From a virus: 40,747 nucleotides of DNA. Position 1 is the stretch's first letter. The number at the start of each line of letters is the position of its first letter. Made by a program: the position numbers and the translations under genes. This document shows, in pieces, positions 1-40,747 of the stretch. The notes under the pieces are model-generated. The model was not told the origin of the DNA and searched no databases. It saw only the letters and a list, made by a program, of their open reading frames with translations. Location: the IMG/VR virus record IMGVR_UViG_3300047483_000493, positions 1 to 40,747 of that record; one strand, written 5' to 3'.

Positions 1-748
1 ATTCGTTTACTGATTCTTTGATTACAACGATTCCGTTTTCATCACCTCTCTTAGCAGTTTTGATACCGGCTTCGATTGAATCTAATTTATGTCTAACTTT
101 AGTTGGTGAACTTACTTTTCCTGATGGGTCAGTTCTAGTCAATGTTGCAGTGGTATCATCCATATCAACAATCTTATAGTATTTACCACCATCAATTCCT
201 TTTAAACGAGTAAACCCTTGTCCTTTAATAACCGAACCTATTTTTAAATCAGTTGGATATTTTACTTCGTTTACGGATTCTTCAAACTCACCCTTCATAT
301 CTTTGTGTGCTTGTCTTGCTGCAGCACCACCCACTATTCTTGATGCGGGGTCTGCGTTTTTCAAAGCAGCAATCACACTAATTTGTTTTTGTAGTAAATT
401 GTTATATAATTCAACGTATTCTTCTTTGGAAACTAATTTATTTTTCAACAAACTTAATATAAGTGCAGGTTCTTTAGTACGAATTCTATGGTCTTGTTGA
501 ATAGTTCCGTTTAATCTAGCCAAATCATTAGCAACAACTATCATCTTTGACATTTTCTTACCATACATAGGATTACCTTTACCTGGTACTTTTGCATATG
601 CCATTGCCAAATCTAATATTTGAACTGGTGTCATATTTCTCTTAGTATATTGCTCACTACCTAAGTTATATGATGCTTCTGTTAGAGATTGTTTAAATTT
701 TTCTCTAATTGTTTCTTTTATTGCCGATTTTACTTGTGATAACTTCAT
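1..748 (-). CDS. Virion-type hypothetical protein with ESVNE repeats (C-terminus beyond window)
   Basis: This reading frame is open from an ATG at 748 to the left edge, so about 249 residues are seen and the C-terminus is missing. AAAGGA lies about 7 bases before the ATG. The N-terminus is basic and helical (KSAIKETIREKFKQSLTEA). The middle contains DPASRIVGGAAARQAHKDMK, then a short ESVNE peptide at 265-279, a beta-rich stretch around GSVIKGQGFTRLKGIDGGKY, and a second ESVNE at 2-16. Repeated short acidic peptides of this type occur in structural proteins of T4-like marine and freshwater phages, but I do not recognise this family. It is probably a late gene, because a TATAAATA sequence lies upstream at 802-809. 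The function is not assigned. Confidence 0.6.
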   Translation of the reverse strand, partial: MKLSQVKSAIKETIREKFKQSLTEASYNLGSEQYTKRNMTPVQILDLAMAYAKVPGKGNPMYGKKMSKMIVVANDLARLNGTIQQDHRIRTKEPALILSLLKNKLVSKEEYVELYNNLLQKQISVIAALKNADPASRIVGGAAARQAHKDMKGEFEESVNEVKYPTDLKIGSVIKGQGFTRLKGIDGGKYYKIVDMDDTTATLTRTDPSGKVSSPTKVRHKLDSIEAGIKTAKRGDENGIVVIKESVNE

Positions 749-801
749 AATTTGTTCCTTTGTATTCTCTATATTTTAACTTATATAAATATAGAAATGT
801 T

Positions 802-809
802 TATTTATA
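802..809 (-). promoter_or_regulatory. Candidate T4-type late promoter TATAAATA
   Basis: The minus strand reads TATAAATA, the exact T4 late-promoter core, about 54 bases before the ATG at 748. That leaves room for a leader of about 45 bases with an AAAGGA ribosome site. The region is very AT-rich, so chance is a serious alternative. The motif also occurs at 29191-29198 and 38505-38512, where it sits too close to a start codon to be equally convincing. Confidence 0.3.
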
Positions 810-812
810 GGT

Positions 813-1382
813 TTATTTACCTAACAATTTTTTAATATTATCGTAGATATATTCATTACCTTTATCAGTTAAATGATTGGTATAGCCTCGATGTTTTAAA
901 AATATTTCTTCGAATTTGATTACTTTATCTGAATAAAATGAATCAAAGAAGGTTATATGTGTTGCTGATGGGATTTCTTTGTATATCTTATCAAAAATCA
1001 AATCATTAATAAATACAAAATAATCTGCGTAAAATATTTCAGAATAAAAATCATATGCAGTTTTCATTATTGGATTTTCTAAATGTTCTTTGACATCTGA
1101 AAAGATAATATCACAATCATTATGAAGTGAATCACCCTTATGAATAGGATGTTCTTCGATTGGTATTCTGTATGCTGATGTATGTGATACAATTATATGG
1201 TCATAGTTTTTGGGATTCACCGATTGTAATTGTAAATACAATTTATATTCACTAACTCCTGCTTGTGCTAAATTAGTTACATCGTAATCAAATTCTAATT
1301 TATTTACCCAACCCAACGAGTTTGATTTACTACTCCAATCAGCAGCAAAACTATCTCCAATTATTAAGAGTGTTTCTTTCAT
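813..1382 (-). CDS. SGNH/GDSL hydrolase-like protein
   Basis: This 189-residue protein begins with a hydrophobic strand ending in IIGDSFAADW, the GDS block I of SGNH hydrolases. NLAQAGVSEYK near residue 40 corresponds to the glycine block, IIVSHTSAYR to the central strand, and NHLTDKGNEYIYDNI at the C-terminus to block V. No canonical DxxH is obvious, so catalysis is uncertain. Its start lies inside the 3' end of the next gene upstream (32-base overlap), so the two are probably translationally coupled. SGNH proteins are esterases or acetyl-hydrolases, often on carbohydrates. A second SGNH gene lies directly upstream and a third inside the glycosyltransferase operon, which suggests glycan acyl-group editing. 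The substrate is unknown. Confidence 0.6.
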   Translation of the reverse strand: MKETLLIIGDSFAADWSSKSNSLGWVNKLEFDYDVTNLAQAGVSEYKLYLQLQSVNPKNYDHIIVSHTSAYRIPIEEHPIHKGDSLHNDCDIIFSDVKEHLENPIMKTAYDFYSEIFYADYFVFINDLIFDKIYKEIPSATHITFFDSFYSDKVIKFEEIFLKHRGYTNHLTDKGNEYIYDNIKKLLGK

Positions 1383-2157
1383 CTATGTAACTTTTTAGTA
1401 TTTCAAATATTTTATTATGGCCATTTAACGATGGGTGTAATTCTTTCATAGTTGGTGGTAATGGAAATTTATCAATCCACTTAAATTCATCATGAATTAT
1501 GTTTTTATTTTCAATTAAATATTTTTCAACTAAAATATTAGTTTCATCGTTTAGTAGAGGAAATTTTACAATATGTTTTTCTAAAAATTGTAAATTTATA
1601 TTGGTAAAATCTAAAACATCTCTCCAAATTAGTATTGAAAATTTTATATGTGAATTTGCATTTATAAAATCGTTGAGTTTTATAAAAACTGCATTCATAA
1701 ATTCACGCGGATTATAGTTTATAATCCATTCGATAATTTTGTTTTTTATTTCGGTATTATCATTTTTATTATTAGTTAAAAATGATTCAATTTCAGATGG
1801 TGTTCTTGGTATTTTTTCTGATGCAGTAGAATTAGCATGAAAAAATCTATCAAAGTAGTTGTAAATGCCAGATAATTCAAATACTATGTATTCAACATCA
1901 GATAAATCTTCTTGTGAAAGTAAATATAACGCTTCTGCAGGAGAACCACCTGCTCTAGAGAGATTTATTTCTTCAACATTTAAATATTTTGAAAGTTGTT
2001 TTGAAAATCGATTTTCTTCTATGAATATGGTATCTTCGATGCTAGGGTCGAATGGAAATCGGAAATCTATATTTTCTTCAAATTCATATACATCTCTAAA
2101 CCAATGTAACCCAACCCCATGTGTATTTGATGCTCCTAAAAATATTGCTTTTTTCAT
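1351..2157 (-). CDS. SGNH hydrolase-like protein
   Basis: This protein has 268 residues. The N-terminus AIFLGASNTHGVG replaces the usual GDS with GAS, keeping the serine. INLSRAGGSPAEAL near residue 65 is the second block, IVFELSGIYNYF the third, and LHPSLNGHNKIFEIL near the C-terminus is a good block V with its histidine. The same architecture, including the SRAGGS/SRNGGS block, recurs in the 253-residue protein at 15159-15920, so these two are probably paralogues. There is no signal peptide, so it acts in the cytoplasm or in the virion. It overlaps the shorter SGNH gene downstream by 32 bases. No clear Shine-Dalgarno precedes the ATG at 2157. The substrate is unknown; glycan deacylation is an inference. 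Confidence 0.6.
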   Translation of the reverse strand: MKKAIFLGASNTHGVGLHWFRDVYEFEENIDFRFPFDPSIEDTIFIEENRFSKQLSKYLNVEEINLSRAGGSPAEALYLLSQEDLSDVEYIVFELSGIYNYFDRFFHANSTASEKIPRTPSEIESFLTNNKNDNTEIKNKIIEWIINYNPREFMNAVFIKLNDFINANSHIKFSILIWRDVLDFTNINLQFLEKHIVKFPLLNDETNILVEKYLIENKNIIHDEFKWIDKFPLPPTMKELHPSLNGHNKIFEILKSYIDERNTLNNWR

Positions 2158-2188
2158 TATAAACGTAACTATCTTTTATTTAAGTATA

Positions 2189-3622
2189 TTATAAATTAAT
2201 TTTTGATCCAATAATAAATGAATTTATCAATGGTAACATTTCATTTGTGGATTTTATACCCGTCCAATTGAAATTTACTATAAAACGTTTGGTTAATTGT
2301 ATAGTAAACCCGTTTGATGATATAAACATAACATCTCCATTAAATTCTTGCATTTGATTTACTGCGTTAACGGGTGTGTTGGTTACGATAAAAGCTGGAG
2401 AATATGTTATGTTCTTTCCTACTTTAAATGAGTTTGTGTATAATGCATTCCAACCAATTGTATATGTTCCATAATCCAACATTTCACCCCATACTGCAGA
2501 ACCATTGAATCCAATACCAAATGTTCCTTTTCTACCACTCATTGGTTCTATCCAACTCATTGATATCGATGTTGCATTTGTGCCGAAATTGTTTGAGTAT
2601 GATGCTGAAATAGATTCAATCCCACTTACTTTATAATCAGATGTCATATAAATTTTAGCAGTTGATGCGGATAAACTGAATTGTCTTAGGTTAGACCAAA
2701 TCATTGTTCCTGCGTTATAACTTCTATCACCAAATATTGATGATTTAGATACCCCAACGGAAAGAACTGCATCGATTCCACCTGTTAAACTTTGCATACC
2801 AATCATATCACCACTTACCATCATTGGTGGTGCAGATGCACGTTTTTGTTGTTTTTCTTTTTTCTTATCTTCTTTTTTCTTATCGTCTTCTTTCTTTTTC
2901 TCTTCCTTAGTTTCCTCTTTTTTCTCTTCCTTTTTTTCTTCTTTAGTTTCCGATTTAGATTCTTCTTTCTTTTCCTCACTCTTACTTTCAGATTTACTTT
3001 CTGATTTAGATTCGGATTTAGTTTCACTCTTCGTTTCCGATTTTGAAGATGAACTACCCTCACTTTGTGACGAAGATGAAGAAGAATTACCCTCACTTTG
3101 TGACGAAGATGAAGAAGAACTACTACTTGATGAAGATGATGAACTACCCCCACTTTGTGCAGGAGGTGGTGAAGAACTATTACTTGCAGGTGGTGGAGGT
3201 GGTGGTGTATTAACTACCGGAACTGATGGAATGTTTGAAGTTGCAGATGCTGCTTGAGATGCAGCACTTGCAGCCTGTGATGCTGCTTGAGATGCGGTTT
3301 GAGCTGCTTGTTGTGCTTGTTGTGCAGTTTGTTGGGCTTGTTGTGCTTGTTGAGTTGCAACCGAACATGGTGAAAGTGCATACCACCAATTATAAGTTTC
3401 GGTTAACCACATTTGAAGTGTTCCGTTTGTAACTTCTTGTTGAGTAAATACTCTAATTCGATTATAAAATGCAACGGTTGCTCTACCATTTACAAATGTT
3501 GCCGTAACTACCTTTACATCACCCGTGCATCTATCAACAAAGGTTTGAGTGAACGTAGTTTGACCGTATCCACTCAAACCTATGAAGGTTAGTAGTAATA
3601 TGAATAATAATTTTTTTATCAC
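2189..3622 (-). CDS. Secreted low-complexity protein with possible outer-membrane C-terminal domain
   Basis: This 477-residue protein starts with GTG, directly after the stop of the CsgG-like gene. A signal peptide (IKKLLFILLLTFIGLSGYGQ) leads into a short beta-rich domain with two cysteines. Next come Gln/Ala repeats (residues about 90-130), a Pro block, a Ser-rich block, and a long Lys/Glu/Ser stretch (about 190-265). The last 200 residues alternate in beta fashion, with many Asn, Ser and aromatic residues, and end in GSKINL, as in small outer-membrane barrels. I read it as an exported protein with a flexible spacer, possibly anchored in the outer membrane. Tight coupling to the CsgG-like gene suggests a shared secretion complex. 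I do not recognise the family. Confidence 0.55.
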   Translation of the reverse strand: MIKKLLFILLLTFIGLSGYGQTTFTQTFVDRCTGDVKVVTATFVNGRATVAFYNRIRVFTQQEVTNGTLQMWLTETYNWWYALSPCSVATQQAQQAQQTAQQAQQAAQTASQAASQAASAASQAASATSNIPSVPVVNTPPPPPPASNSSSPPPAQSGGSSSSSSSSSSSSSSSQSEGNSSSSSSQSEGSSSSKSETKSETKSESKSESKSESKSEEKKEESKSETKEEKKEEKKEETKEEKKKEDDKKKEDKKKEKQQKRASAPPMMVSGDMIGMQSLTGGIDAVLSVGVSKSSIFGDRSYNAGTMIWSNLRQFSLSASTAKIYMTSDYKVSGIESISASYSNNFGTNATSISMSWIEPMSGRKGTFGIGFNGSAVWGEMLDYGTYTIGWNALYTNSFKVGKNITYSPAFIVTNTPVNAVNQMQEFNGDVMFISSNGFTIQLTKRFIVNFNWTGIKSTNEMLPLINSFIIGSKINL

Positions 3623-3624
3623 AT

Positions 3625-4341
3625 TTAGTTAGGAAATACACCTTTTTTAATTAATCTACTTACAATGCGTGCAGATGCAGTTTCTAATGCTTTACGAGTA
3701 GTTACTCCGATTGCAGATTGTCTAAATTTAATTTCTTCAACATCTAACCCCAATAATCCTTCTTGAGTTTTGACTGTATTTGCTTCACCTAATCCAGAAC
3801 CTACGAAATAAGTTCCATCAATTGCATTAGTGAAACGAACCTGAAGACCTAAACGAGTTGTTTGAGTTTGTTTAGAACCTTCCTTTAAAGAAAGAACTTC
3901 ATCCTCTGATACTGAAAAATCATAAATTTCAATTGTGACAAAATAATTTGCTAATTTGATTTTACCAAACCCATAAACCTCATTTTCGGATACACCTTTC
4001 TTAGATGCTTTCCATTGGTCTTTCATTCTGTTTTTAATTTCAGATTTTTCTTCTACGAATTGAAATCTGTTAGTATATTCTAAATACTCAATTACCATAT
4101 TAGTTACACCTAATCCAATTCTAGCATCTTTTAAATCTGGCCACATTTGATATACTTCATCTGTTGCGGAAATGTTTAAGAGAGCAATTGGGATTGGTTT
4201 ACCATCATAATCCGAAACATCTTCAATTGATTGTTTCTTCTCAAACTCTGATTGATATTTTTCTGCTTTAATAGTCCCAATCTGTGCAAATGTGATTTGA
4301 GTAAATAGTATGCATACTATTACTAATATAAGTTTTTTCAT
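3625..4341 (-). CDS. CsgG-family secretion-channel-like protein
   Basis: This protein has 238 residues, a signal peptide ending in ITFAQ, and then the CsgG pattern. IPIALLNISA is the first strand. ARIGLGVTNMVIEYLEYTNRFQFVEE is the helix plus the 'poorly expressed enzyme/receptor' strand typical of the family. LANYFVTIEIYDF matches the 'level of ligand' strand, LGLQVRFTNAIDGTYFVGSG the conserved beta pair, and a C-terminal helix follows (GVTTRKALETASARIVSRLI). CsgG forms the outer-membrane pore that exports curli subunits. Unlike E. coli CsgG there is no lipobox cysteine after the signal peptide. No CsgA-like repeat protein is in the window, so the exported client, if any, is different. AAAGGA precedes the ATG. 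Confidence 0.65.
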   Translation of the reverse strand: MKKLILVIVCILFTQITFAQIGTIKAEKYQSEFEKKQSIEDVSDYDGKPIPIALLNISATDEVYQMWPDLKDARIGLGVTNMVIEYLEYTNRFQFVEEKSEIKNRMKDQWKASKKGVSENEVYGFGKIKLANYFVTIEIYDFSVSEDEVLSLKEGSKQTQTTRLGLQVRFTNAIDGTYFVGSGLGEANTVKTQEGLLGLDVEEIKFRQSAIGVTTRKALETASARIVSRLIKKGVFPN

Positions 4342-4357
4342 GTAGTATCCTTTATTC

Positions 4358-4588
4358 TTAACTATGTGTATCTTTTATATCTTTAGGAAGTTTCCAACCT
4401 TTTTTATTAGCAACATATGAATACCAACCAGCCAATCCAAAAAATTGAACTAACCATATAATTGGTAACCAATATATAGTTCTCATTTGTTCTTCTAAAA
4501 TAATAAAAAACCCATTTAGATATATTATCATTAACAAGAAAGCCAACCATTGCTGGTTGTCTTTCCAATATTGTAGTAACGTTTTCAT
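4358..4588 (-). CDS. Small two-helix membrane protein (possible holin or lysis accessory)
   Basis: This 76-residue protein has two predicted membrane helices, about residues 13-31 (WLAFLLMIIYLNGFFIILE) and 40-58 (YWLPIIWLVQFFGLAGWYSY), and a basic, soluble C-terminal tail. It lies between the CsgG-like gene and a second small membrane protein that precedes the spanin-like and endolysin genes. That position and topology suit a holin, antiholin or lysis accessory protein. Sequence alone does not settle which of the two neighbouring membrane proteins is the holin. A weak AGGAT sits about 10 bases before the ATG. Confidence 0.5.
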   Translation of the reverse strand: MKTLLQYWKDNQQWLAFLLMIIYLNGFFIILEEQMRTIYWLPIIWLVQFFGLAGWYSYVANKKGWKLPKDIKDTHS

Positions 4589-4593
4589 ATTAA

Positions 4594-4851
4594 TTATCCT
4601 AATTCTTCTTCATTAGAATCGGATTCTTTTTTACCACCAAAAACTTTACCAGCCTCAGCGATACCAAATGAACCTAATGTGATTATTACAAATGAATTGA
4701 AAATAGTATCACTAATTTCCAATGTCTGTCCCATAATACCCGTTACTATATCTGCAGCTGCAAATACTACCATTACTGCGAATGATGCGAATCCAACGAT
4801 TGATTTTTCGTTATATTCATTGTTGTCTTTAAAAATGTCTTTAAATGCCAT
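4594..4851 (-). CDS. Holin-like membrane protein
   Basis: I chose the ATG at 4851 (85 residues, starting MAFKDIFKDN), because AAAGGAG stands 9 bases upstream; an in-frame start at 4899 would place that ribosome site inside the gene. Two membrane helices follow: residues about 20-40 (SIVGFASFAVMVVFAAADIV) and 50-70 (FNSFVIITLGSFGIAEAGKV). The tail is short, polar and acidic. This layout is common in holins and related proteins of Bacteroidota phages. The gene sits one gene away from the endolysin, separated by the spanin-like protein. Holin identity is inferred from topology and neighbours. Confidence 0.6.
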   Translation of the reverse strand: MAFKDIFKDNNEYNEKSIVGFASFAVMVVFAAADIVTGIMGQTLEISDTIFNSFVIITLGSFGIAEAGKVFGGKKESDSNEEELG

Positions 4852-4925
4852 TATTTGTTTCTCCTTTTTTTGGTTTACCATAACTCCTCTATGAAACAAT
4901 TAATACAACCTTTATTTTTTATTTT

Positions 4926-5231
4926 CTACCACTCCTCATCTTCTTTTTCTTTTGGCTTTGGTTTTGCCTGTGGTTGTGGTTGTGAACCGCTAGATGCAGG
5001 AACTGCTTTTTCTTTGATAATCACTGTCTTTCCAGCAGATTGTTGTTGTGTTTGATTTTGTGTAATGTTAATTACCGGTGCTGCTTGTTGTACCGGAGCT
5101 GGTTCTGCATCACCTTCGCCTGTTAATTTGTTAGTGATAAACCCACCTACACCTAATGTAATTGTGCTTACTAATCCAATTAAAATACTTTTAATTGATG
5201 TTCCTGCTGATTCTTCTTTTTCTTCTGCCAT
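4926..5231 (-). CDS. Single-span membrane protein, possible spanin-like lysis protein
   Basis: This 101-residue protein has one membrane helix at about residues 14-34 (SILIGLVSTITLGVGGFITN). A Gln/Asn/Pro-rich stretch follows, then a Pro/Lys/Glu tail ending in EDEEW. AAGGAG lies 8 bases before the ATG. It is directly downstream of the endolysin gene (13-base gap). An N-terminal anchor and a long extended tail fit an i-spanin or another envelope-spanning lysis protein. I see no coiled coil typical of Rz and no separate lipoprotein o-spanin inside it, although two lipoprotein genes lie just upstream. Function remains tentative. Confidence 0.5.
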   Translation of the reverse strand: MAEEKEESAGTSIKSILIGLVSTITLGVGGFITNKLTGEGDAEPAPVQQAAPVINITQNQTQQQSAGKTVIIKEKAVPASSGSQPQPQAKPKPKEKEDEEW

Positions 5232-5244
5232 TTTGATTTTCTCC

Positions 5245-6099
5245 TTATGCTAATAAATGATAATATTCTTTGAAATGTTTAATTCTATCTGGTAAACCAA
5301 TTGTTCCACCATTTACTCTTTTTGTGATTTTAGTTACAACTACATCACTTGCACCTTCATCTGCAATCTTATGTAATCCGTTCTTAGAAAAGAACCATGC
5401 TGCTGATGCTAATGCATATTTAGAGGCTACTAAATCTGGGTTGTTTGGAATATCTACACCGATTGATTTACCGAATGCAGTATAGTTTTCTTTGCCTGTC
5501 AATTGGATATATCCCCTACCTCTGAATTTGTATCCATCTCCACTTGCTTCCGAACCATTTGCCATACGATTTGCATAAACTTTGTTTGCAATCTTTTGTG
5601 GATTTCGTTGATATGCATTTGCAATTGCATCAGTTGGGAAATATTTTTTAAAGATACCTCTCAATCCCTTTGCCGAATAATTTAGATTTTCAGATGTTAC
5701 TTTGAATCCACCACTCTCATGTCCACATTGTGCTAAAAAATGTGCAACTCTTAATGGAGTATTGATTCCAAACTTAATTGCAACTTCTGGAATTGAATCT
5801 ATTACTATTTGAGGAACGTGTCCTTTAAGTTTATCCAATTTCAATCCTGCAACTTGCGGGGTTGGAGTTGATACTACGGGTTGTGGAGTTGCTACGATTG
5901 GTTGCGGTGTAGGAGTTGTTCCCATAATCTTACCCCACGTCCCATCACCTACAATACCATCTGCAGTTAATCCATTTTTCTTTTGAAATGCTTTTACAGC
6001 TTCTTCGGTTTTTGGTCCGAAATTACCTACTGGTTCTAATCCGAGTTTTGTTTGTAATAATTTTACATTCTCGTTATTATCTCCTTTTTTTAGTAACAT
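5245..6099 (-). CDS. Endolysin: peptidoglycan-binding domain plus GH19 lysozyme
   Basis: This protein has 284 residues. Residues about 2-60 form a PG_binding_1 domain (KKGDNNENVKLLQTKLGL, then AVKAFQKKNGLTADGIVG). A Thr/Pro/Gln/Val linker of about 25 residues follows. Residues about 87-284 are a GH19 chitinase-like lysozyme. HESGGF carries the probable catalytic Glu128, and DGYKFRGRGYIQLTGKENY at about 188-206 is the family signature. It would cut the peptidoglycan glycan chain at the end of infection. No signal peptide is present, so export should depend on a holin, and two holin-like genes lie just downstream. GGAG lies before the ATG. This identification is secure. Confidence 0.93.
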   Translation of the reverse strand: MLLKKGDNNENVKLLQTKLGLEPVGNFGPKTEEAVKAFQKKNGLTADGIVGDGTWGKIMGTTPTPQPIVATPQPVVSTPTPQVAGLKLDKLKGHVPQIVIDSIPEVAIKFGINTPLRVAHFLAQCGHESGGFKVTSENLNYSAKGLRGIFKKYFPTDAIANAYQRNPQKIANKVYANRMANGSEASGDGYKFRGRGYIQLTGKENYTAFGKSIGVDIPNNPDLVASKYALASAAWFFSKNGLHKIADEGASDVVVTKITKRVNGGTIGLPDRIKHFKEYYHLLA

Positions 6100-6122
6100 A
6101 ATTTTATTCCTTCATTTTTAAA

Positions 6123-6491
6123 TTATAGTTTGTTAAAATCCGTAACCCCTAATTGTTTACCACTTGCATCGAATAATCCAATTCTATATGCAGATGATGG
6201 TAATGCAGTTGTATATACTTTAAGCACATTATCTCCTGCTACTACATTCATAGTTTCTTTAGATACTACTCTGTTAGCAATATCAAATATTTTTATTGTT
6301 ACCGAACCTGCCGTTTCAGTTTTCACATTCATTGCAACTTCAGAAGTTACAAATGGTGTTTGTAATTTAATACCTACTGAACTTGTCATTTTAAGTTCTT
6401 CGGATGCAGATTCCGGCATTGGTATGAAATCTTCTTTACTACATCCTACTAATAAAGTAGTAAATAATACTAATATAAATATTTTTTTCAT
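6123..6491 (-). CDS. Lipoprotein with sorting-domain-like beta sandwich
   Basis: This 122-residue protein has a lipoprotein signal peptide with lipobox LLVGC (Cys about 17). After a short linker, residues 65-122 (SVTIKIFDIANRVVSKETM, then DNVLKVYTTALPSSAYRIGLFD) follow the pattern of the type IX secretion C-terminal sorting domain of Bacteroidota: 'vtikifDi.GrvV', then a Gly/Asp turn, then 'LpsgvY.vrl'. Here the fold stands alone on a lipid anchor, not at the end of a cargo protein. It is preceded by AGGAG and follows a similar lipoprotein gene with an 8-base gap. It could be an envelope decoy or an adaptor; the role is unknown. Confidence 0.6.
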   Translation of the reverse strand: MKKIFILVLFTTLLVGCSKEDFIPMPESASEELKMTSSVGIKLQTPFVTSEVAMNVKTETAGSVTIKIFDIANRVVSKETMNVVAGDNVLKVYTTALPSSAYRIGLFDASGKQLGVTDFNKL

Positions 6492-6499
6492 CGGTTCTC

Positions 6500-6844
6500 C
6501 TAATTGATTATTATCGTTGTTTTACTTATTTCTTTTTTAGTAACATCTTCCAATAACAAATATAAGTATTTAACCGAAATTGATTTAGTGTATATTTTCT
6601 TTACATTTTCACCATATTGACCTGTGAATTTTTCTCTACTTATCACTTGTCCACTTTCTTTATCAATTAAAGTTAGATAATATACTCCTGCAGTGGGTAA
6701 ATCAAAGTGTATAGATTGACCATTTGAAACATTACTTTCAGTTACACTAAATATATCATCTTTAGCCATAACTTCTGGAAATGGTATTTCTGGTTTACTA
6801 CAACCCCACATTAAAATTATACATATAAATAGTATTTTTTTCAT
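6500..6844 (-). CDS. Small lipoprotein related to its downstream neighbour
   Basis: This protein has 114 residues. The signal peptide ends in the lipobox LMWGC (Cys15), followed by SKPEIPFPE, which resembles the SKEDFIPMPE of the next gene. The body, about residues 35-114, is a beta-sandwich pattern (GVYYLTLIDKESGQVISREKF, then NVKKIYTKSISVKYLYLLL). It aligns in outline with the downstream lipoprotein, so the two are probably diverged tandem copies. AAAGGT precedes the ATG, which overlaps the stop of the lectin-domain gene by one base. It is likely attached to the inner or outer membrane of the infected cell; the function is unknown. Confidence 0.55.
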   Translation of the reverse strand: MKKILFICIILMWGCSKPEIPFPEVMAKDDIFSVTESNVSNGQSIHFDLPTAGVYYLTLIDKESGQVISREKFTGQYGENVKKIYTKSISVKYLYLLLEDVTKKEISKTTIIIN

Positions 6845-9132
6845 TAGTTTACCTTTATTTTTAATTGTGTTCCACTTTTATTAACTGCATCTGTTGCTGA
6901 TATTGATGATAATCCCAATACACTACCCAATCCTATTTTTGGTAAAAATGTTATTTTATATTCTGTTGTCTTATCTAATAAAGTTGAACCATCGGTAATC
7001 AACGAACCTAAAGTTATATAATCACCTTTATCAGTTCCAAAATTTGTAGGATTACCTTTTGTAGTGAATTCTATTTTTTGGAATTCCAATGAAGTATTAT
7101 CATAGTTTAACTTAAATTGTGTTCCAACTAATTCTTGTTGTAATGGGTCTATTGATATGGTGACAACCAATTTACCACCAACGTTTTCACCCATAAGTGA
7201 TGCGTTAATTTGATTAGAAACTGAATTTACACTTAAACTCATCGTTTTCAAACTATTAGTTGAAATGACAGATGTAGTTTGTTGTGCTGAATGGGATAGA
7301 TTTACATCACCTAACCAAGTTACATTCATATTATAGGTGTTATTCATTCCACTCAATGTGAATGGGAATAAATTACGAGTTGAATTAAATTGAGTATTCC
7401 AATTAGATTTTGTAATAGCATCATAATCTGATTTACTATACAATTTCATCAAATAAGTTAATGCAGAATATTGTGTGAGAGGTTGAACACCTGTTAAATG
7501 TTGAAGAAGTTTATATGTGTCCGATTCATCAAACACACCATTACCATCCACATCTGCGTTCATATATTGTAGACCAGATGTAAATTCTAATCCACTTTGG
7601 TTTCCAAATAACCCACCATTTGCTAATTCCTTAAATGCAATGTAAACATCAGATACACCTACGATATTACTATATAATGTATTTAATTCTGTTTGTGAAT
7701 TTGGAATCAATTCGATACCATGTGGTTTATATGATTCAATTGGTGAAAATGTAAATTCTGCTCTTAATCCATATGCACCATTACCTGACCTAATAAACGA
7801 TGCAAATGATGAACCACTAAAATTAAATTGAGTTGAAGTATAAACATAAACTTCTGTCCAACCATTTGGGTCATATGAATTAAATGTTACAGGTCCGTTC
7901 CATAAATCAAATAATTGTAAACTACTAATCGTAGATGGATTTGATAAAATCCCATTTACTTCCCTACTATCAATTCCGATTCGATATCTTTGATTAATTA
8001 CATCATAATCATAAATTACACACCATTCCACTCCACCGGTTGTAGTTGTTGCTCTTACTCCACCATTTGATATTTTAGCAGTATCTAATAAACTTGTCAA
8101 ATCTACTTTACCTAATCCACTCAATTGTTTAGCAGTTCCATTTACTATATTCCAATTATTGTTAGTGTAGGTGTATCCTTTTGCTGAAAATTTAGTTTCA
8201 TCTACATTACCACCGAAATCAATATTGAATTTTGCAGATAAAACTTCTCCATTTGAATGAGATACACTATTGGTATAAAATTCCGTAAATGTTGCATCAT
8301 CTGGATTAGACCAAGTTCCGAATTCAACTACATATGCACAACTAAAATTATTTGGTAAATCATTCCATTGAGACCCACCTCCCCATTTTGTTACTGCATA
8401 ATCTTCATTACCACTATTATTTGGCTCACCACCTGCCCAATTATTATATTGACCTACTATATTTCCACTAAGTTGTCCGTTTGAGGTTTTTATTAAAGTT
8501 CCTGCTTCAGGACCTGCATCAATTCTCCATTGACCTTCGGTTAATTCATCAGTTAATGCAAACCAAATACTAGCTTGTGGGACGTTTGCATATATAAAAG
8601 CATCTTCCGAAGCAGATGTTATTGTTACCAAATATCCTTGCTGACCTTTGAATGTTTGTTGTGATGATAATAACTTTGCATTAGAATAAGTTGCTCCACT
8701 TGATATTGGTCTATAAAAGTGTCCATTAACACCATTGTAAAAATAACCAACAGGGTTTACAGTTGCTGCTATGGATAATTGAACACTTCCTACTACCGAA
8801 CCCGTATTTATCTTTAAAGATGATAATGCAGTGTTGATATTATCCATCGTACCAGATACCACTAAACGAGTTTTATTGCCATTTAAGGTAAATCCACTTG
8901 CTGCAGTTAAACCTGTTGTTGTATTTAATACGAATGTTGTACCTGAAGGTGGATTTACTAAACTGATTGATGCTAATAAAGTTGATGTTGAACTAAACCC
9001 ACTCAATACGAATCCACTTGCATCTTGTCCATTAGTGGATTGTGTAAATGATTTAGAGTCCGGAGCAGATACACTCTGTCCGAACCCTAAAAATGATGTT
9101 AATAATAATAATGTAACTAATATTTTTTTCAT
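6844..9132 (-). CDS. Secreted C-type lectin, dockerin-like and cohesin-like multidomain protein
   Basis: This protein has 762 residues. A signal peptide ends in FLGFGQ and a beta-rich domain covers about 20-130. Residues 135-273 are a C-type lectin fold: SASEDAFIY helix, then WAGGEPNNSGNEDYA with the EPN calcium/sugar motif at 236-238, then WND at 256-258 and CAYVVEF. EPN favours mannose-type sugars in known lectins. Few cysteines are present, so the usual disulfides are missing. Residues 526-548 (DVDGNGVFDESD plus helix) look like a calcium-binding dockerin repeat, and about 640-762 like a cohesin beta sandwich. The last third is paralogous to the 550-residue protein encoded just upstream. 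It probably binds glycans outside the cell. Confidence 0.7.
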   Translation of the reverse strand: MKKILVTLLLLTSFLGFGQSVSAPDSKSFTQSTNGQDASGFVLSGFSSTSTLLASISLVNPPSGTTFVLNTTTGLTAASGFTLNGNKTRLVVSGTMDNINTALSSLKINTGSVVGSVQLSIAATVNPVGYFYNGVNGHFYRPISSGATYSNAKLLSSQQTFKGQQGYLVTITSASEDAFIYANVPQASIWFALTDELTEGQWRIDAGPEAGTLIKTSNGQLSGNIVGQYNNWAGGEPNNSGNEDYAVTKWGGGSQWNDLPNNFSCAYVVEFGTWSNPDDATFTEFYTNSVSHSNGEVLSAKFNIDFGGNVDETKFSAKGYTYTNNNWNIVNGTAKQLSGLGKVDLTSLLDTAKISNGGVRATTTTGGVEWCVIYDYDVINQRYRIGIDSREVNGILSNPSTISSLQLFDLWNGPVTFNSYDPNGWTEVYVYTSTQFNFSGSSFASFIRSGNGAYGLRAEFTFSPIESYKPHGIELIPNSQTELNTLYSNIVGVSDVYIAFKELANGGLFGNQSGLEFTSGLQYMNADVDGNGVFDESDTYKLLQHLTGVQPLTQYSALTYLMKLYSKSDYDAITKSNWNTQFNSTRNLFPFTLSGMNNTYNMNVTWLGDVNLSHSAQQTTSVISTNSLKTMSLSVNSVSNQINASLMGENVGGKLVVTISIDPLQQELVGTQFKLNYDNTSLEFQKIEFTTKGNPTNFGTDKGDYITLGSLITDGSTLLDKTTEYKITFLPKIGLGSVLGLSSISATDAVNKSGTQLKIKVN

Positions 9133-9135
9133 ATC

Positions 9136-10788
9136 TTATTCAACTATTAAGTCAATTTTGTTACCCTTTGAATCTACTGCATCTGAAAGAACGAAGTAGA
9201 ATAATCCTGCAGTATTTGTTAAAGGTGTTTTTGGTGTAAAAATCAATTTGTAAGGAGTCCCTACTTTAATTCTTGCAGTTTTTAATTGGTCAATAGAACC
9301 AAACGTTAATCTACCATTTTCATGTGTAGAGAAATTAGTGATGGTATTACCTGTATCAAATATTACATTATCCAATGTTAATTTAGATTCATCATAATTC
9401 ATTACGACTTGTAAACCTGCTAATTCTGTTTTTGTTAATTTAGTAGTTAATACAACTTTACCACCTTCCAATGTAGATGATATACCCAATGTTGCTTTTT
9501 CAACTGCTAAAGTTTGATAAGCCATTGTTGTATTACTCATTGATTTGATTGAGTTTACTTGTTTACTACTCACTGCGTTTGTATATTGTCCAGCACTTAT
9601 TTTAGTTGCTATTACTGATGGGTCTGATGAATGTGACCAGTTCAAATCACCACCCCAAGCAAATACTGCATAAACTTCTTTAATTGGAGTATCAATCAAT
9701 ACTCTGTTTTTAACAATACCATCTAACCAATTTTGATTCAATAAACCACTATACCATCTTACTGATGTTGAAGTGTTAGTAGGAATCATTGCAGTTGATG
9801 ATACATCTTGTCCCATTATGTGTGCAAATAAAGCGTAAGAATCACCTTCACCGAATGCGTTATTATTAGTAGTTACTTTACCAATTTTCTTTTCCAATGT
9901 AGGTAAAGTAAAGTAGTTTCCAGTTCCACTAATATCAGTTTGTGAATGACCTAAGAATGCTTTGTATGCATCCGATACGGTTACAATATCATTCATCCAT
10001 GCTTTTTGGAATGCCGGTCCAACAAATACACCAACTGAATCTCCTACTTTAACTTGAGTTGTGAATAGTGCCTCACCACTACCATCCAATGGTAATTGTG
10101 CAATAGGTTGTTGAGACCAATCAATAGTGCCACTGCCATCTGATTTTAATCTCATCAATTGAACGTTATGATCTGTGATGTTATATCCTTGTGGAAATAA
10201 AACTTTTACTTTGAATTGAGATGTATTACCCGTTACGTTATTTAAAGATGATGAACCACCGCCATAAATAGTTCCCACATTCGAACCATCAATATCAGTA
10301 CCAGTTGCTAAATCTAATTTGAAAATATTGTTGTAAGTATTTTGGTCTTTTAGAATGTATTTTTGAGTAGCAATCAATCCACTAATAGATGCATCTGCAC
10401 GTTGAATAGTCAATTGACCAACATTCCAATCTACATTTGATTGATAATTCCACGGAGTTAACCCATACTGAACGTTCAAATCATTATCACTTGCACCACC
10501 ATTGAATATAAACTTATAGTTATTCCAACCAGTATAGAAAGTTTGAGTAGATGAACCCTGATTAAATGTAGTTGAAACATATGTCAACGCTTTGTTGTTA
10601 TATTGATATCTAAACCAAAGATAACGTGGATTCTTAATCACTTGTCCTTTTGATAATGTATATTTGACAGTGATGGTATCTCCAACTTTTAACCCAGTTG
10701 CAGGTGTTAAGGACTGACTAATAGTTAGTTGTCCAAATGATGTAAGTGATATTAAAAATATCCCCAAAAATGTTAATAGTTTTTTCAT
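9136..10788 (-). CDS. Secreted protein with cohesin-like domains, paralogue of the lectin-domain protein
   Basis: This 550-residue protein has a signal peptide ending in LTSFGQ. The N-terminal domain (about 20-135) starts TPATGLKVGDTITVKYTLS, resembling cohesin or immunoglobulin-like sandwiches. Two weak dockerin-like helices occur (VSDAYKAFLG about 271; GEGDSYALFAHIMG about 314). GGDLNWSHS near 380 matches LGDVNLSHS near 608 in the downstream 762-residue protein. The final 125 residues (GGKVVLTTKLTKTELAGLQVVMNYD onward) match its cohesin-like C-terminus. The two genes are therefore tandem paralogues with different N-terminal modules, and this one lacks the lectin domain. AAAGGA precedes the ATG. 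Cohesin-dockerin pairing between the two is a testable idea. Confidence 0.65.
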   Translation of the reverse strand: MKKLLTFLGIFLISLTSFGQLTISQSLTPATGLKVGDTITVKYTLSKGQVIKNPRYLWFRYQYNNKALTYVSTTFNQGSSTQTFYTGWNNYKFIFNGGASDNDLNVQYGLTPWNYQSNVDWNVGQLTIQRADASISGLIATQKYILKDQNTYNNIFKLDLATGTDIDGSNVGTIYGGGSSSLNNVTGNTSQFKVKVLFPQGYNITDHNVQLMRLKSDGSGTIDWSQQPIAQLPLDGSGEALFTTQVKVGDSVGVFVGPAFQKAWMNDIVTVSDAYKAFLGHSQTDISGTGNYFTLPTLEKKIGKVTTNNNAFGEGDSYALFAHIMGQDVSSTAMIPTNTSTSVRWYSGLLNQNWLDGIVKNRVLIDTPIKEVYAVFAWGGDLNWSHSSDPSVIATKISAGQYTNAVSSKQVNSIKSMSNTTMAYQTLAVEKATLGISSTLEGGKVVLTTKLTKTELAGLQVVMNYDESKLTLDNVIFDTGNTITNFSTHENGRLTFGSIDQLKTARIKVGTPYKLIFTPKTPLTNTAGLFYFVLSDAVDSKGNKIDLIVE

Positions 10789-11285
10789 TTTGTTAAATCC
10801 TTTACTATGCTTTCACATACTTTTTTAAGTGCTATACTTGCGGTTTGTTGATTAAACGAACCATCTTCTGCAACCACCAAAGTAGAAGTTGAAATTTCTT
10901 TACTTTGACCTTTCTGTATTGTCTTTTTTACAACTTTACCATTTCTTCGTAATTCACCAATAGCAATGATTTCAGTCAAAGACACATCATTGTGATAAAT
11001 ACCGATATTTTGACCGATATTTTTTACATCAAAAAATACTAAACGGATTGTTATTTCTTCCTCCGCATCGGGAGTTAATTGATAATCTAAATCTTGAAAT
11101 AATTCTTCTAAGATATTCTTTACACCCACTGCCATATTTCTTTGGCCAGCAAATGGTCCTAATCGAATTTCATTAGTTATTTCACCGATTTTAATTTTTT
11201 TGTCTTCTTGAGATGAATCTGATACAAATACTAATATTGTGCAGATACAAAAAATCTTAATTAAATTTAATAGACCGTATTTCAC
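10785..11285 (-). CDS. Exported protein of unknown family in the secretion block
   Basis: This protein has 166 residues and starts at GTG with a strong AGGAGG four bases upstream; no in-frame ATG precedes residue 50. A hydrophobic segment at about 8-22 (LIKIFCICTILVFVSDS) acts as a signal peptide or anchor. The body has IGEITNEIRLGPFAGQRNMAVGVKNILEELF, two central beta strands, and a C-terminal helix (SIALKKVCESIVKDLTK). The order of strand, helix, strand pair and final helix is reminiscent of small CsgG-related or LPS-assembly periplasmic proteins, but I cannot assign it. It is the first gene after the terminator at 11371-11402, so it probably leads the secretion and lysis operon. Confidence 0.5.
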   Translation of the reverse strand: MKYGLLNLIKIFCICTILVFVSDSSQEDKKIKIGEITNEIRLGPFAGQRNMAVGVKNILEELFQDLDYQLTPDAEEEITIRLVFFDVKNIGQNIGIYHNDVSLTEIIAIGELRRNGKVVKKTIQKGQSKEISTSTLVVAEDGSFNQQTASIALKKVCESIVKDLTK

Positions 11286-11370
11286 GTTACCTCCTGGTTT
11301 GGATTTAGGTAACCTTAATTTATGAAACTGATTTGTATAACATTTAAAATTTGTAAATATAAATACGAGA

Positions 11371-11402
11371 CTAAAAACAAAAAACTCACTATTAAGTGAG
11401 TT
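11371..11402 (-). terminator. Rho-independent terminator of the glycosyltransferase operon
   Basis: On the minus strand AACTCACT-TAAT-AGTGAGTT forms a perfect 8-base-pair stem with a four-base loop (11383-11402), followed at once by TTTTTGTTTTTAG. The stop codon of the glycosyltransferase gene lies in the loop. This is a textbook intrinsic terminator. It marks the boundary between the sugar operon and the downstream secretion block. Confidence 0.85.
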
Positions 11403-12285
11403 TATTGTATTCTTCTGTTAATTTGGAGGTAGCAATTTTTTTAAATTCATCCTTTCGATTGTAAATACTCATATGATTTATATAGTGTCCTTGATTTCGA
11501 TATCGATAATTTTCACAAACAACTATGTTTTTTAACTTAAATTGTTTGACAGGATTATTATCCAATCTCGAGATTTTTTCAGAAGCCCACATAATGTAAG
11601 TATCATCTGCAGGACCATAATGACCAAAGGATTCTGGTATACCGATTCGATTTAATAATTTAGCACTAATACACGTAAACCATCCTCCTGCGAATTTGTA
11701 AGTTGGTTGTTCTGGTATCGTATTTACAACCGATTCAACTGATACCTCGCCTTTAATTCCACTATCTTTATATGGATTATTAGTTAGATGATAATTTAAT
11801 GGTTTATCTAAAAATGATTCATTAACTAAACAATCCCACGTATCATCCCATAATTTTACAATTTCGGGAGTGATGATAGTATAATCATATTCAGATAAAG
11901 CTGATAAACTACTTACCATATAAGGTAAAGTTCGTTCATCGAATACAATATCACTATCTAACCAAATAAAATAATCAGCATCTTCATATCTTTCTAAGAC
12001 ATCTCTTTTATGTGAGATACATCCTTTAATTGTTTCACTTGCATTGAAAGTTTTACTACACCAATCCACATCAGTAGATAATTTTAACAATTTATCTAAA
12101 AAATATGATTTTGGTAATGATGATTTTTTCCAATCAATCATATCATCTGCTATAGTCATTGCCACATCGATTGTAAAATCAATTTTAGAATCTAATAAGA
12201 GAGATGATTTTTTTAATTGCAAAAGAATTTGCTCTAAATCATCAATCTCATGTGGTAATATAAATGTTGATAAAACTATATTCAT
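11392..12285 (-). CDS. GT-A fold glycosyltransferase
   Basis: This 297-residue protein starts with a nucleotide-binding strand and helix (MNIVLSTFILPHEIDDLEQIL). YFIWLDSDIVF at about residue 107 is the DxD-type metal and sugar-nucleotide motif. FAGGWFTCISAKLLNRIGIPE near 200 is the acceptor-side segment, followed by GHYGPADDTYIMWA, which holds an acidic pair typical of GT2-like enzymes. Its ATG overlaps the upstream stop (ATGA), so it is coupled to the operon. It is the last gene before the terminator. Donor and acceptor are unknown; host surface glycan, virion glycan and modified DNA base are all possible. Confidence 0.7.
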   Translation of the reverse strand: MNIVLSTFILPHEIDDLEQILLQLKKSSLLLDSKIDFTIDVAMTIADDMIDWKKSSLPKSYFLDKLLKLSTDVDWCSKTFNASETIKGCISHKRDVLERYEDADYFIWLDSDIVFDERTLPYMVSSLSALSEYDYTIITPEIVKLWDDTWDCLVNESFLDKPLNYHLTNNPYKDSGIKGEVSVESVVNTIPEQPTYKFAGGWFTCISAKLLNRIGIPESFGHYGPADDTYIMWASEKISRLDNNPVKQFKLKNIVVCENYRYRNQGHYINHMSIYNRKDEFKKIATSKLTEEYNKLT

Positions 12286-13073
12286 TTGTATTTTGTTTTT
12301 ATTAAGTTTTTAAGTGTATCATCCCTATCATACTGATGCACGATTGTAAATAATTCACCATTTGAAGTTTTTATCAAATCACCATCGATTGTAGCAAGTT
12401 CTTCACTACAAAGATGTTGTTTATCAAATCTAATTTTCAAATGTAATTGTGCAGCAAAACCTTCTTGTTGTTTTACAAACTGAACCTTATCTTTGAATTG
12501 ATGTAATCTCAATAATATATTATATGCTGCTTGGTCTGCTAATTGTCCTGGATTTGAAGTTGTTAATGACCATCTGTAAATATCGATGAATAAATCTTTA
12601 ATAGCATCTTTTTTACCAACAATCGTTCCTGCACAATAAATTTCTTCGTTCTTCAACCATTCCCATTCAATTGGAAATGATGTTCCTGCATTAATATGTG
12701 CCCAACTATCGTGATCAAAAATCAATGATTCAGAAAAAGCAAGGATATCACCTTTCATATTCTTATCTAACCATTCAGTTGGATTTTTTTGAAATACAAT
12801 ATCTTTCACATCACACCATATAATAACATCAGTTTGTAAAGATTGTAATAAAACATACATATCTCTAAATCTCTGAACTATTATATGTTGTTGTAATTCT
12901 GAACCATATAAACTCCATCCTTTACTTTTAAGATACTCAATCGTATCATTTGATATTTCATATACCAACATCAATTTCTCGCCGGTATATCCACTTTGTT
13001 CGATAGATTCTACAAATGGTTTTATATCTTCAATTCCGTATTTTGTTATACAACCTACTATTGTGTAATTCAT
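12282..13073 (-). CDS. Glycosyltransferase-like protein (GT-A fold)
   Basis: I place the start at the ATG at 13073 (263 residues, MNYTIVGCITKYG), where it overlaps the upstream stop as TAATG; the frame extends to 13094, but only through a TTG. The protein has an N-terminal strand, DVIIWCDVKDIVFQKNP at about residue 86-102 in the position of a DxD motif, and SWAHINAGTSFPIEWEW and EEIYCAGTIVGKKDAI as acceptor-side segments. LADQAAYNILLRL resembles the C-terminal helix of sugar transferases that act on glycan chains. It is one of six transferases in the operon. The substrate is unknown. Confidence 0.6.
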   Translation of the reverse strand: MNYTIVGCITKYGIEDIKPFVESIEQSGYTGEKLMLVYEISNDTIEYLKSKGWSLYGSELQQHIIVQRFRDMYVLLQSLQTDVIIWCDVKDIVFQKNPTEWLDKNMKGDILAFSESLIFDHDSWAHINAGTSFPIEWEWLKNEEIYCAGTIVGKKDAIKDLFIDIYRWSLTTSNPGQLADQAAYNILLRLHQFKDKVQFVKQQEGFAAQLHLKIRFDKQHLCSEELATIDGDLIKTSNGELFTIVHQYDRDDTLKNLIKTKYK

Positions 13074-13813
13074 TATTTTCCGTATTTTTTCCAATCGTTG
13101 TGTTTGAATAATCCTTCATTGTGTCCAACTTTGAAATCTTGTCTTGGCCACCAATATGCAATCTTTCTTTCCAAATCAATACCCTCACCCATAAATGGTT
13201 CGATTGCATCTAAATAAAATTGTTTTTTATATAAACAAGGATTGTTTGTCCAATTCCCATAACGAGATGTGGTGTAAAACATATCTTCACTTTTCTTAAT
13301 TTGTTCTGGAAACTCAATATCAGGTTCACACCAATGAACTGAATCTAATAGATGTGGTGATGTAAGTTCGTGCCAATCATCATAGTATTCTAATTCTCTA
13401 CCTTTATATTGAAATGAAAAATGTGGATGACCGGGTTCTCTTCTATGTCTTAAACGAACTACATCCAATCCCATTTCTAATGCCTGATAACTTTTCTGTA
13501 ATCTTAAAAATGTAGTTTCTTCGTTTTCGATTAGATTCCAATCATGCTCTAAAATAAGAACATAATCTGTTTGTGCATTTTCAGTTAAACGTTTGAATGC
13601 TTTACCAATTCCAATATTTTTTTGTAAACCAATACAATCAATACCAAAATGTGATGCAATTTTAATATCCTCCTCCGTTACTTCTTGAAAAAGAATAGTA
13701 ACATCGTTTACCATATCGAATAACCCATTGTGGTAATATGTTGTCAGAGTGTCTACCAGAACTTGACCTGAATGCCATGCAAGTATTCCTACACTAATTG
13801 GTAGTTTTTTCAT
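13073..13813 (-). CDS. Glycosyltransferase family 2-like protein
   Basis: This protein has 246 residues. It begins PISVGILAWHSGQVLVDTL, a family 2 opening, then LQKNIGIGKAFKRLTENAQTD at about 65-85 and YVLILEHDWNLIENEET with an acidic EHD in place of DxD. The remainder holds aromatic-rich acceptor-side sequence with many Trp, Tyr and His residues (DDWHELTSPHLLDSVHWCEPD). It overlaps the gene upstream by 20 bases and its stop codon overlaps the downstream start. There is no signal peptide or membrane helix, so it is cytoplasmic. The sugar and acceptor are unknown. Confidence 0.65.
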   Translation of the reverse strand: MKKLPISVGILAWHSGQVLVDTLTTYYHNGLFDMVNDVTILFQEVTEEDIKIASHFGIDCIGLQKNIGIGKAFKRLTENAQTDYVLILEHDWNLIENEETTFLRLQKSYQALEMGLDVVRLRHRREPGHPHFSFQYKGRELEYYDDWHELTSPHLLDSVHWCEPDIEFPEQIKKSEDMFYTTSRYGNWTNNPCLYKKQFYLDAIEPFMGEGIDLERKIAYWWPRQDFKVGHNEGLFKHNDWKKYGK

Positions 13814-14537
13814 AGTAATTTTTTATATGATTCCAAATTTGTCTTATAATATTTCTTTTGTTAGTATGTCCACCCATCTTAGGACCAGTAAAGTGCCAGA
13901 TATATGAATCATTTACAAACGAACCATCCTCATACTCATGCATGACCATATTATTCCAAATATATTCTAAATGATGAATTTCAGTTGGAAACAATTCATA
14001 TGCTATAATATTAACAGGAGTTTGTTCACAAGCATTTGGTCCTTGTGGTCCGATTTTGTAAAAGAATGACCAATAATCATAATACTTAGGCATCTGTTCT
14101 CTAATTGCTAAATATTTTTTCTTTGATAAAAATACAAATCCCGTATTAAAGTATTTATCTGCCGGAGTTTTTATATCAGGGTTAATTCTAATCCATTGTT
14201 GTAAATGACGATGTCCAGAAAATTCTCCACCTGCATCTGCTACAACACACATTTCATAATCTTTAGCAACTTCGAATATATTTGGGGTATCCCATCTAAC
14301 CATAGTATCTGCATCTACGATTAAAACTTTATCATATTCCAAATCAACTAAACGATTATCAAACCAGGGTTCAAAACATCCGTTTCCCCATGGCTCGAAA
14401 TCATATACTTTTTTTTCATTTGCAATAATCAATTCAATATTCCACTTATTGCAATACCATTTCCAGGATTCAATACATTCTGGTAATTGAGTATTAAATC
14501 CATTATACGCAGGTATAAAGATTATATTTTTACTCAT
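13794..14537 (-). CDS. Glycosyltransferase family 8-like protein
   Basis: The best start is the ATG at 14537 (247 residues, MSKNIIFIPAYNG), overlapping the upstream stop as ATGA; a longer reading to 14609 would need a TTG. DKVLIVDADTMVRWDTPNIF near residue 88 is a classic DxD segment. DKYFNTGFVFLSKKKY near 143 matches the NtGv(f/l)l block of family 8-type transferases. An aspartate- and tryptophan-rich C-terminus (DSYIWHFTGPKMGGH) resembles the HF.GP.KPW ending of that family. It probably retains a sugar-nucleotide donor; the acceptor is unknown. Confidence 0.72.
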   Translation of the reverse strand: MSKNIIFIPAYNGFNTQLPECIESWKWYCNKWNIELIIANEKKVYDFEPWGNGCFEPWFDNRLVDLEYDKVLIVDADTMVRWDTPNIFEVAKDYEMCVVADAGGEFSGHRHLQQWIRINPDIKTPADKYFNTGFVFLSKKKYLAIREQMPKYYDYWSFFYKIGPQGPNACEQTPVNIIAYELFPTEIHHLEYIWNNMVMHEYEDGSFVNDSYIWHFTGPKMGGHTNKRNIIRQIWNHIKNYYEKTTN

Positions 14538-15166
14538 CTCTGAATTGTTTCGTAATAATCGTTTTGTTTTTCCTGTCTTTGAATTTCTTTTGGATGGTAT
14601 AAACACCAATCTTCTTCAGTTGGGAAATTTGAAAATGTGGTGTAACCTGTGATGGTTTCGTGAACTTTATTCATCCACACAACGTCATCGGTTCTTTTGT
14701 AAATTCTCAATTGGTAATCGGGAAAATTTACCCAACCTTTTTCATTTACATTCCATCCCCATTTTTTAATGTGAGATTCGGTTAATCCTTCAACGGTATT
14801 GATACGTGGAACGAATACTACATCTACTGGGTTGGATTCTAATACTTGAGGTAAATACTCAATTAATGTCTGATGTGGAATTTCATCTGCATCAATTTGA
14901 AAAATATAATCCTTACTACAATGTGATTTTAGATTATTTTTAAAAGTTGCAAAATCATTATTAAGTGGAAATGAAATAAGTGTATGATTATCTTGCATCA
15001 TATCCATTACATTCAAATATTCTTTGACTTCTTGAGTAGCAGATGTTGAATCATATTGAATTACAACTTCATCTTCTGGTCTTATATGTAATTGTAAAAA
15101 GTTTAGTAATTTAACTATTTCTTCTAATTCATTACAAACCGTTATTGCGTAACTTATACTAATCAT
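14534..15166 (-). CDS. Glycosyltransferase family 2 (short)
   Basis: This 210-residue protein opens with ISISYAITVCNELEEIVKLLNFL, the family 2 nucleotide-binding start. EDEVVIQYDSTSATQEVKEYL is the second strand-helix unit, and YIFQIDADEIPHQTLIEYLP near residue 115 carries the DxD motif. The sequence then shortens, with HETITGY as the final recognisable segment. At 210 residues it is shorter than most family members and may be a minimal catalytic domain. It overlaps the SGNH gene upstream by 8 bases and the GT8-like gene downstream by 4. Confidence 0.75.
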   Translation of the reverse strand: MISISYAITVCNELEEIVKLLNFLQLHIRPEDEVVIQYDSTSATQEVKEYLNVMDMMQDNHTLISFPLNNDFATFKNNLKSHCSKDYIFQIDADEIPHQTLIEYLPQVLESNPVDVVFVPRINTVEGLTESHIKKWGWNVNEKGWVNFPDYQLRIYKRTDDVVWMNKVHETITGYTTFSNFPTEEDWCLYHPKEIQRQEKQNDYYETIQR

Positions 15167-15920
15167 TTTTTTTAATTTCTTTGTAAATACTATTTGCTAT
15201 TATGTGATGACCTTCTAAAATTAAATGATTATCACCTTTATTTAAATTCTTATCAGAAAAATAATTTTCAATAACCAACAACGGATGATTTTCACTCAAA
15301 TCATCGGTTGATGTGTATTCGTTTTCTTTATATTTTAAGGTTACAAAGTTTGAATATAATTTATGAGTTTTTAAAACTTCAACTGAATCTTTGGGGTATG
15401 CTATTATATAAACTAATACTCCATTTGATTCTAAAAAAGTTTTAAATTCATATAATTTATCATAGAAATAAGTGTATGAATCTTTAAGAATAGTATCATT
15501 ATCCAACCCAAGCACTTGTCTTTCATATTCCAACGTAGAATAATCAGTTTTTTCTAATATCTCACCCGATGGTAATTTAAATATAAATGGGTCTCTAGAA
15601 AATTCTGTAAGTTGAAATACGCAAATTTTATAATTTTCTAAATTAGAAGGATTGTTATAGAATTCAGTAGCAAAAGTTAATGATTCCATATTAGAACCAC
15701 CATTTCTTGATTTAGTAATATATTCAACTCCTAATTGGTTAGCCAATAAAGCAGGCCAACGATTTTGGTATATAAAATTTAATTGAGCATCATCTAATGT
15801 TTTAAGTGAATCTGGAAACTGAGGTCTATCCTGTTTCCATACCACCGAATCTAAACCTGAAAAGAATTGTAATGATTCTCCCCAAGTGAATGAACATCCT
15901 AATGCTAGTATATTATTCAT
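15159..15920 (-). CDS. SGNH hydrolase-like protein in the sugar operon
   Basis: This protein has 253 residues. ILALGCSFTWGESL is block I with the nucleophile serine in GCS rather than GDS. ITKSRNGGSNMESLTFA near residue 75 is the glycine/asparagine block, ICVFQLTEFSRDPF the third, and GDNHLILEGHHIIANSIY near the C-terminus holds the histidine block. The SRNGGSN block closely resembles SRAGGSP in the protein at 1351-2157. Placement between transferase genes, with 8-base overlaps on both sides, suggests that it adds or removes acyl groups on the same glycan. No signal peptide is visible. Confidence 0.65.
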   Translation of the reverse strand: MNNILALGCSFTWGESLQFFSGLDSVVWKQDRPQFPDSLKTLDDAQLNFIYQNRWPALLANQLGVEYITKSRNGGSNMESLTFATEFYNNPSNLENYKICVFQLTEFSRDPFIFKLPSGEILEKTDYSTLEYERQVLGLDNDTILKDSYTYFYDKLYEFKTFLESNGVLVYIIAYPKDSVEVLKTHKLYSNFVTLKYKENEYTSTDDLSENHPLLVIENYFSDKNLNKGDNHLILEGHHIIANSIYKEIKKND

Positions 15921-16437
15921 TTACTCCCTTTTCTGCAACTTCAGTTTGAATCGTATCTCTTTGAGTTGTGGTAGTTCCACCCTCTTTAAATAACGTTCGT
16001 AAAAATCCTTCTTCAAATCTAATCTCCCAAACATTCTGAATATTATCTAAAATATAAGTTCTATAATTAGCCATTTTAGATGAATATACTTTTGAATTCG
16101 TTTTTATATAAGTTTCAAATAATTGTTTACCATCGTTTGAAAATAATTTTAACAATTCTTCTAATGCTTGATCTGATTTTATGGGGATTCGTTTATCTCT
16201 TAATTTATTTATAAGATTTGTAAAATCAATTGGTTTAACATCATTTAATTTAATACAATGTATTTTACCATCAATTTTACCAATAACAAATACATAACGA
16301 GATTGATCACCAACTTTAGTAGGAGGTGTTCCACCTGCATAAGTAGAAATTCGATAAATGTTTCTGGGTTTTATCTCACCTTTACTTACCCTAACTTCCG
16401 GTTTTAAAAATTGTTTATACTGACCTGTGTATGCCAT
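15913..16437 (-). CDS. Conserved phage-type hypothetical protein
   Basis: I use the ATG at 16437 (174 residues, MAYTGQYKQFLKPE), just after the upstream stop; 12 further codons to 16473 would overlap that gene. The N-terminal 85 residues look like a small beta barrel (GEIKPRNIYRISTYAG, SRYVFVIGKIDGKIHCIKLNDVKP). The rest is helical (QALEELLKLFSNDGKQLFETYI) and ends in a Thr-rich and acidic tail. The barrel pattern resembles SH3-like folds. It is unrelated to transferases in sequence and may be a structural or assembly protein carried in this operon. No function assigned. Confidence 0.5.
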   Translation of the reverse strand: MAYTGQYKQFLKPEVRVSKGEIKPRNIYRISTYAGGTPPTKVGDQSRYVFVIGKIDGKIHCIKLNDVKPIDFTNLINKLRDKRIPIKSDQALEELLKLFSNDGKQLFETYIKTNSKVYSSKMANYRTYILDNIQNVWEIRFEEGFLRTLFKEGGTTTTQRDTIQTEVAEKGVNE

Positions 16438-16438
16438 T

Positions 16439-17701
16439 TTATAATTTTTTAATTTCAGGTAATTTAAGTTCAACTTTCTGTTTTATCGTTACATATTTAT
16501 CAAATACATTTTTCATTACTTCATGCATCTTTGATAAAGAAAACTTATTTACAATATTAGTTTTCAATCCTGCAGATTTCTTTAAATGTTTATTGTAGTT
16601 TTTATGTAAATCTAAAATTGATTGTGCTGCTTTTGTATAATCGACTGAAAACCATTTTGATTCTTTTAGTAAAAATTGATTAGATGCAGATTGATGCACC
16701 GGTGTTAATTCACCTTCTAAATATATTGTATTTTCTGCTGGTAAGAAATCAATCAATCCACTCCAATTTGAAACTAAAATTGGTTTACCCGTAGTTGCAA
16801 ATTCTGCAAGAGGTCTTCCATACCCTTCACCTTTAGTAAATGAAATCATCGCCTTTACTTTTGGGTGATGATATAAATCACTCATATTTGATTCGGATAA
16901 ATCACCGAATAACAAATAAATTGGAGGACACTTATCACCAAATTCTTTAGTAAGTTGGTTAATTTTATTTGCAACGATTTCTCTATCTCCTACCGAAAAT
17001 CCTGCCATTGAGGTTTTCAAAATAAGACCAGGTTGTTTATCTTTAGCAACATTTTTAAAGACGGTGCAGAATGTTTTTATCATCATACCCACATCTTTTC
17101 TATCTTGTCCTAAATCACCTTGTAACCAATGACCTACATACAAATAATTAAAATCAGTTTTAATATCAGATAAAACATCTACATCTGATGTTGGAGTTAA
17201 AAACGTATCTAAATCGACACCTTCAAATACAACTTCAATTGGAGTAGATACTTTAATATCTCTAATTTTTTGTTTTGTTTGGTTATTTACTTCGGTGAAT
17301 GTAGTAGTTTCTAATACTTGTTTTGTAAATTCTGATGGAACTAAAACTAAATCCATTAAATTACACCCATCGATAAATTCTTTAGGTGCTATTGTAGTTT
17401 CTACACCCGCAGTTACTCCAATATTATATTTACCAACTTTTTTGAATTCATTTGCAACTGAAACTTGCACAAATACATCGGGTTGTCTATCCAATGTAAC
17501 TGCAATATTTTGTAGTATTTTTTGACCAAATTCGGTTGATGGGTCTAATTGATTTTGTGGGGTTGTTCCCCATCTTGTTGGAACAATTTTCACATCAAAT
17601 TTATCCATTGCAAATATAGATTTTAATAAATCTCTAGAATGGTCTCCATAACCACTACGGGTTGCAATTGGTGCTTGAAATAACAATAATGGTTTATTCA
17701 T
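16439..17701 (-). CDS. Glycosyltransferase family 4 (GT-B fold)
   Basis: This 420-residue protein begins LLLFQAPIATRSGYGDHSRDLL, the acceptor-side GT-B glycine loop. GVTAGVETTIAPKEFIDGC and DLVLVPSEFTKQVLE mark the domain boundary. YLYVGHWLQGDLGQDRKDVGMMI opens the donor domain. SFTKGEGYGRPLAEFATTGKPILVSNWSG near residue 290 holds the paired glutamates of family 4 transferases. It overlaps the small gene upstream by 8 bases. It resembles the 463-residue transferase two genes upstream in fold, but the sequences are well diverged. The product is likely a surface or virion glycan; the substrate is unknown. Confidence 0.78.
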   Translation of the reverse strand: MNKPLLLFQAPIATRSGYGDHSRDLLKSIFAMDKFDVKIVPTRWGTTPQNQLDPSTEFGQKILQNIAVTLDRQPDVFVQVSVANEFKKVGKYNIGVTAGVETTIAPKEFIDGCNLMDLVLVPSEFTKQVLETTTFTEVNNQTKQKIRDIKVSTPIEVVFEGVDLDTFLTPTSDVDVLSDIKTDFNYLYVGHWLQGDLGQDRKDVGMMIKTFCTVFKNVAKDKQPGLILKTSMAGFSVGDREIVANKINQLTKEFGDKCPPIYLLFGDLSESNMSDLYHHPKVKAMISFTKGEGYGRPLAEFATTGKPILVSNWSGLIDFLPAENTIYLEGELTPVHQSASNQFLLKESKWFSVDYTKAAQSILDLHKNYNKHLKKSAGLKTNIVNKFSLSKMHEVMKNVFDKYVTIKQKVELKLPEIKKL

Positions 17702-17969
17702 TTTCTTCTCTTTTTCTTTGTTCTTCTTCTTGTCTTAAACACCTTTCGATGGATAATTCAATTAACTTTGTAATATTTTCTAATTTATCAGGTTCATTTG
17801 GTGCGTTATACATCTCAAATACAGTCGATTCAACTTCTCTATCCGCAAGAACCATTACATGGTAATCTTCACATAATTCTCTATTTTTGTAAATAGCCTC
17901 ACGAGATGATTCGATTTGTTGAGGTGACCAAGTTCCTGGCATTCTAATGATGAATATTGGTTTACTCAT
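17694..17969 (-). CDS. Small hypothetical protein between two GT4 genes
   Basis: This 91-residue protein has an N-terminal alpha/beta part (KPIFIIRMPGTWSPQQIESS, then DYHVMVLADRE) and a strongly charged helical tail (RCLRQEEEQRKREENE). It shares one base with the transferase gene upstream and eight with the one downstream, so it is surely translated within the operon. I do not recognise a family. A small accessory subunit or regulator of the two flanking GT4 enzymes is a guess from position only. Confidence 0.5.
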   Translation of the reverse strand: MSKPIFIIRMPGTWSPQQIESSREAIYKNRELCEDYHVMVLADREVESTVFEMYNAPNEPDKLENITKLIELSIERCLRQEEEQRKREENE

Positions 17970-19360
17970 TATCTTAGTTTATATAAGTTATATCTATCTT
18001 TTGGTTTCCAATTTTTCATTGCGGTTTCCATACCATCAACTAATGTTTTACACATATTAGTATTTGATAACCCACCTTCGTTCAACATCCACTCTCTACC
18101 TTTCAATCCTGCTTGTTGACGTTCTTCTGGTGTTTTTTCATACCAATATCTCATTGCATCTGCAACTTCGTAAATATCCACCTTATCATCGATAATATAT
18201 GGAGTTGGAACTGAACCTACTAATGTTTGAACTTTTGGGAATACTGGTTTAACCCATTCACCATGTGTAACTTTAGATGCCCATTTTCTCCAATCATGCA
18301 ATGAACCATGTTCTACATAATCATCTGCAGTGAATTCTTTACCATTTAGTTTAAATCCACACTGGTCTTGTAATCCACCTGTTACGTTTACAATAATAGG
18401 AGTTCCTGCCATTACAGATTCTGCAGTAACCAATCCAAATCCCTCATTACCTGCAATGTTAATTGTAACATCGGCAAGATTGTGAATTAAATTTAATTGA
18501 TCTTGATTAACTCTGTTTGTTGAGAAAACTACATCATAATCTGGGCAAATGGTTTCTTTTACTGCATATAAATCAGTTCCGTTTTCATCCACCGGTTGAG
18601 TATGCATTAATAAACATACTTTATCACGTTTTTCTTTTGGTAATCCATCTACGAATCTCTTATATGCCCAAATTACATCGGATGGTTGTTTACGTCTGAT
18701 ATTTCGGTTCATCCAAAATAAAACAAAATCGTATTCTTTATCTCCAAATAATTCTTTTTTAAATTCAGTAGGAACTTCAACTGGTTTGAATGTTTCTGAA
18801 TTGATACCATGAGGAACATACGAAACTTGCCAATCTTCTAATGGTTTAGTGGTTGGAGTTTTAATTGCACCTACGCGTTTTACAATACCATATGTTTGTT
18901 TTGAAATACATCCTAACCAATCACAACTTTCGTAATAATCTCTGTTGTATTTCGGGTCTGGCAAATCATCCCAAATATGATAGAAGAAAATAGGAATGTT
19001 TTGTCTTAATTCTGCTTCCATTTCATATAACCATCTCCAATATCTCGGGTCTGTAAAATGAAGGATTGCATCTGGTTGATGTTTCATTATAAGTTCTCTT
19101 AAAATGTTAGCATCACCATAACCACTCCACGGAACAATTTTAAGGGATGCATCTTCAACACCACTTATTTTACGTGCATCATCACCTAAATCAAGTTCTT
19201 TACCTTTGTCGGGGTGATTTATTGCGGCTCCCAATTGAACCCAATCGTATTTGTCAAATGTGCCAAAAACTAATTCTTTTGATACGGTTGCGATACCAGA
19301 TGACATTCTTAAGTCATCGGATAGTAAAAGAATCTTTTTTTTCTTTCTTACTTCTGTCAT
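17969..19360 (-). CDS. Glycosyltransferase family 4 (GT-B fold)
   Basis: This protein has 463 residues. After a basic start (TEVRKKKK), ILLLSDDLRMSSGIATVSKEL is the acceptor-side loop. HQPDAILHFTDPRYWRW and IPIFFYHIWDDLPDP continue the first Rossmann domain. DFVLFWMNRNIRRKQPSDVIWA starts the donor domain, and INIAGNEGFGLVTAESVMAGTPIIVNVTGG near residue 303 carries both conserved glutamates. Length and motifs are normal for the family. It follows the ribbon-helix-helix gene by 9 bases and is the first enzyme of the sugar operon. The donor sugar cannot be read from sequence. Confidence 0.8.
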   Translation of the reverse strand: MTEVRKKKKILLLSDDLRMSSGIATVSKELVFGTFDKYDWVQLGAAINHPDKGKELDLGDDARKISGVEDASLKIVPWSGYGDANILRELIMKHQPDAILHFTDPRYWRWLYEMEAELRQNIPIFFYHIWDDLPDPKYNRDYYESCDWLGCISKQTYGIVKRVGAIKTPTTKPLEDWQVSYVPHGINSETFKPVEVPTEFKKELFGDKEYDFVLFWMNRNIRRKQPSDVIWAYKRFVDGLPKEKRDKVCLLMHTQPVDENGTDLYAVKETICPDYDVVFSTNRVNQDQLNLIHNLADVTINIAGNEGFGLVTAESVMAGTPIIVNVTGGLQDQCGFKLNGKEFTADDYVEHGSLHDWRKWASKVTHGEWVKPVFPKVQTLVGSVPTPYIIDDKVDIYEVADAMRYWYEKTPEERQQAGLKGREWMLNEGGLSNTNMCKTLVDGMETAMKNWKPKDRYNLYKLR

Positions 19361-19369
19361 TTAATTTAA

Positions 19370-19576
19370 TTAAAATTGTGAACCACTAGCGTGTAATTCG
19401 TTGTAACTATTAATTTCGTTTCTAAATTGTTCATCTTCGGTATATTTTTCCAAAGAACGATTAACTAATTTTTGTAAGGTAATGTTTGAATCGAATGAAA
19501 CTTTTTTAAATTTTGCATAAACATCGTGAATGATTTTCACCGTTGTTAATTTTGTGTTTGTGTTTGGGTTTGCCAT
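19370..19576 (-). CDS. Ribbon-helix-helix DNA-binding protein, first gene of the sugar operon
   Basis: This 68-residue protein has an N-terminal strand (TKLTTVKIIHDVYAKFKKVSF) followed by ITLQKLVNRSLEKY, the strand-helix-turn-helix spacing of Arc/CopG ribbon-helix-helix proteins. The C-terminal 20 residues are polar. It is the first gene behind a host-type promoter (19617-19646), and nine transferase, SGNH and unknown genes follow. Autoregulation of the operon is a reasonable inference. A purine-rich GAGAGAG sits before the ATG. Confidence 0.6.
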   Translation of the reverse strand: MANPNTNTKLTTVKIIHDVYAKFKKVSFDSNITLQKLVNRSLEKYTEDEQFRNEINSYNELHASGSQF

Positions 19577-19616
19577 AACTCTCTCTCTTGTTTTTTGTTA
19601 TGTATATAAATATATA

Positions 19617-19646
19617 CAAATATAAAAAAGAGAAATTATTTCCAAA
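19617..19646 (-). promoter_or_regulatory. Bacteroidota-type promoter for the sugar operon
   Basis: The minus strand reads TTTGGAAAT, then TATATTTG after an 18-base spacer counted from TTTG. This matches the Bacteroidota -33 TTTG and -7 TAnnTTTG elements. The -33 element overlaps the nuclease stop codon. The start codon at 19576 lies about 40 bases downstream. The spacer is two bases shorter than in the six sibling promoters. Confidence 0.7.
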
Positions 19647-20493
19647 GAGGACAAAGTTTTCGTGTCTTAAATTCACACCAATCACATGCTTTTCCCTTAT
19701 TAGTTGGGAAATCGGTAGTCTTAATTAAACCACCATCATCATATACAGAATCAACAAATTCCATAAACCCTTTCCATGCAGCATTAACTGAAGGTTTACC
19801 ATGGGGAGGAATGAATTTAGAAATGCGTGGGATTGGGTATTCAAAATCTTCGTTAATCTTACGTTTAAGAATTTGATACTCTACTTTGATTTTGTCTAAT
19901 GAAACGTTGTATTTTTCTGAATAGAATTTTTTATACAACAACATTTGAGATGTTTTTACTTTATCATTCTTTTGATATTTTGACCAACCAGATGTTGATG
20001 TTTTTAAATCCACAATGATAATATCACCTGATGATAAATCTTTCAACACAATATCAATAAATCCAATGAAATGAACACCGGGTTTTACTTCTGCGTTCAA
20101 TGCCATCTCGATTGCAACTAATTCGAATCCACTTTTAGTGTATAGTTTATCCAATTTAGTTTTAAAGTAATGTAAGATATGTCTTCCATCTCCGAAGAAT
20201 TCTTCTAACTCTTCTTTGGTACAAGGTGTTCCCTCACTCATCTTCTCCTTTTCAGCAGTAAAGTGTTCTACCAATTTATCTTTTAACATTGTTTCTAAAT
20301 CCAATGTTAATGCCTGTTTTTTAGATACACCATACATTACACTTAAAAAATGTTGAATGGTTTCGTGCATCGCAGAACCAAAGATTGTGTGAATGTTCGC
20401 TGAACTTTCTCCTAACTTGTCAATATAGTTCAATTTAAATTGTTGAGGACATGAACTCCACATACCATATTGAGAATAACTTACTCTTGCCAT
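19636..20493 (-). CDS. PD-(D/E)XK nuclease, Cas4/RecB-like, with Fe-S cysteine pattern
   Basis: This protein has 285 residues. The N-terminus SYSQYGMWSSCPQQFKLNYIDKL with Cys15 and FGSAMHETIQHFL near residue 38 are the opening motifs of RecB/Cas4-like nucleases. GFIDIVL (Asp147) and IIIVDLKTST (Asp162, Lys164) form the catalytic D...DxK. Gln183 and Tyr187 give the QxxxY motif. Cys270, Cys273 and Cys281 with Cys15 match the four-cysteine Fe-S cluster of AddB and Cas4. It probably processes DNA ends during phage recombination or host DNA breakdown. It has its own promoter (20512-20543) and no Shine-Dalgarno. Confidence 0.85.
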   Translation of the reverse strand: MARVSYSQYGMWSSCPQQFKLNYIDKLGESSANIHTIFGSAMHETIQHFLSVMYGVSKKQALTLDLETMLKDKLVEHFTAEKEKMSEGTPCTKEELEEFFGDGRHILHYFKTKLDKLYTKSGFELVAIEMALNAEVKPGVHFIGFIDIVLKDLSSGDIIIVDLKTSTSGWSKYQKNDKVKTSQMLLYKKFYSEKYNVSLDKIKVEYQILKRKINEDFEYPIPRISKFIPPHGKPSVNAAWKGFMEFVDSVYDDGGLIKTTDFPTNKGKACDWCEFKTRKLCPLWK

Positions 20494-20511
20494 AACTTTA
20501 TTTTTATACTA

Positions 20512-20543
20512 CAAATATACGAATAATATTTGTAAATTCCTAA
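20512..20543 (-). promoter_or_regulatory. Bacteroidota-type promoter for the nuclease gene
   Basis: The minus strand carries TTAGGAATT, a 20-base spacer counted from TTAG, and a perfect TATATTTG, followed by an A-rich leader. The -33 element has one change from TTTG, but the following GGAA is conserved with the sibling promoters. It starts right after the stop codon of the radical SAM gene. Confidence 0.65.
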
Positions 20544-20544
20544 T

Positions 20545-21804
20545 TTATTCCGAAAAAGATTCTACAAGCATACTATCAAAATCAATCCCATTTAAACTAT
20601 TAGCATTGGTTTTAAATAGGTCATCTAATTTTTTAGTAAATCCCACTACCATTTCAATTGGGTTATCAATATTTTGGTCTGAATTGATAAAATTGATTAA
20701 GTTGTTTAACTCATCTATGGTTTTATTACTTGTTATAGTTTCCATGCCATCTTTTAAAAACTTAATAACTCGTTCTTTTTCAGATTTACTGATATTATTT
20801 AAGGAAACGTTTACTGGGTTCCATGCATAATAAAAATCTATATGTTCGGTTGAAGTAATAAATTTATTATCTGTCATAAATTTAATAAAATCAAATATAT
20901 GATATACGTTCCAAATAGTAGTTGTGTATTGAAAATTATATTGCATTCCCATACCACCTGCGTAAGGTGATTGTGGTGTAAAATACTTTTGTATTGTTTT
21001 TAAATTTTCTACAAATCTGTTATGCTGGAATCCTACTCTTTGATATTCACCAACTTCACCAATTCCATCACAAGAGATTGAAAGAAATACTCTATCAAAT
21101 CCTTCCCATAGTTCTACCAAACTTTGTTCATCATAGGTGATTACTGAAAGATTGGTATTATAGTGAATACTTAAATGACGTTTATCACCCCAATGTTGTT
21201 CAATTACCGGCATATTATCATAAAGATGTTTCAATACCTTATAATGTTCCGGCATGATTAAAGGTTCTCCACCTGCAAAATAAAAACTTTTAATATTTTT
21301 TAAATGGGGAATTAAATCTTCAACAATAGTATCAGATACTTTCATCACCTTTGGTTTACCATTAGTATAACCGGGTGATATTTTCCCATAATCTTCGAAC
21401 CAATTTGATGAAAATTCATGACTACACATTCTACATTTGAAATTACATAGATTAGAAAATCTAATATCAATATGTTGAAATTGAGTTTCTACTGAATAAT
21501 CCTCATTTACATTTGGTAATTCCCATAAAGTATTATTGTTGAAATCATTACGAGGTGATACTCCGTTTAAATCTTCTTTTTTGTAGCAGACATCACAAAC
21601 TTTATTACGTTTACCTTCTAACATATCTTTACGCAATTTCTTCATTTGAGGTGAATTAAATGCTCCATCGATTGTTAGTTGTTTCAAATCCAACGGCGTT
21701 TCAAACCCTCCTGCAATACAACATGGCTTCATCTCCCCCTTCGGTTCTGAATAGAGGTGAATGAATGGTAATATGCAGAATGTTTCCGTTTGTGGATTTT
21801 GCAT
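20545..21804 (-). CDS. Radical SAM protein with extra cysteine clusters (twitch/SPASM type)
   Basis: This protein has 419 residues. CNFKCRMC (Cys120, Cys124, Cys127) is the radical SAM CxxxCxxC that holds the 4Fe-4S cluster and cleaves S-adenosylmethionine. Upstream, Cys10, Cys28-Cys29 and the pair Cys70/Cys73 form a likely auxiliary cluster, here placed before the core rather than after it. SFYFAGGEPLIMPEHYKVLKH near residue 175 is the GGEP segment. Relatives occur in T4-like phages of aquatic bacteria without known function. Its start shares a base with the stop of a zinc-ribbon gene, so the two are co-translated. Roles in base, peptide or protein modification are all possible. Confidence 0.8.
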   Translation of the reverse strand: MQNPQTETFCILPFIHLYSEPKGEMKPCCIAGGFETPLDLKQLTIDGAFNSPQMKKLRKDMLEGKRNKVCDVCYKKEDLNGVSPRNDFNNNTLWELPNVNEDYSVETQFQHIDIRFSNLCNFKCRMCSHEFSSNWFEDYGKISPGYTNGKPKVMKVSDTIVEDLIPHLKNIKSFYFAGGEPLIMPEHYKVLKHLYDNMPVIEQHWGDKRHLSIHYNTNLSVITYDEQSLVELWEGFDRVFLSISCDGIGEVGEYQRVGFQHNRFVENLKTIQKYFTPQSPYAGGMGMQYNFQYTTTIWNVYHIFDFIKFMTDNKFITSTEHIDFYYAWNPVNVSLNNISKSEKERVIKFLKDGMETITSNKTIDELNNLINFINSDQNIDNPIEMVVGFTKKLDDLFKTNANSLNGIDFDSMLVESFSE

Positions 21805-22058
21805 TATTCTTCTACTTTGAAACCAGGAACTAATAAATCTTCCAATACTTCACCGCAATCTCCACATAAAAATAATTCAACAGGAATTACTTCATCTTTT
21901 GGTTTTTTGGTTAATATTTTTGAAATTTTTCTAAATGCAAATCCTTGTACAAAAATTTCACCGCCACATTTTTTACATGCAATTGCTTCTGTTTTTGTTA
22001 AATCAATTGGTTCTTGTGGATTTAATTGATTACCACCTTGTCCTAAAATTTGTGCCAT
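21804..22058 (-). CDS. Small zinc-ribbon protein
   Basis: This 84-residue protein has CKKCGGEIF near residue 27 and CGDCGEVL near 67, two CxxC knuckles about 40 residues apart that would bind one zinc. The first 20 residues are Gln/Asn/Pro-rich (MAQILGQGGNQLNPQE). There is no further domain. It is translationally coupled to the radical SAM gene by a TAATG overlap, so a substrate-presenting or adaptor role for that enzyme is plausible but unproven. Similar small zinc proteins are common in T4-like phages. Confidence 0.6.
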   Translation of the reverse strand: MAQILGQGGNQLNPQEPIDLTKTEAIACKKCGGEIFVQGFAFRKISKILTKKPKDEVIPVELFLCGDCGEVLEDLLVPGFKVEE

Positions 22059-22061
22059 AAT

Positions 22062-22544
22062 TTATTTTTTATTTTTTTTATTCTTTTTCTTATCAACTTT
22101 TGAATTACGTTTTCCATATTCATCGAACTCACCATCGATATTGTATTTCTCTACCTCTTCTGGTGTTGCAAATGGTTCGGATGGTTGTTCGTTCCAAAAT
22201 TGAGTTTCCAATTCATCGTTCCATTCATCTTCATTATGTTCTGCAAGAGCTTCATCAATTTGTTGTTCACTCATAAGTCTAACATACTCTTCTGCTGCTC
22301 TTCGTAACTCAGCGTTTGGTTCGTACATTGCTTCCTCATCAGCCTCTTCTTTATATTCTTCTGCTTTATCTACAACGCATTGTTTCCAAGATGATTCATC
22401 ATATCCTAATCCAATACAAATGGTTTGGAATGCATCAAATAATTCAGTTATGTCAGTATCACTATGGTCTATTTCAACTGAAACTTTTGTTCCGTATTGT
22501 TGACCAGTTATTAAAGTTGGTTTTAATATATTACTATAACTCAT
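22062..22544 (-). CDS. Acidic hypothetical protein with basic tail
   Basis: This protein has 160 residues, strongly acidic from about 65 to 145 (AEEYKEEADEEAMYEPNAELRRAAEEY and following), and ends in a lysine/asparagine tail (KVDKKKNKKNKK). The first 60 residues contain VSVEIDHSDTDITELFDAFQTICIGLGYDESSWKQ, a helical region seen in many T4-like hypothetical proteins. No catalytic motif is visible. It lies 3 bases before the zinc-ribbon gene and 10 bases after the small basic gene, in the same operon. Function unknown. Confidence 0.5.
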   Translation of the reverse strand: MSYSNILKPTLITGQQYGTKVSVEIDHSDTDITELFDAFQTICIGLGYDESSWKQCVVDKAEEYKEEADEEAMYEPNAELRRAAEEYVRLMSEQQIDEALAEHNEDEWNDELETQFWNEQPSEPFATPEEVEKYNIDGEFDEYGKRNSKVDKKKNKKNKK

Positions 22545-22554
22545 TTTATTTATT

Positions 22555-22764
22555 TTAATCGAACCATTGAGTTCGGTTTGTTTTTACATTTTTTACACCA
22601 TTCTTTTTAAGAATTTCGTGTCCTTTCTTTTTCCACTCACCTACTATCTTTTTATCTTTACGTTTATACGCAGATAATTGGTCTAAGTATGAGAAGAAAT
22701 CAGTTTCAGATAATTCTTTTAAATCATCATCACTTAACGGATTCTGTGGGTCATATACTATCAT
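22555..22764 (-). CDS. Small basic hypothetical protein
   Basis: This 69-residue protein has an acidic first third (DPQNPLSDDDLKELSETDFFSYLDQL) and a basic remainder (YKRKDKKIVGEWKKKGHEILKKNG). It is the first gene behind the promoter at 22784-22815 and starts an operon that ends with the radical SAM gene. No Shine-Dalgarno is present, and the leader is A-rich. I do not recognise a family. Confidence 0.5.
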   Translation of the reverse strand: MIVYDPQNPLSDDDLKELSETDFFSYLDQLSAYKRKDKKIVGEWKKKGHEILKKNGVKNVKTNRTQWFD

Positions 22765-22783
22765 ATCTTTTATTTTTATATTA

Positions 22784-22815
22784 CAAATATACGAAATAAA
22801 AATGGATTTACCAAA
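22784..22815 (-). promoter_or_regulatory. Bacteroidota-type promoter for the radical SAM operon
   Basis: The minus strand reads TTTGGTAAA, a 20-base spacer counted from TTTG, then TATATTTG and an AT-rich leader (TAATATAAAAATAAAAG) before the ATG at 22764. The -33 and -7 elements are exact matches to the Bacteroidota consensus. Confidence 0.75.
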
Positions 22816-22818
22816 CTT

Positions 22819-23358
22819 TTATAGTAGTATTTTCAATATATCATTGACGGTATCATCACCAACTTCAATTATAGTATAAGGTATATTGTTGTTTATTAGG
22901 GTGTTTTCAATTGCATCATCTAATACTTTAGATTCATCTAATGTTTGATATCGTTCCTTTTCATTATACCCCCCTTCAGTTCGTTTTAAGAGTATATTAA
23001 GAGTATCATATTGATTATGGATATCCAATACCATTTTATCAAAAGACTCCCCATATAACGTTGCTGGATACTCCATTCCCTTATATACTGATTTATAGAC
23101 AAGTGATAATATAATTGGAGAATCTAAAATGATATAATCAACCTTACCGAAACTTTTTACAATTCCCCTATGTTGATTTGCAAGAACATATAATTGGTCT
23201 TTAATAGCAGAATGGTTTTCATCCCATGCTAAAACTTTTGGAAACTCATACGGATTATCACACGTTATATGTTTCTTTTTTAATTTATAAGTAAGGCCCG
23301 AAGCAATTGATGATTTACCAATGCCAGGGCCTCCAAAAAGATTTACTATTTTACTCAT
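22819..23358 (-). CDS. P-loop NTPase (AAA_28-like small kinase or ATPase)
   Basis: This 179-residue protein has a Walker A motif at the N-terminus (NLFGGPGIGKSSIASGL, about residues 7-22). VDYIILDSPIILS near residue 74 is the Walker B strand, and a C-terminal ATP-lid-like segment follows (ILLKRTEGGYNEKERYQ). The size and motif spacing fit the NadR/AAA_28 group of small nucleotide or nucleoside kinases rather than motor ATPases. It is the most distal gene of the cluster that also includes IMPDH/GMP reductase, GroES and the clamp loader, which favours a role in nucleotide supply. The exact substrate cannot be read from sequence. Confidence 0.65.
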   Translation of the reverse strand: MSKIVNLFGGPGIGKSSIASGLTYKLKKKHITCDNPYEFPKVLAWDENHSAIKDQLYVLANQHRGIVKSFGKVDYIILDSPIILSLVYKSVYKGMEYPATLYGESFDKMVLDIHNQYDTLNILLKRTEGGYNEKERYQTLDESKVLDDAIENTLINNNIPYTIIEVGDDTVNDILKILL

Positions 23359-23365
23359 AGTTTTT

Positions 23366-24436
23366 TTACAATAAATGTGGTTTTGCTTCGTTAATACCCG
23401 ATGTGGTTACAACTACATAAGGTGGTCTGAAATTTCGTAGAACATTAACACCTGCATATGATAAGGCAGATTTAATACCATCTACCAAACCAGTTAAGAT
23501 AAATTTTACACCACCTTTATATGGGATGGTAGTTGATTCACCTTCAATGTTTCGAACGTTCTGTCCGTTTGCTACTTTGGTTTCCAATGATGCAGAACCT
23601 CTATATCGTTTATATAAACCTTTTGGGGTTTCGATTATTTGACCGGGTGCTTCTTCAGTTCCTGCTAAGATTGAACCTAACATTACGGAACTTGCACCTA
23701 ATGATAATGCTTTTGCGATATCACCGGATGTTCTGATTCCCCCATCTGCCATTACTGGAGTTTTTGCAACTCTGATAATATCTTCTAAACAACTTACATT
23801 TGGAACACCAAATCCAGTTTTTATTCTAGTCGTGCATAGTGAACCACCACCGATACCAACTCTCAATCCATCTGCACCTGCATGTTCTAACATAATTGCT
23901 GCTTCTGAAGTTGCAATGTTTCCTGCAATAATATCAACGTTCTCATTTAGATTTTCCTTACACCACTTAATCATATCTATGACATTTTTGTGGTGGCCGT
24001 GTGCAACATCTATAACTAAAATATTTGCACCTGCTTCAGTTACTCTCTTAGCTCGTTCCATATCAGAAGCCATTACTCCGATTGCAGCCATAATTGGAAT
24101 TTGTTTAATTTCGGCATGCCAATCATCATACATAATTCCCCAATCTTCAAAAGGACCACCGAAACCTTCTCCGTAGATTCTATATTTTAGATTTTTGACT
24201 TGATTGACTTGTTCATCAATTGACATAAAACGATGAAGACATCCAACTCCTCCCATAAGGAACATTTTGAATGCCATTTCTTCTTCACAGACAGTATCCA
24301 TTGGTGAAGCAACTAATGGATTTAATAATCCATATCTTCGAGATACCAATGTGTTTAATTTAATTGCCGTTCTTGTAGCAATTTCTGAATATTGTGGAAC
24401 TAATTGGATGTCATCATAAGTGAGACTATAATTCAT
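23366..24436 (-). CDS. IMP dehydrogenase / GMP reductase family enzyme without CBS domains
   Basis: This 356-residue TIM-barrel enzyme opens with LTYDDIQLVPQYSEI and PLVASPMDTVCEEEMA. The nucleotide-binding and catalytic loop GIGGGSLCTTRIKTGFGVP holds the nucleophile Cys201, and PVMADGGIRTSGDIAKALSLGASSVMLG near 227 is the phosphate site. YKRYRGSASLETK near residue 275 resembles IMPDH flap sequence. No CBS tandem interrupts the barrel, so length matches GMP reductase more than bacterial IMPDH (about 490). It changes the purine pool, either making XMP or returning GMP to IMP. It lies 10 bases after the GroES gene. Confidence 0.9.
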   Translation of the reverse strand: MNYSLTYDDIQLVPQYSEIATRTAIKLNTLVSRRYGLLNPLVASPMDTVCEEEMAFKMFLMGGVGCLHRFMSIDEQVNQVKNLKYRIYGEGFGGPFEDWGIMYDDWHAEIKQIPIMAAIGVMASDMERAKRVTEAGANILVIDVAHGHHKNVIDMIKWCKENLNENVDIIAGNIATSEAAIMLEHAGADGLRVGIGGGSLCTTRIKTGFGVPNVSCLEDIIRVAKTPVMADGGIRTSGDIAKALSLGASSVMLGSILAGTEEAPGQIIETPKGLYKRYRGSASLETKVANGQNVRNIEGESTTIPYKGGVKFILTGLVDGIKSALSYAGVNVLRNFRPPYVVVTTSGINEAKPHLL

Positions 24437-24446
24437 ATTTTTATCT

Positions 24447-24749
24447 TTATTGTAAAATGATACCTAATAATTCGTGTTCGTGGAATAACAAATAATCCTC
24501 ACCATCTAATGGGAGTGTTTCACTTGCCATATCCTTTTTGTATAGAACTGAATCACCAATTGAAACTGTCATTCGGATACGTTCTCCAGTTTGTGAGAAA
24601 ATACCATCACCAACTGCTACAACTTCTCCGGTAACCTTTTCACCTCTATTTACACTATCGGTTAGAAGAATACCACCTGCGGATTTTTCTTCTTTCTTTT
24701 TCGGTTTAACTACTACTCTATCACCAAGTGGTTTGAAATTAATTGCCAT
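24447..24749 (-). CDS. groES: Co-chaperonin GroES
   Basis: This protein has 100 residues, the normal length for GroES. It has the family start FKPLGDRVVVKPKKKEEKSAGGI with the mobile loop GGILLTDSVNR, then GEVVAVGDG, then GDSVLYKK, and ends HEHELLGIILQ. Dihydrophobic residues in the mobile loop (ILL) allow GroEL contact. A phage GroEL gene lies about 4.5 kb upstream, separated by the clamp, methyltransferase and clamp-loader genes. Phage GroES variants such as T4 gp31 serve capsid folding, but this copy looks like an ordinary GroES. It follows the gp62-like gene by 2 bases. Confidence 0.93.
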   Translation of the reverse strand: MAINFKPLGDRVVVKPKKKEEKSAGGILLTDSVNRGEKVTGEVVAVGDGIFSQTGERIRMTVSIGDSVLYKKDMASETLPLDGEDYLLFHEHELLGIILQ

Positions 24750-24751
24750 AT

Positions 24752-25201
24752 CTATAAGTTTAATTTTAGTTTTGTAATTTGTTTTGATTCAATTCCATAC
24801 ATCGTGCATAACTCTTTAATTCGTTCTCTGCCTGGTTTGGTTGAATATAAAATTTTAATATAATCTTCACTTTCTAATGTAGATGTATTATAATGTTTGG
24901 TTACTAATTCAATCAACCACTTTTCATAAACATCCTCACCTTTTGCTTTCATATATTTTAAGAAAGCACGTGTCTTTGGTATAATATCAATTAGAGCAAG
25001 ATAACAAGCTTTGGGTGGAACTTCTTGAAGATATGGTTGTAATTGTGCAACCATCGTTACCCAATCAGGGTTCATTGAAAGAAACCGAAATACCATGTAA
25101 TTACTCCATGTCTTTTTATCAGATTCATCCAACTTATCCCAATACTTTTTATCTTGAGTTTGAGTAATTGCTTTGATGTGATCAAAAAGTGTAACTGCCA
25201 T
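24752..25201 (-). CDS. 62: Clamp-loader small subunit, gp62-like
   Basis: This 149-residue protein has the order typical of T4-type gp62: LFDHIKAITQTQDKKYWDKLD, then KTWSNYMVFRFLSMNPDWVTMVAQLQPYLQ, then KPGRERIKELCTMYGIESKQITKL at the end. Its start overlaps the stop of the clamp-loader large subunit by one base, as in the T4 44-62 pair, which supports the call. With gp44 it loads the sliding clamp onto DNA. T4 gp62 has 187 residues, so this is a shorter version. Confidence 0.85.
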   Translation of the reverse strand: MAVTLFDHIKAITQTQDKKYWDKLDESDKKTWSNYMVFRFLSMNPDWVTMVAQLQPYLQEVPPKACYLALIDIIPKTRAFLKYMKAKGEDVYEKWLIELVTKHYNTSTLESEDYIKILYSTKPGRERIKELCTMYGIESKQITKLKLNL

Positions 25202-26148
25202 TATAATAAATTGTTTATCTCAATTAAAGTTGCAGCCATTGCAATCTCTTTATCAATTGATTGGAAATGGGTAGTTTGTCCTTGTGAAAGTGCAATTACT
25301 ACATTTGCAGTATTAGAAGATGCGTATTCATCTACCTTATCATATAATAAAGTAAATAAGTCTGTAAAATCAGTTACTCTACTATCAATCAAAGTTTGTC
25401 TTAATTTCATATACCGATTTCGTTTATCGTCTGATGATTTAAGAATATCTAAGATTTTCATCTTGTAATCATTTTCCAATAAATTTTTAGTATCTACTTG
25501 CAACGCACCTTTATGTGAGTTTAATTGACAAGTATTGATAATCTTACGAATATCTGGATATCCTGCATCAATAATTGGAACTAAATCTTTTGGTTCAAAT
25601 CTAATTTCTTCCGATTTTAAAATCTTACTAATTTGAATTGCAACATCTTTTTTAGTTGGTGGAACAATTTGAAATGATTGACAACGAGATTGAATTGGTT
25701 CAATTACTTTCTCTACATAGTTACACGTTAAGATGAAACGGCAATGTTTAGAAAATGTTTCCATTAAGTTACGCAAGATTGCTTGTGCAGATTGGGACAT
25801 ATAATCAAACTCATCTAAGATGATAATTTTTATATCTTTAAATCCAATCGTAGAAGCAAAATTCTTAACTTTATTACGGACAGTATCTACGTTATTTTCA
25901 TCCGATGCATTGATAATCATATAATCACAATTGATTGAATTAACGATTAACTTTGCAAGTGTTGTCTTACCAGTTCCTGCTTTACCATATAATAAAAGAT
26001 GTGGCACATCTCCGTTTTCAATGTATGTTTGAACTTTTAATTTCAAATGTTCATTACCAACGTAATCTTCTAATTTAGATGGGCGATATGATTCTACCCA
26101 TAAACTATTATCTTTTTCTTCTGTATTTTTATCTTCAAAAAATGCCAT
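25201..26148 (-). CDS. 44: Clamp-loader ATPase, gp44-like
   Basis: This protein has 315 residues. SYRPSKLEDYVGNEHLK is the RFC box, HLLLYGKAGTGKTTLAKLIV (about 51-70) Walker A, and IKIIILDEFDYMSQSAQAIL Walker B with DE at about 111. ETFSKHCRFILTCNYVEKVIEPIQSRCQSF contains sensor 1 and the SRC motif. PDIRKIINTCQL near 204 is sensor 2. These are the motifs of the T4 gp44/RFC small-subunit family, which loads the sliding clamp using ATP. It is coupled to the gp62-like gene. The leader is A-rich without a Shine-Dalgarno. Confidence 0.95.
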   Translation of the reverse strand: MAFFEDKNTEEKDNSLWVESYRPSKLEDYVGNEHLKLKVQTYIENGDVPHLLLYGKAGTGKTTLAKLIVNSINCDYMIINASDENNVDTVRNKVKNFASTIGFKDIKIIILDEFDYMSQSAQAILRNLMETFSKHCRFILTCNYVEKVIEPIQSRCQSFQIVPPTKKDVAIQISKILKSEEIRFEPKDLVPIIDAGYPDIRKIINTCQLNSHKGALQVDTKNLLENDYKMKILDILKSSDDKRNRYMKLRQTLIDSRVTDFTDLFTLLYDKVDEYASSNTANVVIALSQGQTTHFQSIDKEIAMAATLIEINNLL

Positions 26149-26164
26149 TTGTTTTATTTTTTAT

Positions 26165-26644
26165 TTACCATTTATATCTATTATCTTTCCATGGTAACAT
26201 TTGTAAGTTATTAATATTACCAATTATTTTTGGGTGTATTTTGTTTTCAAATCCATATTTTATTGAAAGAATATGGTCTACTTGATATGCACCATCTACA
26301 CCACTTTTACCTCTTTTATCAAAATTTTCCATTAAATGTAATGGTTGTTTATTTGTTTCACTCCAAACCTTACCTCTGTATTTTTGGTATTCCCTATTAT
26401 AATGTTCAGTATTTTTAATTTGAGAGCATGAAACACATAGTTCACCGGATTTAGAATATGCCTTTCTCCACGTAAATACTCGCGTATCTCCACATTTATT
26501 ACACACTTTAGTCCATTCCGTAATTCCAAGTGTTCCATGTCTTTTTTTAGCAGAACAATTTATACATAATTTAGATTTGTTTGTTGAATAAATTTCTCTA
26601 TCCTTATTACAATACTCACATTTAACTATTATTCTTTTTACCAT
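26165..26644 (-). CDS. HNH homing-type endonuclease with zinc ribbons
   Basis: This 159-residue protein has two zinc knuckle pairs in the first half: CEYCNKDREIYSTNKSKLCINC and CNKCGDTR with a later CVSC. The C-terminal region YQVDHILSIKYGFENKIHPKIIGNINNLQMLPWKDNRYK is an HNH-like core (VDHI, then the N-N-L-Q block). This layout is typical of free-standing HNH endonucleases that invade T4-like phage genomes. It sits between the methyltransferase and clamp loader genes. It overlaps the 47-residue gene upstream by 23 bases, which supports recent insertion or co-expression. Confidence 0.8.
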   Translation of the reverse strand: MVKRIIVKCEYCNKDREIYSTNKSKLCINCSAKKRHGTLGITEWTKVCNKCGDTRVFTWRKAYSKSGELCVSCSQIKNTEHYNREYQKYRGKVWSETNKQPLHLMENFDKRGKSGVDGAYQVDHILSIKYGFENKIHPKIIGNINNLQMLPWKDNRYKW

Positions 26645-26765
26645 AATAATCCACCATTCTTTTTTTGTTTAGGGATTCTTTATTTTTATCATACCAACGA
26701 TTCCATCTATCCTTTTTTGCTTGGAGTTTTTCTTCTTCGGTTTGGTATAATTTTTTTCTTCCCAT
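26622..26765 (-). CDS. 47-residue basic protein before the HNH gene
   Basis: This short frame runs from ATG at 26765 (MGRKKLYQTEEEKLQAKKDR) through a lysine- and tryptophan-rich segment (WNRWYDKNKESLNKKRM) to a TAA at 26622. It overlaps the HNH gene start by 23 bases. The N-terminal pattern (RKKLY, TEEEK, then R-W-Y-K-N) is common at the start of small HNH-associated proteins in phages. It could therefore be a small DNA-binding partner or a split-off N-terminal domain of the HNH gene. Confidence is limited by the size. Confidence 0.4.
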   Translation of the reverse strand: MGRKKLYQTEEEKLQAKKDRWNRWYDKNKESLNKKRMVDYYGKKNNS

Positions 26766-26778
26766 AACTATAAATATA

Positions 26779-26804
26779 AAAGTTTGATAAAAAAAGTTTG
26801 ATAA
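26779..26804 (-). repeat. Two direct copies of a 12-base repeat before the small HNH-associated gene
   Basis: AAAGTTTGATAA occurs at 26779-26790 and again at 26793-26804 (period 14). The copies sit 14 bases before the ATG at 26765. They may be a binding site or a scar left by insertion of the HNH gene pair. No dyad symmetry is present. Confidence 0.5.
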
Positions 26805-26819
26805 ATTGATATTTCTTAA

Positions 26820-28454
26820 TTAAGGGCGGTAGAATACAAATATCGGTTCGTATTTATAAGCTTTCCCATTATGTTTAACAGAATTCTTAATACCACTTTT
26901 AGTTGGGTCTAATCCCACCATTCGTGTCATTAGCATTTTCAGTTTTCCTTTATACTCACACCCTAATTCTAATAATATTTTTTTAGAATCCTCTTCAAGT
27001 TCAAAATAAGTATCCTTACCCACTTTTATTGAGGCAATATTCCAAAGGATGTATCTATCATTCTTTGTGTATTCGAAGATGGTAGTTAAAGTTGGACGTA
27101 AAAAGTTTTCTCTCCAATCTTCATATTCACCATATGCTTTGAATGATTGTTTTTCATCTTGAGAATATTGTTCTCTGTTGAAGTATGGTGGAGATGTAAA
27201 TGATAAATCTAATTTACCATTATATTTTTGAAATTTAGGATTGTGTTGAATTAACTCTGAACCATCTTGAAACAATTCATATGTATTACCTTGTTTGGTT
27301 ACATCGAAGAACTTAGCAAATGAATCTGAAAAATCATCTACACATCTATCGTTGTAAAACTTAGCAACGTATTCATATCGAGATATACCTAACTCTGGAA
27401 TAAAGTTATCAGGGTTCGGGTCTGTTCCAATATAGTGAGTTTTCTTACGAGAACTCATTGCACCTAATATTCTACCACCCCATCCACTTGATGAATCATA
27501 AATATGAAGAGGTTCATCTTGTTCAATATGTGATGTGTAATTTTCGTAAATCCACTTTGCAGTTAATGCAGGGAAATTTACAGCAGGTTGGCCACATGAT
27601 AATCTAAATACCTGTAATATCTTTGGAAAAATACCATCTGATTTATCATACCAACGAATTAGATAAAAGAATTTCTTAACTTTACCATCTGCCATTGTAT
27701 AATCATCATCGATAGATTTTACGTTTGACATTTGTGTTGGAGTTAAAAATCCTTTATCAACACATTCTCTTAGTTGTTCTGCAGTTAAATACAGATTACC
27801 AAATCCAATATACTCATCATTGATAGTTCCGTAATTATCTAAAGTATCTTCTTTAACTTTAGCAATCACAATATCATTATCAGACCATTTGCCTGTAAAT
27901 ACCTTGCCTTCTGAAACTTTTTGTATAAACTCTACACCATTTTCACCATCCCAAAATTCGTTTTCATCTTTCTTATTTACAATAGAACGTGACCAGGAAT
28001 ACATTGAATCCCTCTTCACTGCTCTTCTCATAATTTTAACAAATTGTTCTTCTAAATTCGGGTCAGCAAAATGGTCATAAATAGATAACCCACCATCTGC
28101 TGATTTACCAATTGAAATTTTGGTTTTCAACATAGTAGGAAAAAACTGATTTACAACCGATGCATCTTTATTAAAGTTCTGAATGATTCCTAATGATTCA
28201 TCATCACCACTTAAATCCTTTTCCCAAAAATTACAATCATTACCTTTTAGTTTTTTGAACGAATCGATAATACCACTTTCATCTCTACCAATTACAGGTG
28301 GAGTTCCGGTTGTATCCCATTGCTCAGTAACTTCTTTGCGTAATAATCTAGCCCAATCCGTAAACTCATCATCAGTCATAGATAATAACTGATGATAAGT
28401 TGTATTGGACTTGAATTCGGAAAACTTGCTTCGTTCGTAAAAGTATTTCGTCAT
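26820..28454 (-). CDS. SPPY-type DNA methyltransferase with long N-terminal region
   Basis: This protein has 544 residues. About the first 290 residues form an unrecognised domain with many acidic residues. The catalytic part starts at about residue 315 with IYDSSSGWGGRILGAMSS (motif I of S-adenosylmethionine binding, normally FxGxG). YIGTDPN follows, then LSFTSPPYFNREQYSQDEKQSF near 428, the (S/T)PPY motif IV of N4-cytosine/N6-adenine methyltransferases. RYILWNIASIKVG continues the Rossmann strand. The second SPPY protein at 39737-40747 shares TSPPYFN/SSPPYFN and the GWG motif I, so the two are paralogous. It follows the sliding clamp gene closely, so it may be expressed with replication proteins. 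Confidence 0.8.
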   Translation of the reverse strand: MTKYFYERSKFSEFKSNTTYHQLLSMTDDEFTDWARLLRKEVTEQWDTTGTPPVIGRDESGIIDSFKKLKGNDCNFWEKDLSGDDESLGIIQNFNKDASVVNQFFPTMLKTKISIGKSADGGLSIYDHFADPNLEEQFVKIMRRAVKRDSMYSWSRSIVNKKDENEFWDGENGVEFIQKVSEGKVFTGKWSDNDIVIAKVKEDTLDNYGTINDEYIGFGNLYLTAEQLRECVDKGFLTPTQMSNVKSIDDDYTMADGKVKKFFYLIRWYDKSDGIFPKILQVFRLSCGQPAVNFPALTAKWIYENYTSHIEQDEPLHIYDSSSGWGGRILGAMSSRKKTHYIGTDPNPDNFIPELGISRYEYVAKFYNDRCVDDFSDSFAKFFDVTKQGNTYELFQDGSELIQHNPKFQKYNGKLDLSFTSPPYFNREQYSQDEKQSFKAYGEYEDWRENFLRPTLTTIFEYTKNDRYILWNIASIKVGKDTYFELEEDSKKILLELGCEYKGKLKMLMTRMVGLDPTKSGIKNSVKHNGKAYKYEPIFVFYRP

Positions 28455-28455
28455 A

Positions 28456-29169
28456 TTATGATTGAATCTCCACTAAGTAATAATCGGATGTATATTCATC
28501 TACCTCAAAGTGGATGTGAGATAAACCTTGTGTTGAAATGTTAAGAGTTGCATCAGATGCCTCTTTGTTTGCTACTAAGATTTCTTTCAAATAAGTTGCA
28601 GAGAATGAAATTGCATCTACATCACCATTAACCGTTGCATCTACATCAATTGTAATTCTGTTTGTGTTGATGTTTGAATGGCCTAAGATGATTTGTGATT
28701 TACCATTCTTAGAGGTGAATGTAAAATTGTTTTCATCTGCCAATGCACCCTTTGCACGAATGAACTTTGAAATGAAGTTAGAATCTAATTTGATTTCTAC
28801 ATCAAAGTTAGGTAATTGTTTCAAATCTGGTACGTTTGGAATAACTGATAAATCAGCCAACATATAATTTACAGATGTTGATCCATCTTTAAATTTTAAT
28901 GATACTGCTTTACCTTCAATGTCAGAGATTGAAAAATCTACTGCATCACCTAATACTGATAACATTTTTGTTAATTTGGTTGTATCATATACACCAAATG
29001 ATGAATCTGAATTATCGAATTCTTTCATTGATACACTACCCAATACAGATTTATCATCTGAAATGAATGAGGTGTTTAATGAACCATTCTTTGATTCCCA
29101 CTTTACTGATTCGACTAATCCTGCAAGATTATACTTACTTACGAAACGATTTAATTTTTGTTTTTCCAT
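28456..29169 (-). CDS. 45: Sliding clamp, gp45-like
   Basis: This 237-residue protein (T4 gp45 has 228) opens FVSKYNLAGLVESVKWESKNG, matching the gp45 N-terminal pattern. YDTTKLTKMLSVLGDAVDFSI and LADLSVIPNVPDLKQLPNFDVEI show the two-domain clamp repeat, and DEYTSDYYLVEIQS ends the last strand. It forms the ring that tethers the polymerase and, in T4, also activates late promoters. It has its own promoter at 29199-29230, is the first gene of the operon, and is followed by the methyltransferase. There is no signal for a Shine-Dalgarno. Confidence 0.92.
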   Translation of the reverse strand: MEKQKLNRFVSKYNLAGLVESVKWESKNGSLNTSFISDDKSVLGSVSMKEFDNSDSSFGVYDTTKLTKMLSVLGDAVDFSISDIEGKAVSLKFKDGSTSVNYMLADLSVIPNVPDLKQLPNFDVEIKLDSNFISKFIRAKGALADENNFTFTSKNGKSQIILGHSNINTNRITIDVDATVNGDVDAISFSATYLKEILVANKEASDATLNISTQGLSHIHFEVDEYTSDYYLVEIQS

Positions 29170-29198
29170 TTTATTTATTGATTTTAAATTTATTTATA

Positions 29199-29230
29199 CA
29201 AATATACGACTATTTTCTGAATATTCCAAA
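29199..29230 (-). promoter_or_regulatory. Bacteroidota-type promoter for the sliding clamp operon
   Basis: The minus strand has TTTGGAATA, a 20-base spacer counted from TTTG, and TATATTTG, followed directly by TATAAATA (29191-29198). The first two match the Bacteroidota elements. The adjoining TATAAATA equals the T4 late core and may add a second promoter for the same gene. The ATG is at 29169. Confidence 0.75.
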
Positions 29231-29249
29231 TATTGTTCCATTTATTTTT

Positions 29250-30893
<1,644 letters not shown>

Positions 30894-30955
30894 TTATTTT
30901 TGTTTTATCTATTATATTCAATTTTAATACCACATTTCATTATACTGACACATTG

Positions 30956-31300
30956 TCATACTAAATAATGTTTTAGTAAAATACATAATGAAATTCCAAT
31001 CCATATTGTATTAAATAAAATGAGAGTTGGTAAACTTTTTTTCATACTTGCCCATATCAATAAGGAACTCGTTAAAAGTGTTATCCAATGACCCCACCAT
31101 AATTCAATTCCAAATATTAAACCAGGAATAATGATGATTGCCTTTGCCATCCATGCTGAAAATTCTATAAAATTATAATCAGTCCAATATGTTTTATTGA
31201 AAAACATTTGGTATCTTTCTAAGATTCTATTAATTCCAACTACCTTATACAATCCAATAATGAATCCTACAAATACTACTAACCAATAACCTACTATCAT
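30956..31300 (-). CDS. Small multi-span membrane protein between polymerase and GroEL
   Basis: This 114-residue protein has about four hydrophobic segments: residues 3-21 (VGYWLVVFVGFIIGLYKVV), 49-66 (WMAKAIIIIPGLIFGIEL), 70-85 (HWITLLTSSLLIWASM) and 90-108 (LPTLILFNTIWIGISLCIL). No conserved motif is visible. It lies 10 bases after the polymerase gene and 71 bases before GroEL in the same direction. A role in membrane anchoring of replication or in exclusion of other phages is only a guess. Family not recognised. Confidence 0.5.
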   Translation of the reverse strand: MIVGYWLVVFVGFIIGLYKVVGINRILERYQMFFNKTYWTDYNFIEFSAWMAKAIIIIPGLIFGIELWWGHWITLLTSSLLIWASMKKSLPTLILFNTIWIGISLCILLKHYLV

Positions 31301-31310
31301 ACTTTTTTAT

Positions 31311-33818
31311 TTAGAAACTAAAGAATTTTTCAGCAGTTTTTTGTTCACTCATTACCTCACCCCAACTTAATGCATTGTAAAAATCTTGTAATTTACCTTT
31401 TAATTCTGCTTCGAAGATTCGATTATGATCTACATAAGTTGAAATGAAATCAACAATTTCTTTAGGGTCTTCGTAACCAGTAAATCCTAAACCATCAATT
31501 CCTAATGGATTGTTTTTAAGATACACCCACTTAATTTTATCACCATCCTTCATCGGTGAATATTTAAATGGAGCGTTAAAATGTTTCAAACAATCATTGT
31601 AAAGAATTGCTGCTTTAACGTGTGCAGGAACTCCTTTTTCTAATTGAAATAATTGTCTTTTCTTTGGTAGATACTTTGATAAGTTTTTAACTGCAGAGTT
31701 CTTTGCAATTTCACTAACCGGTCTTTCCATCATACTCTTTTTGAATGCAAGAATAAATGCTGTGATTTCTTCCTCTGGTTTACTTCGTAGAATATCAATT
31801 AAGACAGTTCCCATACATTCCTGAAATGCTTTAGGGAATGATGAACGTTTAACATCCAATCCTTTAACATCTAATTTATCAGTTGCAATACCATTGTTTG
31901 AAATAATCCATTGTGCATATCGTTTCTTTGCAATCCAAATACCTGCACGAGCAACGTATTCTTTTTTAATTTCTAATCGGTGATTTTGAACATTAAAGAA
32001 TTTATCACATAAAATATCGTAAAATTGATTTAGGTAATCTTGAACTTCACCTGCAATACCATCTACCAACACAGCAACTTCACTATCTGGCATCTGTTTC
32101 CAATCTTTATGTCTATGGTCTAAAAGTGGAACTGCCGAGAAGAATACAGAATCGGTATCAATATAGATGTTTGAATCCACATCTTTCGTTCCTAATTCTT
32201 TGTTGTATTTGATGTTCCCCATATTCGCCGTGTTCTTAATAACCGTTTGGCCCGTAGTTGTAACTGCCTCCGCATTATCAACATCGTAAAACCGAAAGGC
32301 AGGAAGGCCAAGAACACCATAAAGAGAGTTAAGAAGAATTTTTTGAACCAACTGTCTTTTTCCGTAAAAGGCATATTTTTCTTTATCACCCTCCTGACCG
32401 TATTTCTTTTCCAATTTTCTAAATTCAACCCTTTCATTAAACCAAATATCTAATATCTCGGGAATACATCCCATTTTGTCTTTACGATATAAAACTCCGT
32501 TTGATGATATTGTTAAATCACCTTCTTTAATATATCTATCTAAATTATCTCTGGAAATTCTATCATCACCCATTTGGTAATAATCAACTTCTTTTTTCAT
32601 AAACTTCTGCACATCCCAATCCTCAACTTTATTAACCTTAGTTTCAGGTGAAATGTTTAAGGTCATAATGATTGATGGATATAGTGAGGTTAAGTCCAAG
32701 TCATACACCCAATCATATTTACCCACAATCGGGTCTTTTACATACGCACCGATAAACTTTTCTTCTCCTGCCTCTTTTAATGCTGCAAGTTTTTCTTTTC
32801 TATCTGCCGGTTTGTTTGGTGCAACCAATCCTTTACGTTTAAGAAAACATAACAATGCACCCTCCAAATATTTTGAAGAATATACGAAATCCTCATATGG
32901 AACGTGTCCTGCATGACATATACCTCGACATAAATCAATGAATTGTAATTTCTTATCTAACTCTACTACGATTTCAACATCGACTAAGTTATACTCAATG
33001 AACTTTTCAATATCTTCATTAAATAAATCATCCAATGAACCTTGATACTCAATCTTACCTTTACCTAATTCAATCGTTCCGATAGTATCCAAACGATAAT
33101 TCGGTAATTCGTTATAGTTAAATTTCTTATATAATTCTAAATAATCTAAACAACTTACACCTGCAAAGAACCAACGATTACGATATGGTGAATAGAACGC
33201 TTGGCCAATTGGTGATAATCTTTTTGCGTGTTGTTCTCCTAAGATACGTTTGATACGATTAAAAAGATAGGGAATATCGAAATTATCAATATTCCAACCA
33301 GTTAAAACATCGGGAGCAATTCCTTCATAAAGTTCTAAGAACTTCATACACAAATCTCTCTCATCTTTAAATGGTAAAATGATTGCCTTATCCGTTTTAC
33401 GTTCGGTCATCTTACCTTTTTTATCCATAATCAATACCCAATACTGATTAGTGATATTATCTTGTAAACCGATTGCAGTTAATTCATTCTTAGCTTCTTC
33501 AACATTCGGTAGACCAGATTCCATCTCAACCTCAATATCGAATGTCATTGTTACGATACCTTCAGATGGTAAATCAGATTCGGTATAAGTATCTACCAAT
33601 ACTCTGGTAGTTTCAGGTACATCTGATTCAAATAAATTAGGATCATCTCCTTTAAATTTGTAGATTTTGGTAAGTTTATCACCATAGATAGAACGGAATG
33701 TTCCATTCGTTGCAGGTTCATATGCGTAACGAGTGTATGGAAATGTTCTGTATCCTAAATGATCATCCCATAAATGGACAGTATTTTTCTCTCGTTGAAA
33801 ATAGACGTTTTTATACAA
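31311..33818 (-). CDS. 43: DNA polymerase, family B (gp43-like)
   Basis: This protein has 835 residues, a little shorter than T4 gp43 (898). TMTFDIEVEMES near residue 110 is exonuclease motif I; LTGWNIDNFDIPYL and YNLVDVEIVVEL are exonuclease II and III. DLDLTSLYPSIIM near 370 is polymerase motif A, KILLNSLYGVLGLPAF near 490 motif B, and IYIDTDSVFFSA near 555 motif C. It is an active-looking replicative polymerase with proofreading. The start is a TTG at 33818: in the same frame a TAA lies a few codons upstream and no ATG precedes the first conserved block. A promoter lies at 33842-33873. Confidence 0.96.
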   Translation of the reverse strand: MYKNVYFQREKNTVHLWDDHLGYRTFPYTRYAYEPATNGTFRSIYGDKLTKIYKFKGDDPNLFESDVPETTRVLVDTYTESDLPSEGIVTMTFDIEVEMESGLPNVEEAKNELTAIGLQDNITNQYWVLIMDKKGKMTERKTDKAIILPFKDERDLCMKFLELYEGIAPDVLTGWNIDNFDIPYLFNRIKRILGEQHAKRLSPIGQAFYSPYRNRWFFAGVSCLDYLELYKKFNYNELPNYRLDTIGTIELGKGKIEYQGSLDDLFNEDIEKFIEYNLVDVEIVVELDKKLQFIDLCRGICHAGHVPYEDFVYSSKYLEGALLCFLKRKGLVAPNKPADRKEKLAALKEAGEEKFIGAYVKDPIVGKYDWVYDLDLTSLYPSIIMTLNISPETKVNKVEDWDVQKFMKKEVDYYQMGDDRISRDNLDRYIKEGDLTISSNGVLYRKDKMGCIPEILDIWFNERVEFRKLEKKYGQEGDKEKYAFYGKRQLVQKILLNSLYGVLGLPAFRFYDVDNAEAVTTTGQTVIKNTANMGNIKYNKELGTKDVDSNIYIDTDSVFFSAVPLLDHRHKDWKQMPDSEVAVLVDGIAGEVQDYLNQFYDILCDKFFNVQNHRLEIKKEYVARAGIWIAKKRYAQWIISNNGIATDKLDVKGLDVKRSSFPKAFQECMGTVLIDILRSKPEEEITAFILAFKKSMMERPVSEIAKNSAVKNLSKYLPKKRQLFQLEKGVPAHVKAAILYNDCLKHFNAPFKYSPMKDGDKIKWVYLKNNPLGIDGLGFTGYEDPKEIVDFISTYVDHNRIFEAELKGKLQDFYNALSWGEVMSEQKTAEKFFSF

Positions 33819-33841
33819 AATTATTTATTTTTATTGTTCTA

Positions 33842-33873
33842 CAAAGATACGAAAAAGATTTCGTATTTCCAAA
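33842..33873 (-). promoter_or_regulatory. Bacteroidota-type promoter for the DNA polymerase
   Basis: The minus strand carries TTTGGAAAT, a 20-base spacer counted from TTTG, and TATCTTTG, which fits TAnnTTTG. The -33 element overlaps one arm of the inverted repeat at 33871-33905. The polymerase start at 33818 lies about 24 bases after the -7 element. Confidence 0.75.
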
Positions 33874-33905
33874 TGATTTTGATGATTTAATTATCAAAAT
33901 CATTT
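33871..33905. repeat. 13-bp perfect inverted repeat at the end of the DUF262-HNH gene
   Basis: AAATGATTTTGAT (33871-33883) and ATCAAAATCATTT (33893-33905) are exact reverse complements around a nine-base loop. The structure includes the DUF262-HNH stop codon and overlaps the -33 element of the polymerase promoter by three bases. No T-tract follows on the minus strand, so it is not a standard terminator. It could be an operator or an mRNA 3' stabiliser. Confidence 0.6.
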
Positions 33906-35377
33906 TCATCAAATTCATCTAAAGTTATTTCATTTTCATTCAATGGTTTATCATTTTCATGAACTTCCTTATGACATGGTTTGTGTAATATAACCATATT
34001 GGCAACTTCGTTTGGACCTCCTTTAGAATATTTTTTAAGGTGGTGAGCCTCATCTCCAATATAAACTCTCTTACCACAATGAGGACAGATTGAATCCTGA
34101 TTTAATAATACCTCCCAACGTTGTAATTTATTTATATTTCTGCTTAATTCTCGAAGTTGAATACCAGACGATTCATTAAATTTTTCCAAATCGCCATTGA
34201 CATTCTTTAATTGCTGTTGTAAATAAAAATCTGTTTCGTTTGATAATGTAATGATAACATCTTTATCATCTCGTCTGGCCATATCAGTAATCCACCACGA
34301 TTCTTTAACTCCGATAGTAACTTTACCTTTTGATTTCATAAAATATTTATACATTGTATTAAAATATACAAATAATTTATCATAATCAGTAATCAATACA
34401 TCATACTCTTTTCGTAAATCAATTAAAATATACATTAATAAACGAATTGAACCTTTACCATATTCTTTAACTGCAGTTGGTGGTATTGCTTCAATGAATT
34501 TATCGATATCATTTATAGTCTTAGTAAATTTTAAATCTAATGATGATTTACAAAGGGATTCCAAATCTTTTTTATTTACTTTTTTTGGACCAATTTTATA
34601 ATAATAATACAATCTAAGAATTAAATCAGCTGCCGTAAATCTATTAGTTTCAATTCCAACTTTATCAAAATTGATAGTATCATTCCATTTTCGTGCTTGT
34701 TCGTATAACGCTGATTCGGTTGCTAATAAAATTTCGATATTCACTAAATTAGTGGAACCAGTATTCAAATCTTTAAATAATTGTCTAATTTCTTCTTCAG
34801 TTCCCTCATATAATACAACTGGTAAATATGTTGAATAAAATACATCTTCGATTAATTCCTTACCATTAGGAAGTTCTTCTACGATTTGTTTATAGGTTAA
34901 TCCGGAAATATCTACTTTTAATTTAAATTTGCCGGTAATAAAAGTTCCTTTACCTAACGCAAATTCGTTTGTAATAAATTTTATTAATGTAGACCAGCGT
35001 TGTTGACCATCTATAATTTCTAAAATATCCTCTTCTCTACGATATGAAAAATATAAGGGATTTGTTAATTGATTGTTAAATATTGCCTTAATGATTGATT
35101 GTTTACCTTTGAGGTCTTTAACAAATTTTCTTTGAAATCTAGTTGGTATTACTATTTTATTTGAAATATTTTCAAAATTGATAGTATCAATTTTATCACA
35201 CTTACCCATTGTTAAATCAGCCAAAGACATACCATTGTTTTTATTAGGCTCGCCACGATACATACGAATATCAAATCCTTGTTTGACTTGTAAACGTTGT
35301 CTAATTGTCTTTCCACCTACATTTAATGTTAGTTCATCTGAAGTTAAATACCCTAATCCTGTTTTAAATTTTTCCAT
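33887..35377 (-). CDS. DUF262 (ParB-like) plus HNH nuclease, GmrSD-like
   Basis: This protein has 496 residues. The N-terminal domain shows the DUF262 pattern: VIPTRFQRKFVKDLKGKQSII near residue 77, then ILEIIDGQQRWSTLIKFI (DGQQR at 123-127), then FKDLNTGSTNLVNIEILLA near 201, which is the GmrS-type nucleotide-binding fold. A long helical middle follows. The C-terminus is HNH: CPHCGKRVY (Cys431, Cys434), then EAHHLKKYSKGGPNEVANMVILHKPCH. DUF262-HNH proteins include type IV restriction enzymes that cut modified DNA. On a phage it may attack competing phages or act on its own modified genome. It has its own promoter (35412-35443). Confidence 0.82.
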   Translation of the reverse strand: MEKFKTGLGYLTSDELTLNVGGKTIRQRLQVKQGFDIRMYRGEPNKNNGMSLADLTMGKCDKIDTINFENISNKIVIPTRFQRKFVKDLKGKQSIIKAIFNNQLTNPLYFSYRREEDILEIIDGQQRWSTLIKFITNEFALGKGTFITGKFKLKVDISGLTYKQIVEELPNGKELIEDVFYSTYLPVVLYEGTEEEIRQLFKDLNTGSTNLVNIEILLATESALYEQARKWNDTINFDKVGIETNRFTAADLILRLYYYYKIGPKKVNKKDLESLCKSSLDLKFTKTINDIDKFIEAIPPTAVKEYGKGSIRLLMYILIDLRKEYDVLITDYDKLFVYFNTMYKYFMKSKGKVTIGVKESWWITDMARRDDKDVIITLSNETDFYLQQQLKNVNGDLEKFNESSGIQLRELSRNINKLQRWEVLLNQDSICPHCGKRVYIGDEAHHLKKYSKGGPNEVANMVILHKPCHKEVHENDKPLNENEITLDEFDENDFDN

Positions 35378-35411
35378 TTATTTTAAGTTTTATATCTCTT
35401 AATCTTATATC

Positions 35412-35443
35412 CAAATATACAAATAATTTTTTACATTTCCAAA
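35412..35443 (-). promoter_or_regulatory. Bacteroidota-type promoter for the DUF262-HNH gene
   Basis: The minus strand reads TTTGGAAAT, a 20-base spacer counted from TTTG, and TATATTTG. The ATG at 35377 follows a 34-base A-rich stretch. It is an exact match to both elements. Confidence 0.75.
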
Positions 35444-35461
35444 TAAAAAGGTATTTATTTT

Positions 35462-36301
35462 TTAAAATTTATAAATTCCACCAACATTCCAAAATAAAAT
35501 AGTTCCTTCAATTTCATCAATGTTTTCTTCTAACCACTTCCATTGTTTAATATCCCAAAATTGATTACAAGGGAATGGTGCTGAATAGCCTTCCAATCTA
35601 TCCTCAAAAAGATATTCTGATTTTCTTATATTTAATGGAATTGGAATACCACTTCGTTTAAGTGTTTTGTTAATTGAACTTTCAGATGATACACACGTTG
35701 TCCAAACTTTTCTCTTTACTTTTGGAAAAAATTCTTTTAATTCTTCTCTATAATAACCTCTTACTAAACCTGCTAAGGTCACACCACTACCCGATGATAC
35801 AACTAAATTATCAAAATGTGTAAATGGTTGAATTCTATCTGCAAGGTAATCTTTGTAGAAATCGTGGTCAAAAGCGTAAGGTAGCATTTGCCATCCATTT
35901 TCAGATGCTATCTTCTTTAGTGAATTATACATAATTTGCATCATATTGGGTCTGATTGGATTCATATGAACCTTTGGAAACATTTCCTTAATCATACTCA
36001 AATATTCTTGTGAGATTTTCTTTGAATCAGGATATGATACATGAAATTCGATATCCAAATCTTCACAAATTGCTGCTAGTGCCCAACCTGTCCAACTTCC
36101 ATCTACTGAAAGGTGGGTTAATGGTTTAGATTTATCTACATACTTTTTTACTAATTCGTATAATGCTGCTACTTTTCCCCACGGAGGTAATAGTTGTCCA
36201 TCACCCATCAAATCATCTCTTTTTACCCACACTTCTCTACCTTTAATATGGTAAAGTTCTAATGGAGTATCTTCGTTCAATCCTTTCAATCCTAAATCCA
36301 T
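35462..36301 (-). CDS. PLP-dependent enzyme, fold type II (ACC deaminase/cysteine synthase-like)
   Basis: This protein has 279 residues. LELYHIKGREVWVKRDDLMGDG near the start and PPWGKVAALYELV near residue 39 give the family opening, with the lysine of WGKV as candidate PLP anchor. LTHLSVDGSWTGWALAAIC near 62 replaces the usual SNHGRA block. VVSSGSGVTLAGLVRGYY near 165 is the phosphate-binding glycine loop. FWNVGGIYKF at the end corresponds to the tryptophan/glycine end block. The enzyme is shorter than typical (about 330). Its start overlaps the asparagine-synthase-like gene by 10 bases, so the two act together. The substrate is unknown; amino-acid side chains or a modified base precursor are options. 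Confidence 0.75.
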   Translation of the reverse strand: MDLGLKGLNEDTPLELYHIKGREVWVKRDDLMGDGQLLPPWGKVAALYELVKKYVDKSKPLTHLSVDGSWTGWALAAICEDLDIEFHVSYPDSKKISQEYLSMIKEMFPKVHMNPIRPNMMQIMYNSLKKIASENGWQMLPYAFDHDFYKDYLADRIQPFTHFDNLVVSSGSGVTLAGLVRGYYREELKEFFPKVKRKVWTTCVSSESSINKTLKRSGIPIPLNIRKSEYLFEDRLEGYSAPFPCNQFWDIKQWKWLEENIDEIEGTILFWNVGGIYKF

Positions 36302-37797
36302 TGGTATATCCCTCCTGCGTTTGATGTTAATTCTCCTTTCATTTTTCTATGAGAGAATCCATGTATTTTTTCAAAATTATCACCGATAACGTTAATCATT
36401 TTTTTTCTATTCTTAAAATTGATATTCGGGTCATTTAAGATAATTTCTTCTATGTATTGTTTAAAGTTAGTTCCTTTTTGGAATGCCCTCTTTTCTTGGT
36501 CTAATATCTCATCTGGTAATTTTCCTCTAAATGCATTTGCAAGTGGTAATTTCCATTGTCCACCTTTACAAAGAAATTCATCAGTTAAGTTCGTAGTATA
36601 GTTTAAGAAATCAGTATCAAAGAATGGACATCTTAATTCGATTGTTCCATAATTCATAAAGATAGTATTTCCTCTTAGTAAATTTCCGTAGTATTGTTTT
36701 TCAAATAATTTTTTACGGACATCACTCCAATCTGGTTTCTTACTGAACATACGAAAAGTTCCATATGAACCATATGATTCATCACTACCCTCACCACTAA
36801 ATGCTACTTTGATTCCATCACTTGCCATTTGTTCTGCAATGAATGATTGTAAAATACCTACTTCCATTTGAACGGTTGATGGGTATTCAATTACTTTAAT
36901 TGAATCTAAGAATCTTTGTTTGATTATCTCATCGTTTTTAGGCACGAATACCTCAATCAATTCTACTCCTAAATACTTTGCACATACTCTTGCCTTTTGT
37001 AAATCTTTTGAGGTTTCATCAAATGCAATGGTATATGCTTTTAAGTTAGGAATTCGTTGTGAAAGTAAATAAGTAATAACTGCAGAATCAATACCACCAC
37101 TCAAAGATGTTGCAATCGGAACATCTGCCAATAATCTTTTATCTACCGCACGTTCTAATAATTTAAAAGTAGTATCTCTAACCTCATCATGTGATTCAAC
37201 TTTCGTTGGTTCGGATGAAAATTGGAAATAATAATTAGAATGAATAGTAAGTTTATCAGTATCTAAATCAATTTCAACTAAACTATTTTTTGGAACAAAT
37301 TTAATATCCGAAGTTTTATGCTGAGTAGTAATTGCTTTCAATTCACTTGCTACAATATATTGGTTTGTATTATAGATGTAAAGTGGTAATTTACCAACCC
37401 AATCTCTTGATAATATCAATTTATTATTATCGTAGATGATGAATGAAAACATTCCATCTAATCTTTTTAATTCACCTTCTTTATATAAAAATAGAATAAT
37501 TTCTGAATCTGAATTAGATTTGAATACATACCCACGTTCTTCGTATTCTTTACGCAACGTTGGGTAATTCCAAATCTCACCATTTACAACTAATTGAACA
37601 CCATCGTATTCCATCGGTTGATTACCTAATGGAGATGTATCATTAATTGATAAACGATTATGACCTAAAATAATATGTTTATCTCCATACTTAAATTCTC
37701 TAATACCGCGATTATCTCTACCACGATGTTCGATAGTTTCAAGCATTTCATTGACATCTTCTTTATTATAACCTATGGTTGCTACGATTCCACACAT
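36292..37797 (-). CDS. Asparagine-synthase-like glutamine amidotransferase
   Basis: This 501-residue protein starts MCGIVATIG with the catalytic Cys2 of an N-terminal-nucleophile glutaminase. LGHNRLSINDTSPLGNQPM and VVNGEIWNYPTLR near residue 70 finish that domain. PIATSLSGGIDSAVITYLL near 225 is the ATP pyrophosphatase loop, and IKVAFSGEGSDESYGSY near 330 the second signature. IELRCPFFDTDFLNY and LPDEILDQEKRAFQKG are C-terminal blocks. It would move an amide nitrogen from glutamine to an acid activated by ATP. In phages with unusual DNA it might amidate a base or side chain instead of aspartate. It follows the TS-like gene by one base. Confidence 0.88.
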   Translation of the reverse strand: MCGIVATIGYNKEDVNEMLETIEHRGRDNRGIREFKYGDKHIILGHNRLSINDTSPLGNQPMEYDGVQLVVNGEIWNYPTLRKEYEERGYVFKSNSDSEIILFLYKEGELKRLDGMFSFIIYDNNKLILSRDWVGKLPLYIYNTNQYIVASELKAITTQHKTSDIKFVPKNSLVEIDLDTDKLTIHSNYYFQFSSEPTKVESHDEVRDTTFKLLERAVDKRLLADVPIATSLSGGIDSAVITYLLSQRIPNLKAYTIAFDETSKDLQKARVCAKYLGVELIEVFVPKNDEIIKQRFLDSIKVIEYPSTVQMEVGILQSFIAEQMASDGIKVAFSGEGSDESYGSYGTFRMFSKKPDWSDVRKKLFEKQYYGNLLRGNTIFMNYGTIELRCPFFDTDFLNYTTNLTDEFLCKGGQWKLPLANAFRGKLPDEILDQEKRAFQKGTNFKQYIEEIILNDPNINFKNRKKMINVIGDNFEKIHGFSHRKMKGELTSNAGGIYQWI

Positions 37798-37798
37798 A

Positions 37799-38497
37799 TT
37801 ATCTATTTAATACTTCTAATAACTTATGAGTTTTTTTAGTTTCATCATTCATCTTACCGATATGACAAGAACATGCTAAAACTGATACCTTTCCTAATTC
37901 CATATTACTTTCTTTCGCTAAGAATTTACCCATCTCAACTAACGCAGTATAATCTGCATAACCTGATTTCGATACTCTATTTGAACGAATGATTGATGTT
38001 AGGTAGATTTTACCATTACGAGGTTTAATATCAATTGCTAACATACAAGGTTGTGAGTATGGATTTCTAGCATCTCTACTCGGGTCAAAGATAATCAATT
38101 CACATCTTTTAACTGCTTTACCAGTTTTTAAGATTTTAATTACGTTTTCTACCTGATTGAATGTTCCTTGCCATGCAACCATTCTACCCCAATATGAATC
38201 ACTCCATTTATCTTTGATAAATTTATATTCCAATCCTTCTTCTGCTTGAAAAAATGGACTATCTGAAACAAATGGTTGTGGTTCTAAGAATGTTACGGTC
38301 TTTGCATAATCAATTCTATCATCACCCATAATTTCTCTAAAATGAGGGTCAAACCAATCATCAGATTGAAATTCTGTGATTTCAGTCATCACATTTAATT
38401 CTTCGGTTAAATCACCTACTTTTACTCCGTTTGCAATAAGATGTTTAGATACCTTTACCCATGCATCGCCGGGAGATGTTGCTTCAATTACTGTCAT
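37799..38497 (-). CDS. Divergent thymidylate synthase / pyrimidine hydroxymethylase-like protein
   Basis: This protein has 232 residues. The C-terminal half matches the thymidylate synthase core: NPYSQPCMLAIDIKPRNGKIY with Cys151 in the position of the catalytic cysteine, then SIIRSNRVSKSGYADYTALVEMGKFLAKE (the RS arginine and helix), then LGKVSVLACSCHIGKM with a histidine in place of the HxY block. The N-terminal half is unusual and the pyrimidine-selecting Asn/Asp is not clearly conserved. It may make 5-hydroxymethyl pyrimidine or another modified pyrimidine. It is first in the operon with the amidotransferase and PLP enzyme, behind a promoter at 38528-38559. Confidence 0.6.
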   Translation of the reverse strand: MTVIEATSPGDAWVKVSKHLIANGVKVGDLTEELNVMTEITEFQSDDWFDPHFREIMGDDRIDYAKTVTFLEPQPFVSDSPFFQAEEGLEYKFIKDKWSDSYWGRMVAWQGTFNQVENVIKILKTGKAVKRCELIIFDPSRDARNPYSQPCMLAIDIKPRNGKIYLTSIIRSNRVSKSGYADYTALVEMGKFLAKESNMELGKVSVLACSCHIGKMNDETKKTHKLLEVLNR

Positions 38498-38527
38498 ATT
38501 ATTTTATTTATAGTTTTAGTATCCTAA

Positions 38528-38559
38528 CAAAGATACTATATTTTTTTAACATTTCCAAA
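38528..38559 (-). promoter_or_regulatory. Bacteroidota-type promoter for the TS-like operon
   Basis: The minus strand has TTTGGAAAT, a 20-base spacer counted from TTTG, and TATCTTTG. It lies immediately after the stop codon of the ABC-GNAT gene and 31 bases before the ATG at 38497. It would drive the TS-like, amidotransferase and PLP genes. Confidence 0.75.
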
Positions 38560-39732
38560 CTAAAATTGAAAAAATTTATTTAACATTTTTTTATTTACAA
38601 TATTATTATTACGCATTTCTGAAATAGGTTGTAATAATTCATCATATCCTTCTATTGGGTTTCCAACATATTCATGACAATATGATGCTCTTAATTTCAA
38701 CATTGTATATGCATTTTTTTGTAAATTTTTATCAGTTCGGATTTTACCATTAAATGGTGTTGGTTTCCAATTTGGATTATTTTCTCTATATTCACCTAAT
38801 GCAGGATTTACTGTTTTAGTATAATATTTTGCATTAGTATTTTTTATAATTCCTGCACAAAATTCAGATACTTTACTACCAATACCCATTCCTTGATAAT
38901 CTGGATTAACTACAATCCTGCTTTCTCTAAAAGATTTTTCTACACTATTTCTACCAATATGTCTTCCAATTACATTTATTGCAACGGGGTTACCATTCCA
39001 TTCAAACAATAAAAAAATGTAAGTGTTATTTACATTTTCTGTTAGATAATGATGTTTTTTGAAGAAATCCCAAGCTTTAGGTTCAACCCTACTAATTTGA
39101 AGTTCGATGTTTGGTCTTCCTTGCCGAAGCCATTCACCTCTTTCGAGTGTGCCTCCTTTTTGGGGTGAAAGTGTCCAATCAGGCATCAACCACTGCATTA
39201 TATCGTTATGACACGATGCTAGAATAATCTTTTTATTTTCTCTACGAATATATTTTTGTAATGCAAACGACATTGCCTTTGCAACATCTCTATCTACTAC
39301 TGATGTATATTCATCTATTAAAATAGTATCGCCATCTTTTGCAGAAGAAACTAAATATGCTAATTCAGCTCTATATTGTTCTCCGTTACTTAATAAGTGA
39401 AAAGGACGTAACCATGTTGGTATGGATGATAATCCCATTGATGTTAAAACCTTTCCTGCTTCACTCGGTTCTAACCAATCAAAATTTGAAATTAATGATT
39501 TTTCACTATCAAACTGAATTTTATTGATACCACCTAATTCTTTTAATATAGTAGATTTACCACTACCACTGCTACCATAAATGACACCAATATTCCAATC
39601 AAATGAGTTTAGAGATGAAATATCCATTGGAATAATTACTCTCGTTTCCTCTTTGTTTTGAATATCAAATGTATCATACACATATTGTGTGTATTTATCA
39701 TTTTTGATTGAATGTGATAATTCTATTTGCAT
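38560..39732 (-). CDS. ABC-type ATPase fused to Mom-like GNAT acyltransferase
   Basis: This protein has 390 residues. IGVIYGSSGSGKSTILKEL (Lys59) is Walker A, LLSNGEQYRAELA near residue 113 the ABC signature, TILIDEYTSVVDRD with Asp140-Glu141 Walker B, and SCH near 173 the switch histidine. No membrane segment is present, so it is not a transporter. From about 215, FFKKHHYLTENVNN and SRIVVNPDYQGMGIGSKVSEF (acetyl-CoA loop 280-285) form a GNAT domain. The HHYL block near its start resembles Mom of phage Mu, which modifies adenine in DNA. The fusion suggests ATP-driven DNA tracking with base acylation. It follows the methyltransferase by 4 bases. Confidence 0.75.
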   Translation of the reverse strand: MQIELSHSIKNDKYTQYVYDTFDIQNKEETRVIIPMDISSLNSFDWNIGVIYGSSGSGKSTILKELGGINKIQFDSEKSLISNFDWLEPSEAGKVLTSMGLSSIPTWLRPFHLLSNGEQYRAELAYLVSSAKDGDTILIDEYTSVVDRDVAKAMSFALQKYIRRENKKIILASCHNDIMQWLMPDWTLSPQKGGTLERGEWLRQGRPNIELQISRVEPKAWDFFKKHHYLTENVNNTYIFLLFEWNGNPVAINVIGRHIGRNSVEKSFRESRIVVNPDYQGMGIGSKVSEFCAGIIKNTNAKYYTKTVNPALGEYRENNPNWKPTPFNGKIRTDKNLQKNAYTMLKLRASYCHEYVGNPIEGYDELLQPISEMRNNNIVNKKMLNKFFQF

Positions 39733-39736
39733 TTAA

Positions 39737-40747
39737 TTACATTTTACGAAATATCCATATCGGCTCACAGAATGTTTTATCTTTGGCTTCTTCGTTCTTT
39801 TTCAATTCTTCTTCGGAATATCTTTCTTCATCACCATCTATAATCATTCCTGCCCCGGCAGAACCCGGTCTTTTGGCCATTTCCATACCCAAACACCCTT
39901 GATACTCTGCACCTTCTAAAGTGGAGATAAAATCGTTCATAGGGTTGGTAATTTCTTGTTGTCCTTTACCATCACCTTTTGATGATGCGTAGACATCTGC
40001 AATGTTCACTGCTAAGTAACCACCTTTTTTAATAGTAGGCCAAACATTAGCAATTGTCTTATGTAAGAAGTTTTTATTCCATTCATCGATTGTTTTATAT
40101 CGAACCCAACTTTGAGTATCATCGTATGAATATCTCTCTACGTTGAAATATGGAGGTGAGCTGAATACAATATCAAAATATTCTTTATACTCACTCAAAT
40201 CTAAATCTTCAGCAGGGGATTCATAAAAGGTTGATTTCTTTTTGGTTTCAAAAAATCCATTATGTTTTTCGTAAAAATCTGCTTGTTCTCTATAAATTGG
40301 ATGATTTTCAGTACGAGGGTCTATACCCACAAAATGTTCTCCAAATTCAGATGCATAAAAACCACATAATCTATCACCCCATCCTGCAGAAATATCTAAT
40401 ACGTTTTTTGCTTCAACGTAATCATATAATACTTTTGCAACATTTGGTTTAAATTGCGAACAAATATACTTTCGTAGGGATAAGCAAGTTCTTAGTGTGT
40501 TTTTGGTAATTTCATCAAACTTTAAGGTATATAATCCACCCATAAGTGAGAACATAAAATCAGGGTTATTCCAAGTACGGTATGGCCCAGGCGAGACCGT
40601 TCCATCTACACTCCAACGATTTGCTTGTTGAAAGTAATTAGATGCGGCGTTACCTGTGTTAATACGTCTTACAAATTGATTTTTTCCTTGAAATGTTAAG
40701 GGATATCGAGATTCGGCTGCCTTTCGTGGCACCCAATCACCTTCTGT
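39737..40747 (-). CDS. SPPY-type DNA methyltransferase (N-terminus beyond window)
   Basis: The frame is open to the right edge. A GTG at 40732 gives 331 residues, but in-frame sequence TEGDW continues upstream, so the true start is probably outside. VLDISAGWGDRLCGFYASEFG near residue 111 of the visible part is motif I, FVGIDPRTENH motif II, and DIVFSSPPYFNVERYSYDD near 187 the (S/T)PPY motif IV. GGYLAVNIADVY gives the next strand. It pairs in sequence with the 544-residue methyltransferase at 26820-28454 (GWG, SPPYFN, W-K/R-F acceptor block). It likely methylates an exocyclic amine in DNA, but the base is not determined. The ABC-GNAT gene follows by 4 bases. Confidence 0.82.
   Translation of the reverse strand, partial: TEGDWVPRKAAESRYPLTFQGKNQFVRRINTGNAASNYFQQANRWSVDGTVSPGPYRTWNNPDFMFSLMGGLYTLKFDEITKNTLRTCLSLRKYICSQFKPNVAKVLYDYVEAKNVLDISAGWGDRLCGFYASEFGEHFVGIDPRTENHPIYREQADFYEKHNGFFETKKKSTFYESPAEDLDLSEYKEYFDIVFSSPPYFNVERYSYDDTQSWVRYKTIDEWNKNFLHKTIANVWPTIKKGGYLAVNIADVYASSKGDGKGQQEITNPMNDFISTLEGAEYQGCLGMEMAKRPGSAGAGMIIDGDEERYSEEELKKNEEAKDKTFCEPIWIFRKM

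Follow-up and report, generated by a model that had tools for sequence, protein, structure and literature searches.

A replication-linked phage gene cassette with a candidate role in hypermodification of DNA bases

Results

Gene content of the locus

The window analyzed here is a stretch of 40,747 nucleotides from the viral record IMGVR_UViG_3300047483_000493. Gene calls and profile searches indicated that the six minus-strand open reading frames at its right end are all real (Table 1). The first SPPY protein is cut by the window edge but is whole in a near-identical 86-kb contig (410 aa, L004:1701-2933). The genes for the thymidylate synthase (TS)-like protein, the AsnB-type ligase, and the PLP enzyme form a tight operon, and one or two SPPY proteins are nearly always encoded alongside. 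A second SPPY gene lies downstream of the sliding clamp gene; neither this gene nor the interchangeable makeup of such cassettes had been mentioned in the first-pass annotation.

Table 1. Features of the window discussed in the text
Feature	Coordinates	Strand	Profile match (E value) or remark
Second SPPY protein, 544 aa	26820-28454	-	homologous to first SPPY protein
Family B DNA polymerase (PolB)	31311-33818	-	marker of replication neighborhood
DUF262-HNH nuclease	33887-35377	-	GmrSD_N 1.1e-10, HNH 5e-7
PLP enzyme, fold type II	35462-36301	-	phrog_7093 1e-23; PALP 1.4e-4, below cutoff
AsnB-like ligase, 501 aa	36292-37797	-	Asn_synthase 1.8e-41, GATase_7 1.9e-31
TS-like protein, 232 aa	37799-38497	-	PF00303 1.7e-4, below cutoff
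ABC-ATPase-GNAT fusion	38560-39732	-	phrog_11143 3.7e-126
SPPY amino-methyltransferase-type protein (MT), partial at window edge	39737-40747	-	

Four of the gene families are linked across phages

The TS-like protein family was found in 49 viral loci, and co-occurrence was scored in a TS-anchored set of 20 dereplicated viral loci. The PLP enzyme was present in all 20, as was the ligase or a PP-loop substitute, and an SPPY protein lay near the TS gene in 18, whereas ABC-GNAT was found in two and DUF262-HNH in one. Among PolB-anchored loci (n = 31), cassette genes accompanied 11 of the 12 with an SPPY protein and none of the 19 lacking one (Fisher P = 1.4e-7, uncorrected for relatedness). The phages L210 and L212 carry an SPPY protein, with no cassette genes detected. 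A like operon stands beside replication genes (clamp and clamp loader) in unrelated phages that lack this RNR and PolB, with a 2-hydroxyacid dehydrogenase (HADH) in place of TS; in one of them, L314, the gene order is MT, a 167-aa protein, PLP, HADH, MT, AsnB. The contig L267, from a bacterial metagenome-assembled genome, has the order MT, TS, PP-loop, radical SAM and is the only cassette locus with a radical SAM gene. The members other than SPPY are exchanged for HADH, a GNAT, an Asp/Asn-hydroxylase-like protein, or a radical SAM protein. Low dN/dS ratios were counted in favor of the DNA modification reading. We conclude that grouping above chance holds for TS, AsnB, PLP, and MT but fails for ABC-GNAT and DUF262-HNH, so that the single six-gene pathway initially proposed is reduced to its four linked families. 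The second SPPY protein is a probable partner of the cassette.

The two remaining genes are neighbors that lie outside the pathway. ABC-GNAT occurred without the cassette in 21 of 23 ABC-GNAT loci, is missing between MT and TS in L006, L007, L008, and L011, and adjoins the TS cassette in only two contigs. In the 97% relative L005, MT, ABC-GNAT, TS, ligase, and PLP also stand together. The window protein is 58% identical to a protein of Tenacibaculum phage pT24 and belongs to the ABC-ATPase-GNAT fusions predicted by Iyer and Aravind to be stand-alone DNA modifiers (PMC7824862). Given its rarity in TS loci and this prediction, we regard it as a separate system, which places Mom-like GNAT chemistry, suggested at first as a pathway step, outside the pathway. 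The nearest PADLOC models of DUF262-HNH are NsnA and PD-T4-2_A. Both genes were rejected as pathway members on co-occurrence.

The TS-like protein has lost folate-site residues

Structure prediction returned the TS fold, with the nucleophilic Cys151 kept and invariant among relatives. Asp182 occupies the cytosine-specifying position, where ThyA has Asn177 (E. coli numbering). Folate-site Asp169 (E. coli numbering) is replaced by Arg174 in the window protein and by Arg or Ala among relatives, and the place of Glu58 (E. coli numbering) is taken by Lys, Ser, or Arg, in a part of the alignment that is less sure. Because the folate-site Asp and Glu are gone, plain hydroxymethylation, the activity first put forward for this protein, is doubtful; with Asp182 and an Arg or Ala for the folate Asp, the protein departs from dUMP-type hydroxymethylases that have a folate site. 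The structure model has weak regions (pLDDT below 50 at residues 93 to 114 and 133 to 148), and residue mapping in these segments is therefore uncertain.

The phage flavin-dependent dCMP hydroxylase AfhB ranked first or second in the Foldseek search (E = 1.4e-10), with the CMP hydroxymethylase MilA also among the top matches. These enzymes share the TS fold, the nucleophilic Cys, and the cytosine-type Asp with the TS-like protein, and AfhB, too, lacks the folate-site Asp (RSQN there). In contrast, identity over the fold is only 15 to 17%, and the cassette has no glycosyltransferase partner. The 5-hydroxy-dCMP synthases belong to the TS superfamily (PMC13390438). The chances that the TS-like protein targets cytosine seem about even. 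A role as the phage's dTMP source was rejected, since a separate canonical ThyA is encoded on several related contigs, jumbo ones among them. The TS gene diverges little at synonymous sites within the close clade, but outside it a general constraint of this kind was unsupported. L049 encodes a 710-aa fusion of TS and ligase, which was set aside because its GATase N terminus is missing, Cys included, and other genes of that contig are split.

Ligase and PLP enzyme resemble DNA modification enzymes

In alignments, the ligase keeps the GATase Cys, the PP-loop, and the SGEGSDE and K449 motifs, and 77 of the 80 ligase open reading frames tallied start with MCGI. The Arg of the TT(I/V)RAS motif, which we take to be the aspartate-site residue of asparagine synthetases, is Gln in the ligases of the window, L024, L052, TurkishDelight, and type C, and Asn in that of L173. 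A genuine asparagine synthase is disfavored by this loss; the score above the NCBIfam asparagine synthase cutoff (291.7 versus 267.1) counts against a DNA modification role. Window and TurkishDelight ligases both fall in phrog_16728, and the TurkishDelight gene lies between those for a dcm-type methyltransferase and a CmoA homolog. These two products, gp123 and gp125, were rejected as SPPY homologs.

In DNA, the phage AsnB homolog CmoY joins glycine to 5-carboxymethylcytosine, and GATase-bearing ligases form the second largest cluster in that study (PMC12783734). Like the CmoA-CmoX-CmoY system of Synechococcus phage S-B43 (PMC12783734), the cassette places an amide ligase homologous to AsnB next to a DNA enzyme of SAM type but differs in having amino-type SPPY enzymes, a TS-like protein, and a PLP enzyme and no C5 "SPPC" CmoX. 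On phrog_16728 membership and the lost aspartate-site Arg, the window and TurkishDelight ligases would both count as AsnB-type DNA amide ligases. The Cx-SAM synthase CmoA was found in none of eight contigs (a search run without a positive control), and neither CmoX nor CmoA had a match in the 288-kb relative G002. We therefore set aside a Cx-SAM route, for which the host could supply Cx-SAM. We put the chance that the ligase works on a base-borne carboxylate at somewhat better than even.

The PLP enzyme is a member of the family of gp52 of Pseudomonas phage M6 (phrog_7093), with an invariant Lys43. The M6 gp52 query matched the locus at 1.9e-20, and the two proteins, at only about 25% identity, share the C-terminal signature PFPCN..D.K.WKWL..FWN.G. 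M6 gp52 reportedly acts in 5-NedU hypermodification, with decarboxylation as the proposed reaction. Like the cassette, the 5-NedU genes of M6 (Mesyanzhinovviridae) sit between RNR and DNA polymerase genes with a TS-family protein nearby. Where M6 has a kinase, aGPT-Pplases, and a radical SAM enzyme, the cassette has the AsnB-type ligase and SPPY enzymes, and its TS-like protein carries the cytosine-type Asp. The 5hmdU DNA kinase, aGPT-Pplase, and radical SAM had no tblastn match at 0.01 in G002, although divergent forms could escape such a search; the lack of a kinase and a glycosyl-pyrophosphorylase noted in the first-pass annotation thus extends to this relative.

Fold searches with the SPPY protein returned generic class I methyltransferases only, including folds close to RNA methyltransferases. 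The SPPY motif is present also in RNA- or protein-acting enzymes. Both observations weigh against the DNA modification reading. Tentatively, the SPPY enzymes may install the handle on the base. A more specific version, which we consider rather unlikely, is that they attach the 3-amino-3-carboxypropyl moiety of SAM, or some comparable amino-acid group, to an exocyclic amine of a DNA base, after which the AsnB ligase, PLP enzyme, GNAT, Asp/Asn-hydroxylase-like protein, and HADH would sculpt the amino acid. To our knowledge, this handle occurs on tRNA and rRNA but not on DNA.

Discussion

From gene content and linkage, we infer that the cassette probably serves replication-linked, post-replicative hypermodification of DNA bases, in which an amino-acid-like side chain would be added and then reshaped. 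An undescribed DNA modification route, as first proposed, best fits the linked set of TS-like protein, ligase, PLP enzyme, and SPPY protein, which is found together also in lineages without this polymerase; our searches of open-license papers returned no account of such a cassette. In the proposed pathway, the TS-like protein would use its Cys to activate the C5 position of cytosine. Its substrate would probably be dCMP, and the reaction would bypass ordinary folate chemistry, like that of the 5-hydroxy-dCMP synthases. The SPPY enzymes would put a SAM-derived group on a base in DNA, the ligase would adenylate a base-borne carboxylate and form an amide with ammonia from glutamine, and the PLP enzyme would remodel an amino acid carried on a base, such as by the decarboxylation proposed for M6 gp52. 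The cassette likely serves to protect against nucleases.

Alternatively, the cassette could make a modified nucleotide or small molecule directed against host defense signaling or host growth. MilA, which closely matches the TS-like protein in structure, acts on CMP as part of nucleoside-antibiotic biosynthesis, and the glycosyltransferase and kinase of known DNA pathways are absent; nonetheless, we consider this reading improbable, as the SPPY enzymes, the replication neighborhood in unrelated phages, and the DNA modification precedents for ligase and PLP enzyme fit DNA better. We give little credence to auxiliary metabolism, by which an asparagine synthase, an enzyme akin to threonine dehydratase, and an extra thymidylate synthase would raise amino acid and nucleotide supply. 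Metabolic genes do occur in phages and the ligase scores above the cutoff for asparagine synthase, but its aspartate-site Arg is replaced, a canonical ThyA exists separately, the PLP enzyme is nearest a hypermodification enzyme, and linkage to SPPY proteins is tight.

Modification of host tRNA or rRNA by the four cassette protein types (SPPY, TS-like, ligase, and PLP) would agree with the class I folds near RNA methyltransferases and with the 3-amino-3-carboxypropyl and amide groups known on tRNA. The position of the genes among DNA replication genes and their homology to DNA modification enzymes make it highly unlikely. A six-gene pathway in which ABC-GNAT performs an acyl-transfer step and DUF262-HNH is the associated nuclease is extremely improbable: all six genes are adjacent in the window contig and five of them in L005, but the co-occurrence counts above speak against it.

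If DNA base hypermodification is indeed the function, large DNA modifications would have a third main chemical starting point in addition to the hydroxymethyl and carboxymethyl handles. Many uncultured phages and phages of jumbo size would rely on it, and its enzymes would be exchangeable. The TS-like protein suggests that the thymidylate synthase fold includes a branch with a rebuilt folate site, and the cassette offers a small, testable gene set for a new nucleobase.

A recurrent four-gene set at the right end

The first-pass annotation had assigned six right-end genes to one candidate DNA-base hypermodification pathway. All six ORFs lie on the minus strand within 33842-40747 and carry the domains named for them; on their own, the TS-like and PLP proteins scored below Pfam cut-offs. 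The virus record is 40,747 bases long, and the truncated SPPY gene was read as 410 aa from a near-identical, longer 86-kb contig (L004). Spacing is operon-like, with 1 nt between TS and ligase, a 10-nt ligase/PLP overlap, and 4 nt between the methyltransferase-type SPPY gene and ABC-GNAT.

Genes of the window and of homologous loci
Feature	Position	Strand	Remark
SPPY protein	39737-40747	minus	cut by window end
ABC-GNAT	38560-39732	minus	
TS-like	37799-38497	minus	
AsnB-type ligase	36292-37797	minus	
PLP enzyme	35462-36301	minus	
DUF262-HNH	33887-35377	minus	
PolB	31311-33818	minus	
GroEL-type chaperonin	29250-30884		between PolB and sliding clamp
SPPY protein	L004:1701-2933		full-length
756-aa protein	L153:10927-13197		between PLP and SPPY
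Four-gene row	L267:4590-8975		Ignavibacteria MAG contig

Viral contigs were scanned with four proteins (TS-like, 49 loci; ABC-GNAT, 80; PLP, 30; PolB, 80), loci were dereplicated, and gene content was scored by profile searches, with the TS-anchored set limited to loci with sufficient flank (n = 20). An AsnB-type ligase or PP-loop substitute and a PLP enzyme each occurred in 20/20 of these loci and the SPPY protein in 18/20; ABC-GNAT occurred in two and DUF262-HNH in one. The proposed set of six thus narrows to TS, ligase, PLP and SPPY. Consistently, 21 of 23 ABC-GNAT loci lacked all four, and in close relatives (L006, L007, L008, and L011) SPPY immediately precedes TS, with ABC-GNAT absent between them. 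Among 31 PolB loci picked irrespective of the cassette, 12 encoded the SPPY protein, 11 of them with cassette genes, which were found in none of the 19 loci lacking it (Fisher p = 1.4e-7, optimistic given that the phages are related). SPPY proteins are the cassette's most constant partner.

ABC-GNAT directly adjoins PolB in cassette-free phages (L188, L190, L216, L217, and L229); therefore, different modification systems may take turns at this position. ABC-GNAT weakly matches the MADS proteins mad3 and mad8, and the SPPY protein mad2. DUF262-HNH resembles NsnA and PD-T4-2_A of PADLOC and is possibly a mobile or superinfection-exclusion nuclease. Chaperonins recur in the PolB-clamp slot (about eight loci).

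Exchange of cassettes between RNR and PolB

Cassette types in the RNR-PolB slot
Type	Genes	Loci
A	TS, ligase, PLP	window and most loci
B	TS, PP-loop ATPase without GATase domain, PLP	L036, L042, L044, L045, L046, L050
C	ligase, 2-hydroxyacid dehydrogenase, PLP; no TS	between L145 and L158
D	HD-domain protein, ligase, GNAT	L173, L174
E	PLP only	L194
F	Asp/Asn-hydroxylase-like, YunG-like, PLP, HD	L199
	SPPY without adjacent cassette gene	L210, L212

PLP subtypes are 48% identical, compared with about 80% for TS and ligase, and we therefore take this divergence as a sign of exchange. Cassette genes are under strong purifying selection (dN/dS < 0.1 for pairs tested). Synonymous divergence of the window TS gene from close relatives is unusually low (0.26; neighbors, 0.72 to 0.88), a pattern not seen at greater distances; the gene is likely a recombined patch. 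Five type C loci encode a 756-aa protein with no Pfam or PHROG match.

Predicted activities

The TS-like protein has relatives in NCBIfam and PDB among methanogen TS and MilA. Its AF2 model, which has a mean pLDDT of 77 and weak stretches at residues 93-114 and 133-148, best matches AfhB, a flavin-dependent dCMP hydroxylase (E = 1.4e-10). Cys151, Arg171, Ser172, and Asp182 are invariant. Aligned with E. coli Asp169 is an Arg or Ala, and aligned with Glu58 a Lys, Ser, or Arg. Separate ThyA genes occur in four related contigs (G002 to G005); the one read, from the 288-kb relative G002, carries PFN, RSVD, and PCH motifs. 5-Hydroxy-dCMP synthases are TS-superfamily members (PMC13390438).

The ligase retains the glutaminase Cys, PP-loop, SGEGSDE motif, and late Lys. 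Where the TT(I/V)RAS motif has Arg, however, ligases of the window, L024, L052, TurkishDelight, and type C carry Gln, and that of L173 carries Asn. TurkishDelight encodes in a row a dcm-type MTase, a ligase of this family, and a CmoA homolog, matching the CmoX-CmoY-CmoA arrangement of Yang et al. (PMC12783734).

Named-phage relatives of the PLP enzyme are Mesyanzhinovviridae proteins annotated as threonine dehydratase, such as gp52 of Pseudomonas phage M6 (about 25% identity over 95%). Both share an invariant Lys and the signature PFPCN..(F/W)D.K.WKWL..(I/V).FWN.G. In the related phage SN1, the gp52-type gene lies amid genes annotated as aGPT-Pplases, rSAM, a kinase, and a pyrimidine hydroxymethylase; gp52 is reportedly a decarboxylase whose substrate is an amino acid carried on the base. 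The SPPY protein is modeled as a class I methyltransferase fold with an N-terminal helical domain (pLDDT 88) and has only generic structural matches; its motif is conserved in nearly all full-length copies.

A candidate variant of phage DNA hypermodification

The analysis shows an operon arrangement, co-occurring genes, homologies, and altered residues; rival readings are that the cassette yields a small-molecule product, serves ordinary metabolism, or modifies RNA. Elsewhere, every one of the exchanged cassette genes handles an amino acid, an amide, or a 2-oxo/2-hydroxy acid. The simplest reading is that the product would be a base-borne side chain, SAM-derived or otherwise amino acid-like, which may be amidated, decarboxylated, acetylated, or oxidized depending on the cassette. 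For this candidate pathway, we infer the substrate, step order, and final base.

M6-type hypermodification and the CmoXY system each have one enzyme family in common with the cassette. In G002, tblastn (E = 0.01) found a dCMP deaminase but no match to M6 kinase, aGPT-Pplase, rSAM, CmoX, or CmoA. The cassette lacks the defining features of both systems; we class it as a variant of phage DNA hypermodification belonging to neither.

A PLP-profile scan recovered a comparable operon in phages that lack this RNR and PolB. The L314 version runs SPPY, a 167-aa protein, PLP, dehydrogenase, SPPY, and ligase, with sliding clamp and clamp loader upstream. Consecutive genes for an SPPY methyltransferase, TS-like protein, PP-loop ATPase, and radical SAM protein on the Ignavibacteria contig may represent a bacterial counterpart of the phage cassette.
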